Positions 1 to 36,768 of a stretch of 36,768 nt of DNA are shown here, in pieces (positions within the stretch are counted from its first letter, which is position 1; each line of letters starts with the position of its first letter). The notes under the pieces were generated by a model. That model searched no databases. It saw only the letters and a list, made by a program, of their open reading frames with translations, and was not told where the DNA came from. A program made the translations under genes and the position numbers. This DNA is from a virus. The stretch covers positions 1 through 36,768 of IMG/VR virus record IMGVR_UViG_3300013119_000370. The stretch is one strand, 5' to 3'.

Positions 1-9
1 CTTCCCCAT
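1..9 (-). CDS. transposase, first three codons (partial)
   Basis: ATG GGG AAG (M-G-K) runs off the left edge on the minus strand. A GCAGGAGG ribosome site sits 6-7 bases upstream. The orientation matches the transposase C-terminus at 36682-36768, so these are the two ends of one gene. Nothing more can be said from three codons. Confidence 0.45.
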
Positions 10-25
10 GGCGTGTCCTCCTGCT

Positions 26-46
26 CCCTGGGCGAATGACCCAGGG
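26..46 (-). terminator. hairpin in the transposase leader
   Basis: CCCTGGG (26-32) and CCCAGGG (40-46) form a perfect 7-bp stem with a 7-base loop, just upstream of the transposase ribosome site on the minus strand. Many insertion sequences use such a structure to stop outside transcripts from translating the transposase. There is no T-run, so it may act as a translational block rather than a true terminator. The role is inferred. Confidence 0.4.
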
Positions 47-92
47 TTTGGGTTTACAGTTTTGCGGAGGATACGCCGCCTTTCTTTTTCAC

Positions 93-119
93 GTCATCCA
101 CAACTTTCAGCTATAACTC
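93..119. repeat. IS terminal inverted repeat, left copy
   Basis: Inverted partner of 36652-36678, with 21 of 27 positions identical including the outer seven bases (ATAACTC here, GAGTTAT at the other end) and an internal CACAACT. Confidence 0.8.
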
Positions 120-128
120 CATGGGCAT
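120..128. repeat. target-site duplication, left copy
   Basis: CATGGGCAT occurs here and at 36643-36651, each copy directly next to one IS arm. It comes from the methyltransferase coding sequence (codons for the F-M-G-M stretch) and was duplicated when the IS inserted. Confidence 0.8.
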
Positions 129-1224
129 GCGTTGGGACTACAACGTGCCTAGCGTCGATGTCTGGCGCGAGGCCCTGCGCGTGCTGAAGCCTGGCGGGCA
201 TCTTTTGAGCTTCGCAGGTTCGCGCACCTACCACCGCATGACGGTCAACATAGAGGATGCAGGCTTTGAGATCCGTGACCAGATCATGTGGGTATATGGC
301 TCGGGCTTCCCTAAGTCGCATGATGTGAGCAAGGCGATAGATAAGGCGGCGGGCATTTGGCGCGGCAAGGCCGGGCCGGCACTGACCGCAAACCGCAGCA
401 TGAGCGGCGCCACCTATGCCCGCAGCAATAAGGGCGCCCCCGTAACCCATGCCGCCCGTCAATGGTCCGGCTGGGGCACGGCTCTCAAGCCTGCCCATGA
501 ACCCATCTGCCTTGCAAGGAAGCCCCTGGAAGGAACTGTGGCAGCCAATGTGCAGAAGTATGGCACGGGGGCCATCAATGTGGACGGGTGCAGGGTGGGG
601 GCTGAAGCCACTGGGTGGAATGGGAACAGCAGAACTGGTCCCATGCCAGGGGATGAACGAACAGACAAGGGGCTTGGGATGTTCCAGGCCGGGATGGAAA
701 AGCAACACACCACACTGACATCTGGCCGCTGGCCAGCCAACATCATCCATGATGGCAGTGATGAAGTGGTGAAGGGGTTTCCCAGTCCACATGGGGCAGG
801 TGTTGCCAGGGGTGGTGGGCTGGCTGTCCAGGACCAGGATGGTGGCCTGTATGGACTTGGACAACACAAGGGGAATGGTGCAAGGATTGGTGACACTGGT
901 TCAGCATCCCGGTTCTTCTACTGTGCCAAGGCATCCAGGGCTGAAAGGACTGCCCAGGGCCAAGTGGACAACCCACACCCCACAGTGAAGCCCTTGGCCT
1001 TGATGACCTACCTTTGCAGGCTTATCACCCCGCCCGGCGGCATCGTGCTAGACCCCTTCATGGGGTCAGGCTCTACGGGCGTGGCCGCACTTGCCGAGGG
1101 CTTCAAGTTCACCGGCATTGAGCGCGATGCCGAGAGCCTTGCCATAGCGCAGCAGCGCATCTGCCTCGGGCATGAGCAAACCAAACATGGGCAGGCACAG
1201 AGATGGCCCCAGACAGCACTTTGA
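129..1224 (+). pseudogene. beta-class DNA methyltransferase, C-terminal part, split by IS
   Basis: This is the larger part of an AdoMet-dependent DNA amino-methyltransferase. The catalytic DPPY motif is on the other fragment (36548-36651). Joining 36548-36651 to 129-1224 gives one 399-residue frame reading TDPPYGLRFMGMRWDYNVPS across the junction, typical of phage adenine or N4-cytosine methylases. Visible here are LKPGGHLL, KPLEGTVAANV, HPTVKPLALM and the AdoMet loop DPFMGSGSTG near the C-terminus. DPPY before FxGxG makes it beta class. An open frame can start at ATG 121 inside the duplication, but that product would lack DPPY and should be inactive. Bases 482-1028 are almost free of CpG, unlike both flanks. 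The target sequence and N6 or N4 specificity cannot be told from sequence alone. Confidence 0.9.
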
Positions 1225-1466
1225 GCCTTGTCCCTAGGCGCACTACCGGGTGGGTGCATACAGTGCAGGAGAACGGCTCTCTGACGCTTCTAGGCGACCT
1301 CTATGGGCATGATGGCCTAGAGGGCTTTGAGGGGGCAATAGGGGCCGAACCTTGCGCCGTGGCCCTGGGCGATGCCGTCAAGGTCGTGGTCTACAAGCCA
1401 GAGCGGACCTATATAATAGAGCACGCCATCAGCGCCAAACCAGCCAAGCCTACCAAGCGCCGCTAG
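1203..1466 (+). CDS. small hypothetical protein
   Basis: An 87-residue frame starting inside the end of the methyltransferase gene (22-base overlap) and therefore probably translated with it. The product has a beta-rich middle (TVQENGSLTLLGDLYG) and a basic tail ending KPAKPTKRR. I recognise no family. No strong ribosome site precedes the ATG, so the gene call rests on the long open frame, strand and overlap. The IS lies upstream in the methyltransferase and may disturb its expression. Confidence 0.55.
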   Translation: MAPDSTLSLVPRRTTGWVHTVQENGSLTLLGDLYGHDGLEGFEGAIGAEPCAVALGDAVKVVVYKPERTYIIEHAISAKPAKPTKRR

Positions 1467-1487
1467 ATTCTGCACTTAGCCGACTCT

Positions 1488-1559
1488 TGCCCGAATTCGG
1501 ACAAACCTCAGAAAAGATGCCCGAAACTATTGACGAAGCGCAATAGGATGCCGTATATT
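1488..1559 (+). promoter_or_regulatory. sigma70-type promoter with upstream direct repeats
   Basis: TTGACG (1530-1535) and TATATT (1554-1559) are 18 bases apart, a good match to a housekeeping promoter. TGCCCGAA occurs at 1488-1495 and 1518-1525, 30 bp or about three helix turns apart. The first copy runs into the palindrome CCGAATTCGG (1491-1500). These look like binding sites for a regulator acting just upstream of the -35 box. The core TGCCCGA is shared with the iterons at 9479-9702. The promoter would serve the small genes leading to the integrase. Confidence 0.55.
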
Positions 1560-1613
1560 AAGCACATGAGGAACGCAGGAGACATAGGGACCACCAACAA
1601 GGAGACCGATACC

Positions 1614-1814
1614 ATGACCGACGCCATTCTCATCATCACCAACCCCATCTTCGCAGACCACATTGCCCACTTTGAGCGCACCTTCCACGCAGAGATTGTT
1701 GCCGCCATTGAGAACGGCACCGACCTCCCCGAAGAGTTTGCCGGTCTTGTAACCTTGACCAAGGTTGACGGCAACACCAAGTCATCTAACGCCTATCGCC
1801 TTGAGTGGGCGTAA
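1614..1814 (+). CDS. small hypothetical protein
   Basis: A 66-residue acidic protein (MTDAILIITNPIFADH...). I chose ATG 1614 because AAGGAG lies 9-10 bases before it. The longer frame opening at TTG 1530 would start on the promoter's -35 box. The sequence looks globular, mixed alpha/beta, without a membrane segment or a motif I recognise. It is the first gene behind the promoter at 1530-1559, and a very stable hairpin follows it, so it could be made from its own short transcript. Confidence 0.65.
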   Translation: MTDAILIITNPIFADHIAHFERTFHAEIVAAIENGTDLPEEFAGLVTLTKVDGNTKSSNAYRLEWA

Positions 1815-1827
1815 CTACCCACCCACC

Positions 1828-1849
1828 GCCCGCCCCTACGGGGGCGGGC
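1828..1849 (+). terminator. strong UACG-tetraloop hairpin
   Basis: GCCCGCCCC (1828-1836) pairs perfectly with GGGGCGGGC (1841-1849) around a TACG loop closed by C-G, the extra-stable UNCG tetraloop. No T-run follows, so it may protect or attenuate the transcript rather than end it. Confidence 0.5.
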
Positions 1850-1879
1850 CGCTAACCCCGGAAATGGAGGACATGAGCA

Positions 1880-2167
1880 ATGAGCAAGAGCATTGAGACC
1901 AAGGCGGCAGAATATGTGCAGACATTCCCAGATGATGTGCTGCAAGAGATTGCCAGAGGCAAGATCAACCTGCGCAAATTAGTATGGGCGGAGATTGCCA
2001 GCAGACAGGGCCATGCCGCCAACGTATCACCCGCCGCTCAAGGTGAGGCTGCTGCGCGGGCAGACAATCGCCAGCACCTAAGCGGCGCGCCGTACCACAT
2101 CCGCCTCCGCGCTTCTGGCAGGGGGCAGGCGTGGAATGACGGCAACGGGAGATACAAATGGGATTGA
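1880..2167 (+). CDS. small hypothetical protein
   Basis: A 95-residue protein beginning MSKSIETKAAEYVQTFPDDV. GGAGG at 1866-1870 is the ribosome site; the ATG at 1874 is in another frame that stops at once. The N-terminal half is helical and amphipathic (YVQTFPDDVLQEIARGK), the C-terminal half polar and Gly/Arg-rich. No family recognised. Its last codons overlap the next gene by ten bases, indicating coupled translation with the HTH protein. Confidence 0.6.
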   Translation: MSKSIETKAAEYVQTFPDDVLQEIARGKINLRKLVWAEIASRQGHAANVSPAAQGEAAARADNRQHLSGAPYHIRLRASGRGQAWNDGNGRYKWD

Positions 2168-2373
2168 CCGTAACCAACATCAGCCACCGCACTGGGGCCG
2201 CACCTAGCACGGTGCGGTGGTGGATCCGCCAAGGGCTGCTATCGGCAGAGATCACGCCAATGGGCTACCGCATCACCGAGGCAGAGCTTGAGCGGTTCCT
2301 GGCCGATAACAAGAAGTGGCTGCGGCCTAAGCGGTGGGCGGTGCAGACCGTGCAGCCCACTCGCAAGAGATAG
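2158..2373 (+). CDS. MerR-type helix-turn-helix protein
   Basis: A 71-residue DNA-binding protein. The N-terminal 50 residues (TVTNISHRTGAAPSTVRWWI, then GYRITEAELERFL) have the pattern of a winged MerR/excisionase helix-turn-helix: helix, turn at GAAPS, recognition helix, short wing, then the helix that usually follows. It has no effector domain and ends in a basic tail (RWAVQTVQPTRKR). It overlaps the gene before it by ten bases. It probably binds phage DNA as a regulator or as an architectural factor in integration or excision. The exact role is inferred. Confidence 0.7.
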   Translation: MGLTVTNISHRTGAAPSTVRWWIRQGLLSAEITPMGYRITEAELERFLADNKKWLRPKRWAVQTVQPTRKR

Positions 2374-2477
2374 CGCCGCCCGCTCACATCTGCAAACTGG
2401 TTGAAAGCCAAGGACGCCTAGGGCACTATGCTGACCGGTCGGGCTTAGGGGTAGGCTCGTTTCTATAAGGCCAGCTA

Positions 2478-2681
2478 ATGCCAGGCACCTCTCTGATGAC
2501 GGCCAAAGAGGCCGCCTCTTACTACCGCGTCAATCTCAGAACCATCTATGTTTGGGCCTCGCAGGATCCGCCCTGCGTGCCTTGCATCCGCATCGGGCGC
2601 ACGCTACGCTTTGTGCGTGACGATGTCATGCCCGTGCGTTCGGAGGTGGCAAGAGAGGAGGATAAATGCCACGTCCGATAA
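2478..2681 (+). CDS. excisionase-like helix-turn-helix protein
   Basis: A 67-residue protein of the small AlpA/Xis-like class. LMTAKEAASYYRVNLRTIYV is a helix-turn-helix, followed by a beta-wing (CIRIGRTLRFVRDDV). It directly precedes the integrase and overlaps it by 16 bases, the usual xis-int order. That position makes it the best candidate for the recombination directionality factor. Phased TTTCCAG repeats at 3821-3850 beside attP are possible binding sites. The 104 bases upstream contain only weak promoter-like elements (TTGAAA at 2401). Confidence 0.7.
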   Translation: MPGTSLMTAKEAASYYRVNLRTIYVWASQDPPCVPCIRIGRTLRFVRDDVMPVRSEVAREEDKCHVR

Positions 2682-3625
2682 GGGGAATGACCAAACGCGG
2701 GCCGGTCTGGTATGGGCGACTGTATCAGAACGGCAAGGAGAGGCGGGTGCGGCTAGGGCGCGACTATACCAAGGCGTGCGCCAAGTGGCGCCGCATCAAG
2801 AGAGAGGGCGCACCAGAGAAGCCCGCCCGGCCGATGACCATAAACGATGCGTGGCCGCGATGGCTGGCAAGCTACGTTGCCACGGCAAGAAACGAGCGCA
2901 ACCAGCGCGATGCCAAGGCCAGGGCAAAGCGCTACCTTAGCCCGGCGCTAGGCAGCATTGCGCTGGGCAGGCTCACCGAGGATGACCTGAGAGCCTACAG
3001 GCTGCACCTCGAGCGCGCAGAGCTCGCACCGCAGACCGTGGGGCATATCCTGAGCGATGTGCGCTGTATGCTCGGCTGGTGCGTCCGCTGCGGATGGTTG
3101 GACCGGTCGCCATTCCCGAGGCGATTGTTGCCCAAAGTGCCAGAGCGTGCGCCTGACAGGCTCACAGAGGCGCAAACGCAGGCGGTCTGCAGCACGCCTG
3201 ACCCATATGGCTTTGCGTGCCGCCTGGCACTTGCCACGGGCCTGAGATGGGGCGAGTTGGTCAAGGTGCAAGCCGCTGACGTGCAGGATGGGGTGCTCGC
3301 CGTGACGCAGCCTAAGACCGGCAAGCGGGTCGATGTGCCGTTGCCGCCGGCGATGCTCGCAGAGCTGCGCGGGCGGGTTGGCCTGCTGGTGCCCTATCAG
3401 CACTCGCAGAATTTCAACCGGCGGGTGCGCCAGCTGTCAGGCGTTGAGGACTTCCGCGTCCACCGTCTGCGGCACACCTTCGCCTGCAGGTGGCTGGAAC
3501 GCGGGGGCAGCATTGAGAAATTGCGCCAGATCCTAGGGCATAGCACGGTGCGGATGACTGAGCGTTACGGCAAGGTAAGCCGCCGGGAGTTGATTGAGGA
3601 AGCGAGGCGAGTTTATGGAGAGTAA
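2666..3625 (+). CDS. int: tyrosine-family phage integrase
   Basis: A 319-residue site-specific recombinase that would insert the phage into, and with an excisionase remove it from, the host chromosome. The arm-binding and core-binding regions fill residues 1-165. The catalytic domain carries R194 (TGLRWGEL), a candidate Lys near 217-220, H266 and R269 (HRLRHTFA), H292 (LGHST) and the nucleophile Y301 (MTERYGKV), so all active-site residues are present. GGAGG lies just before the ATG, which overlaps the excisionase-like gene. A partial tRNA-Cys begins about 45 bases after the stop, as expected for an integrase beside its attP. Confidence 0.95.
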   Translation: MPRPIRGMTKRGPVWYGRLYQNGKERRVRLGRDYTKACAKWRRIKREGAPEKPARPMTINDAWPRWLASYVATARNERNQRDAKARAKRYLSPALGSIALGRLTEDDLRAYRLHLERAELAPQTVGHILSDVRCMLGWCVRCGWLDRSPFPRRLLPKVPERAPDRLTEAQTQAVCSTPDPYGFACRLALATGLRWGELVKVQAADVQDGVLAVTQPKTGKRVDVPLPPAMLAELRGRVGLLVPYQHSQNFNRRVRQLSGVEDFRVHRLRHTFACRWLERGGSIEKLRQILGHSTVRMTERYGKVSRRELIEEARRVYGE

Positions 3626-3646
3626 CCGTACCAATCCCGTACCAGT
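3626..3646 (+). promoter_or_regulatory. integrase arm-type sites, left pair
   Basis: CCGTACCAAT (3626-3635) and CCGTACCAGT (3637-3646) are tandem, 11 bp apart, and begin right after the integrase stop. The same 10-mer recurs as a pair on the other side of the tRNA segment. Paired repeats on both flanks of the core are the layout of arm-type integrase binding sites. The function is inferred. Confidence 0.6.
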
Positions 3647-3670
3647 TGCTCTAAGTGTAGACCCTGCCTG

Positions 3671-3726
3671 CAATGTAGCGGTCTGCAAAACCGTTATCAC
3701 CGGTTCGAATCCGGTCGCCGCCTCCA
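3671..3726 (+). other. attP core: 3' part of a tRNA-Cys(GCA) gene
   Basis: The segment folds as the 3' part of tRNA-Cys. The anticodon arm is GCGGT/CTGCAAA/ACCGT (3678-3694) with anticodon GCA. The T arm is ACCGG/TTCGAAT/CCGGT (3699-3715). Then come the acceptor strand CGCCGCC, discriminator T and CCA (3716-3726). No matching 5' acceptor (GGCGGCG) exists upstream, so it is not a whole gene. Phages that use tRNA attB sites carry this piece to restore the host gene on integration. The exact crossover limits cannot be set without the host sequence. Confidence 0.85.
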
Positions 3727-3769
3727 AAGAGCGCACGCGGTAAACATCGTCACAACCGCGACATAGCAT

Positions 3770-3800
3770 AGGCCCGCAAGCTCTTAGAGTCTGCGGGCCT
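3770..3800. terminator. hairpin downstream of attP core
   Basis: AGGCCCGCA (3770-3778) and TGCGGGCCT (3792-3800) form a perfect 9-bp GC-rich stem with a 13-base loop. It is symmetric and so could stop transcription from either side, separating integrase transcripts from the leftward regulator gene. No clear T-run follows. Confidence 0.5.
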
Positions 3801-3820
3801 TGCTGTAACCGCTTTGCTGT

Positions 3821-3850
3821 TTTCCAGTCGTTTCCAGACTTTTCCAGTCT
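3821..3850 (+). repeat. three 10-bp phased TTTCCAG repeats
   Basis: TTTCCAGTCG, TTTCCAGACT and TTTCCAGTCT follow each other at 3821, 3831 and 3841. The 10-bp spacing puts all three on one face of the helix, which suits cooperative binding by an excisionase or bending protein beside attP. Confidence 0.55.
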
Positions 3851-3864
3851 TTTATAGGGGCAAA

Positions 3865-3886
3865 CCGTACCAGTGACCGTACCAGT
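3865..3886 (+). promoter_or_regulatory. integrase arm-type sites, right pair
   Basis: CCGTACCAGT occurs at 3865-3874 and 3877-3886, matching the pair at 3626-3646. With 3626-3964 this forms the attP regulatory stretch; no gene is visible between the integrase stop and the leftward regulator at 3968. Confidence 0.6.
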
Positions 3887-3967
3887 TACAAGCCCATCAA
3901 TGCGCCGCCAATGCCTACCAAGGCTGCGGCGCCTAGGATCCTGCCCGCACCGTCAATGCTCTCATTG

Positions 3968-4261
3968 TTAATCCTCCTGATTTAGCTTCTCAAGTAAGGC
4001 CAGCATCTCATCACGCGGCTCAACCTGAGTAATCAACCATTCTATGTATTGGTCGTGCGTCATATCGCGCAGGGCGGCAAACTTTTTTACTAGGTTGTGA
4101 ACGTCGGCCGATGTTCGAATATGTCCCCCCGCTTCACGTTTCCGCGCAGAGCTTCCATCAGGCATCTCCGTCTCTCCTTTTGATGTGCCGAGCAACACGG
4201 CCGCTTCATACCATTTCAAGCACGGGTATTGCTCGGCGGACTCTCTCACTGCCTCTGTCAT
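3968..4261 (-). CDS. leftward ribbon-helix-helix-like regulator
   Basis: A 97-residue protein and the only sizeable leftward gene of the phage. The longer open frame reaches 4570, but ATG 4261 is preferred because GGGGAGG precedes it on the minus strand and the longer form would run through the operator region. Residues 48-80 (HIRTSADVHNLVKKFAAL, then THDQYIEWLI) have the beta strand plus two helices of an Arc/CopG-type ribbon-helix-helix domain. It diverges from another RHH gene at 4508. The arrangement resembles a repressor/antirepressor lysogeny switch, but which of the two maintains lysogeny cannot be told. Confidence 0.65.
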   Translation of the reverse strand: MTEAVRESAEQYPCLKWYEAAVLLGTSKGETEMPDGSSARKREAGGHIRTSADVHNLVKKFAALRDMTHDQYIEWLITQVEPRDEMLALLEKLNQED

Positions 4262-4310
4262 TGCGCCTCCCCTCGCTGTCATCTTGGTCGCGGTCATCGC
4301 GCATGGCCAG

Positions 4311-4449
4311 TATGCGCCATTTGCGCACAAGTACGCAAGAGATGCGTTTTGCCCGGTCAGCATGCGCCATGATGTTGCGTCGCGCAAGAAAAGTTTGCGC
4401 CCGTAAATCGCGCCCCGCGTATGGCTTATGTGGCAATTGTATGCGCCGT
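4311..4449. promoter_or_regulatory. operator-rich intergenic region of the switch
   Basis: Between the divergent regulators lie three near-identical direct 10-mers: TATGCGCCAT (4311-4320), CATGCGCCAT (4361-4370) and TATGCGCCGT (4440-4449). There are also two palindromes built from one half-site: TTGCG-8-CGCAA (4321-4338) and TTGCG-3-CGCAA (4375-4387). Such clustering fits operators for dimeric RHH proteins. A leftward -10-like TACAAT is at 4441-4436. Binding is inferred. Confidence 0.55.
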
Positions 4450-4473
4450 GCCCGGTCGGCCTGAATTTTACCT

Positions 4474-4501
4474 TTGTCAAACTTTGGCATTTTGTTACAG
4501 T
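4474..4501 (+). promoter_or_regulatory. rightward promoter of the RHH gene, probably leaderless
   Basis: TTGTCA (4474-4479), a 16-base spacer and TACAGT (4496-4501) with an extended TGT just before it. Transcription would begin about 6-7 bases later, at or next to the ATG at 4508, leaving no room for a ribosome site. This recalls leaderless lambda cI mRNA from PRM. Confidence 0.5.
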
Positions 4502-4507
4502 CCGCCT

Positions 4508-4696
4508 ATGCGAAAGACGATAAGGGTGAATGAGACAGCACACAAAGCCGCGAAGGTGGCCGCAGCCCAAGCGGGCACAACCCTGAGCAGGTGGATTGAG
4601 CAGATGATAGCAGCCCGGCTAGGCGGTTCTGATGCGAGCAGAGATTCTGCCCCATCCTCATCGCGCACCGCCGGCCGGGCTGCATCGACTAGCTAG
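4508..4696 (+). CDS. CopG/Arc-type ribbon-helix-helix regulator
   Basis: A 62-residue protein. Residues 1-40 (MRKTIRVNETAHKAAKVAAA, then TTLSRWIEQMI) are a clear ribbon-helix-helix domain: a DNA-contacting strand followed by two helices. The rest is a Ser/Ala/Arg-rich disordered tail. I start at ATG 4508; the frame stays open upstream to 4421, but that would run through the promoter. No ribosome site is visible and the -10 box ends six bases before the ATG, so the message is probably leaderless. It diverges from the regulator at 3968-4261 and is likely one half of the lysogeny switch. Confidence 0.75.
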   Translation: MRKTIRVNETAHKAAKVAAAQAGTTLSRWIEQMIAARLGGSDASRDSAPSSSRTAGRAASTS

Positions 4697-4761
4697 ATAC
4701 AGGGCGACTAGGCAGAGACCGCCAAGCCATCGACCTAGCCGCCCATGAAGGGACTCCAACG

Positions 4762-4784
4762 CGCAAGGCGCTAGAGACCTTGCG
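4762..4784 (+). terminator. hairpin after the RHH gene
   Basis: CGCAAGG (4762-4768) pairs with CCTTGCG (4778-4784) over a 9-base loop, 65 bases after the RHH stop. There is no T-run. The CGCAA/TTGCG ends repeat the half-site seen in the switch operators, so it could also be a further binding site. Confidence 0.35.
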
Positions 4785-4802
4785 GGAAAGCTAAGGCCAG
4801 GG

Positions 4803-5003
4803 ATGACCACACCGCAAGCCCTAACCGCTTCCCCTTCGATGCAAAGCCAGCGAGCCGGACGTGTGCCCCGAGACTACCAGAGCCTACCCCGTAGCCTTGG
4901 CCGTCCGGCTCGCACCTCACGCATGACCCTCATCGGTTGGTGGATGATCGGCTGCGCTCTTGGCTGGTCTGCTGCATTCGCTTTGTGGGGGCCGATGCCG
5001 TGA
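4803..5003 (+). CDS. small membrane protein
   Basis: A 66-residue frame with a polar basic N-terminal part and one C-terminal hydrophobic segment (TLIGWWMIGCALGWSAAFAL) that should cross the membrane. A shorter start at 4923 would give just the 26-residue membrane piece. Its TGA overlaps the GTG start of the nuclease gene (GTGA), so it may exist partly to couple translation. No family recognised. The ribosome site before 4803 is weak. Confidence 0.5.
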   Translation: MTTPQALTASPSMQSQRAGRVPRDYQSLPRSLGRPARTSRMTLIGWWMIGCALGWSAAFALWGPMP

Positions 5004-5881
5004 CAGAGCGCATCACCACGACCTATAGCATGTGGTCTACCTTCCGCAATTGTCGGCGCCGTTGCTGGTATCGGTACGTCGAGGGGCTGAAGCCGATAGA
5101 CCGTGACCCCAATCTGCACTTTGGCTCTGTCAGCCACAACTGGCTAGAGCTGCACCACGGCGGGCAGTCCGATGATGCCCGGCGGTCCATTCAGATCGCG
5201 TGGCCTTCGCCAGAGGACGCGCCTAAGCGCATGATGGCTGAGGCAATGTTCCTAGGCTACGTCCGCCGCTATGCTGCCGAGCCTTTCCAAGTAGTTGAGC
5301 TAGAGAAGGTCATCGAAGGGCCTATTGTCAATCCTGAGACCGGGCGCATCAGCCGCACCTTTGTGCTGCGGGGCAAGGTCGATGGACTCATCAAGATCGA
5401 CGGTGACTATTGGCTGCTCGAGCATAAGACGGCAGGCACGATAGACGGCACCTACCTGGATCGGCTCTGGGCAGACTTTCAGATCATACTCTACAGCTAC
5501 TATCTCACCATGAATGGCACGCCTATCAAGGGCGTGCTTTACAACATCCTGGCTAAGACGCGCATCCGCCAAAAGAAGGGCGAGACGCAAGATGAGTTTT
5601 GGCGCCGCCTGGTTGCCAAGTATCAAGAGCCTGAGATGTTCCACCGTGAGCAGCTGTTCATTGGTAATGAACAATACGATGACCTACTGCACGACCTATG
5701 GGACTTGACCCAAGCCTACCTAGAGGCCCGAAAGCACAACCGCTGGTACAAGAATCCTGGCAACTGTTTCAACTGGAACCGCCGCTGTCCTTACTGGCCG
5801 CTATGCAAGGGCGGGGACAATGAGATGACGCGGGCCAATCACTACGAGGTGGTTGAGCCGCATGAGGAGTTGAGGACGTAA
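5000..5881 (+). CDS. Cas4/RecB-like PD-(D/E)XK nuclease with Fe-S cysteines
   Basis: A 293-residue phage recombination nuclease. From GTG 5000 the residues are H46 (GSVSHN), D128 (GKVDGL), E141-x-K143 (LLEHKT) and Q161 (FQIILYSYYL), the RecB-family active site. Cysteines C18/C22 near the start and C256, C263, C269 near the end (NCFNWNRRCPYWPLC) match the split 4Fe-4S cluster of Cas4 and AddB. An upstream TTG at 4937 is in frame, but the GTG overlapping the previous stop is more likely. With the Sak4-type ATPase and SSB-like protein downstream it forms a recombination and replication module, probably resecting DNA ends. Confidence 0.85.
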   Translation: MTERITTTYSMWSTFRNCRRRCWYRYVEGLKPIDRDPNLHFGSVSHNWLELHHGGQSDDARRSIQIAWPSPEDAPKRMMAEAMFLGYVRRYAAEPFQVVELEKVIEGPIVNPETGRISRTFVLRGKVDGLIKIDGDYWLLEHKTAGTIDGTYLDRLWADFQIILYSYYLTMNGTPIKGVLYNILAKTRIRQKKGETQDEFWRRLVAKYQEPEMFHREQLFIGNEQYDDLLHDLWDLTQAYLEARKHNRWYKNPGNCFNWNRRCPYWPLCKGGDNEMTRANHYEVVEPHEELRT

Positions 5882-5895
5882 CGAGAGGAGACCCC

Positions 5896-5931
5896 ATGAC
5901 CACGCCATCACGCATGGCTCAATGTCTTTAA
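5896..5931 (+). CDS. 11-codon leader ORF
   Basis: MTTPSRMAQCL lies between the nuclease and the ATPase gene. It has its own GAGGAG ribosome site, and its TAA overlaps the AAGGAGG of the next gene. Both starts share CCCCATGACC, so this looks like a duplicated initiation region. It may be a leader peptide coupling translation, or a relic. Confidence 0.35.
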   Translation: MTTPSRMAQCL

Positions 5932-5940
5932 GGAGGCCCC

Positions 5941-6648
5941 ATGACCCTACCAACCAAACCGACCCCGCCTAAGACCGATCTCAGTGCGTTTACCGTGATG
6001 CTCTACGGGCCGCCTAAGATCGGCAAGTCTACATGGGCAAGCCGCTGGCCTGATGCGCTATTCCTGGCAACCGAGCCGGGCTTGAACGCGCTCGAGGTCT
6101 ACCAGCAGCCTATCCGCACATGGGCTGAGATGCTCGCCGCTGTCAAGGAGCTTGAGGCCGGCGCGCACAAGTTCCGCACGGTGGTGGTTGATACCGTGGA
6201 CAATATGCACACGTTCTGCTCTGAGGCCGTATGCGCTCAGTGGAAGGTCAAGCACCCGGCTGACCTGAAGTATGGCAAAGGGTGGGGCCTTATCAACTCG
6301 GAGTTCCAGCGCACGCTCACACGGCTTGCGCATCTGCCTAGCGGTCTAGTGCTCATCAGCCACGCGGTTGACCGTGAGCAGGAGACACGCACCGGCACGT
6401 TTACCAAAACCATGCCGACCTTGCCCGGCAAGGCGCGTGAGGTCGTGACCGGACTAGCCGACATGATCCTGTATTGCGATGTTGAGCCGGTTGTGACTGA
6501 TGGCAAGGTGACGGGCTACAACCGCGTGATGCGTACCACGCCCACCGCTACCTATGAGGCTGGCGACCGCACGGGCCGCCTGCCTGAAGTTCTGCCCCTA
6601 GCCTATGCGACCTTCACTAAGGCATTCACCGATGGAGGATCCAAGTAG
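5941..6648 (+). CDS. Sak4-type RecA-like ATPase
   Basis: A 235-residue P-loop ATPase. Walker A is GPPKIGKST (23-31) and Walker B is VVVDT (81-85), in the pattern of the phage AAA_24 family that includes the single-strand annealing recombinase Sak4. These RecA-core proteins bind single-stranded DNA and work with an SSB in phage recombination. The AAGGAGG site gives a firm start. The gene sits between the Cas4-like nuclease and the DUF669/SSB-like gene, an arrangement common in siphoviruses. There is no RecA-type N- or C-terminal extension. Annealing activity is inferred from family. Confidence 0.85.
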   Translation: MTLPTKPTPPKTDLSAFTVMLYGPPKIGKSTWASRWPDALFLATEPGLNALEVYQQPIRTWAEMLAAVKELEAGAHKFRTVVVDTVDNMHTFCSEAVCAQWKVKHPADLKYGKGWGLINSEFQRTLTRLAHLPSGLVLISHAVDREQETRTGTFTKTMPTLPGKAREVVTGLADMILYCDVEPVVTDGKVTGYNRVMRTTPTATYEAGDRTGRLPEVLPLAYATFTKAFTDGGSK

Positions 6649-7125
6649 ATGACCTATCCGCATAACGAAGCTGATGAGCAAGCCATTGCCGAGCGCCTTG
6701 CACAATATGATGAGGCCTTCGGCGGGGTTGACCCGGCTGAAAACAAAGAGTTCGAGCCGCTGCCTGACGGCAACTACCAAGCCAAAGTTGACCGGGCCGT
6801 GGTTGCGCCGAGCAAGAGAAGCGACCGTGACATGCTCACCATCACCTGGTCAATTATCGGGCCTACCCATGCCGGCCGGTTGGTGTGGGACCGTACGCTA
6901 CTTGACCGCCCGGACGGCTGGCCGTTCCTCAAGGCTATGCTGCTCAAGATGGGCATCAACCTGAGCCAGCTCAGTGAGTTGCCCGCCGCATGTCATCTGA
7001 TGCTCGATCGCTACGCTGAGATCTACATCAAGCAAGCCGGTGAGTTTACCAATGTCTACGTGAACAAGCAACTCGAGGTGGCAACCACCGACGCGCCGCC
7101 GGTTGAGGATGCACCGCCCTTCTAA
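6649..7125 (+). CDS. DUF669-type protein with SSB-like acidic tip
   Basis: A 158-residue protein that begins directly after the ATPase stop. Its core (DGNYQAKVDRAVVAPSKRSD, ITWSIIGPTHAGRLVWDRTL) resembles the phage DUF669 family of OB-fold single-strand DNA-binding proteins. The last residues (DAPPVEDAPPF) copy the acidic-proline-Phe tip with which bacterial SSB recruits partner proteins. I infer that it coats single-stranded phage DNA and recruits the ATPase or host enzymes. No other SSB is visible in the genome. Confidence 0.75.
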   Translation: MTYPHNEADEQAIAERLAQYDEAFGGVDPAENKEFEPLPDGNYQAKVDRAVVAPSKRSDRDMLTITWSIIGPTHAGRLVWDRTLLDRPDGWPFLKAMLLKMGINLSQLSELPAACHLMLDRYAEIYIKQAGEFTNVYVNKQLEVATTDAPPVEDAPPF

Positions 7126-7233
7126 GAGACCCAGTGCCCGGCGTGCGCCTCGGTGCGCGTTGAAAGCAGGTAGGGGGTCTCCTGCTGGATGCCCCGAGCG
7201 CGCCGCCGGGCTTTACATAAGGAGCTAGGCACC

Positions 7234-7452
7234 ATGAGTATACTGACCGTTGACCCTAGACTAGCTGACAACATCAACGCCGCTGCTGCCAACCTGGGCG
7301 TCAGCACTGACCGCCTACTGACCGACCTCTACCAGATGCACGTTGCCGACGTTGCCGGCGTCTACTGCCGTGAGCGCCGCACCTACGGCCTGCTGTCCGG
7401 CCGCGTGACTGCTAACGAGCGGGCTGCGCTGCTCACCGATGGTGCGGCATGA
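7234..7452 (+). CDS. small hypothetical protein
   Basis: A 72-residue protein (MSILTVDPRLADNINAAAAN...). AAGGAG at 7219-7224 supports ATG 7234 rather than the longer frame from 7189. The sequence is mostly helical; LADNINAAAANLGVSTDRLL followed by a second helix could be a compact DNA-binding domain, though this is weak. Its TGA overlaps the start of the next gene (ATGA). A 100-base GC-rich gap without clear promoter boxes precedes it. Confidence 0.65.
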   Translation: MSILTVDPRLADNINAAAANLGVSTDRLLTDLYQMHVADVAGVYCRERRTYGLLSGRVTANERAALLTDGAA

Positions 7453-8120
7453 TCTACAAAGTCTTATCCGAGGGCGGCAAGCCCTGCAACGGCGGCTCTG
7501 GCCAGTGGCATCTGCCGAAGGGCAAGCGGCCTGGTAAGTGGATGCCTCGCATCAAAGACATTGAGCCATGCGTGCGCGGGTATCACCTCTGCGATGGTGA
7601 GCTGCAATTGCTTGAGTGGATTGGCCCAACGATATGGGAGGCCGAGTATGACGGTGGGCCGGTGCGTGAAGGTGACAAGATTGTTGTGCCGCGTGCGCGG
7701 TTGATTCGCAAATGTGAGCACTGGACAAAACACACGGCGCGTCTGTTTGCGGCCGAGTGTGCCGAGAGGGCATTGCCCATCTATGAGAAGGAAGCGCCGA
7801 AAGACAAGCGCCCGCGACTGGCAATCGAAGCGGCACGGAAACACGCAGGCGGGTTGATTACAGATGAAGAGTTGGCCGCCGCTAGGGCCGCCGCTGGGGC
7901 CGCCGCTGGGGCCGCCGCTGGGGCCGCCACTTGGGCCGCCGCTTGGGGCGCCGCTGGGGCCGCCGCTGGGGCCGCCGCTGGGGCCGCCGCTGGGGACGCC
8001 GCTGAGGCCGCCACTTGGGCCGCCACTTGGGCCGCCGCTGGGGACGCCGAGAGGCAATGGCAAGCCGATCTATTGCGCAAGCTGCTGGCCGGTGAGTGGC
8101 CAGAGGACGGCGCCGCATGA
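7449..8120 (+). CDS. DUF7666-like protein with alanine tetrapeptide repeats
   Basis: A 223-residue two-part protein. Residues 1-140 (EGGKPCNGGSGQWHLPKGK, IEPCVRGYHLCDGELQLLEW) resemble a phage-borne domain of unknown function with a Cys-Asn-Gly-Gly start and a GYHLC motif. Residues 143-202 are 15 tetrapeptides of the form A-A-[A/T]-[G/W/R/E], which should form a long alanine-rich helix. A charged tail (ERQWQADLLRKLLAGEWPED) ends it. The repeats are a 12-bp minisatellite in the DNA, so length may vary between isolates. Function unknown. It is coupled to both neighbours by ATGA overlaps. Confidence 0.8.
   Translation: MIYKVLSEGGKPCNGGSGQWHLPKGKRPGKWMPRIKDIEPCVRGYHLCDGELQLLEWIGPTIWEAEYDGGPVREGDKIVVPRARLIRKCEHWTKHTARLFAAECAERALPIYEKEAPKDKRPRLAIEAARKHAGGLITDEELAAARAAAGAAAGAAAGAATWAAAWGAAGAAAGAAAGAAAGDAAEAATWAATWAAAGDAERQWQADLLRKLLAGEWPEDGAA
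7875..8054 (+). repeat. 12-bp minisatellite, 15 units
   Basis: Fifteen tandem units of consensus GCCGCCGCTGGG, in frame with the host gene. Variants (GCCGCCACTTGG, GCCGCCGCTTGG, GACGCCGCTGAG) sit mainly in the middle and at the end. The tandem array also creates long false open frames on the other strand. Confidence 0.95.
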
Positions 8121-8725
8121 GACACGCCGCGCAGACCATAAGCTGGGGAGAGCTGGAGTACACACAGACGGGCCGTGAGCTGCGCACAATGGACGCATGG
8201 AACCACGGGCGCATTGACGGGCTGATCTATGGCGAGTGGCTGATGCGCGAGATGAACAGAGCAAGGGCGCGGTTCAAATGGACCATCGACGCACCGTGCG
8301 AGAGATGCCCTGACCTGAAGTGCAAGCGCCACGGCGCTGCTGTCTACCAGAGTATCTTTGTGCGCCCATACCGCTATGAGTGCCCCGAGTGCGAGCATGA
8401 GCAAGAGCGTCACAACCTAGACCTGCGCGAGCGGTGGAAGCGTGAGCGCACGCTGATACCTATCAGAGACAGGCGGCGCATTGCGCCCTATCGCGGGTAC
8501 ATGACTACGCCATACCTTTGCCGTCTGGCAAATTGGGCAGAGCGGTATCTATCCGATGACAGCAACCCACCTACCACCGGCACCTACATGGCGAAGCTGC
8601 ACGGTGAGTGCAGCCAATCATCAATGCTAGACGCACTGGGCATCCTTCGCAAGTGCGGCCTAGCCACGTTCGACAAGAGCCAAAGCGTGTGGATCTGGAC
8701 AGGGGGCAAGGGTGCCAGCGCCTAA
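8117..8725 (+). CDS. zinc-binding hypothetical protein
   Basis: A 202-residue protein coupled to the alanine-repeat gene through ATGA. ATG 8117 is chosen over the longer frame from 8096. C61, C64, C69 and H72 (CERCPDLKCKRH) and C89-x2-C92 (YECPECEHE) look like zinc ligands. The C-terminal part (MAKLHGECSQSSMLDALGIL, ATFDKSQSVWIW) resembles a winged helix. This suggests a DNA- or RNA-binding role in the replication block. No named family recognised. Confidence 0.7.
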   Translation: MRHAAQTISWGELEYTQTGRELRTMDAWNHGRIDGLIYGEWLMREMNRARARFKWTIDAPCERCPDLKCKRHGAAVYQSIFVRPYRYECPECEHEQERHNLDLRERWKRERTLIPIRDRRRIAPYRGYMTTPYLCRLANWAERYLSDDSNPPTTGTYMAKLHGECSQSSMLDALGILRKCGLATFDKSQSVWIWTGGKGASA

Positions 8726-9044
8726 GAACAACTACAGACGCGGCGCCGCGTTTGAGCGCAAGGTGCGCGACCACCTCTATGAGCAGGGCTTTACCTATGT
8801 GGTGCGCTCGGCCGGTTCGCACGGCCTGGCTGACCTAGTCGCCATGCGCCGGGATATGTGGTTGCTGGTGCAATGCAAGATTGACGGCAACCTACCACCG
8901 ACTGAGCGCGAGTTGCTAGTTGAGTTGGCTGACGATGTCGGCGCCCGTGCCGTCATGGCGGCCAGGGGCAAACGCGGCAAGATCGAGCTGCACAAGCTGG
9001 CCGGCAAGGATGGAGAGGTGATCTATGAGGAGCTTGAGTTATGA
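8712..9044 (+). CDS. Hjc-like Holliday junction resolvase
   Basis: A 110-residue nuclease of the PD-(D/E)XK fold, starting at GTG 8712 inside the end of the Zn protein gene. RRGAAFERKVRDHL carries E15. RSAGSHGLADLVAM carries S33 and D41. LLVQCK has Q54-x-K56 where E-x-K is more usual. This is the archaeal-type Hjc arrangement found in many phages. It would cut branched DNA left by replication and recombination before packaging. The Q-x-K variant occurs in related active enzymes, so I do not treat it as a defect. Confidence 0.8.
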   Translation: MPAPKNNYRRGAAFERKVRDHLYEQGFTYVVRSAGSHGLADLVAMRRDMWLLVQCKIDGNLPPTERELLVELADDVGARAVMAARGKRGKIELHKLAGKDGEVIYEELEL

Positions 9045-9292
9045 GCAAAGCTAATGCTGCGCCTCGCACCAAGGGCGAGCTTCGCCCGGGCGATGAGATT
9101 GTGTTTACCTATCGGCGGTGGGGCGAGGATGCGCATGACGCAGGCACCTACATGGGCGACCTCATCAAGGATGCGTGGTTTCTGCTCTACCAGTCGCAAA
9201 GCGACATAGACAACGGCAACCGCTCAATCAACGCCGTGCCTTGGCGGCACGTGACCAACTTCACCGCGTGGCCGGGGGGACAGGGCGAGTGA
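9041..9292 (+). CDS. small hypothetical protein
   Basis: An 83-residue protein coupled at both ends (ATGA before, GTGA after). It is rich in aromatic residues and looks like a small beta-barrel (GDEIVFTYRRWGEDAHDAGT, WFLLYQSQSDIDNGNRSI). No family recognised. Its position between the resolvase and the initiator gene suggests a helper in replication; this is inference. Confidence 0.65.
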   Translation: MSKANAAPRTKGELRPGDEIVFTYRRWGEDAHDAGTYMGDLIKDAWFLLYQSQSDIDNGNRSINAVPWRHVTNFTAWPGGQGE

Positions 9293-10110
9293 GCAAAGAG
9301 CAGGGCCTACCATATCTGGCCGTCTGGGCATCGGACACCCTAGCCCGAATCTATGAGACGGGCGAGCCGCCTGAGGTAACTGGCGCACGGCTCAGGCTCT
9401 GGCTCATTGCCTGCAAGCAAGAACCGGTTGGCACGCTGCCCGATGATATGGAAAGACTGGCCCGCTGGAGTGGGTTAGATGCCCGAGCAATGCATGAGCA
9501 TTGCTCGAGCATTACGGGTGGATGGAAACTGCGAAATGGCCGTTACCACATCAGGCGTATACAAGAGCAGCATTCTGAGGTGGAAGGACGGCGCGAGCAT
9601 GGCCGCAAAGCCGCTAACAGCAGGTGGGGCAAAGAGAAAACCCACCATGCCCGAGCAATGCCCGAGCAATGCCCGAGCAATGCAGAAACCGATGCCCGAG
9701 CAATGCCTCCATCTCCATCTCCATCTCCATCTCCAACAAAGAAGAAAGAAGGGCGCGCTAACGCGCCCGCCCTCTCTTCCTCTCGGGCTGACGCCCTGCA
9801 CGGTCACATCCTGACCATCACCGGGAAGGCGCCGCATCAATTGCAGTTGACCACTAAGCGCAAGGCCGCGCTACGCCAGCGGTGGAAGTATGCACTGAAG
9901 CTGCCCATTGAGCCAGAGCTGGCAGTACTCGGTGCAGTCATGGCGCTTGCGCGCATGGACTGGCACCAGAACGAGGGGCACACAGACCCGTACAAGTACG
10001 CGCTACGCTCAGATGAGCAGTTTGAGGACAGACTCGAGAAGGCCCGCAAGTTGGGTGTCACACCCGAGGCGGTTCAGAAAGCGATAGGAGGCGAGGATGG
10101 CGGACAATAG
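9289..10110 (+). CDS. replication initiator-like protein (DUF1376-like N-terminus)
   Basis: A 273-residue protein starting at GTG 9289, overlapping the previous stop. The N-terminal 110 residues (PYLAVWASDTLARIYETGEP, GTLPDDMERLARWSGLD, then a basic helix ending ANSRWG) resemble the DUF1376 winged-helix proteins found as phage replication initiators. A low-complexity linker (SPSPSPSP) follows, encoded by the iteron region, then a basic C-terminal domain (LTTKRKAALRQRWKYALKL). An origin inside the initiator gene parallels lambda O. No helicase or primase gene is visible, so host DnaB recruitment is likely. Confidence 0.7.
   Translation: MSKEQGLPYLAVWASDTLARIYETGEPPEVTGARLRLWLIACKQEPVGTLPDDMERLARWSGLDARAMHEHCSSITGGWKLRNGRYHIRRIQEQHSEVEGRREHGRKAANSRWGKEKTHHARAMPEQCPSNAETDARAMPPSPSPSPSPTKKKEGRANAPALSSSRADALHGHILTITGKAPHQLQLTTKRKAALRQRWKYALKLPIEPELAVLGAVMALARMDWHQNEGHTDPYKYALRSDEQFEDRLEKARKLGVTPEAVQKAIGGEDGGQ
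9479..9768 (+). other. candidate replication origin with 11-bp iterons
   Basis: ATGCCCGAGCA occurs at 9479, 9647, 9658, 9669 and 9692. There is a near copy at 9490 and degenerate ones at 9680 and 9703. The cluster at 9647-9702 has 11-12 bp steps, one helix turn. The palindrome TGCTCGAGCA follows the first copies (9502-9511). Downstream are 4.8 copies of CTCCAT (9707-9735), a purine tract (9736-9750) and the hairpin GGGCGCG-CTAA-CGCGCCC (9751-9768). Because 11 is not a multiple of 3, the units encode different amino acids, so selection is on the DNA. Confidence 0.7.
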
Positions 10111-10318
10111 CACGCAAGCAAATATTGGCGGCGGCCTATACCATGCTGCCCATTTCACAGGAATGCTGCAAGTTGCCTTCATTGTGCTCAAGCTAACCGG
10201 GCATATTGACTGGTCATGGTGGTGGGTGTTTGCGCCAACGTGGGGCAGCCTGGCGCTATGTGCCATCATTGCGCTCATTGTGCTTGCCTTCGTGGCAATT
10301 GCTGACGCGGTGCGATGA
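10097..10318 (+). CDS. two-segment membrane protein (transmembrane Fragile-X-F-like)
   Basis: A 73-residue protein with hydrophobic segments at about 18-36 and 50-70, separated by a conserved Trp-rich turn (GHIDWSWWWVFAPTWG). The pattern is that of small phage proteins annotated as transmembrane Fragile-X-F. Their role is unknown. It begins within the initiator gene and overlaps the next gene by ATGA. Holin activity is possible from size and topology, but the early-gene location argues against it. Confidence 0.7.
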   Translation: MADNSTQANIGGGLYHAAHFTGMLQVAFIVLKLTGHIDWSWWWVFAPTWGSLALCAIIALIVLAFVAIADAVR

Positions 10319-10953
10319 TGAAGGCAAAGAAGCACGGCGATGTCCTAGCCACCGGCCCCAACGCGCAGATACCTATGCATGTTGAGCTGGTTGGTCAGAC
10401 CGGCATCATCCGCCTACCACGCCGCAAGGTTGCTGACGCTGTCCGCGATGAGCGCACCGGCAAGGTCAAGCACCCTGAGGCCTATGCAACAGACTTCTCA
10501 GAGTGCGCCTCATGCGACCGCTGCGGCGGTCATGCGCTAGATAACGGCAGCATGGCACCAAGTGCCGGTATCTTGAGCGTGCTGCGGATCAATGGCGGCG
10601 GCGTCGCCTTTCATACCTCAGCCGCGTGCAGTTGCGTATTCGGCGCCTTCCGGCATAAGAGCCGCACTGATGAGTGGGGCGAAGTGCGCGGGCTGCAATT
10701 CGCTGACCGCCTGAAAGACGTACCGCCGGGCCTGACCGCAGAGCATTGGCAATGGATCCGCACATGCCACACGCCGGGCGACCAGATACGGGACGTGGTT
10801 GAACGACTGCCGAGTGTAGTCAGAGGCGCGGTTGGCCGTGCCGTGCAGGCATGGCTACGCACAGACCCGCCCATCTATGAGCCGTACCCGATGCGGCATC
10901 AACACACGGACACAAAGCCAGCGCAGCAAGAGCTGGTCAAGGAGATGACATGA
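10315..10953 (+). CDS. hypothetical protein with zinc-like cysteines
   Basis: A 212-residue protein starting at ATGATG 10315/10318. A short basic N-terminal part is followed by CASCDRCGGH (about 62-71) and further Cys/His residues (HTSAACSCVF), likely one zinc site. The C-terminal half is helical (PPGLTAEHWQWIRTCHTPGD, VERLPSVVRGAVGRAVQAWL). No family recognised. It is coupled to both neighbouring membrane-protein genes by four-base overlaps, so all three are co-translated. Confidence 0.65.
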   Translation: MMKAKKHGDVLATGPNAQIPMHVELVGQTGIIRLPRRKVADAVRDERTGKVKHPEAYATDFSECASCDRCGGHALDNGSMAPSAGILSVLRINGGGVAFHTSAACSCVFGAFRHKSRTDEWGEVRGLQFADRLKDVPPGLTAEHWQWIRTCHTPGDQIRDVVERLPSVVRGAVGRAVQAWLRTDPPIYEPYPMRHQHTDTKPAQQELVKEMT

Positions 10954-11270
10954 CCGACCAATCCACCACATCACCTAAGCCCATGCACAAGCGATGGCGC
11001 TTCTGGATTAGCGCAGCAACCATTGCCACTAATGTCGCACTGGTTGCCACCGGGGCTATTGACATGCAGGAAGGACTCAAGAACGCAAGCGAAGCCCTGA
11101 TGTATCTCATCGGATCGACCAGCGCCGCCGCCTATGGCATTGCCCACGCACGCGGTGCTGCCGAGACAGATAGAAGGCTGGCCGCAAACGCGACCAAGCT
11201 CGAGGAGATGGAGGCTACAACTCAACGCGCCCTGAATGTCTGGGCGCAAGGGGAGAACGGAAATGACTAG
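10950..11270 (+). CDS. holin-like membrane protein
   Basis: A 106-residue protein with a basic N-terminus (KPMHKRWRFW), two predicted membrane segments (about 18-37 and 48-66) and a helical polar tail (RRLAANATKLEEMEATTQRA). Two segments, charged tail and size fit a class II holin, but the endolysin gene is far away at 35991. It could be an early membrane protein instead. It is in the accessory operon between the zinc-like protein and a hypothetical gene, with short overlaps on both sides. Confidence 0.6.
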   Translation: MTDQSTTSPKPMHKRWRFWISAATIATNVALVATGAIDMQEGLKNASEALMYLIGSTSAAAYGIAHARGAAETDRRLAANATKLEEMEATTQRALNVWAQGENGND

Positions 11271-11757
11271 CGTGCAAGTGCTGCCGACATGGGCAGAGCT
11301 GAAGCAAACCCACGGGGGCGTGCTGAATGAAGTGCGAGCGGTCAACCTGGCGCTCGCAGAGGCGAAGGTTGACGACGGCAAGGTTGACGGCCTGGAGTGG
11401 CTCGAGGTCATTGCGACCATTGCCGGCAGCCTCAACCGCGTGATCGGTGAGCTCTACACCACCGTGCAGGAGGTTGCCACGGTGAGCGCGGATGATCGGC
11501 GCGAGTGGGCCGTGCAGGTGATGAAGGATGCCTATCGGACAGACTTTGACATTGACATTCCCTGGCTCATTGAGCCGTTCGAGTCGATGGCAGAGAACGC
11601 TGCACTCGGGCAGCTCGGCAAGTTGATCGAGGCCGCAGAGGATCTGATGCAGAAGGGCAGCGCGGCCGGCGTTGCGTTGCCGATGGCCGATCCTGAAGCG
11701 AAGCGCGACCGTGAGGCTGTAGTTGCGCATGATGAGGCATCGCACCCAAGCGAGTAG
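11263..11757 (+). CDS. hypothetical helical protein
   Basis: A 164-residue acidic, mainly helical protein. ATG 11263 overlaps the previous stop and is preferred to the longer frame from 11236. Segments such as VLNEVRAVNLALAEAKVDDG and LGQLGKLIEAAEDLMQKGSA look amphipathic. No membrane segment or catalytic motif. Its last gene neighbour is the holin-like gene, and a 170-base gap follows, so it probably ends this operon. Function unknown. Confidence 0.6.
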   Translation: MTSVQVLPTWAELKQTHGGVLNEVRAVNLALAEAKVDDGKVDGLEWLEVIATIAGSLNRVIGELYTTVQEVATVSADDRREWAVQVMKDAYRTDFDIDIPWLIEPFESMAENAALGQLGKLIEAAEDLMQKGSAAGVALPMADPEAKRDREAVVAHDEASHPSE

Positions 11758-11812
11758 AGGACTCTTCCCCCGCGTCCGCGTGGACTAACCCGTGTAAGTA
11801 GCCGGAACCGAG

Positions 11813-11835
11813 CCTCAAACCTAATAGACTTGAGG
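11813..11835. promoter_or_regulatory. inverted repeat in the gap before the RHH paralogues
   Basis: CCTCAA (11813-11818) and TTGAGG (11830-11835) face each other over 11 bases in the 170-base gap 11758-11927. It may be an operator or a weak hairpin. I see no convincing -35/-10 pair in this gap; the stretch just before the gene is AT-rich (ACAAAAATTATTTGAAAG). Confidence 0.3.
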
Positions 11836-11927
11836 AGTAGGCAAAGCGGTTGCGGGCGCGGGGGAGAGAAAGGGAAGATGAAACGACGTTCTCACAAAAA
11901 TTATTTGAAAGGTAGAGAGGAGCTGAA

Positions 11928-12227
11928 ATGCCCAAGATAGCCACGACAATGCGACAGATTCGGATGACGGACCAGACGCTAGCGCGCCTCCAGAGCCTAC
12001 AATCGAAACTTGATCTGAGTTTGAAAGATGTGCTTGAGGGCTTGCTACAGCGGGGCGAAGCGCCATTGACCTTGTGGCAGCTTACCGGCAACGGCTTCTT
12101 TGACGGCCATCCCGAGGTGCTAGCGGATGCGAAGGCGCTACTCGAGCGCGAGCTGGAACTACGGCTCCACATCGCCGCGTTTGCCACTACCGCCGCGCAG
12201 AGGATGGCCGAGAGTCCGAATGAATGA
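11928..12227 (+). CDS. RHH-like protein, paralogue A
   Basis: A 99-residue protein preceded by GAGGAG. The N-terminus (MRQIRMTDQTLARLQSLQSK, then LSLKDVLEGLLQRGE) resembles a ribbon-helix-helix domain. The rest is a helical region ending LLERELELRLHIAAFATTAA-QRMAES. It aligns along almost its whole length with the protein at 12307-12771, so the two are a tandem duplication. Its TGA overlaps a tiny remnant of a cytosine methyltransferase gene. It is likely a DNA-binding regulator; the target is unknown. Confidence 0.65.
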   Translation: MPKIATTMRQIRMTDQTLARLQSLQSKLDLSLKDVLEGLLQRGEAPLTLWQLTGNGFFDGHPEVLADAKALLERELELRLHIAAFATTAAQRMAESPNE

Positions 12228-12282
12228 GTTGGCTCTTTTCGCAGGCGCTGGCCGCACTAACCCGCCCGAGGAAATGTGCTAG
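12220..12282 (+). pseudogene. remnant of a C5-cytosine methyltransferase start
   Basis: A 20-codon frame begins MNELALFAGAG at an ATG overlapping the stop of paralogue A. That is the usual first residues of phage C5-cytosine methyltransferases, where motif I is FAGAGG. After this it switches to RTNPPEEMC and stops. Those residues lie in a 22-bp repeat shared with the end of paralogue B. The simplest reading is that a full methyltransferase gene once stood here and was deleted by recombination. Confidence 0.5.
12251..12272 (+). repeat. 22-bp direct repeat, copy 1
   Basis: Identical to 12689-12710 over 22 bases (begins GCCGCACTAA, ends CGCCCGAGGA). Here it lies inside the methyltransferase remnant; the other copy is in the coding end of paralogue B. 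It is a plausible scar or substrate of the duplication or deletion. Confidence 0.85.
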
Positions 12283-12306
12283 GGTTCATCAGGATCAGAA
12301 AAGGAG

Positions 12307-12771
12307 ATGCCGATGGCAAAGCCAAAAACAGACGCCAAAACGATTCGCATGACGGGCGAGGACTTCCAGCGCACTAAGCAACTCAAGGCCTCGTGCGGCC
12401 TGGGGATGCAGGAGTTGTACCGACAGCTGCTTCGCCGGGGCGAGCCATATGTTGCCGCGTGGAGCTGGTTCGAGAGCGGTGTTCTAACGCGCTATCCCGA
12501 ATTGCAGGAAGAGATGCGGCAACTTCTGGAGCGCGAAATGCGGCTGCGCGTTGATCTGGGTGAATTTGCCAGGTCGATCGCACGGCGGATGGCCGAGAGT
12601 GAAGATGCTTACGAGCAATTCGAAGCTGAGCTGAAGAAACAAGACGGTATTGCGAAATCGCAGCGCGTCGAATGCGGCAGGAAGTGTTGCCGCACTAACC
12701 CGCCCGAGGATCCGCCGCCTGAGCTAGAGGATGAAGGCGCGCCCGGAGGCGGGGGAGGTGGTGCAGGATGA
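12307..12771 (+). CDS. RHH-like protein, paralogue B with extended tail
   Basis: A 154-residue protein. The track start ATG 12307 is followed by a second ATG at 12313; AAAGGAG precedes both. Residues to about 98 match paralogue A (AKTIRMTGEDF..., LLEREMRLRVDLGEFARSIA-RRMAES). The extra C-terminal part contains CGRKCCRTNPPEDPPPE and ends in a Gly-rich stretch, likely disordered. The extension includes the second copy of the 22-bp repeat. It is probably a DNA-binding protein that arose with paralogue A by tandem duplication. It overlaps the next gene by four bases. Confidence 0.65.
   Translation: MPMAKPKTDAKTIRMTGEDFQRTKQLKASCGLGMQELYRQLLRRGEPYVAAWSWFESGVLTRYPELQEEMRQLLEREMRLRVDLGEFARSIARRMAESEDAYEQFEAELKKQDGIAKSQRVECGRKCCRTNPPEDPPPELEDEGAPGGGGGGAG
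12689..12710 (+). repeat. 22-bp direct repeat, copy 2
   Basis: Second copy of the repeat at 12251-12272, here encoding CRTNPPE in the tail of paralogue B. The copies are 438 bp apart. Confidence 0.85.
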
Positions 12772-13166
12772 CAGAGTGGAACACTGACGTGGACAATGCG
12801 CCGCTAGAGAAGGGCCTCTTAGTTACAATCGACCGTGGGGACGGTTCGCGGTTTGTGCCGCGCTGGTGTGCCTACCGCTCATGCACATCGTCCGCCTGGA
12901 GGTCTGCCAATAGAGACATCGGCATCATTCTGCCACCGCTGCGCGTGGTTGCCTACATGGAACAACCCGAGCCGCACATGCCGCCTAATCCGATTGCAGA
13001 GAAGGCAAGGCGCATAGCAACCGAGTGCGCCGTGTTGGCCCCGCAGAGCGGTGAGATGGTGAGCCTTACTATGACCAAGCTAGACATGGCGCTAGGTACG
13101 CTGATGAAGATCAAGCGCATGGCGACTGAGTTGGCAGAGGAAGTGGAGAATGGCCGTCACAAATAG
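12768..13166 (+). CDS. hypothetical protein
   Basis: A 132-residue protein coupled to paralogue B by ATGA. The first 70 residues look like a small beta-domain (APLEKGLLVTIDRGDGSRFV, then WCAYRS and a proline-rich turn at ILPPLRVVAYME), loosely like the DUF551 class. The last 60 are helical (NPIAEKARRIATECAVL, KLDMALGTLMKIKRMATELA). Family assignment is weak. No motif points to an activity. It is the last gene before the glycosidase-like gene. Confidence 0.6.
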   Translation: MTEWNTDVDNAPLEKGLLVTIDRGDGSRFVPRWCAYRSCTSSAWRSANRDIGIILPPLRVVAYMEQPEPHMPPNPIAEKARRIATECAVLAPQSGEMVSLTMTKLDMALGTLMKIKRMATELAEEVENGRHK

Positions 13167-13209
13167 TGCCCTGACATCTACGGAATGACAGTAGGCTAGG
13201 GAGGGCTAC

Positions 13210-14232
13210 ATGGCTAAGTTCTGGACGTGGGAGTTCGGCGGATCGGGCCACAGGATCAATGACAGCGCAGAACGCTTTGACATTGTGATGACACCTCGAG
13301 CGCCTACACACACAAAGCCGGGCGCAATCGTGCTGCTGCCCCAAGGATTGCAGACGGTCTGGTATTGGCCCGAGCGTGATGACCCGTTGCCTAACTGGGA
13401 ACCTGACCGCTCGCTTACCAGACACGCGCTTGACCAAGGCGCGCTACTGCATGATGAGCATGGCGACCTTGTCCCTGGTTGGGGCGGGCCTGGGTGCGAC
13501 CGCTATGCGGTTGACCTAGGGCTGCTGCAGGCTGGCGTGGTCATGCGCATCATTGCAGACCACGACGATGTGCAGGACTGGTGCGACGGCATACACTTTG
13601 AGGATCTGGCCTATAACCCGCATTCTGCATGGCTGCGCTATGTGCCCAACCTCGAGCTCTGGCGTGCGAGCTTTCATCGCATGGTGCAGGCTGCCACGCG
13701 GCGCATTGCTATGCGGACATGCAATGCTTTCCACGGCTACTACTTTCCGCCCACCTATCTGCGAGCCTTCTGGATGCAGAAGCTAGAGGGCTTCCTGTTC
13801 AAAGACTTTGAGTCTGAGGTTGATAGCCGTGACCAGGACTACGGCAAGCTCTTGCGCTGGCGTCATTGGGGCGCTGCCTGCCGGCGGCACCCGGCGATGC
13901 TAGAGGGCTTCTGCCAGCCTGGCTGGAATGACGCAAAGAGAGCGCAGTATTTGCGGCTCGGCTCTGCCACGGCTGACCTATTCGATGCGCACTGGATGGC
14001 GTGGGCACATCCCAGCATGAGTCGCTACAAGGAGGGCGCGGTCTGGTGCGAGTTCTACGATGAGTTGATCGAGCTAGGCGAACCAGTGGCAGAGCGCGAG
14101 TTCACCGTGATCCCCACGCGGCTATTCAGCCGAGAGCATGAGCACGGCCGGGTGCTGGTCAATCCCAAGCCCGAGCCGGTGGCCTGGCGCGGCGTGACCG
14201 TGCCTGCGCTGGATGCGGTGATAGTGAGATAG
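13210..14232 (+). CDS. glycoside-hydrolase-like TIM-barrel protein
   Basis: A 340-residue protein with GGAGGG before the ATG. The pattern recalls putative glycoside hydrolases of the GHL15 type: strand-acid turns such as DGIHFEDLAYN (126-136) and KLEGFLFKDFE (191-201), many Trp residues, a helical LGSATADLFDAHWMAW segment, then YDELIELGEPV and a C-terminal sandwich signature RLFSREHEHGRVLVNPKPEP. No signal peptide. It sits between early genes and the packaging module, outside the tail genes, so it may act in the cell or alter host polysaccharide during lysogeny. The catalytic residues are not certain. Confidence 0.5.
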   Translation: MAKFWTWEFGGSGHRINDSAERFDIVMTPRAPTHTKPGAIVLLPQGLQTVWYWPERDDPLPNWEPDRSLTRHALDQGALLHDEHGDLVPGWGGPGCDRYAVDLGLLQAGVVMRIIADHDDVQDWCDGIHFEDLAYNPHSAWLRYVPNLELWRASFHRMVQAATRRIAMRTCNAFHGYYFPPTYLRAFWMQKLEGFLFKDFESEVDSRDQDYGKLLRWRHWGAACRRHPAMLEGFCQPGWNDAKRAQYLRLGSATADLFDAHWMAWAHPSMSRYKEGAVWCEFYDELIELGEPVAEREFTVIPTRLFSREHEHGRVLVNPKPEPVAWRGVTVPALDAVIVR

Positions 14233-14244
14233 GAGGGGCAGGAG

Positions 14245-14532
14245 ATGAGCACCGGATGGTTCGGACTGGTTGAGGCATTCAGGGCGGCTGCAGAGATGTC
14301 GCGCAACTGTGCACAACTTGGCGTGCTGCTCAAGCAAGAGCCACCGACACATGATGATCTAATTGACCTGAGCGACTTGTGTGTTGACGCAGCGGCCAAG
14401 GGTGAGCGCCAGTGCAGCGTGTCAACTCAGGCGCTTGCGCGGATCCTGATGGATTACCTGAACATTCACGAGGCATGGCACCGCCGGGCATGGCGGAAGG
14501 CGTGCGCGTGGCTGGACAGTTTGTTCACTTAG
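14245..14532 (+). CDS. small hypothetical protein
   Basis: A 95-residue helical protein with a good GGAG ribosome site just before ATG 14245. It contains WFGLVEAFRAAAEMSRNCAQ, an acidic middle (PPTHDDLIDLSDLCVD) and a Trp/Arg-rich end (HEAWHRRAWRKACAWLDSLF). No family recognised. It follows the glycosidase-like gene after 12 bases and is the last gene before the noncoding packaging region. Confidence 0.6.
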   Translation: MSTGWFGLVEAFRAAAEMSRNCAQLGVLLKQEPPTHDDLIDLSDLCVDAAAKGERQCSVSTQALARILMDYLNIHEAWHRRAWRKACAWLDSLFT

Positions 14533-14679
14533 CGGGGTGGTGTTATTAAGTACCCATAGGGGGGCAGATCCTTGGGCCAACAACAGATGACCTACGCGCC
14601 CGGGCCGGACGCAGGTTTTTCCTCACTTTGGGGGGCCGGGTGCCGCTGTGTGCGCCCGGCCCGGGGGAGGTGTTATTAA
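14533..14679. other. noncoding packaging region, candidate cos/pac
   Basis: This 147-base gap lies just upstream of the HNH and terminase genes, where HK97-like phages carry cos. It is framed by a 13-bp direct repeat GGTGTTATTAAGT (14539-14551 and 14669-14681). It contains the GC-rich GCGCCCGGGCCGGACGC (14596-14612) and a strong hairpin, GGGCCGGGTGC (14633-14643) with GCGCCCGGCCC (14652-14662). The cut position cannot be seen. The same hairpin may end upstream transcripts. Confidence 0.5.
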
Positions 14680-15123
14680 GTGCCGCTGAAACCTAAGCAG
14701 CCCTGCAAGCATCCGCGCTGCCCGGCGCTTGTGCCGGTCGGCGTGCGCTACTGCGCCCGGCATTCTGAGATTGACCCGCCTGCGCCGTGCCGGGAGCCGG
14801 GCTGCCCTGAGTTGGTCAAGCCGCCGGACCGCTACTGCGCGGCGCACCAAGCCGAGAAGGCAGAAGCCTATGACCGCGCCAGGGGCACCACGGCAGAGCG
14901 TGGCTATGGCGCCGCGTGGCAGCGTGTGCGCCGCTGGTATCTGGCCGAGTATCCGCTCTGCGAGGTTTGCGAAGCCGCCGGGCGCGTCAAGGCTGCAGAG
15001 CAGGTTCACCATATCAGCCACGACACCCGCAACAATTCGCCGGACAACCTGCAGGCAGTCTGCGTGCCGTGCCACCGGCAGCTAGAGCGTGACTATCAGA
15101 AGGGGAGGCAACATGGCAGATAG
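14680..15123 (+). CDS. HNH endonuclease
   Basis: A 147-residue nuclease starting at GTG 14680 behind GGGGGAGG. Residues 9-56 hold two similar Cys3His motifs (C9, C14, C25, H28 and C37, C42, C53, H56). The C-terminal HNH domain has zinc knuckles C94-x2-C97 and C128-x2-C131, the HH pair at 110-111 (EQVHHISH), N123 (DNLQ) and H132 (CHRQL). In HK97-like phages an HNH protein next to the terminase stimulates cos cleavage by the large subunit. The duplicated N-terminal zinc motif is an addition to the minimal enzyme. It overlaps the small-terminase start. Confidence 0.9.
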   Translation: MPLKPKQPCKHPRCPALVPVGVRYCARHSEIDPPAPCREPGCPELVKPPDRYCAAHQAEKAEAYDRARGTTAERGYGAAWQRVRRWYLAEYPLCEVCEAAGRVKAAEQVHHISHDTRNNSPDNLQAVCVPCHRQLERDYQKGRQHGR

Positions 15124-15481
15124 GATGCCCGTGCCCAAGGGACTCGACGCAGAAGCCAAGAAGATGTGGCGGCGGGTGGTCAAAGACCTCAAGCCCAAGG
15201 GCCTTATCACGCCATCTGACGCCATCGCGCTCGAGATGCTATGCCGGGCCTTTGCAAGCTGGCGCGCCGCCGCCCAGGAGGTGCAAGATCAAGGCGCCAA
15301 TCTAGTCAGCCTGACGCCTAACGGCTATGAGGCCGCAAGCCCCTGGGTGGCTATCGAGCGCACCGAGTATGACAAGCTCTACAAGATGCTGAAAGAATTT
15401 GCGCTGACGCCGGTGCGCCGTGGCAGGGTGACGCCGGCCGAAGGTACGGATGATGACCCGATGACCGGACTGCTGGACTAG
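15113..15481 (+). CDS. terS: terminase small subunit, P27-like
   Basis: A 122-residue protein. GGGGAGG supports ATG 15113 over the upstream frame start at 15089. The helical N-terminal part (GLDAEAKKMWRRVVKDLKPK, LITPSDAIALEMLCRAFASW) and the region around SLTPNGYEAASPWVAIE match the P27 family, which recognises phage DNA and hands it to the large subunit. It overlaps the HNH gene by 11 bases and is followed after 25 bases by the large subunit, the standard packaging order. Confidence 0.9.
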   Translation: MADRMPVPKGLDAEAKKMWRRVVKDLKPKGLITPSDAIALEMLCRAFASWRAAAQEVQDQGANLVSLTPNGYEAASPWVAIERTEYDKLYKMLKEFALTPVRRGRVTPAEGTDDDPMTGLLD

Positions 15482-15506
15482 AGACCCCTAGGAAGGCAAG
15501 CCCTGC

Positions 15507-17072
15507 GTGGGCAAGATCGACACCGCCGCCGCAGGCAAGGCCCTGCAGTTTGTGCGGCAACTCAAGCATACTAAAGGCCGCTGGGCGGGCCAACGCTTCC
15601 AGGTGCTACCGTGGCAGGCCGAGCTCTTGCGTGCGCTATTCGGCACGCTCAAGCCGAACGGCTTCCGGCAATACAAGACCTGCTACTGCGAGATCCCGAA
15701 GAAAAACGGCAAGAGCGAGCTTGCCGCAGCCGTGGCCCTGAAGCTGCTATTTGCCGATAATGAGCCGGGCGCGGAGATATTCTCAGCGGCGGCCGACCGC
15801 GATCAAGCCGCTATCGTGTTCAATGTCGCAAAGCAGATGGTGAAGGATGCGCCAGCCTTGGCGGCTAAGGCCAAGATCGTAGACAGCAAGAAAACCATTC
15901 ACGTCAAGAGCACCGGCAGCTTCTACAAGTGCCTCAGCGCCGAAGCCTACACCAAGCACGGCCTCAACGTACACGGCGTGATATTCGATGAGCTGCACGC
16001 GCAGCCGACCCGTGAGCTTTGGGATGTGCTCACCGTAGGCTCAGGCGATGCCCGGCAGCAGCCGCTTTACTTTGCCATTACCACGGCGGGCTATGATCGG
16101 CAGTCGATTTGTTGGGAGATCCACGAGCATGCGCGCCAGGTGGCCGAGGGCATCATTGACGATCCTACATTTCTGCCGGTTCTCTTTGCGGCAGATGATG
16201 ATGCCGATTGGGAAGATCCTGCAGTCTGGGCGGCCTGCAACCCGTCCCTGATACTTGAGGAAGGCGGGCCGGGCATCATCACGATGGAGAAGGTGCAGGA
16301 AGCATACCAGCAGGCCCTTGCCCGCCCGGCAGAAGAGAACAGCTTTCGCAGGCTCAGGCTCAACCAGTGGGTGCGCCAGGAGACGCGCTGGCTGCGTATG
16401 GGCGATTGGGATGCGTCGGCCGGCAAGGTTGACCCGAAAGCCCTAGAGGGCCGTGAGTGCTATGCGGGGCTGGATCTAGCGAGCACAACCGACGTTGCCG
16501 CGTTGGTGCTGGTATTCCCGCCGGTTGAGGAAGGCGGGCCGCATGAGGTGCTGCCCTTCTTTTGGATCCCCGAGGAGGCCGTGCGCGAGCGCACAGCGCG
16601 CGACAAGGTGCCCTATGAGCAATGGGTAGACCAAGGCCACGTTATCGCCACCGAGGGCAACGTGATTGATTACCGGCATATTCTCAAGCGCATCCTCGAG
16701 CTGCACAAGGTCTACAACATCAAAGAGGTTGCCTTTGACCGGTGGGGCGCGATTCAGCTAGTGCAGGACCTTGAGGGCGAGGGGCTAACGGTCGTGCCGT
16801 TCGGGCAGGGCTATGCGAGCATGAGCGGGCCGTCTAAGGAAATGGAGAAGCTAGTATTGGGTAAGCACCTAGCCCACGGCGGCAACCCCGTGTTGAGGTG
16901 GATGGCTGACAACGTCATGGTTAAGCAAGATCCAAGCGGCAACATCAAGCCGGACAAAGGCAAGAGCACTGAGAAGATTGACGGCATTGTGGCGACCATC
17001 ATGGCACTAGACCGGTGCATCAGGCATGAGGCAGAGGAGCCGAGCATCTATGAGACCACGCGCACTCTGTAA
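15507..17072 (+). CDS. terL: terminase large subunit
   Basis: A 521-residue DNA-packaging motor, starting at GTG 15507 with AGGAAGG upstream. The ATPase half has the Walker-A-like IPKKNGKSE (63-71) and Walker B VIFDE (158-162). The nuclease half has D323 (YAGLDLAST), D329, D410 (EVAFDRWG) and D491 (EKIDGIVA) as likely metal ligands. The lineage is the HK97/phage_terminase-1 type. It pumps DNA through the portal into the prohead and cuts at cos or pac. Length is normal, and no break is seen. Confidence 0.95.
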   Translation: MGKIDTAAAGKALQFVRQLKHTKGRWAGQRFQVLPWQAELLRALFGTLKPNGFRQYKTCYCEIPKKNGKSELAAAVALKLLFADNEPGAEIFSAAADRDQAAIVFNVAKQMVKDAPALAAKAKIVDSKKTIHVKSTGSFYKCLSAEAYTKHGLNVHGVIFDELHAQPTRELWDVLTVGSGDARQQPLYFAITTAGYDRQSICWEIHEHARQVAEGIIDDPTFLPVLFAADDDADWEDPAVWAACNPSLILEEGGPGIITMEKVQEAYQQALARPAEENSFRRLRLNQWVRQETRWLRMGDWDASAGKVDPKALEGRECYAGLDLASTTDVAALVLVFPPVEEGGPHEVLPFFWIPEEAVRERTARDKVPYEQWVDQGHVIATEGNVIDYRHILKRILELHKVYNIKEVAFDRWGAIQLVQDLEGEGLTVVPFGQGYASMSGPSKEMEKLVLGKHLAHGGNPVLRWMADNVMVKQDPSGNIKPDKGKSTEKIDGIVATIMALDRCIRHEAEEPSIYETTRTL

Positions 17073-17073
17073 G

Positions 17074-17112
17074 AAGTGCGCACTTGCAAAACTCTCACTT
17101 TTGTGTTATAGA
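17074..17112 (+). promoter_or_regulatory. late structural promoter with palindromic operator
   Basis: TTGCAA (17084-17089), a 17-base spacer and TATAGA (17107-17112) preceded by an extended TGT. The perfect 12-bp palindrome AAGTGCGCACTT (17074-17085) overlaps the -35 box by two bases, a good place for a repressor. It would drive the portal-capsid-tail operon. Between here and the portal start lies a short hairpin, CCCCTCTAGGGG (17153-17164). Confidence 0.5.
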
Positions 17113-17174
17113 TAAATCACCCCCGAGTAGACCCCGCCTGACAAACCATTGACCCCTCTAGGGGCGCGTGACGT

Positions 17175-18467
17175 TTGCCGAGCAGCAACGGTTACGGGTG
17201 GCTTACTAGAGCACGACATAGCCTGGGGCATTTGATTGTCCGTGGTACACCACCGCCGGAGCATGATTGGTGGTATGGGCCTGTTCGTGGCAACACGGGC
17301 GGGCTTGCCCTGCATCGTGCTGCAGGTATTGGCGGGCCTGGCTTTGATCTGGACCTTGCCCTGACTGCGGTTTATGGCGCCGTGCGTGTGCTCTCTGGCG
17401 ACAATTCCGCGCAGCCCATTCACTTGCTTGAGGACACTGGCAACGGTCGCACCCGCGTGCGCTCACACTCGCTGTATGACGTTCTGCGCTATGCGCCCAA
17501 CCCTGAGATGAGCGCCACCGATCTGCGCAAAACCTGGCTGGTTGGTCTCTGCCTGCGCGGCAATGCCTATACGTTTATCGAGCGCAATACCTATGACCGG
17601 CCCATCGGACTCTGGCCGCTTGAGCCTGACCGCGTGACACCAGTGCGCGATGCGGATGGCGAGCTTGCCTATGAGTACCACGCAGGCGGTGGCAACATCC
17701 GCACGCTCAAGCAGAGCGAGGTGCTGCACTTCAAGGGTGTTTGCACCGATGGCCTAACTGGCTTGTCGCCTATCACTGTGCTCTATGGGCCGCTTGATGC
17801 TGCCCGGCTGGCAGAGGAGCAAGCGCGCCGTGCGTTTGACGGCAGTAACCAGCGGCTATTCTTTGAGACCGAGGAGAAGCTAACCGCAGAGACCCGCGAT
17901 GAGCTGAGTGAAAGCTATCACAAGAAGTACGCAGGACCGGCCAATGCGGGCAAGGTGCCCTTCCTCGGGTGGGGCCTCAAGGCCAAAACCCTCAGCATCT
18001 CACCTGCCGATCTGCAGCTTCTTGAGTCGCGCAAGTATGATGCGCAGTCGATCTGCATGGCAGCCTTTGGCGTGCCGGGCTTCCGCTGCGGCATTGCCGC
18101 AGATAAGACAGAGACCTTCGCCAGCATTGACGCGCACCAGCTTGCCTATGCGATCTATACCATGCTGCCCATCAACGTCGGCATTGAGCAAGAGCTCATG
18201 CGCAAGCTCTTGACGCGCAAGGAACGCGAGACGCTTGCCATTGAACACCTGATGGACGGGCTGCTGCGGGCTGACCCCAAAACCCAGAGCGAGATTCTAA
18301 GCCAGGGCGTGATGCACGGGCGGCTTATGCCTAACGAGGTCCGCGATATGGACAACCGTGGCCGCCTCGGGCCGGAAGGCGACAGGGCCTATATGCCCAG
18401 CACGATGGTGCCGATGGGCTATCACCCTGATGCGAAAGACAGCGACGAAGGGACAAGCGATGAGTAA
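17175..18467 (+). CDS. portal protein, HK97 type
   Basis: A 430-residue portal subunit; twelve copies would form the vertex ring through which DNA enters and leaves. The sequence fits the HK97 portal family from about residue 50 (DLDLALTAVYGAVRVLSGDN) through GLWPLEPDRVTPVRDADGEL and the helical stem region to a C-terminal KTETFASIDAHQLAYAIYTM. The start is uncertain: TTG 17175 is the first in-frame start, with AGGGGC nine bases before it. It overlaps the protease gene by eight bases. Confidence 0.92.
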   Translation: MPSSNGYGWLTRARHSLGHLIVRGTPPPEHDWWYGPVRGNTGGLALHRAAGIGGPGFDLDLALTAVYGAVRVLSGDNSAQPIHLLEDTGNGRTRVRSHSLYDVLRYAPNPEMSATDLRKTWLVGLCLRGNAYTFIERNTYDRPIGLWPLEPDRVTPVRDADGELAYEYHAGGGNIRTLKQSEVLHFKGVCTDGLTGLSPITVLYGPLDAARLAEEQARRAFDGSNQRLFFETEEKLTAETRDELSESYHKKYAGPANAGKVPFLGWGLKAKTLSISPADLQLLESRKYDAQSICMAAFGVPGFRCGIAADKTETFASIDAHQLAYAIYTMLPINVGIEQELMRKLLTRKERETLAIEHLMDGLLRADPKTQSEILSQGVMHGRLMPNEVRDMDNRGRLGPEGDRAYMPSTMVPMGYHPDAKDSDEGTSDE

Positions 18468-19365
18468 GCAACTTGGGGGTGGCATTGAGCTGCGGGGTGG
18501 GTGGTCTCAAGGGCCAGCCCAAAACAACAAAACCGACACGCCGCCCCCACACAGGCCCGAGCAACGCAGGGCCTATGAGCTTGAGTGCCGCGCAGAGGAT
18601 GACGGCAATCTGGTGCAGATCGACGGCTATGCAGCCGTGTTTGATGTTGCGTCAGGGCCGATCCTGGAGGCGTGGGGCATTGAAGAGGTTATCAAGTCCG
18701 GCGCATTCAGTAAGACCATCGGCGAGGCCGATGTGCGCGCACTATTCAACCATGATGCCGACATGGTCATTGCCAGGGCAAAGCCGCCTGCAGGCTTCCT
18801 GCCAACGCTTGAGCTTGAGGAAGATGGCACGGGCCTGATGTTCAAGGCGTCGGGTGACACGCGCATTAGCTACGTGAACGATCTGGCCGTGAGTATCAGC
18901 CGGGGCGACATTAGCCAGGCATCGTTTGCCTTTGTGCCAGTGCAGGAACGCTGGACCGACAGAGGCAAGGATGAGCCGCTACTGCGTGAGATTCTTGAGG
19001 TCAAGCTCTATGACGTTAGCCCGGTGACGTATCCGGCCTATGAGCAGACTTCCATCTGGTTGACCCCTAGAAGCATTGAGCAAATTGCAGAGCTAGAGGC
19101 CAAGGGCAACGGCCATGCCCAGCGGCTAATGGATCTGCTCAACGATACCCAAGGCGACCAAGAGCCGAGAGCAAACGAGCACTCAACTGAGCCGGACCCG
19201 CAAGCCGGGCACCACTCGGATGAGCCGCCAACCGACTCCCACTCGGAAGAAGCCCAAGAAGGCAAAACCGAAACTGTGCCGCTATCGCTTGCAAGAGCGC
19301 AGATCGAGTTAGCGCGGCGCATGGGAGGGAACGATGAACGCAACCGAGATGAGGCGGCGAGCTGA
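18460..19365 (+). CDS. prohead protease, HK97 type
   Basis: A 301-residue S78-family serine protease. The longer frame from 18358 lies within the portal gene, so ATG 18460 is chosen. The domain spans about 38-205: GYAAVFDVAS, H98 (RALFNHDAD) and the Ser in GDISQASFAFVP (S155 most likely). The extra 100 residues at the C-terminus are acidic and polar and may act as scaffold. It would trim the capsid protein N-terminus and scaffold before expansion. The capsid gene begins within its last 32 bases. Confidence 0.92.
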   Translation: MSKQLGGGIELRGGWSQGPAQNNKTDTPPPHRPEQRRAYELECRAEDDGNLVQIDGYAAVFDVASGPILEAWGIEEVIKSGAFSKTIGEADVRALFNHDADMVIARAKPPAGFLPTLELEEDGTGLMFKASGDTRISYVNDLAVSISRGDISQASFAFVPVQERWTDRGKDEPLLREILEVKLYDVSPVTYPAYEQTSIWLTPRSIEQIAELEAKGNGHAQRLMDLLNDTQGDQEPRANEHSTEPDPQAGHHSDEPPTDSHSEEAQEGKTETVPLSLARAQIELARRMGGNDERNRDEAAS

Positions 19366-20641
19366 GGAAGTTCTGAAGCGCGCCACCGCGTTGACGGAAA
19401 CGGCCGGCGCTGATGAGCGCGACCTGACCGTTGAGGAACATGAGCAGCTTCAGGCGCACATCAAAGAGCATGATGACTTGCTTGAGCGCGCCAACACCAT
19501 CGACGGCCTAGAGCAGCGCCAGGGCGCCGCGCATGTGCCGGTCAATGATCCACCGCGCCAAAACCCGAGCGGAAACGACCAGCGCGAGAGCCTGAGCATT
19601 GGCGAAGTGCTGCAGATGGCTGCGCGTAGTTCCGGGGACCCGCGCTATCGCAATCTGCCGGTGAGCGGCAAGGTGCTCGCAGCCGAGCAGCGCGCCGTGC
19701 AGGGGCAAAGCGAAGGCACCCCGAGCAAGGGTGGCCATGCGGTTGGCACCGATGACATCAGCACCATTATGGACAAGGTGCATGAGAATACTGACATTCT
19801 CGGCAAATGCACCACGATCACGGTGGGGCCTAATTCCGACAGTATCAGCCTGCCCTACATTGATGAGACCAGCCGGGCGGCTGATAGCCGGTGGGGTGGC
19901 TTGCGTGCCTTTAGGCAAGCCGAAGGCGCAACCATCACGGCCAGCACGACCACGCTGGGCAAGATCACGCTGGAGCTGGAGAACCTGACCGCGCTGGTGC
20001 CGTTCACGGACCAGCTCTTGAAGGATGCCCCGGCGCTCACTTCCTGGGTGCTCCAGACGGTGCCCAAGGAGTTCGCGTTTACGCTGAATGATGAGTTCTT
20101 TAATGGCGACGGCGCCGGTCACATGCTCGGCGTGATGAACAGCCCGGCGCTTGTGACCGTGCCGAAGGAAACCGGACAGACGGCGGCCACGATCAAAGTG
20201 CAGAACATTCTCAAGATGTTCTCACGTTGTTATGGCCCGAGTCGTGCGGGGTCCGCGTGGTATGTCAACCAGGACATTGAGCCTGAGCTCTGGGGCATGA
20301 CCATGCCGGTGGGCACGGGCGGTGCCCCAGTTTACTTGCCGCCGAACGGCCTTGCAGGTGAGCCCTACGGTCGCCTGCTTGGGCGTCCGGTCATTCCGGT
20401 GGAGGCGTGCCAGACGCTTGGCACCACCGGGGACATCGTTCTGTGCAACCCGGAAGAGTACCTGACCATCGAAAAGGGTGGCGTGGACTTTGCCGAGTCG
20501 ATGCACGTTTACTTCACCACCGGCCAGACGTTGTTCCGCTTCGTTATGCGCAACAATGGGCAGCCGTTGTGGAATGATTCGCTTACCCCGTTCAAGGGAA
20601 CGAATACCCAGAGCCCGTTCGTGGCGCTGGCAACCAGGTAG
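19334..20641 (+). CDS. major capsid protein, HK97 fold
   Basis: A 435-residue capsid protein. GGGAGGG before the ATG gives a strong start inside the protease gene. Residues 1-70 are a charged coiled coil (HEQLQAHIKEHDDLLERANT), the delta domain that serves as internal scaffold and is cut away. The HK97 fold follows, with the typical middle GKITLELENLTALVPFTDQL and the end MHVYFTTGQTLFRFVMRNNG. The likely protease site is between residues 70 and 120, but it cannot be placed exactly. Confidence 0.95.
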   Translation: MNATEMRRRAEEVLKRATALTETAGADERDLTVEEHEQLQAHIKEHDDLLERANTIDGLEQRQGAAHVPVNDPPRQNPSGNDQRESLSIGEVLQMAARSSGDPRYRNLPVSGKVLAAEQRAVQGQSEGTPSKGGHAVGTDDISTIMDKVHENTDILGKCTTITVGPNSDSISLPYIDETSRAADSRWGGLRAFRQAEGATITASTTTLGKITLELENLTALVPFTDQLLKDAPALTSWVLQTVPKEFAFTLNDEFFNGDGAGHMLGVMNSPALVTVPKETGQTAATIKVQNILKMFSRCYGPSRAGSAWYVNQDIEPELWGMTMPVGTGGAPVYLPPNGLAGEPYGRLLGRPVIPVEACQTLGTTGDIVLCNPEEYLTIEKGGVDFAESMHVYFTTGQTLFRFVMRNNGQPLWNDSLTPFKGTNTQSPFVALATR

Positions 20642-20659
20642 ATAGGGAGGGCCTAGACA

Positions 20660-21136
20660 ATGGCTAAGTTTATGAGCGAACACCTGCCGGTCTGCGCACT
20701 CCTGCCGCTCGCTGACAGGTGGGATTCTGACCCGGCAACCGATGTCTACAACTTGGCGCTCTATGATGAGATTACGTTTCTTGTCTGTGAGGGTGCCGGT
20801 GGTACGGGCACGACCGTGCTGACGGTGGAAGAGTGTACTTCTGCCGCTGCGGCTGGTGCTACGGCTATCGCATTCAACTATCGCCTCTGCGCGTCGGCCG
20901 GTTCGGCTGATACGTGGGGCGCGTGGACGGCGGCCACGACATCCGGCTACACGACCGTGGCCGGCGCAAACAAGATGGTTGCCATCCGCGTGCGCGGCAA
21001 TGAGCTGAGTGCTGGTAGCAACTATGTGCGCGTGCAGACCACGGAATCGGCTAATGACCCGTGTGACGCGGTCATCATGGCGGTGCTCGGCAAGCCCCGT
21101 TATGCCGAGGATGTGATGCCCACGGCGGTCACCTAG
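20660..21136 (+). CDS. capsid-associated structural protein
   Basis: A 158-residue protein directly after the capsid gene, with GGGAGGG upstream. The beginning MAKFMSEHLPV, the middle ITFLVCEGAGGTGTTVLTVE, DTWGAWTAATTSGYTTVAGA and the end GKPRYAEDVMPTAVT match a family of small beta-rich phage proteins always found beside HK97-like capsids. A decoration or cement role is likely but unproven. No membrane segment or signal. Confidence 0.75.
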   Translation: MAKFMSEHLPVCALLPLADRWDSDPATDVYNLALYDEITFLVCEGAGGTGTTVLTVEECTSAAAAGATAIAFNYRLCASAGSADTWGAWTAATTSGYTTVAGANKMVAIRVRGNELSAGSNYVRVQTTESANDPCDAVIMAVLGKPRYAEDVMPTAVT

Positions 21137-21232
21137 TAACAACCAACCAGGCGGGGCGGGCATTGCCGCCTGCCCTGCCGACCTACCTTGCCGGCCTAGC
21201 CGGTGCCCTGCGGGGCGAGGGGGACAACCGAG
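21137..21232 (+). terminator. structured gap after the capsid genes
   Basis: This 96-base gap is GC-rich with several inverted repeats, such as CCGGCCTAGCCGG around 21191-21203 and a GGCGGGGCGGGC / GCCTGCCCTGCC pair upstream. No T-run is seen. It may lower downstream expression relative to the capsid protein. Weak call. Confidence 0.3.
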
Positions 21233-21946
21233 ATGAGTGATGCACATAGCAAATGGGTCAATGGTGCGCTGGTCTGGTATGACCAGTATGAGTACCGCTG
21301 GCTAGATGCGGTTGGGGCCGATGTCAAGAAGTTCATCGAGGACTTTACCGCGCCGCTTCTGGTGAGCAGCCTATTGGCTGGCTGGACCAATACGGCCGTT
21401 GAGGCTGGTACGGGAAGCTCTACGCATATCGCGCAAGATGAGGCCGGCGGCGTGGTGCGCTGGAATGCAGCGGCCAATGAGAACGATGGGTTGCAGTCGC
21501 AGACCAATGGCGAGGCGTGGAAGCTCGAGACCGACAAGCCGTTGTACTTCGGCTGCCGGTGGAACATCAGCGAAAAAACACAGAGCGATGCGCTCATTGG
21601 CTTGGCGCTGACTGACGCTAGCGTTATTGGCGTGCCCAATGACTTCATCGGTTTTGTCACCCATGACGGTGACGCGAATCTTGACTATCAGTGTCGCGCA
21701 GGCGGAACCGGTGCAGCGGTGGACTCTACCACAGACCTGGTCGATGACACGTTCATCGTTACAGAGTTTTTCTATGATGGCGCTGGCAACATTGAGTTCT
21801 TCGTTGACGGAGTCTCGGCGGCGAAGGTGTCAACCAACATTCCCACGGGCGAGATGCGCGTGTCAGTGGCCTACCTGAACGGCACGGGCACGATGCAGAA
21901 CGATGGCCTTGAGGTTGACTGGATCCGGTGCATTCAGTGCCGCTAG
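21233..21946 (+). CDS. lectin-fold-like structural protein
   Basis: A 237-residue protein; ATG 21233 is preferred over the frame start at 21203. From about residue 60 the strands (DEAGGVVRWNAAANENDGLQ, KPLYFGCRWNISEKTQSDAL, DFIGFVTHDGDANLDYQCRA, EFFVDGVSAAKVSTNIPTGE) form a concanavalin/LamG-like jelly roll, common in phage virion proteins near the capsid gene. A short Trp/Tyr-rich N-terminus (WVNGALVWYDQYEYRWLDA) may dock it to the head. The ligand is unknown. Confidence 0.7.
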   Translation: MSDAHSKWVNGALVWYDQYEYRWLDAVGADVKKFIEDFTAPLLVSSLLAGWTNTAVEAGTGSSTHIAQDEAGGVVRWNAAANENDGLQSQTNGEAWKLETDKPLYFGCRWNISEKTQSDALIGLALTDASVIGVPNDFIGFVTHDGDANLDYQCRAGGTGAAVDSTTDLVDDTFIVTEFFYDGAGNIEFFVDGVSAAKVSTNIPTGEMRVSVAYLNGTGTMQNDGLEVDWIRCIQCR

Positions 21947-21956
21947 GGGGTGAGAG

Positions 21957-22328
21957 ATGGCGGGCACGGTAACGACAACCGAAGTGACGCACACAAGCGT
22001 CAAGAAGCTGACTTTCACCTGGACCAGTGACGCCAGCGGTGATGCTGACGGGTCAAGCACTGCGGCGTTTGATGGAAAGGTCATTGCAGTGCTGCAAGTG
22101 CCTGATGGCGGCGTGACCACGCCCAGCAACCTGTATGACGTGACCGTTACTGACGCTGATGGCCATGATGTACTCGCTGGATTGGGCGAAAACATCGCCA
22201 ACACTGGCCCGACCTATGTGGCCGGCTCTGATGATGATCTACTTGCGGTTGCAGACTCAGTGCTGACCGTAACGGTTGCCAATGGCGGCAACGCCAAGGG
22301 CGGCAAGGTGATTGTCTACATCCGATGA
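21957..22328 (+). CDS. small virion-type protein
   Basis: A 123-residue Thr/Asp/Gly-rich beta protein (MAGTVTTTEVTHTSVKKLTF, NGGNAKGGKVIVYIR). It resembles small structural proteins found between capsid and head-tail connector genes in siphoviruses. No catalytic motif. The ribosome site GGGGGTGAGAG lies before the ATG. Its stop overlaps the next small gene. Confidence 0.65.
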   Translation: MAGTVTTTEVTHTSVKKLTFTWTSDASGDADGSSTAAFDGKVIAVLQVPDGGVTTPSNLYDVTVTDADGHDVLAGLGENIANTGPTYVAGSDDDLLAVADSVLTVTVANGGNAKGGKVIVYIR

Positions 22329-22501
22329 ACCAACAAACCGAAAACAAGCGGGCAGACGCACCCATTGACACAGACAAGAAAACTGTCCGCAAGCGGGTGG
22401 CCGAGGGCCGGGTGGTACATATCTGCCCTGCCCTCAAGGCCACCCGCATGATTGAAACCGCAGCACTAGACCACCGGGCAAGGGAGATGCGATGCGGTTG
22501 A
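22325..22501 (+). CDS. 58-residue hypothetical protein
   Basis: A short basic protein (MNQQTENKRADAPIDTDKKT, ending RAREMRCG) whose ATG overlaps the stop of the previous gene (ATGA) and whose end overlaps the connector gene by ten bases. Perfect fit into the operon supports it in spite of its size. Composition suggests a mostly disordered basic N-terminus with one helix. Function unknown. Confidence 0.6.
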   Translation: MNQQTENKRADAPIDTDKKTVRKRVAEGRVVHICPALKATRMIETAALDHRAREMRCG

Positions 22502-23085
22502 CGCGGTCAACGGGGCCAACCTCAGAACCGGTCACGGTTGCAGAGGCCAAGGCGCAAGCGGTCATAGAAGGCACGACCGACGATGACCTGATTGCGCGGT
22601 TTGTCTCTGTAGCGCGTGAGCAGCTCGAGGATGAGACCGGCCGGGCATTGATGACGCAGACCTGGGTACTGACGCTAGACAGCTTCCCTGATGAGGACGT
22701 CATCTATTTGCCTAGGCCCCCGCTGGCGAGTGTCACCAGCATTGCCTACGTAGACACGGCCGGGAGTTCACAGACCTGGTCTAGCGATGAGTACGATGTT
22801 GACGCAACCAGCGATGTGCGCAAAGGGCGCGTTACGCCTGCCTACGGCTATAGCTGGCCGAGCACCAGAGACCAAGCCGGGGCGGTGACGATCACCTACG
22901 TAGCAGGATACGGCGCGGCGGGCGATGTGCCAGAGCAACTGAAGCAAGCCATCGTTCTGCTGGTGTCCGCGATGTATGAGCACCGTGAGGCGTCGGAGTA
23001 CACGATGGGCGGTGAGATCAAGGCCATTAGAGGGCCTACGGCCTATGACCGGCTGATAGCCAAGTATGAGGTAGACAAGGTCTGA
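22492..23085 (+). CDS. head-tail connector (gp6/phiE125 gp8-like)
   Basis: A 197-residue adaptor that stacks under the portal ring. The N-terminal helices (EPVTVAEAKAQAVIEGTTDD, ARFVSVAREQLEDETGRALM), the middle strand pair (LPRPPLASVTSIAYVDTAGS, ITYVAGYGAAGDVP) and the last helical part (LKQAIVLLVSAMYEHREASE) match the gp6-like connector family. GGGAG precedes ATG 22492. It overlaps the next gene by one base (TGATG). Confidence 0.85.
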   Translation: MRLTRSTGPTSEPVTVAEAKAQAVIEGTTDDDLIARFVSVAREQLEDETGRALMTQTWVLTLDSFPDEDVIYLPRPPLASVTSIAYVDTAGSSQTWSSDEYDVDATSDVRKGRVTPAYGYSWPSTRDQAGAVTITYVAGYGAAGDVPEQLKQAIVLLVSAMYEHREASEYTMGGEIKAIRGPTAYDRLIAKYEVDKV

Positions 23086-23417
23086 TGCGTGCCGGCCCCA
23101 TGCGACACACGTTGAGCATCTATGACCCGGCAGGCGCAGCCGACTCGGATCCTGACGGCTTTGGCGAGCCGGACGATGAGCCAACGCTGCACGCCACGCG
23201 GCGCTGCAGCATCATTACCCTGAAAGGGGCCGAGCTGATAGCAGCGCACCGCGAGCAGGGCATGATGACGCACAAGATTCGAATGCGCTATGTGGCCGGG
23301 GTGCTGCCTCGGATGTATGGCGTAGACCAAGATGGCGCGGAGTATGACTTTGTGCTGGTCAACAATGTGTGCAAACGCAAGCGGTGGCTTTTGATTCATG
23401 CCAAGGAGCGCATCTAG
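23085..23417 (+). CDS. head closure / head-tail joining protein
   Basis: A 110-residue protein of the phage head-tail joining family, which plugs the connector after packaging and docks the tail. Its start (MRHTLSIYDPAGAADSDP), middle strand (MMTHKIRMRYVAGVLPRMYG) and end (YDFVLVNNVCKRKRWLLIHA) follow the family's short beta-barrel pattern. TGATG couples it to the connector, and its TAG overlaps the next GTG. Confidence 0.85.
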   Translation: MRAGPMRHTLSIYDPAGAADSDPDGFGEPDDEPTLHATRRCSIITLKGAELIAAHREQGMMTHKIRMRYVAGVLPRMYGVDQDGAEYDFVLVNNVCKRKRWLLIHAKERI

Positions 23418-23872
23418 TGGGTGACGGCGTTGCGATAGAGCTTGAGGGCGGGCGAGAGCTCAGCGCCTACCTCAAGGGCTTGCCCGACAAGGTCCGCAAG
23501 CGGACTATAGGCCGCGCTCTGCGCAAGGGTGCTTTGCCGCTCTTAGACCATGCCGTTGCCAATGCGCCAGTAGCGGACGAAGCGCACACGCATGGCGGCG
23601 TAACGGTCGCGCCCGGAACAATGCAGCGGTCGATGACGGTTAGCAAGCGGCGCAGCCGTGACGGCGATGACATCACCTACGCTATCGGGCCTAGCCGCAA
23701 TGTCTGGTATGGCTTCTTCACTGAGATGGGCACTAAGTACATTGCGCCAATGGCGTGGCTGGAGAGCGCGCTAGATAGCGGACACCAGGAGAGCCTCAAC
23801 GCGGTCATCAAGGTGCTGCAGGGGTCTATGAAGCGGTGGAAAGCCAAGCAAAGGAAGCTCGCCAATGGCTGA
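23417..23872 (+). CDS. HK97 gp10-like tail component
   Basis: A 151-residue protein starting at GTG 23417, which overlaps the previous stop by one base; the longer frame from 23369 lies inside the previous gene. ELEGGRELSAYLKGLPDKVR, RALRKGALPLLDHAVANAPV and WYGFFTEMGTKYIAPMAWLE are the hallmarks of the gp10 family. It lies between head closure and tail terminator and helps link head and tail. A Lys-rich C-terminus overlaps the next gene. Confidence 0.88.
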   Translation: MGDGVAIELEGGRELSAYLKGLPDKVRKRTIGRALRKGALPLLDHAVANAPVADEAHTHGGVTVAPGTMQRSMTVSKRRSRDGDDITYAIGPSRNVWYGFFTEMGTKYIAPMAWLESALDSGHQESLNAVIKVLQGSMKRWKAKQRKLANG

Positions 23873-24260
23873 CATCCGCGAAGCAATCACGGCGGTGCTT
23901 CTCGCTGATGGCACGGTGAGCGGGCTGATAGGCGTGCGGGCGAGGTGGCAGAAGCTCGAGCAGAATGAAACCATGCCGGCCGTGCGGCTGGCGATGTTGC
24001 CCGGACATGGCAAGTGGGCAATGGGCGATGCGCCCGATCACTATTGGCGCCGCTTTCAGGCGGACTGCTACGCGGATAGCAGGGGCGGGGCGGTTGCCCT
24101 GGCGACAGCGGTTGACGGGGCGCTGAACAACTACAGCGGCACAAGCGAGGCCATTGTGATTCAGCATATCGAGTTAGAGACCGGCACAGGCCAGCCCTTT
24201 GATGAGCCGACCGAGAGCCACCGCGTAATGTTGAGGGGGATAGTCAAGTATGACGGCTGA
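23865..24260 (+). CDS. tail terminator/completion protein (DUF3168-like)
   Basis: A 131-residue protein (MADIREAITAVLLADGTVSG, WRRFQADCYADSRGGAVALA, SHRVMLRGIVKYDG). The fold and position match DUF3168 tail-terminator proteins such as lambda gpU, which cap the tail tube and set its joining face. It overlaps the gp10-like gene by eight bases and the next gene by eleven. Confidence 0.85.
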   Translation: MADIREAITAVLLADGTVSGLIGVRARWQKLEQNETMPAVRLAMLPGHGKWAMGDAPDHYWRRFQADCYADSRGGAVALATAVDGALNNYSGTSEAIVIQHIELETGTGQPFDEPTESHRVMLRGIVKYDG

Positions 24261-24492
24261 CCAACTGCAAGCGGTCAAGGAGATGGTTGCCGGTGCTGCG
24301 CACTTGCTGGTGCAGACGATTGAGTTGATGGAGACCGCCGATGGTGAGGATGACGAAGAGTGCGAGCACCCGGAAGAGATGCAGCGCGACATCAGCAGAA
24401 TGGGCGTAGACAAGGACCATAGGCGCTATGAGTGCAGGAAGTGCCTCGGACAATACACAGCGCCCCTGAACGGAGACAAGGCCGATGGCTAA
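24250..24492 (+). CDS. small zinc-ribbon-like protein
   Basis: An 80-residue acidic protein with an N-terminal helix (AVKEMVAGAAHLLVQTIELM) and a C-terminal YECRKC motif. With an upstream CEHPEE pair this suggests one zinc site. It is inserted between the tail terminator and tail tube genes and overlaps both by 8-11 bases. No family recognised. It may regulate or assist tail assembly. Confidence 0.65.
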   Translation: MTADQLQAVKEMVAGAAHLLVQTIELMETADGEDDEECEHPEEMQRDISRMGVDKDHRRYECRKCLGQYTAPLNGDKADG

Positions 24493-25222
24493 GACAGTTC
24501 TCACAAATGCACGGCTGCTGTTTGGTGAGTATGACATCACAAGCTACAGTAACCAGGTCACGCTTGAGACCGATGGCGACATGCAGAAGGCCACGACCTT
24601 TAGCGAGGGGTGGGATAACTTCAAGCCCGGCACGCTCAAGTTCGGCGCCAGTGCTAACGGCTATTGGGATGACGATGTCGGCAGCGTGATTCAGCCTGAT
24701 GCTGCCATGTTTGGCAGCCTCAGCGCATCGGGGCGTGTGTTCACCGTTGCGGCCGATGGCGGCGATGAGAACGAGAAGTGCTATTTTTTCCAAGCCCTCA
24801 CCGGGGGCTATGAGTGCTTTGGTTCGCATGGCGAGCTTGCACCCTGGTCGCTGACGTTGGCGGGCGACAGTGCCAGCGGTGGCGTGGGCGTCATGGGCAC
24901 CATCTTGCGCAATGCAACGGCCACGGGCACCGAGGATGGCACGGCGCTTGAGCTAGGCGCGGTGAGTGATACGCAGACCCTATATGGTGCGCTGCACATC
25001 ACTGCGGACAACTTTACAAGCTGCACGGTCAAGATTCAGAGCGATGAAGCCTCTGGCTTTGCAAGCCACACCGATCACATCACGTTTACGGCGGCCTCCG
25101 GCATTACCTACGAGTGGGGCACACCCGTGGCCGGGGCCAACACCGATACATATTGGCGTGCATCCGTGTCGGCATTTGTTGGCACCAGCATGACCTACAC
25201 TGTTGTAATGGGCATTCAGTAG
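24485..25222 (+). CDS. tail tube-like protein 1
   Basis: A 245-residue protein. The first 80 residues (LTNARLLFGEYDITSYSNQV, TTFSEGWDNFKPGTLKFGAS) have the strand pattern of siphovirus major tail proteins. The C-terminal part (about 150-245) is an added Gly/Thr-rich beta domain that may project from the tube. A second, shorter relative follows directly. One probably forms the tube and the other an initiator or decorated variant; sequence alone does not say which. Confidence 0.65.
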   Translation: MAKTVLTNARLLFGEYDITSYSNQVTLETDGDMQKATTFSEGWDNFKPGTLKFGASANGYWDDDVGSVIQPDAAMFGSLSASGRVFTVAADGGDENEKCYFFQALTGGYECFGSHGELAPWSLTLAGDSASGGVGVMGTILRNATATGTEDGTALELGAVSDTQTLYGALHITADNFTSCTVKIQSDEASGFASHTDHITFTAASGITYEWGTPVAGANTDTYWRASVSAFVGTSMTYTVVMGIQ

Positions 25223-25237
25223 AGGAGACCGAGGAAC

Positions 25238-25657
25238 ATGGCGAAGCTAACGCTTACCGATGCCTACGTGAGTGTAGGCGGCTCTGATGAGAGCGATCAC
25301 GTTAAGAGTCTGACGATTCAGTGCGACTGTGATTGTCCAGACGCAACGGCGATGAGCGAAAGCTGGAGCAACGCGCTTGCGGGCGTGTTGAGTTTCAGCT
25401 TAGACATTGAATTTTATGCAGATTTCGCAGATGACGACATCAGTGAGGACATCTGGACGGCATACGCTGCCAAGAGCACGCTGGCAATCATCATCAAGCC
25501 AACGTCTGACGCGGTCGACGCCGACAACCCGAGCTTTACCAGTACATGCTACGTGCAGAGCTTCCCGCCGTTGGCCGGGTCTCATGGTGACGTGGTGATG
25601 ATGCCGGTCAAGTTTGTCAATGCCTCAAGCACGGGCATGGCCAGGGCGGTTGCGTAA
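25238..25657 (+). CDS. tail tube-like protein 2
   Basis: A 139-residue protein (MAKLTLTDAYVSVGGSDESD, DATAMSESWSNALAGVLSFS, GDVVMMPVKFVNASSTGMAR). Its length and strand order match major tail tube proteins, and the SES/SEGW element is shared with the protein at 24485. AGGAG upstream. Position just before the tail chaperone is the normal place of the major tail protein, so this is the better candidate for the tube subunit. It overlaps the chaperone gene by one base. Confidence 0.75.
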   Translation: MAKLTLTDAYVSVGGSDESDHVKSLTIQCDCDCPDATAMSESWSNALAGVLSFSLDIEFYADFADDDISEDIWTAYAAKSTLAIIIKPTSDAVDADNPSFTSTCYVQSFPPLAGSHGDVVMMPVKFVNASSTGMARAVA

Positions 25658-25977
25658 TGGGTAAGACGTTCAAGCCGCGCCGTGAGAAGACGATTGACAC
25701 AGACGGCTTTGGCAGCGTGCTGGTTCTTCCGCCCACCTGGGCGCTTATCGAGCGCATACAGGAGGCAACCACCGGAGACCATGTGCAGCTAGGCGCAATG
25801 GCAGAGTTGGTAGCCGCGTGTGCGTTTGATCCTGAGAACCGGCAGCCGCTTTTTGATGATGTCGATACCGTCAAGGGGCTGCGCGGCTATGAGGATGACA
25901 TCAGCGCGGTGTTTGTTGCCGCCTCTGAGTTGTCCGGCATCAGCAGCGAGGACGTAACAGCGGAAAAAAAAGAGTGA
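25657..25977 (+). CDS. tail assembly chaperone, short form (gpG-like)
   Basis: A 106-residue zero-frame product that binds the tape measure protein during tail assembly. It starts at an ATG overlapping the stop of the tube gene. The sequence (FGSVLVLPPTWALIERIQEA, LVAACAFDPENRQPLFDDVD) looks like gpG-type chaperones. It ends EKKE, encoded by the A8 run at which a fraction of ribosomes should shift to the -1 frame and make the long form. Confidence 0.8.
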   Translation: MGKTFKPRREKTIDTDGFGSVLVLPPTWALIERIQEATTGDHVQLGAMAELVAACAFDPENRQPLFDDVDTVKGLRGYEDDISAVFVAASELSGISSEDVTAEKKE

Positions 25978-26135
25978 TCCGCCCTGAGCCGGGCGATTAT
26001 GTCTGGTTCTGGGTGCGGATGGCAAGAGACCTAGGCAGGACAATGACAGAGCTGCAAGCCACGATGCGCATGGATGAGGTGCGTACCTGGCTTGCGGTTC
26101 TTGCATACGAAGCGGACCAGCGCCGCAACCAATAG
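25657..26135 (+). CDS. tail assembly chaperone, -1 frameshifted long form (gpGT-like)
   Basis: The zero frame reads GAA AAA AAA GAG TGA. A -1 slip on A-AAA-AAA (25965-25971) continues as AGA GTG ATC and stays open for 54 codons to TAG 26133-26135, giving a 159-residue fusion. The extension (RVIRPEPGDYVWFWVRMARD, LGRTMTELQATMRMDEVRTW) resembles gpT parts. A hairpin CGCCC/GGGCG (25980-25984, 25991-25995) begins eight bases after the slip site, the usual distance for a stimulator. Confidence 0.8.
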
Positions 26136-26156
26136 ACCCTCAGAAAGAGCGCCCGC

Positions 26157-28166
26157 GTGGCTAACGTAGTTGGCAGCCTTCTTATCAAGCTCGGCATGAA
26201 TATCGCTGAGTTTGATAAGGGCATGAACAAGGCCAGCAAGAAGCTCAACAAGTTCGGCCGGAATGCGAAGCGGCACGGGGACATGCTCACGCGCAATGTC
26301 ACCATGCCGCTACTTGCTGCAGGCACCGCTGCGGTCAAGTTTGCTGCCGACTATGAGAGCGCGTTTGCGGGCGTGCGTAAGACCGTAGATGCCACCGCGG
26401 CCGAGTATCAGGCCCTCAGTGACGGCATCCGCAAGATGTCTACAGAGATTCCGGTCAGTGCAGTTGCCATTGCAGGCGTGGCTGAAGCGGCGGGGCAGTT
26501 GGGTATCGCCAAGTCTGACCTGCTTGACTTCACGCGCATCATGGTTGACTTGGGCAACACTACCGACATTGAAGCCAAAGAAGCCGCGATTGGCCTAGCG
26601 CGAGTTGCCAGCATCACGCAGATGAGCGCGGACAATTACGACCGGCTAGGCTCATCCGTGGTTGACCTTGGCAACAAGTATGAGGTGTTTGAGTCAGAGA
26701 TCGTAGAAGCCGCTACTCGCATGGCTGGCTCGGCCAATGTCGCACGGATGAACCAAGCGGAGCTAGTTGGCCTGGCCGCTGCCTATCGCAGCGTGGGCAT
26801 TGAGGCGGCGCTTGCAGGATCGACCACGACTAAGACCGTGGCGAAGATGAAGTCTGCAGTTCTCAGCGGCGGCAAAGAGCTTGACCGGTTCGGGCGCATC
26901 GCGGGCATGACGGGCGAGCAGTTCAAGGTCGCCTTTGAGGATAATGCAGCCGATGCCATTGCGGCGTTTATCGAGGGCCTGCAGCGCATCGACCAGGAGG
27001 GCGGCAATGTCTATGAGGCGCTGGCATCGGTAGAGCTGGCTGACATCCGCGTAACCAATACGCTCATCACCCTGGCCGGTGCTGGCGACAAGGTCAGGAG
27101 GATGCTCAACACAAGCCGTGACGCTTGGCAGAAAAATGTTGCCCTGACCGACGAAGCGCGCAAGCGGTATGAGACGTTTGCCAGCAAGCTGACCATCTTC
27201 TGGAATAAGCTCAAGGACATTGCCATTGATAGCGGCACCGAGCTGATACCCAAGCTAGAGGAGATGCTTCCTCTGCTCGAGCGCCTGACTGGCGTGGTTG
27301 GCACCATCCTAGACAAGTTTGCTGCATTGCCTACTGAGGTGCAGATTGGCCTGTTGGTTGCCGGGCCTGCCCTCAGCGCAGCCGGAAGCGTTGCGCAGAT
27401 TGGGGCTGCACTGGCGCGCCTGCCGGGCTGGGCCAAGCTCGCAGGGCTGGCCGTTCTGGGCGCGGGCGCTGCATTCGGCGTGCTCAAGAACAAGAGCGGC
27501 GAAGCCACCGAGGAGCTTGAGGTCCACCTAGAAATCGTCAAAACGATAGACGAAACCTACCGGCAGATCCACGGCCAGCTTGCCCTACTCATGCACGCCG
27601 TCTCTAAGTCGATAGGCGGGGGCGGGGAAGCGGGCGAGTCGGCCAGCGGCAAGATTGGCAACTGGCTCAAAAACTGGGTCAAGAAGTTTGAGGGCTTTGA
27701 GGACTACATACAGAGCTGGGGCGACAATATTGCGGACGTGTTCGCGCAGGGCATCGTAGATGGCGACCTATGGGCAAAGAAATGGTCTGACTGGATTGAC
27801 AGTATCGTTGCCGATTTGGCCCGCCTCATCGCGCAGCTCTACATCACGCAGCCGCTTGTGCAGGCGTTGCAGGGGGCGCTGGGGCTGCCGACCACCGCAG
27901 GCGCTACTGCTGCCGGGCCTGGCGATGTGGGCTATGACCTGCCCACGGGCGGGTGGGTAGCGCCTGCGGGCGTGGACAATAGCACGGGCGGCGTCACCAT
28001 TGAGAACCATGCCACGGGCCTAGTTGACATCTCTACGCAACGCAAGCCGGGCGGCGGTCTGCGTGTAATGGTGGAGTCTATCGTCTTAGACACCATCGGC
28101 ACGGGCAAGGCTGACAAGGTACTAGGCCAGGCAACCGGTGGCAGGCGCCAACCGAGGAGGCGCTAG
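26157..28166 (+). CDS. tape measure protein
   Basis: A 669-residue protein starting at GTG 26157. Residues 1-330 follow the TP901-1-type tape measure family (KASKKLNKFGRNAKRHGDML, ITQMSADNYDRLGSSVVDLG). A hydrophobic stretch about 390-445 (VQIGLLVAGPALSAAGSVAQ, LAGLAVLGAGAAFGVL) could cross a membrane during DNA ejection. The C-terminus is Gly-rich. It sets tail length and is expelled on infection. No lysozyme or peptidase motif is evident. At about 0.15 nm per residue the tail would be near 100 nm. Confidence 0.92.
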   Translation: MANVVGSLLIKLGMNIAEFDKGMNKASKKLNKFGRNAKRHGDMLTRNVTMPLLAAGTAAVKFAADYESAFAGVRKTVDATAAEYQALSDGIRKMSTEIPVSAVAIAGVAEAAGQLGIAKSDLLDFTRIMVDLGNTTDIEAKEAAIGLARVASITQMSADNYDRLGSSVVDLGNKYEVFESEIVEAATRMAGSANVARMNQAELVGLAAAYRSVGIEAALAGSTTTKTVAKMKSAVLSGGKELDRFGRIAGMTGEQFKVAFEDNAADAIAAFIEGLQRIDQEGGNVYEALASVELADIRVTNTLITLAGAGDKVRRMLNTSRDAWQKNVALTDEARKRYETFASKLTIFWNKLKDIAIDSGTELIPKLEEMLPLLERLTGVVGTILDKFAALPTEVQIGLLVAGPALSAAGSVAQIGAALARLPGWAKLAGLAVLGAGAAFGVLKNKSGEATEELEVHLEIVKTIDETYRQIHGQLALLMHAVSKSIGGGGEAGESASGKIGNWLKNWVKKFEGFEDYIQSWGDNIADVFAQGIVDGDLWAKKWSDWIDSIVADLARLIAQLYITQPLVQALQGALGLPTTAGATAAGPGDVGYDLPTGGWVAPAGVDNSTGGVTIENHATGLVDISTQRKPGGGLRVMVESIVLDTIGTGKADKVLGQATGGRRQPRRR

Positions 28167-28523
28167 ATGTCAACGGTCTGGACTTCTGCCATTACCAATG
28201 CCCCCGAGCCGCTGCGCAAGGGTTCCTCCGGCCAGTCTGCAGAAGCGTGCCTTGAGACCCCGATGAGCACGGGAGACCCTAAGTATAGATGCCGCAGCAC
28301 GGCGACCACTCGCCCGTATACACTTCAATACTGGTTCACCGATGCGCAGATGGATGAGCTGCACACGCTTTACTACACAACTACCAAGCGCGGCGCAACG
28401 TTCATTGAGATGACTGACCCAGAGCGCGGGGATACGGCAGACTTTCGGATCCGTGGGTATTCCTGGGACAACCACGGGCCTGATATGTGGCTGGTGACTA
28501 TTGCGTGGAAACGTAAGCCATGA
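28167..28523 (+). CDS. minor tail protein (gpM-like)
   Basis: A 118-residue protein right after the tape measure, without a gap. It has a beta-rich fold with the typical middle TLQYWFTDAQMDELHTLYYT and end WDNHGPDMWLVTIAWKRKP. Size, sequence trend and position match distal-tail gpM-type proteins. It overlaps the next gene by four bases. Confidence 0.75.
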   Translation: MSTVWTSAITNAPEPLRKGSSGQSAEACLETPMSTGDPKYRCRSTATTRPYTLQYWFTDAQMDELHTLYYTTTKRGATFIEMTDPERGDTADFRIRGYSWDNHGPDMWLVTIAWKRKP

Positions 28524-29131
28524 CCCGCAGCATAAGTGGCACAACCCTGGCCGCGATGCTCGCGCAAGAAACCGGGGAGGTTATCTGTACCGCGCTCTTG
28601 ATCGAGCATGACGACCTCACCGATGACATCCGCGTGACTGATAATGGCGAGGCGGTGACATTCGGGGGCAATGCCTATCAAGCCTTCCCTTATGAGATCA
28701 CGTTGCCCTTTGACCAGGATGACCGCCCGCCCGAGGCGCGTCTCGAGCTTGACAACATCGGCCTGATGACCGATGACGGCGCCGCAACGTGGTCGCCTAC
28801 CGAGATAGTGCGCACGTTGACAGGCCCGATAGATGTGACGATCTACGTCATTCGCGCAACCACGCCGGCCAGCAGCGTAGTTGAGATCACGTTTCCGAGC
28901 ATGAAGCTCTACAGCGTTGATTGGGATGACTTCACCCTGGGCGGCGCTCTGAGCTACAAGCCCTTAGTAAGCGAACCTTTCCCAGGCCACACGATGACCC
29001 CCAGTCGCTTTCCTATGGTATTTGGCGCGCCCTCAGATGAGTGGAGTGGGCCGGACTCATTGAAGGGCACGCCGCAGGGTGAGGGTGGGCTTTCATTCAA
29101 GGTAGGCAGCACCAAGAAGGCAATACTGTAG
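28520..29131 (+). CDS. minor tail protein, DUF1833/gpL-like
   Basis: A 203-residue protein (EVICTALLIEHDDLTDDIRV, YQAFPYEITLPFDQDDRPPE, MKLYSVDWDDFTLGGALSYK). It follows the DUF1833 family, which takes the place of lambda gpL in the tail tip hub. No Cys cluster for an Fe-S site, unlike lambda gpL. Its ATG overlaps the previous stop (ATGA). The order M, L, fibre-like, NlpC, J is close to lambda's tip operon. Confidence 0.8.
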   Translation: MTRSISGTTLAAMLAQETGEVICTALLIEHDDLTDDIRVTDNGEAVTFGGNAYQAFPYEITLPFDQDDRPPEARLELDNIGLMTDDGAATWSPTEIVRTLTGPIDVTIYVIRATTPASSVVEITFPSMKLYSVDWDDFTLGGALSYKPLVSEPFPGHTMTPSRFPMVFGAPSDEWSGPDSLKGTPQGEGGLSFKVGSTKKAIL

Positions 29132-29141
29132 GGGGTTGATG

Positions 29142-30392
29142 ATGAGTAAACGATATACAACCTGGGCGGTGCTATTCACGCTGCTCAGTCTAGGCTTCCT
29201 GGCATCGGTGCAGACGCAGCGCGCTATGGGCGAGGGCTTGCATGATGTTGTGCATGTGGTGCCGTTCTATCTTGAGGACAGCACCGCAACGGCGCTGACT
29301 GATGCGGACAATGGCACTGTCAAGGCATACCGCTCGCAGGGCGATACCACCGGCACAACCATCTGGCTCGACTACAGCGGTACGGCTGGATTGTGGCACG
29401 GTCGTGACATGACCTACAGCGAGCTCTACGCGCTCTGGTTTGAGAACGATGACCACGACTACACGCTGTTAGACTCGCTCTACGTTGCAGCGCCTCAGCT
29501 TGGCGATAGTGTCATTACCCGCTCGGCTAACTTCGCGGCTGAGGTTATTCCCGAGGATGCCCTGCGTGACAGCATCCTAGCCAACGCGCACTTTGACCCT
29601 GATACCACCTACAACATCGCCTTGGGCACCGGGGCCACCGTGCCAGATGCAGCTATTGCGGCCTCTATCATGCGCACCTCGCAGGTTAGCACCTACATGG
29701 AGGGTGGCACGCTGGATGCCGTGTTTGATTCGCTCTATGTGGCATCGCATTGCAGCACAGAGGTGGCTTACGCAGAGAGCATCTACGCGGCGGACCTGAT
29801 CGTTCCCGATGATGCCTATGCGGTCGGATGGAATGGAGACTTCAATGTTCCAACCAAGAACGCCGTGTACGATAAGATTCAGACCATATCAACCACCACC
29901 GTGGATAACTCACTGGCCTCTACCTATATCATTGTTGGCAATGCGGGCGGCGTGGCAACTGATATGCAGATGAGCCAGGACGTGACGCTAGACAATACAG
30001 CCAAGGCCACGATTCAAGACGCAGCGGTTGAGGTGTCAGACCTGAACGATGCGAGCGATGCGATTGCGGCTGGTGAGCTGCTGTATGCCTACGGGGCCGA
30101 GACATTCGGGGGCCTGCACTTTGCCGCGGGGACGCTGACGCTCAATCAGGAATGCCAGGACACCACGTTCTATGTGGCCGGCGTTACGACAAATCATAAA
30201 GCGTTCTGCTCGTGGAAGGGACAGCCTCAGTGGTCATCCCTCACGCTGGATATGGGCTACACGCTCGGCATTGAAGTGAAGGTGGCCGACTCGCTCCGCG
30301 TCTACACAGAGCCGTCTAGCAACCCGGGCCACGACTTCCAGCTAGACCCGAGCTACGTGAATTACTGGGCGTTTGGGCCAAAGGCGCCATGA
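29142..30392 (+). CDS. fibre-like protein with N-terminal signal/anchor
   Basis: A 416-residue protein from ATG 29142; TTG 29136 and ATG 29139 are alternatives behind GGGGG. Residues 1-30 (MSKRYTTWAVLFTLLSLGFL...) are basic then hydrophobic, like a signal peptide or membrane anchor, unusual for a tail protein. The remainder is Thr/Asp-rich and beta-helical in look. Near 224-245 it has YAVGWNGDFNVPTKNAVYDK, a motif common in phage tail fibres. It sits inside the tail-tip operon. It may be a fibre that kept an export signal, or a surface protein made by the lysogen. Confidence 0.65.
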   Translation: MSKRYTTWAVLFTLLSLGFLASVQTQRAMGEGLHDVVHVVPFYLEDSTATALTDADNGTVKAYRSQGDTTGTTIWLDYSGTAGLWHGRDMTYSELYALWFENDDHDYTLLDSLYVAAPQLGDSVITRSANFAAEVIPEDALRDSILANAHFDPDTTYNIALGTGATVPDAAIAASIMRTSQVSTYMEGGTLDAVFDSLYVASHCSTEVAYAESIYAADLIVPDDAYAVGWNGDFNVPTKNAVYDKIQTISTTTVDNSLASTYIIVGNAGGVATDMQMSQDVTLDNTAKATIQDAAVEVSDLNDASDAIAAGELLYAYGAETFGGLHFAAGTLTLNQECQDTTFYVAGVTTNHKAFCSWKGQPQWSSLTLDMGYTLGIEVKVADSLRVYTEPSSNPGHDFQLDPSYVNYWAFGPKAP

Positions 30393-30808
30393 CCGGCCCC
30401 CCCGCGTGGCTACGGCCTTACATGGCGGTGCCCTTTGTTGACCACGGGCGCGATGCAAACGGGGCGGATTGTTGGGGGTGGGTGCGGATGGTGGCCCGGC
30501 AGGAGAAGGGCTGGCGATGGCCGAGCCTAGACGCGGGCTATGAGAGCACAGAGGACCGCGATGACATAGCGGTGATGACAGCCGCAGAAGTCCATCGGTG
30601 GGAGGAGATCGACCCTAGACAGATTGAGCCGTTCGACGTGGTAAGCCTGGCGATAGGCGGCCGTGCGTGCCACGTCGGCCTACACGTAGGCAACGGCTGG
30701 CTCGCGCATCTTGAGCGCGGCATGGGGCACGTAACGGTTGAGCGGCTAGACTGTAGACGTTGGCGCGATAGGATTGCGGGGGTATATCGGTGGCTTGCAC
30801 AGCCCTGA
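30389..30808 (+). CDS. NlpC/P60-type tail peptidase
   Basis: A 139-residue papain-like peptidase domain. Cys28 (GADCWGWVR) and His95 (CHVGLHVGNGW), with a further His near 107, form the likely active site. In lambda-like phages such a domain (gpK) sits in the tail tip and cuts peptidoglycan stems, or serves in assembly. It starts at ATGA and overlaps the tip protein gene by 19 bases. Confidence 0.85.
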   Translation: MTGPPAWLRPYMAVPFVDHGRDANGADCWGWVRMVARQEKGWRWPSLDAGYESTEDRDDIAVMTAAEVHRWEEIDPRQIEPFDVVSLAIGGRACHVGLHVGNGWLAHLERGMGHVTVERLDCRRWRDRIAGVYRWLAQP

Positions 30809-33800
30809 CACAGACGGCACGGGTGGTAGTCCGGCCCAATCCGTTCCGTAATGAGGTGCGCGAGTACCGCGTTGGCGTGGGGCGGTCTATCGCCTCGGTC
30901 GTGCGCGATGTTGAGATTGAGGGTAGCCAGGGCTACTGGCATAGCGTCAGCCATCAGGGCGCTGCACGGCCTGCAGATGAGTGGCATAGTTGGCTAGTTG
31001 GCTCTGATGAGCTGATAGCAGTTAGGGCGGTGCCTGCAGGCGGAGGCGACAAAGGCAAGGATACGCTGCGCACGGTTGCTATGTTGGCAGTGGTGATTGG
31101 CTCTGTGGGTGGCGCGGGGCCACTGGCAGGCTGGCTTGGATGGGGCAAGGTAGTAAACGGGGCGTTTGTTGCTAGTAAGGTTGGCACCGCCCTCATAACT
31201 TCTGGCCTCTCTGCTCTAGGTCTTTGGGGCGTCAATCAGATTATCCCCCTGCCCGCCCAGGACAAGCTGCAGCCTAATGACCTGCCAATCGTCAACAAGA
31301 ACGGCCTAACGCCTTATGGCGCTATCCCCCGCCTCTACGGCCAGAGCATTATTTATCCCCGCCAAGCCGGGCAGCACTGGATTGACCATATTGATGAGGA
31401 TGGCACCTACATTAGAGCCATCTACACGCTCGGCTACGGGCGGCTAGACATTGACACCAGCACGCTCAAGCTAGGTGACACTCTGCTAGACGACATCATA
31501 GCAGATGATGACTACGAGGGCTCCGAGTATGAGGTGCGCGAGGGCTATAGCGGTGATGCTGCCCGCACCGTATTCCCGCCAATGCTCGCCGACCAGACCT
31601 GTGCGATTGAGCTAGTTGATGACACCTATAGTGCGCCCATCAATACGGCAGAGGATACCGATGAAATCATCGTGTCGGTCAAGTTTACCGAGGGGCTAGG
31701 GTGCTTTGATCCTCTGTATCTGTGGTTGGGTGCGCGGTCTGATTTCTTGTATGAGGTGCGCTGCGATGCAACCGATGGTTGGCAGTTGGTAGGCTATGGC
31801 ACGGTCATTGGCAAGAGCGGCAAGGTGCGAGTTAAAACCCGCCGCTTCAAGCTAACCGGTGTCGTTCCGGCAGACGGCGGCGGCACGGTTGACACGCCGC
31901 AGCAATGGGAAGTGCGCATCAAACAAACGCCGTACGCTGCGGAAGTTGACGATAGGTATACGCTCTACAATGATTGTGAGTTGAGCCTTTTGCGCTCGGT
32001 GTCGTGGATCGACCCCGTCAACACCTATGAGTCTGATGGCCTCTACGTCTCCACCGTTGGCATCCGCGTGCCGGGTGAGTATGCCAACCTCATCAACCGG
32101 CTCAACGTAGAGGCGCGCAGCTATCTTGCCCACTATGCAAGCGGGGCATGGCAGACGCCTGCCCTGTCTTATGGCGGTGATGATGTCTACAACAATCCGG
32201 CCTGGATCTATGCGGACATCTTGCGCGGCTCGGCCAATACCAACCCGGCGGCGGATGCAGACATTGACCCCGCCGCACTGGCGACTTGGGCCGCCAACAA
32301 TGTCACCAACGGCTTTACCTTCAACGCCGTATTTGAGAACCAGGAGACCACCTACCAGGCGCTTGAGGCGGTGGCATCTATCGGGCGCGGCACGTTCTGG
32401 ATGGATGATGGGGCCTACTCAGTTCTTGAGGACAAGAGCCGCAGCGGTGAAACGCCGGTTGCTCTCATCACCCCGCGCAACTCATGGGGCGGGCAGGGGA
32501 CTAAGACGCTCGCAGAGCCTATCCACGGCATCAGGGCCAGCTATGTCAGCGAGGCGAACGGCTGGATTGAGACCGAGCGCGCGGTGTACCGCGATGGCTA
32601 CGATGGTGACACGGCAACCAACATTGAGGCCCTGAACCTCTGGGGCTGCACCAATGCCACGCTGGCCGATAAGCTCTGCTGGTACTACATCAACTGCGCG
32701 ATTCAGCGCCCTGAGACATTCACAAAAGAGATGGACTTTGAGCACCTGACATTCCAGCGGGGTGCCTATGTTGAGGTGTCAGATGATACCGCGCTGATAG
32801 GGCAGACGCCGGGGGCGCGGGTAATAAGCTACACGGATAACGGCTCCTCGCTACTGCTGACCATCACGCTAGACACCAGCACGACCGTTGCCGCTGGCAC
32901 CTACAAGATCATAGTGCGCGAAGCTGCCACGGGTGACAAGCTCGGGCCGTTCATGCTCAATGCCGGGCTAGGCGAGCAGAGCACCTGGAGCGTGCTTGGG
33001 CCGGTGTCGCTTGCAGACTGGACACCTGACAATGACCTGGTGACAGTCGGCCTAGTTGATGAGATCGTGCAGGAGTGCTTAGTTACTGGCATCGCGCCTG
33101 CCTCGCAGGAGACGGCCTCGGTGAGCTTCATACCCTACAGCGATGCCGTCTATGATGCAGGCACCGCTTCAAGCTATGAGCCGACCATTAGCAGCCGCCC
33201 AGACCAGGAAGCCACGCCGCCGCTCACGCCTGACATCATCGCCATTCAGACCGATGAGGGTGCATTGCGGCGGTTGCCTGATGGCAGCTTAGATAGCGGG
33301 ATTGTCATCACCCTGAATTGGCCCTCTGATGTCAACGATGAGGGCGTGCCGTTGCCGCATCCGGCGGTTGAGCGTATCGGGGTCCAGTGGCGCATCTATC
33401 ATGCCGAGGGCTTGATGCCTTGGCAGCCTGCTACAGCAGCAGAAGGCCAAGCGGCCACGGTGCGCGTGGGCGGACTCGAGGACGGCCAGACCTATGACGT
33501 GCGCCTGCGTGCCATCGCAGCTAGTGGCGTGGCAACCGAGTGGGTCAACACCTCAGATAATAGCGGCTTTGAGAACGGCGTTGAGGTTATAGGCATGTCT
33601 ACGCCGCCCCCCGACGTAGAAGGCCTAAGTCTGGACGCCGGGCTTCTATCGTGGTCGTACCCGATCGAGCCTATCGACTTCGCGGGCTTCCGGGTACGAT
33701 GGATTCAGACCAGCCTAGATACGGATACCTACGCAACCTGGGATTATGCTACGCCGATACACGACGGGATTATAACGACAAATCAGATTATTATCCCGCC

Positions 33801-34647
33801 GCTCAATACCGGCGTAACCCACCTGTTAGTTAGGGCAGAAGATATCGCCGGCAATCAGAGCGACGCGGTAATGGTAGAAGCTACGGCGGGCGATCCAGAG
33901 ACGGAGAACATCGCTTATAGCCGGCGGTACGGGAATCATGCTAGCGCTAACCAGCCCTGGGCCCCAATCCTAAACTATAACGGCAATATAGCCGACAAAG
34001 ACGAAAACGGTAATGTAATCCCGCTACCCGAGCCAGATAGTGAATACTACTATAAGTTCTGGGCCTTTATTACGCGGGGCGAATCGTCCGAGGCGGCGCA
34101 CGAATACTATGATGTTCACCCGCAATACTATCTAGACTTTGAGGTAGAGAATGCGGTTAACTATCACGTAGATTACCTAGTCCATAACCCCGGCGACAGC
34201 TTCAACCCGCAGGAAGACGACGGCTGGGTACCGTTCGCCCAGAAGTCGGAAGCGATAATTAGGTACGCCGAGCTATATGACGTTTACCACTTCGCTAAAA
34301 CTATCCGCATTTGCGTAGAGGCCCAGCTACAATCTCTAGCTATCCCGCGGATTAAGTGGGGCCGGATTCGCTACGGCTATCCTACGCTAACCGACTCGGG
34401 TACGCTTACGCTATGGGGAACCGCGGCGAATAACACGGCGAACCTAACTGGCAACGCTACATACTATCGCGACGCTACTACTCAGCTAACAAGTTATTCC
34501 GACGGTACGCCGGGGCAGATATATTGTACAGACCTTAACCCCGGCGGCGGACTCGGGCCGGAGTTTCGTAAAACGGACTCGGCCTCTACGGCCTCGTATA
34601 CCGTACTAACACGTGGCTACCGAGCATTCGGCGGCGGGGCTTCATAA
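30790..34647 (+). CDS. tail tip attachment protein J with fused gpI-like N-terminus
   Basis: A 1285-residue host-specificity protein starting at GTG 30790. Residues 1-150 look like lambda gpI: a ubiquitin-like start (VRPNPFRNEVREYRVGVGRS), then a hydrophobic Gly-rich stretch (MLAVVIGSVGGAGPLAGWLG). The J hub follows from about 155 (LTPYGAIPRLYGQSIIYPRQ). Fibronectin-like domains lie near 840-1000. From about residue 937 (base 33600) codon use changes sharply: more CTA, GTA, ATA, CGG and GAA, fewer CTC, GCA and CGC. The distal third, which would touch the receptor, therefore looks recently acquired. Confidence 0.92.
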   Translation: MACTALTQTARVVVRPNPFRNEVREYRVGVGRSIASVVRDVEIEGSQGYWHSVSHQGAARPADEWHSWLVGSDELIAVRAVPAGGGDKGKDTLRTVAMLAVVIGSVGGAGPLAGWLGWGKVVNGAFVASKVGTALITSGLSALGLWGVNQIIPLPAQDKLQPNDLPIVNKNGLTPYGAIPRLYGQSIIYPRQAGQHWIDHIDEDGTYIRAIYTLGYGRLDIDTSTLKLGDTLLDDIIADDDYEGSEYEVREGYSGDAARTVFPPMLADQTCAIELVDDTYSAPINTAEDTDEIIVSVKFTEGLGCFDPLYLWLGARSDFLYEVRCDATDGWQLVGYGTVIGKSGKVRVKTRRFKLTGVVPADGGGTVDTPQQWEVRIKQTPYAAEVDDRYTLYNDCELSLLRSVSWIDPVNTYESDGLYVSTVGIRVPGEYANLINRLNVEARSYLAHYASGAWQTPALSYGGDDVYNNPAWIYADILRGSANTNPAADADIDPAALATWAANNVTNGFTFNAVFENQETTYQALEAVASIGRGTFWMDDGAYSVLEDKSRSGETPVALITPRNSWGGQGTKTLAEPIHGIRASYVSEANGWIETERAVYRDGYDGDTATNIEALNLWGCTNATLADKLCWYYINCAIQRPETFTKEMDFEHLTFQRGAYVEVSDDTALIGQTPGARVISYTDNGSSLLLTITLDTSTTVAAGTYKIIVREAATGDKLGPFMLNAGLGEQSTWSVLGPVSLADWTPDNDLVTVGLVDEIVQECLVTGIAPASQETASVSFIPYSDAVYDAGTASSYEPTISSRPDQEATPPLTPDIIAIQTDEGALRRLPDGSLDSGIVITLNWPSDVNDEGVPLPHPAVERIGVQWRIYHAEGLMPWQPATAAEGQAATVRVGGLEDGQTYDVRLRAIAASGVATEWVNTSDNSGFENGVEVIGMSTPPPDVEGLSLDAGLLSWSYPIEPIDFAGFRVRWIQTSLDTDTYATWDYATPIHDGIITTNQIIIPPLNTGVTHLLVRAEDIAGNQSDAVMVEATAGDPETENIAYSRRYGNHASANQPWAPILNYNGNIADKDENGNVIPLPEPDSEYYYKFWAFITRGESSEAAHEYYDVHPQYYLDFEVENAVNYHVDYLVHNPGDSFNPQEDDGWVPFAQKSEAIIRYAELYDVYHFAKTIRICVEAQLQSLAIPRIKWGRIRYGYPTLTDSGTLTLWGTAANNTANLTGNATYYRDATTQLTSYSDGTPGQIYCTDLNPGGGLGPEFRKTDSASTASYTVLTRGYRAFGGGAS

Positions 34648-34661
34648 CGATAGGGGGACAG

Positions 34662-35384
34662 ATGCAGCGCACAGCATTGACACCCACAACCGTACGCAGC
34701 GGCTATATCGAACTCGCAACGGGTGGGGTCTATACAGCCTACATGAGCAACGCCACGGCTGATGCCGGGGCCGAGAAGGGCTCGCCCAATAAGACGTTTT
34801 ACGGTTTCTTGGCCTTTGACGCTTCAAGCGTGCCATCAGGTTCAACCGTGCAGCTTGCCACGGTCACAATCACCGAGGCTACCGACACGGGCACGGCCGA
34901 CCCGATGACCATACAACTCTACACGGGCGGCGCACTTGACCTAGCCGACCTGCCGACCACCTGGGCAGACGGCACAAGCGCATGGGCCGAGGTCTACATG
35001 GCGCCGGTCGATCCACCGACTAGCCTGAGCGCAGACATTCCAAACGCCAGGCTAGCCGACCTTATCAACGCTGACGATGAGGTGGTCATCAAGGTGGTTG
35101 TCAGCGGCGGGCTAGGGCACACCTATAAGTGGCTGCCCACCATCGCCACGGCGAGCTTGACGCTGGGCTGGGTTGCACCGACTGCCGTGCGGGTGCATGA
35201 GATTGACAGCAGCGTTGCGACCAGCGTGAGCAAGGATAGTTCACTAGGCACGTCGGCTAGTAAAGAGTCTGACGCGGGCAACACGGCCACGCTCACTAGC
35301 ACGCTGACCACATCAACCGGGCTAACCTCGGCACTCGGGCAGACGGTCACGCTGACCTCGAGCCTGCCAGATTTGGAGGAGTAA
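34662..35384 (+). CDS. tail tip-associated structural protein
   Basis: A 240-residue protein behind AGGGGGA. The body (GYIELATGGVYTAYMSNATA, KTFYGFLAFDASSVPSGSTV, SAWAEVYMAPVDPPTSLSAD) is a beta-sandwich, possibly carbohydrate-binding. The last 55 residues are a Ser/Thr/Asp low-complexity tail. Codon use returns to the phage norm, unlike the end of J just before it. It likely attaches to the tip or fibre. No named family recognised. Confidence 0.65.
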   Translation: MQRTALTPTTVRSGYIELATGGVYTAYMSNATADAGAEKGSPNKTFYGFLAFDASSVPSGSTVQLATVTITEATDTGTADPMTIQLYTGGALDLADLPTTWADGTSAWAEVYMAPVDPPTSLSADIPNARLADLINADDEVVIKVVVSGGLGHTYKWLPTIATASLTLGWVAPTAVRVHEIDSSVATSVSKDSSLGTSASKESDAGNTATLTSTLTTSTGLTSALGQTVTLTSSLPDLEE

Positions 35385-35385
35385 A

Positions 35386-35688
35386 ATGGCAAAGGTTTAC
35401 AAGGATGACGTGGGAACGGTCATTCAGATCGACTGCGGCACCAACCTCAACGGGGCGAGTGCTTACGCTTTCAAGGTGATGAAGCCCAACACAACCACCG
35501 AGGAAACATGGACAGCTACGCTAGTCGATGATGACGACGATGACACCATTCAGGTGACAACGGACGGGTCAGACATCGCGCTGGACGTTGCCGGCCAGTA
35601 CAAGATACAGCCGCATATCACCGGCCTGAGCGGGTGGACCGGGCGGGGTGAGATGGTGTACTTGGATGTCTACGAACACCAAACGTAG
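35386..35688 (+). CDS. BppU-like / Ig-like tail protein
   Basis: A 100-residue beta protein (MAKVYKDDVGTVIQIDCGTN, AYAFKVMKPNTTTEETWTAT, YKIQPHITGLSGWTGRGEMV). The strand pattern resembles the N-terminal domain of baseplate upper protein BppU and related receptor-binding adaptors. It contains an acidic DDDDDD loop. GGAG precedes it, one base after the previous stop. It probably joins a fibre to the tip. Confidence 0.7.
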   Translation: MAKVYKDDVGTVIQIDCGTNLNGASAYAFKVMKPNTTTEETWTATLVDDDDDDTIQVTTDGSDIALDVAGQYKIQPHITGLSGWTGRGEMVYLDVYEHQT

Positions 35689-35703
35689 AGGAGACCGTGC
35701 GAC

Positions 35704-35991
35704 ATGGCTAGCGGGAATGGTAACGGATGGCGGACGTGGGGCGCAATCATGGCGGCCTTGACATTGGCGTTAGGGATAGCCGTGGCGGTTGGTGGCTCTG
35801 CGCTTGATGGCAAGGCAAGCAAGGATAGCGTGCAGGCTATCGGCAAGCAGGTAGACGCCACGGATCTGACGGTCACAGAGCTCGAGCATAGCACCATTGA
35901 CCGGCATGAGGACATGATGTGCGCCTTGGCTAAGATTGCAGCCAACCAGCGCGTGATTGCGCATGAGTTGGGCATCAACCTGGGGGAGTAG
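35704..35991 (+). CDS. holin-like single-pass membrane protein
   Basis: A 95-residue protein with one membrane segment (about 12-33, WGAIMAALTLALGIAVAVGG) and a polar helical remainder (KDSVQAIGKQVDATDLTVTE). It comes directly before the endolysin, overlapping its start by one base. This is the usual holin place, though the shape also fits an inner-membrane spanin. No separate outer spanin is visible. Confidence 0.65.
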   Translation: MASGNGNGWRTWGAIMAALTLALGIAVAVGGSALDGKASKDSVQAIGKQVDATDLTVTELEHSTIDRHEDMMCALAKIAANQRVIAHELGINLGE

Positions 35992-36527
35992 TGAGAGACA
36001 GCCTGCACCGCTTCGACAGTCTCATCCGTTATCATGTCGCACAACTCTGGCCCGATGCAGATTGGCAGACCATCAAGGCCGTTGCCATCGTAGAGAGCGG
36101 CCTAGACCCGCAAGCATTCAGCCCGGCCGGGGCGCGTGGCCTCATGCAACTCATGCCGGGCACAATGAACGATGTGCGCCGCAAGCATGGCGCGCACATT
36201 CCCTATACCCGTGATGACCCGGACAGCAGCCTAGCGGCGGGCATCCTCTATCTGCGTGACCAGTACGAGCACCTAGGAGAGATCGACTGCCCCGATGAGC
36301 GCATGACGTTTGCGCTGGCCTCATACAACTGCGGCCGGGGCTATGTCAACCGTGCGCTGGCTCTGGCCCGTGAGCGGGGCGAGGCGTGGCAACAATGGCA
36401 GACAACCAGCAGGCTGCTTGCCGTGCCTGAGTGCGAGGTGAGTGGCCGCCGGCCGGACTACAATCAGGTCTGGCGCTACGTTGAGAAGGTTCAAGCAATG
36501 AGGGCCGAGCTAGAGACCCCTAGTTAG
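35991..36527 (+). CDS. lytic transglycosylase endolysin (SLT family)
   Basis: A 178-residue enzyme that cleaves the glycan strand of peptidoglycan with 1,6-anhydro ends. E35 (VAIVESGLDP) is the catalytic acid. FSPAGARGLMQLMPGT (43-58) and ALASYNCGRGYV (108-119) are the SLT signature blocks. GTG 35991 overlaps the previous stop by one base. There is no signal peptide, so a holin must release it. A Lys/Glu C-terminal helix follows the domain. The methyltransferase start lies 20 bases downstream. Confidence 0.92.
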   Translation: MRDSLHRFDSLIRYHVAQLWPDADWQTIKAVAIVESGLDPQAFSPAGARGLMQLMPGTMNDVRRKHGAHIPYTRDDPDSSLAAGILYLRDQYEHLGEIDCPDERMTFALASYNCGRGYVNRALALARERGEAWQQWQTTSRLLAVPECEVSGRRPDYNQVWRYVEKVQAMRAELETPS

Positions 36528-36547
36528 GTGGCCGCTTGAGAGACGCC

Positions 36548-36685
36548 ATGCTAATGCACGGCGATTGCCTAGAGCAGATGCGCGCCCTGCGCGACTGTAG
36601 TGTAGATGCTATCTGCACAGACCCGCCCTACGGCCTAAGATTCATGGGCATGAGTTATTGTCAAGAGTTGTGTATGACCTCCTAG
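36548..36685 (+). pseudogene. beta-class DNA methyltransferase, N-terminal fragment ending in IS
   Basis: The first 35 codons of the gene continued at 129-1224. MLMHGDCLEQM and CTDPPYGLRFMGM show the catalytic DPPY motif. After the target duplication the frame runs ten codons into the IS and stops at TAG 36683-36685, giving 45 residues. It begins 20 bases after the endolysin stop, so the intact gene would close the late operon. The fragment cannot be active: the AdoMet-binding loop is on the other side of the IS. Confidence 0.9.
36643..36651. repeat. target-site duplication, right copy
   Basis: CATGGGCAT, identical to 120-128 and directly followed by the IS end GAGTTATTG. Confidence 0.8.
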
Positions 36686-36768
36686 GCGGCGACGTCCTCA
36701 ACACCATCCACGAACTTCACTCCTTCGATCACCTTGGACAAGAGCTCATAGCCGCTCAGCTTTCTCCA
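36652..36768 (-). mobile_element. IS256-like element, transposase-3' end (partial)
   Basis: Terminal inverted repeat at 36652-36678 (partner of 93-119), then the transposase stop at 36682-36684 and its C-terminal codons running off the window edge. Read leftward, the repeat carries TTGACA, a potential outward -35 box facing the end of the lysis operon in antisense. Confidence 0.75.
36682..36768 (-). CDS. IS256-like transposase, C-terminal 28 residues (partial)
   Basis: The minus strand reads WRKLSGYELLSKVIEGVK-FVDGVEDVAA and stops. The W-R-K-L-x-G ... VIEGVKFxDG pattern is how many IS256-family (MULE-type) transposases end. The rest of the gene lies in the unseen centre of the element, with its first codons at 9-1. 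The family call rests on this short match plus the repeat and duplication lengths. Confidence 0.6.
   Translation of the reverse strand, partial: WRKLSGYELLSKVIEGVKFVDGVEDVAA

Follow-up and report, generated by a model that had tools for sequence, protein, structure and literature searches.

The DNA analysed here, referred to as the window, is a virus record of 36,768 bases. The genes scanned in the window include those encoding an integrase, an exonuclease, a Sak4-like annealing protein, an SSB-like protein, and an Hjc-type resolvase, together with a large terminase, a portal protein, and a lambda J-like tail protein. This gene content indicates a temperate tailed phage. The resolvase is the product of a small gene (8712–9044) located two genes ahead of a replication-initiator-like gene, and it matches archaeal-type Hjc Holliday-junction resolvases (E = 5e-10). 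Among the scanned genes of the window, none was recognised as encoding a helicase or loader. The initiator-like gene and the features within it are as follows.

9289–10110, plus strand: replication-initiator-like gene, DUF1376-like, 273 amino acids, GTG start.
9298–9639, plus strand: predicted N-terminal winged-helix DNA-binding domain, residues 4–117 (pLDDT about 90–98 for most of residues 20–110).
9479–9512, plus strand: upstream satellite box cluster, consisting of ATGCCCGAGCA ATGCATGAGCA and an inverted ATGCTCGAGCA, with GCAWTGC boxes at 9487 and 9498 (repeat and box search).
9647–9706, plus strand: main iteron array, with ATGCCCGAGCA at 9647, 9658, 9669, and 9692 (repeat search).
9707–9735, plus strand: CTCCAT tract of 4.8 copies, the form taken in the window by a tract with CCA every 6–7 nt (lag-6 scan and repeat search).
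9738–9753, plus strand: purine run AAAGAAGAAAGAAGGG (sequence).
9751–9768, plus strand: perfect 7-bp hairpin, GGGCGCG-CTAA-CGCGCCC, 44 bp past the last box (sequence).
9844–10089, plus strand: C-terminal helical region, residues 186–267 (helices modeled with low to moderate confidence).

The product of gene 9289–10110 matches Pfam DUF1376 (PF07120) only weakly (E = 4e-4, 21.1 bits, under the cut-off of 30.1). In a Pfam scan of the window protein up to E = 0.1, DUF1376 was the sole match, and Phage_rep_O (PF04492) and RepA_N (PF06970) were absent; as a positive control, the O protein of Gifsy-2 matched Phage_rep_O at 1.5e-30. The best PHROG matches were also weak, to 9327 (primosomal protein, E = 8e-5) and 345 (replication initiation O-like, E = 4e-4). 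The window protein is 36% identical to the DUF1376-like protein of relative L024, which was recovered by the DUF1376 seed profile, and another relative, L007, clears the Pfam DUF1376 cut-off. When the full-length window protein was used to look for relatives, a single near-identical contig was returned, with none from INPHARED, and a PDB sequence search returned no match. The protein is predicted to fold into a confident winged helix at approximately residues 5–117, followed by a low-confidence linker and helices at residues 186–267. Structures in the PDB that match the N-domain are generic winged helices with Z scores below 8. The motif AANSRWG closes the N-domain, with R112 and W113 encoded at 9622–9627. 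The C-terminal region is presumed to contact a helicase, its loader, or primase, a function that we infer.

A preliminary description of the window reported five exact copies of ATGCCCGAGCA at 9479–9768, mostly in 11-bp steps, followed by CTCCAT repeats, a purine tract, and a perfect hairpin. The positions of the copies were confirmed, and the downstream elements are exactly as described. The first copy, at 9479, lies 168 bp upstream of the main array, where three copies are strictly 11 bp apart and the fourth follows 23 bp on. The extent can be refined to the array proper and the separate satellite cluster, which also contains a degenerate copy at 9490 and the inverted ATGCTCGAGCA at 9502–9512. 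The 11-bp unit held in part; GCAWTGC boxes with spacers of 4 bp are a better description, the main array containing GCAATGC boxes at 9655, 9666, 9677, and 9700 (spacings of 11, 11, and 23). This 7-bp palindrome occurs six times in the 822-bp gene compared with 0.39 occurrences expected from the remaining window (P = 3e-6). The satellite cluster overlaps the codons of predicted helix 65–75, the probable recognition helix; it could conceivably serve as an extra binding site, for which there are no binding data.

When the entire 36.8-kb window was scanned at lag 11, 9647–9683 ranked first (score of 26) and 9479–9513 second (14), with the third-ranked segment scoring 9. At lag 6, the CTCCAT tract was the top segment. 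The claim that the protein cannot explain the repeats also held. When the gene was redrawn synonymously 20,000 times with the phage's own codon usage, ATGCCCGAGCA never exceeded two copies, and the most frequent 11-mer of whatever sequence, present five times in the actual gene, reached four copies in just 11 redraws. The lag-11 score of 26 compares with a maximum of 25 over 1,000 synonymous redraws. Synonymous redraws and shuffles thus lose the signal, and units occur in all three codon phases. The G+C content of 9707–9752 is 46% versus 60% overall, and we propose the CTCCAT tract as an unwinding or single-strand element by inference, without melting data. A near-identical relative, L025, has one CTCCAT repeat more than the window. 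The GC-skew shift suggested as a check was not clear, as the skew of the window shows no distinct turn at 9479–9768.

We then asked how widely the 11-bp period is shared. A first DNA-pattern search, for ATGCNCGAGCA occurring twice, yielded 21 contigs. In most of these, the motif lies within a DUF1376-like protein, in the linker directly past the N-domain, and is followed by a dipeptide-repeat tract (for example, SESESE, PSPSPS, or QNQNQN). As the main family sample, we used 76 non-redundant DUF1376/DUF4373-type genes from bacterial genomes, picked mainly by protein profile to avoid circularity; at a few loci where the locating profile failed, we took the ORF at the match center instead. A broad DUF1376 alignment proved too heterogeneous for pattern searching. 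In 24 of the 76 genes, local self-similarity at lag 11 was higher than in any of 40 synonymous shuffles, against an expectation of 1.9 genes. The same held for 12 genes each at lags 22 and 33, for 18 at lag 7, and for 14 at lag 6, but for only 0–1 genes at lags 8, 13, 16, and 17. Because synonymous shuffles preserve the protein, the 11-bp period is a property of the DNA. The lag-11 signal was not seen in the other 52 of the 76 sampled DUF1376-type genes, which may possess other repeats, may have decayed, or may not be origins.

Searches by DNA pattern gave the converse view. Three TGCNNNNGCA at 11-bp spacing fell within a DUF1376-type ORF at 87 of 118 loci, and three GTTSAAC at the same spacing, fetched by DNA pattern alone, did so at 110 of 120 loci. 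As a control, GCAWTGC at 10-bp spacing was found within such ORFs at none of nine loci. We rejected 11 bp as the sole spacing, since GCAWTGC at 12-bp spacing fell within such ORFs at 36 of 80 loci (16 non-redundant, all encoding the RW motif described below). L386, L388, L406, L415, L450, and others carry such 12-bp-spaced arrays (GCAATGCTCCAA...) in RW-type proteins, and one frame of the array encodes SNAPSNAP. In L415, CTCCATCTCCATCTCC comes after the 12-bp array, as it does in the window.

Among 44 non-redundant array-bearing viral genes, the units are distributed over the three codon phases (85/89/77) and show the same preferences at positions that were free in the search. At codon positions 1, 2, and 3, A or T occupies the unselected spacer position in 96%, 93%, and 100% of cases, respectively, compared with a background of 43–56%. 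Some of the family counts depend on the array detection rules chosen for this analysis.

Several individual loci deserve mention. L052 has a sixteen-unit array at 7241–7404 (GTGCTCAAGCA GTGCACAAGCA GTGCCTGAGCA...) within a replication-like protein whose N-domain was not recovered by the DUF1376/DUF4373 profile. In L048 (minus strand, about 5839 and 6183), a DUF1376 gene with a linker array is accompanied by a second array; the latter, with its CCA tract, begins 19 nt past the stop codon. The ORFs of L049 and L042 are short and end directly after the DNA-binding domain, with the arrays beyond the stop. In L049 (region 9203–9700), the ORF spans 9203–9574 and the array starts from about 9585, with a TTTCAT tract and hairpin also past the stop codon; in L042 (region 7653–8105), the ORF spans 7653–8012 and the array starts from about 8018. 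Taken at face value, these two loci would demonstrate a non-coding role. Another frame stays open there, however, which leaves a frameshift or an assembly error possible, and we do not treat them as main evidence.

The class of box appears to be matched to the protein. Reading the sequences suggested that '..RW' at the domain end pairs with GCAWTGC, 'AGKASA' with GTTSAAC, and 'GGRPKK' with AACCC. A first table of motif against box contained 4, 7, and 2 cases, respectively, none off the diagonal, from data partly the same as those that had suggested the pairing. Among non-redundant arrays, the RW motif accompanied 35 of 39 TGCNNNNGCA arrays versus 1 of 30 GTTSAAC arrays, and a relaxed AGxxS motif accompanied 0 of 39 versus 29 of 30 (P-values of 5e-14 and 1e-18 for the motif-box contrasts). 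The relaxed form was written after looking at the data; the strict AGKAS motif, with its regular expression fixed beforehand, was present at 17 of the 30 GTTSAAC arrays. These P-values overstate independence because the genes are related. No swap of motif and box class was seen among the 39 and 30 non-redundant arrays, and the AACCC class comprises very few cases. The window protein, in which ...AANSRWG... accompanies GCAWTGC boxes, fits the first pairing.

Downstream of the arrays, relatives possess tracts of 5–7-bp repeats (AACCAAT, CCAGACA, AACCAG, and ACCAAT) at the place of CTCCAT in the window. Of about 107 intervals between neighboring CCA trinucleotides on the coding strand, 78 measure 6 or 7 nt, and TGG chains were never seen in the tract. 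The CCA tract is independent of box class, because it is also present after GTTSAAC boxes (54 intervals of 7 nt). In some genes, mainly DUF4373-like, it is replaced by A- and G-rich repeats. A sub-group of DUF1376-like genes, in L007, L190, L192, and L194, has G-rich GGGACA repeats in place of CCA tracts, with mixed 5–7-bp and 11-bp steps; G-quadruplex formation is one possibility for these repeats. The first 40 nt past the array have a G+C content 9–11 points under the gene mean. Hairpins of at least 7 pairs are enriched 20–120 nt downstream of the array (15 of 44 versus 17 of 178 elsewhere; Fisher P = 1.5e-4), and likewise in the GTTSAAC class (9 of 30 versus 9 of 137; P = 1e-3). We rejected a universal hairpin: it is enriched, yet present in only about a third.

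Named relatives include proteins from phages of Vibrio, Bordetella, Pseudomonas, Acinetobacter, Moraxella, Paracoccus, Chlorobiaceae, and the cyanobacterium Leptolyngbya, and most of the linkers read among them contain box arrays, CCA tracts, or both. They occupy the position of lambda O, adjoining DnaB- or DnaC-like genes; in several, repressor, cro, or cII-like genes are followed by the DUF1376 gene and then by a DnaC/IstB-like or helicase gene. Nine long downstream neighbors, selected for their ATPase-like appearance, matched DnaB (six, one of them weakly) or IstB/DnaC-like proteins (three). Escherichia coli K-12 ydaU, in the Rac prophage, has TGTTCAAACA-type repeats at the corresponding place in its linker and adjoins the IstB-like ydaV. 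YdaU and Gifsy-2 O show 47% identity over their C-domains. YdaU combines a DUF1376 N-domain with TGTTCAAACA-type repeats, whereas Gifsy-2 O combines a Phage_rep_O N-domain with lambda-like repeats in 22-bp steps. The two proteins differ in N-domain and repeats and share the C-domain; therefore, the N-domain and repeats change together while the C-domain stays.

The anatomy at this locus (GCAWTGC boxes about one helical turn apart, a CCA tract, a purine run, and a hairpin, alongside a predicted winged helix) is evident in the sequence, and the order of box array, CCA tract, and often hairpin recurs in many relatives. We consider 9479–9768 most likely to be the replication origin of the phage, lying within the gene that encodes its own initiator, in the absence of replication, binding, or melting data. 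An origin within the initiator gene had been put forward in the preliminary description, and the comparison supports it: every point testable from sequence alone agrees, without replication data. A failure of relatives with the same protein to conserve the iterons would have refuted the proposal; they are conserved. In the proposed mechanism, N-domains would bind the GCAWTGC boxes side by side, neighboring monomers lying on nearly one face of the helix, to form a nucleoprotein complex that would melt the CTCCAT/purine tract, where the DNA is less stable. The initiator may hold one strand of the melted tract, with CCA every 6–7 nt, and the C-domain would recruit a host or phage helicase, its loader, or primase. 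The hairpin may form on the exposed strand, limiting or helping loading. The DNA-binding domain and its boxes would move as one module, with C-domains being exchanged.

An unlikely alternative is that the boxes are operator or handcuffing sites that regulate the gene itself or copy number rather than the start of replication. Iterons often double as regulatory sites, as is established for iteron plasmids, and the separate cluster at 9479–9512 could be one. However, the array lies 360–420 bp into the gene rather than at a promoter, and a repeat tract of lower stability and a hairpin lie beyond it, as in origins; moreover, the order of elements recurs with different box classes. We find it very improbable that the repeats are merely a neutral, slippage-prone, low-complexity protein linker. 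The linker is predicted to be disordered, and the hexamer count differs by one among near-identical relatives, as this explanation would allow. Against it, the signal is lost in synonymous shuffles, the motif appears in all codon phases with A or T at the unselected spacer base, and identical 7-mers tied to a protein motif occur in unrelated phages. Slippage would also not favor 11 bp together with one of few palindromes.

Alternatively, the DNA might help phages exchange DNA-binding domains and C-domains as a recombination linker, or it might act as a signal for packaging or partition. C-domains are indeed exchanged across the linker, and short shared repeats could promote crossovers. We nevertheless give this explanation very little credence, as it leaves unexplained the palindromic boxes, the 11-bp phasing, and the match to the motif in the neighboring domain. 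Packaging sites tend to be close to terminase genes, and the large terminase gene of the window is at 15507–17072.

The embedded origin resembles several known systems, and an origin in the initiator gene is already known from lambda O, SPP1 gp38, and RepA_N plasmids. In lambdoid phages (ori-lambda and Stx phages), the origin is within gene O (PMC7466680). The likeness to this ori-in-O arrangement, also noted in the preliminary description, held for the layout of iterons and an unwinding tract mid initiator gene and did not extend to the Phage_rep_O domain, which was not found. DNA binding by the N-terminus, predicted for the window protein, is likewise shared, as is, with several DUF1376 relatives, the gene order of repressor/cro/cII, initiator, and loader. 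Lambda-type origins differ in having a Phage_rep_O domain, longer iterons in 22-bp steps (Gifsy-2), and an AT-rich unwinding region, whereas the DUF1376 type has a DUF1376-like winged helix, 7-bp boxes every 11 bp, and a CCA repeat tract. The initiators of RepA_N plasmids, for example pSK41 Rep, also have the origin (Rep boxes) within the rep gene (PMC5703833) and share the winged-helix N-domain predicted here, boxes in the linker-coding part, and an exchangeable C-domain. RepA_N and DnaD structures head the VIA list for the window model, although weakly (Z of 5.5–5.7, residues 1–90). This comparison suggested kinship with RepA_N; a second one, using a canonical DUF1376 model, did not repeat the result. 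In contrast to RepA_N initiators, the window protein has no RepA_N Pfam match, and DUF1376-type phage genes adjoin DnaB or DnaC. SPP1 oriL is within gene 38, whose product gp38 is the origin-binding protein (PMC6316719); direct repeats and an unwinding element within such a gene, with the helicase and loader of SPP1 nearby, are common features, but our searches found no relation (the repeats were not compared base by base). At RK2 and F, winged-helix Rep proteins contact both the iterons and a single strand of a repeated unwinding element (PMC4081077), which by analogy is a precedent for the role proposed for the CCA tract. Those systems differ in having other Rep proteins and 13-mer repeats, as well as DnaA boxes at RK2 oriV.

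What appears to be new is the family-wide tripartite layout and the correspondence of box and motif; we found no paper combining DUF1376 with iterons in the open-access literature searched (subscription journals were outside its scope). A bolder reading is that DUF1376-type proteins form a large, unnamed class of phage initiators with a linker origin, in which the domain-end motif sets the 7-bp palindrome (RW for GCAWTGC, AGxxSA for GTTSAAC, and perhaps GGRPKK for AACCC) and the CCA tract is gripped as a strand-specific, single-strand element in 6–7-nt steps, comparable to DnaA-trios but unrelated to them. Taken jointly, these propositions are tentative, and the balance tips slightly against all of them being correct. 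A concrete function would be gained for a domain of unknown function in phages and prophages of several bacterial phyla, and replication origins could be read directly from the sequence of many uncultured phages. With the motif-box pairing, and with DUF1376 and lambda O N-domains swapped naturally on one C-domain, the specificity of initiator for origin can be probed by simple exchanges. The regularity of the CCA tract makes it a new case in which to ask how an initiator melts DNA and holds one strand.

Two further repeats were observed in the window. A 10-bp repeat, TTTTCCAGTC, is present in 3.4 copies at 3820–3853, about 195 bp past the integrase gene (2666–3625), and could possibly represent arm-type sites of the integrase. 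A 12-bp tandem repeat, GGCCGCCGCTGG, is present in 14.7 copies at 7874–8049 within gene 7449–8120 (Imm5-like by Pfam), where it encodes a stretch rich in Ala, Gly, and Trp.
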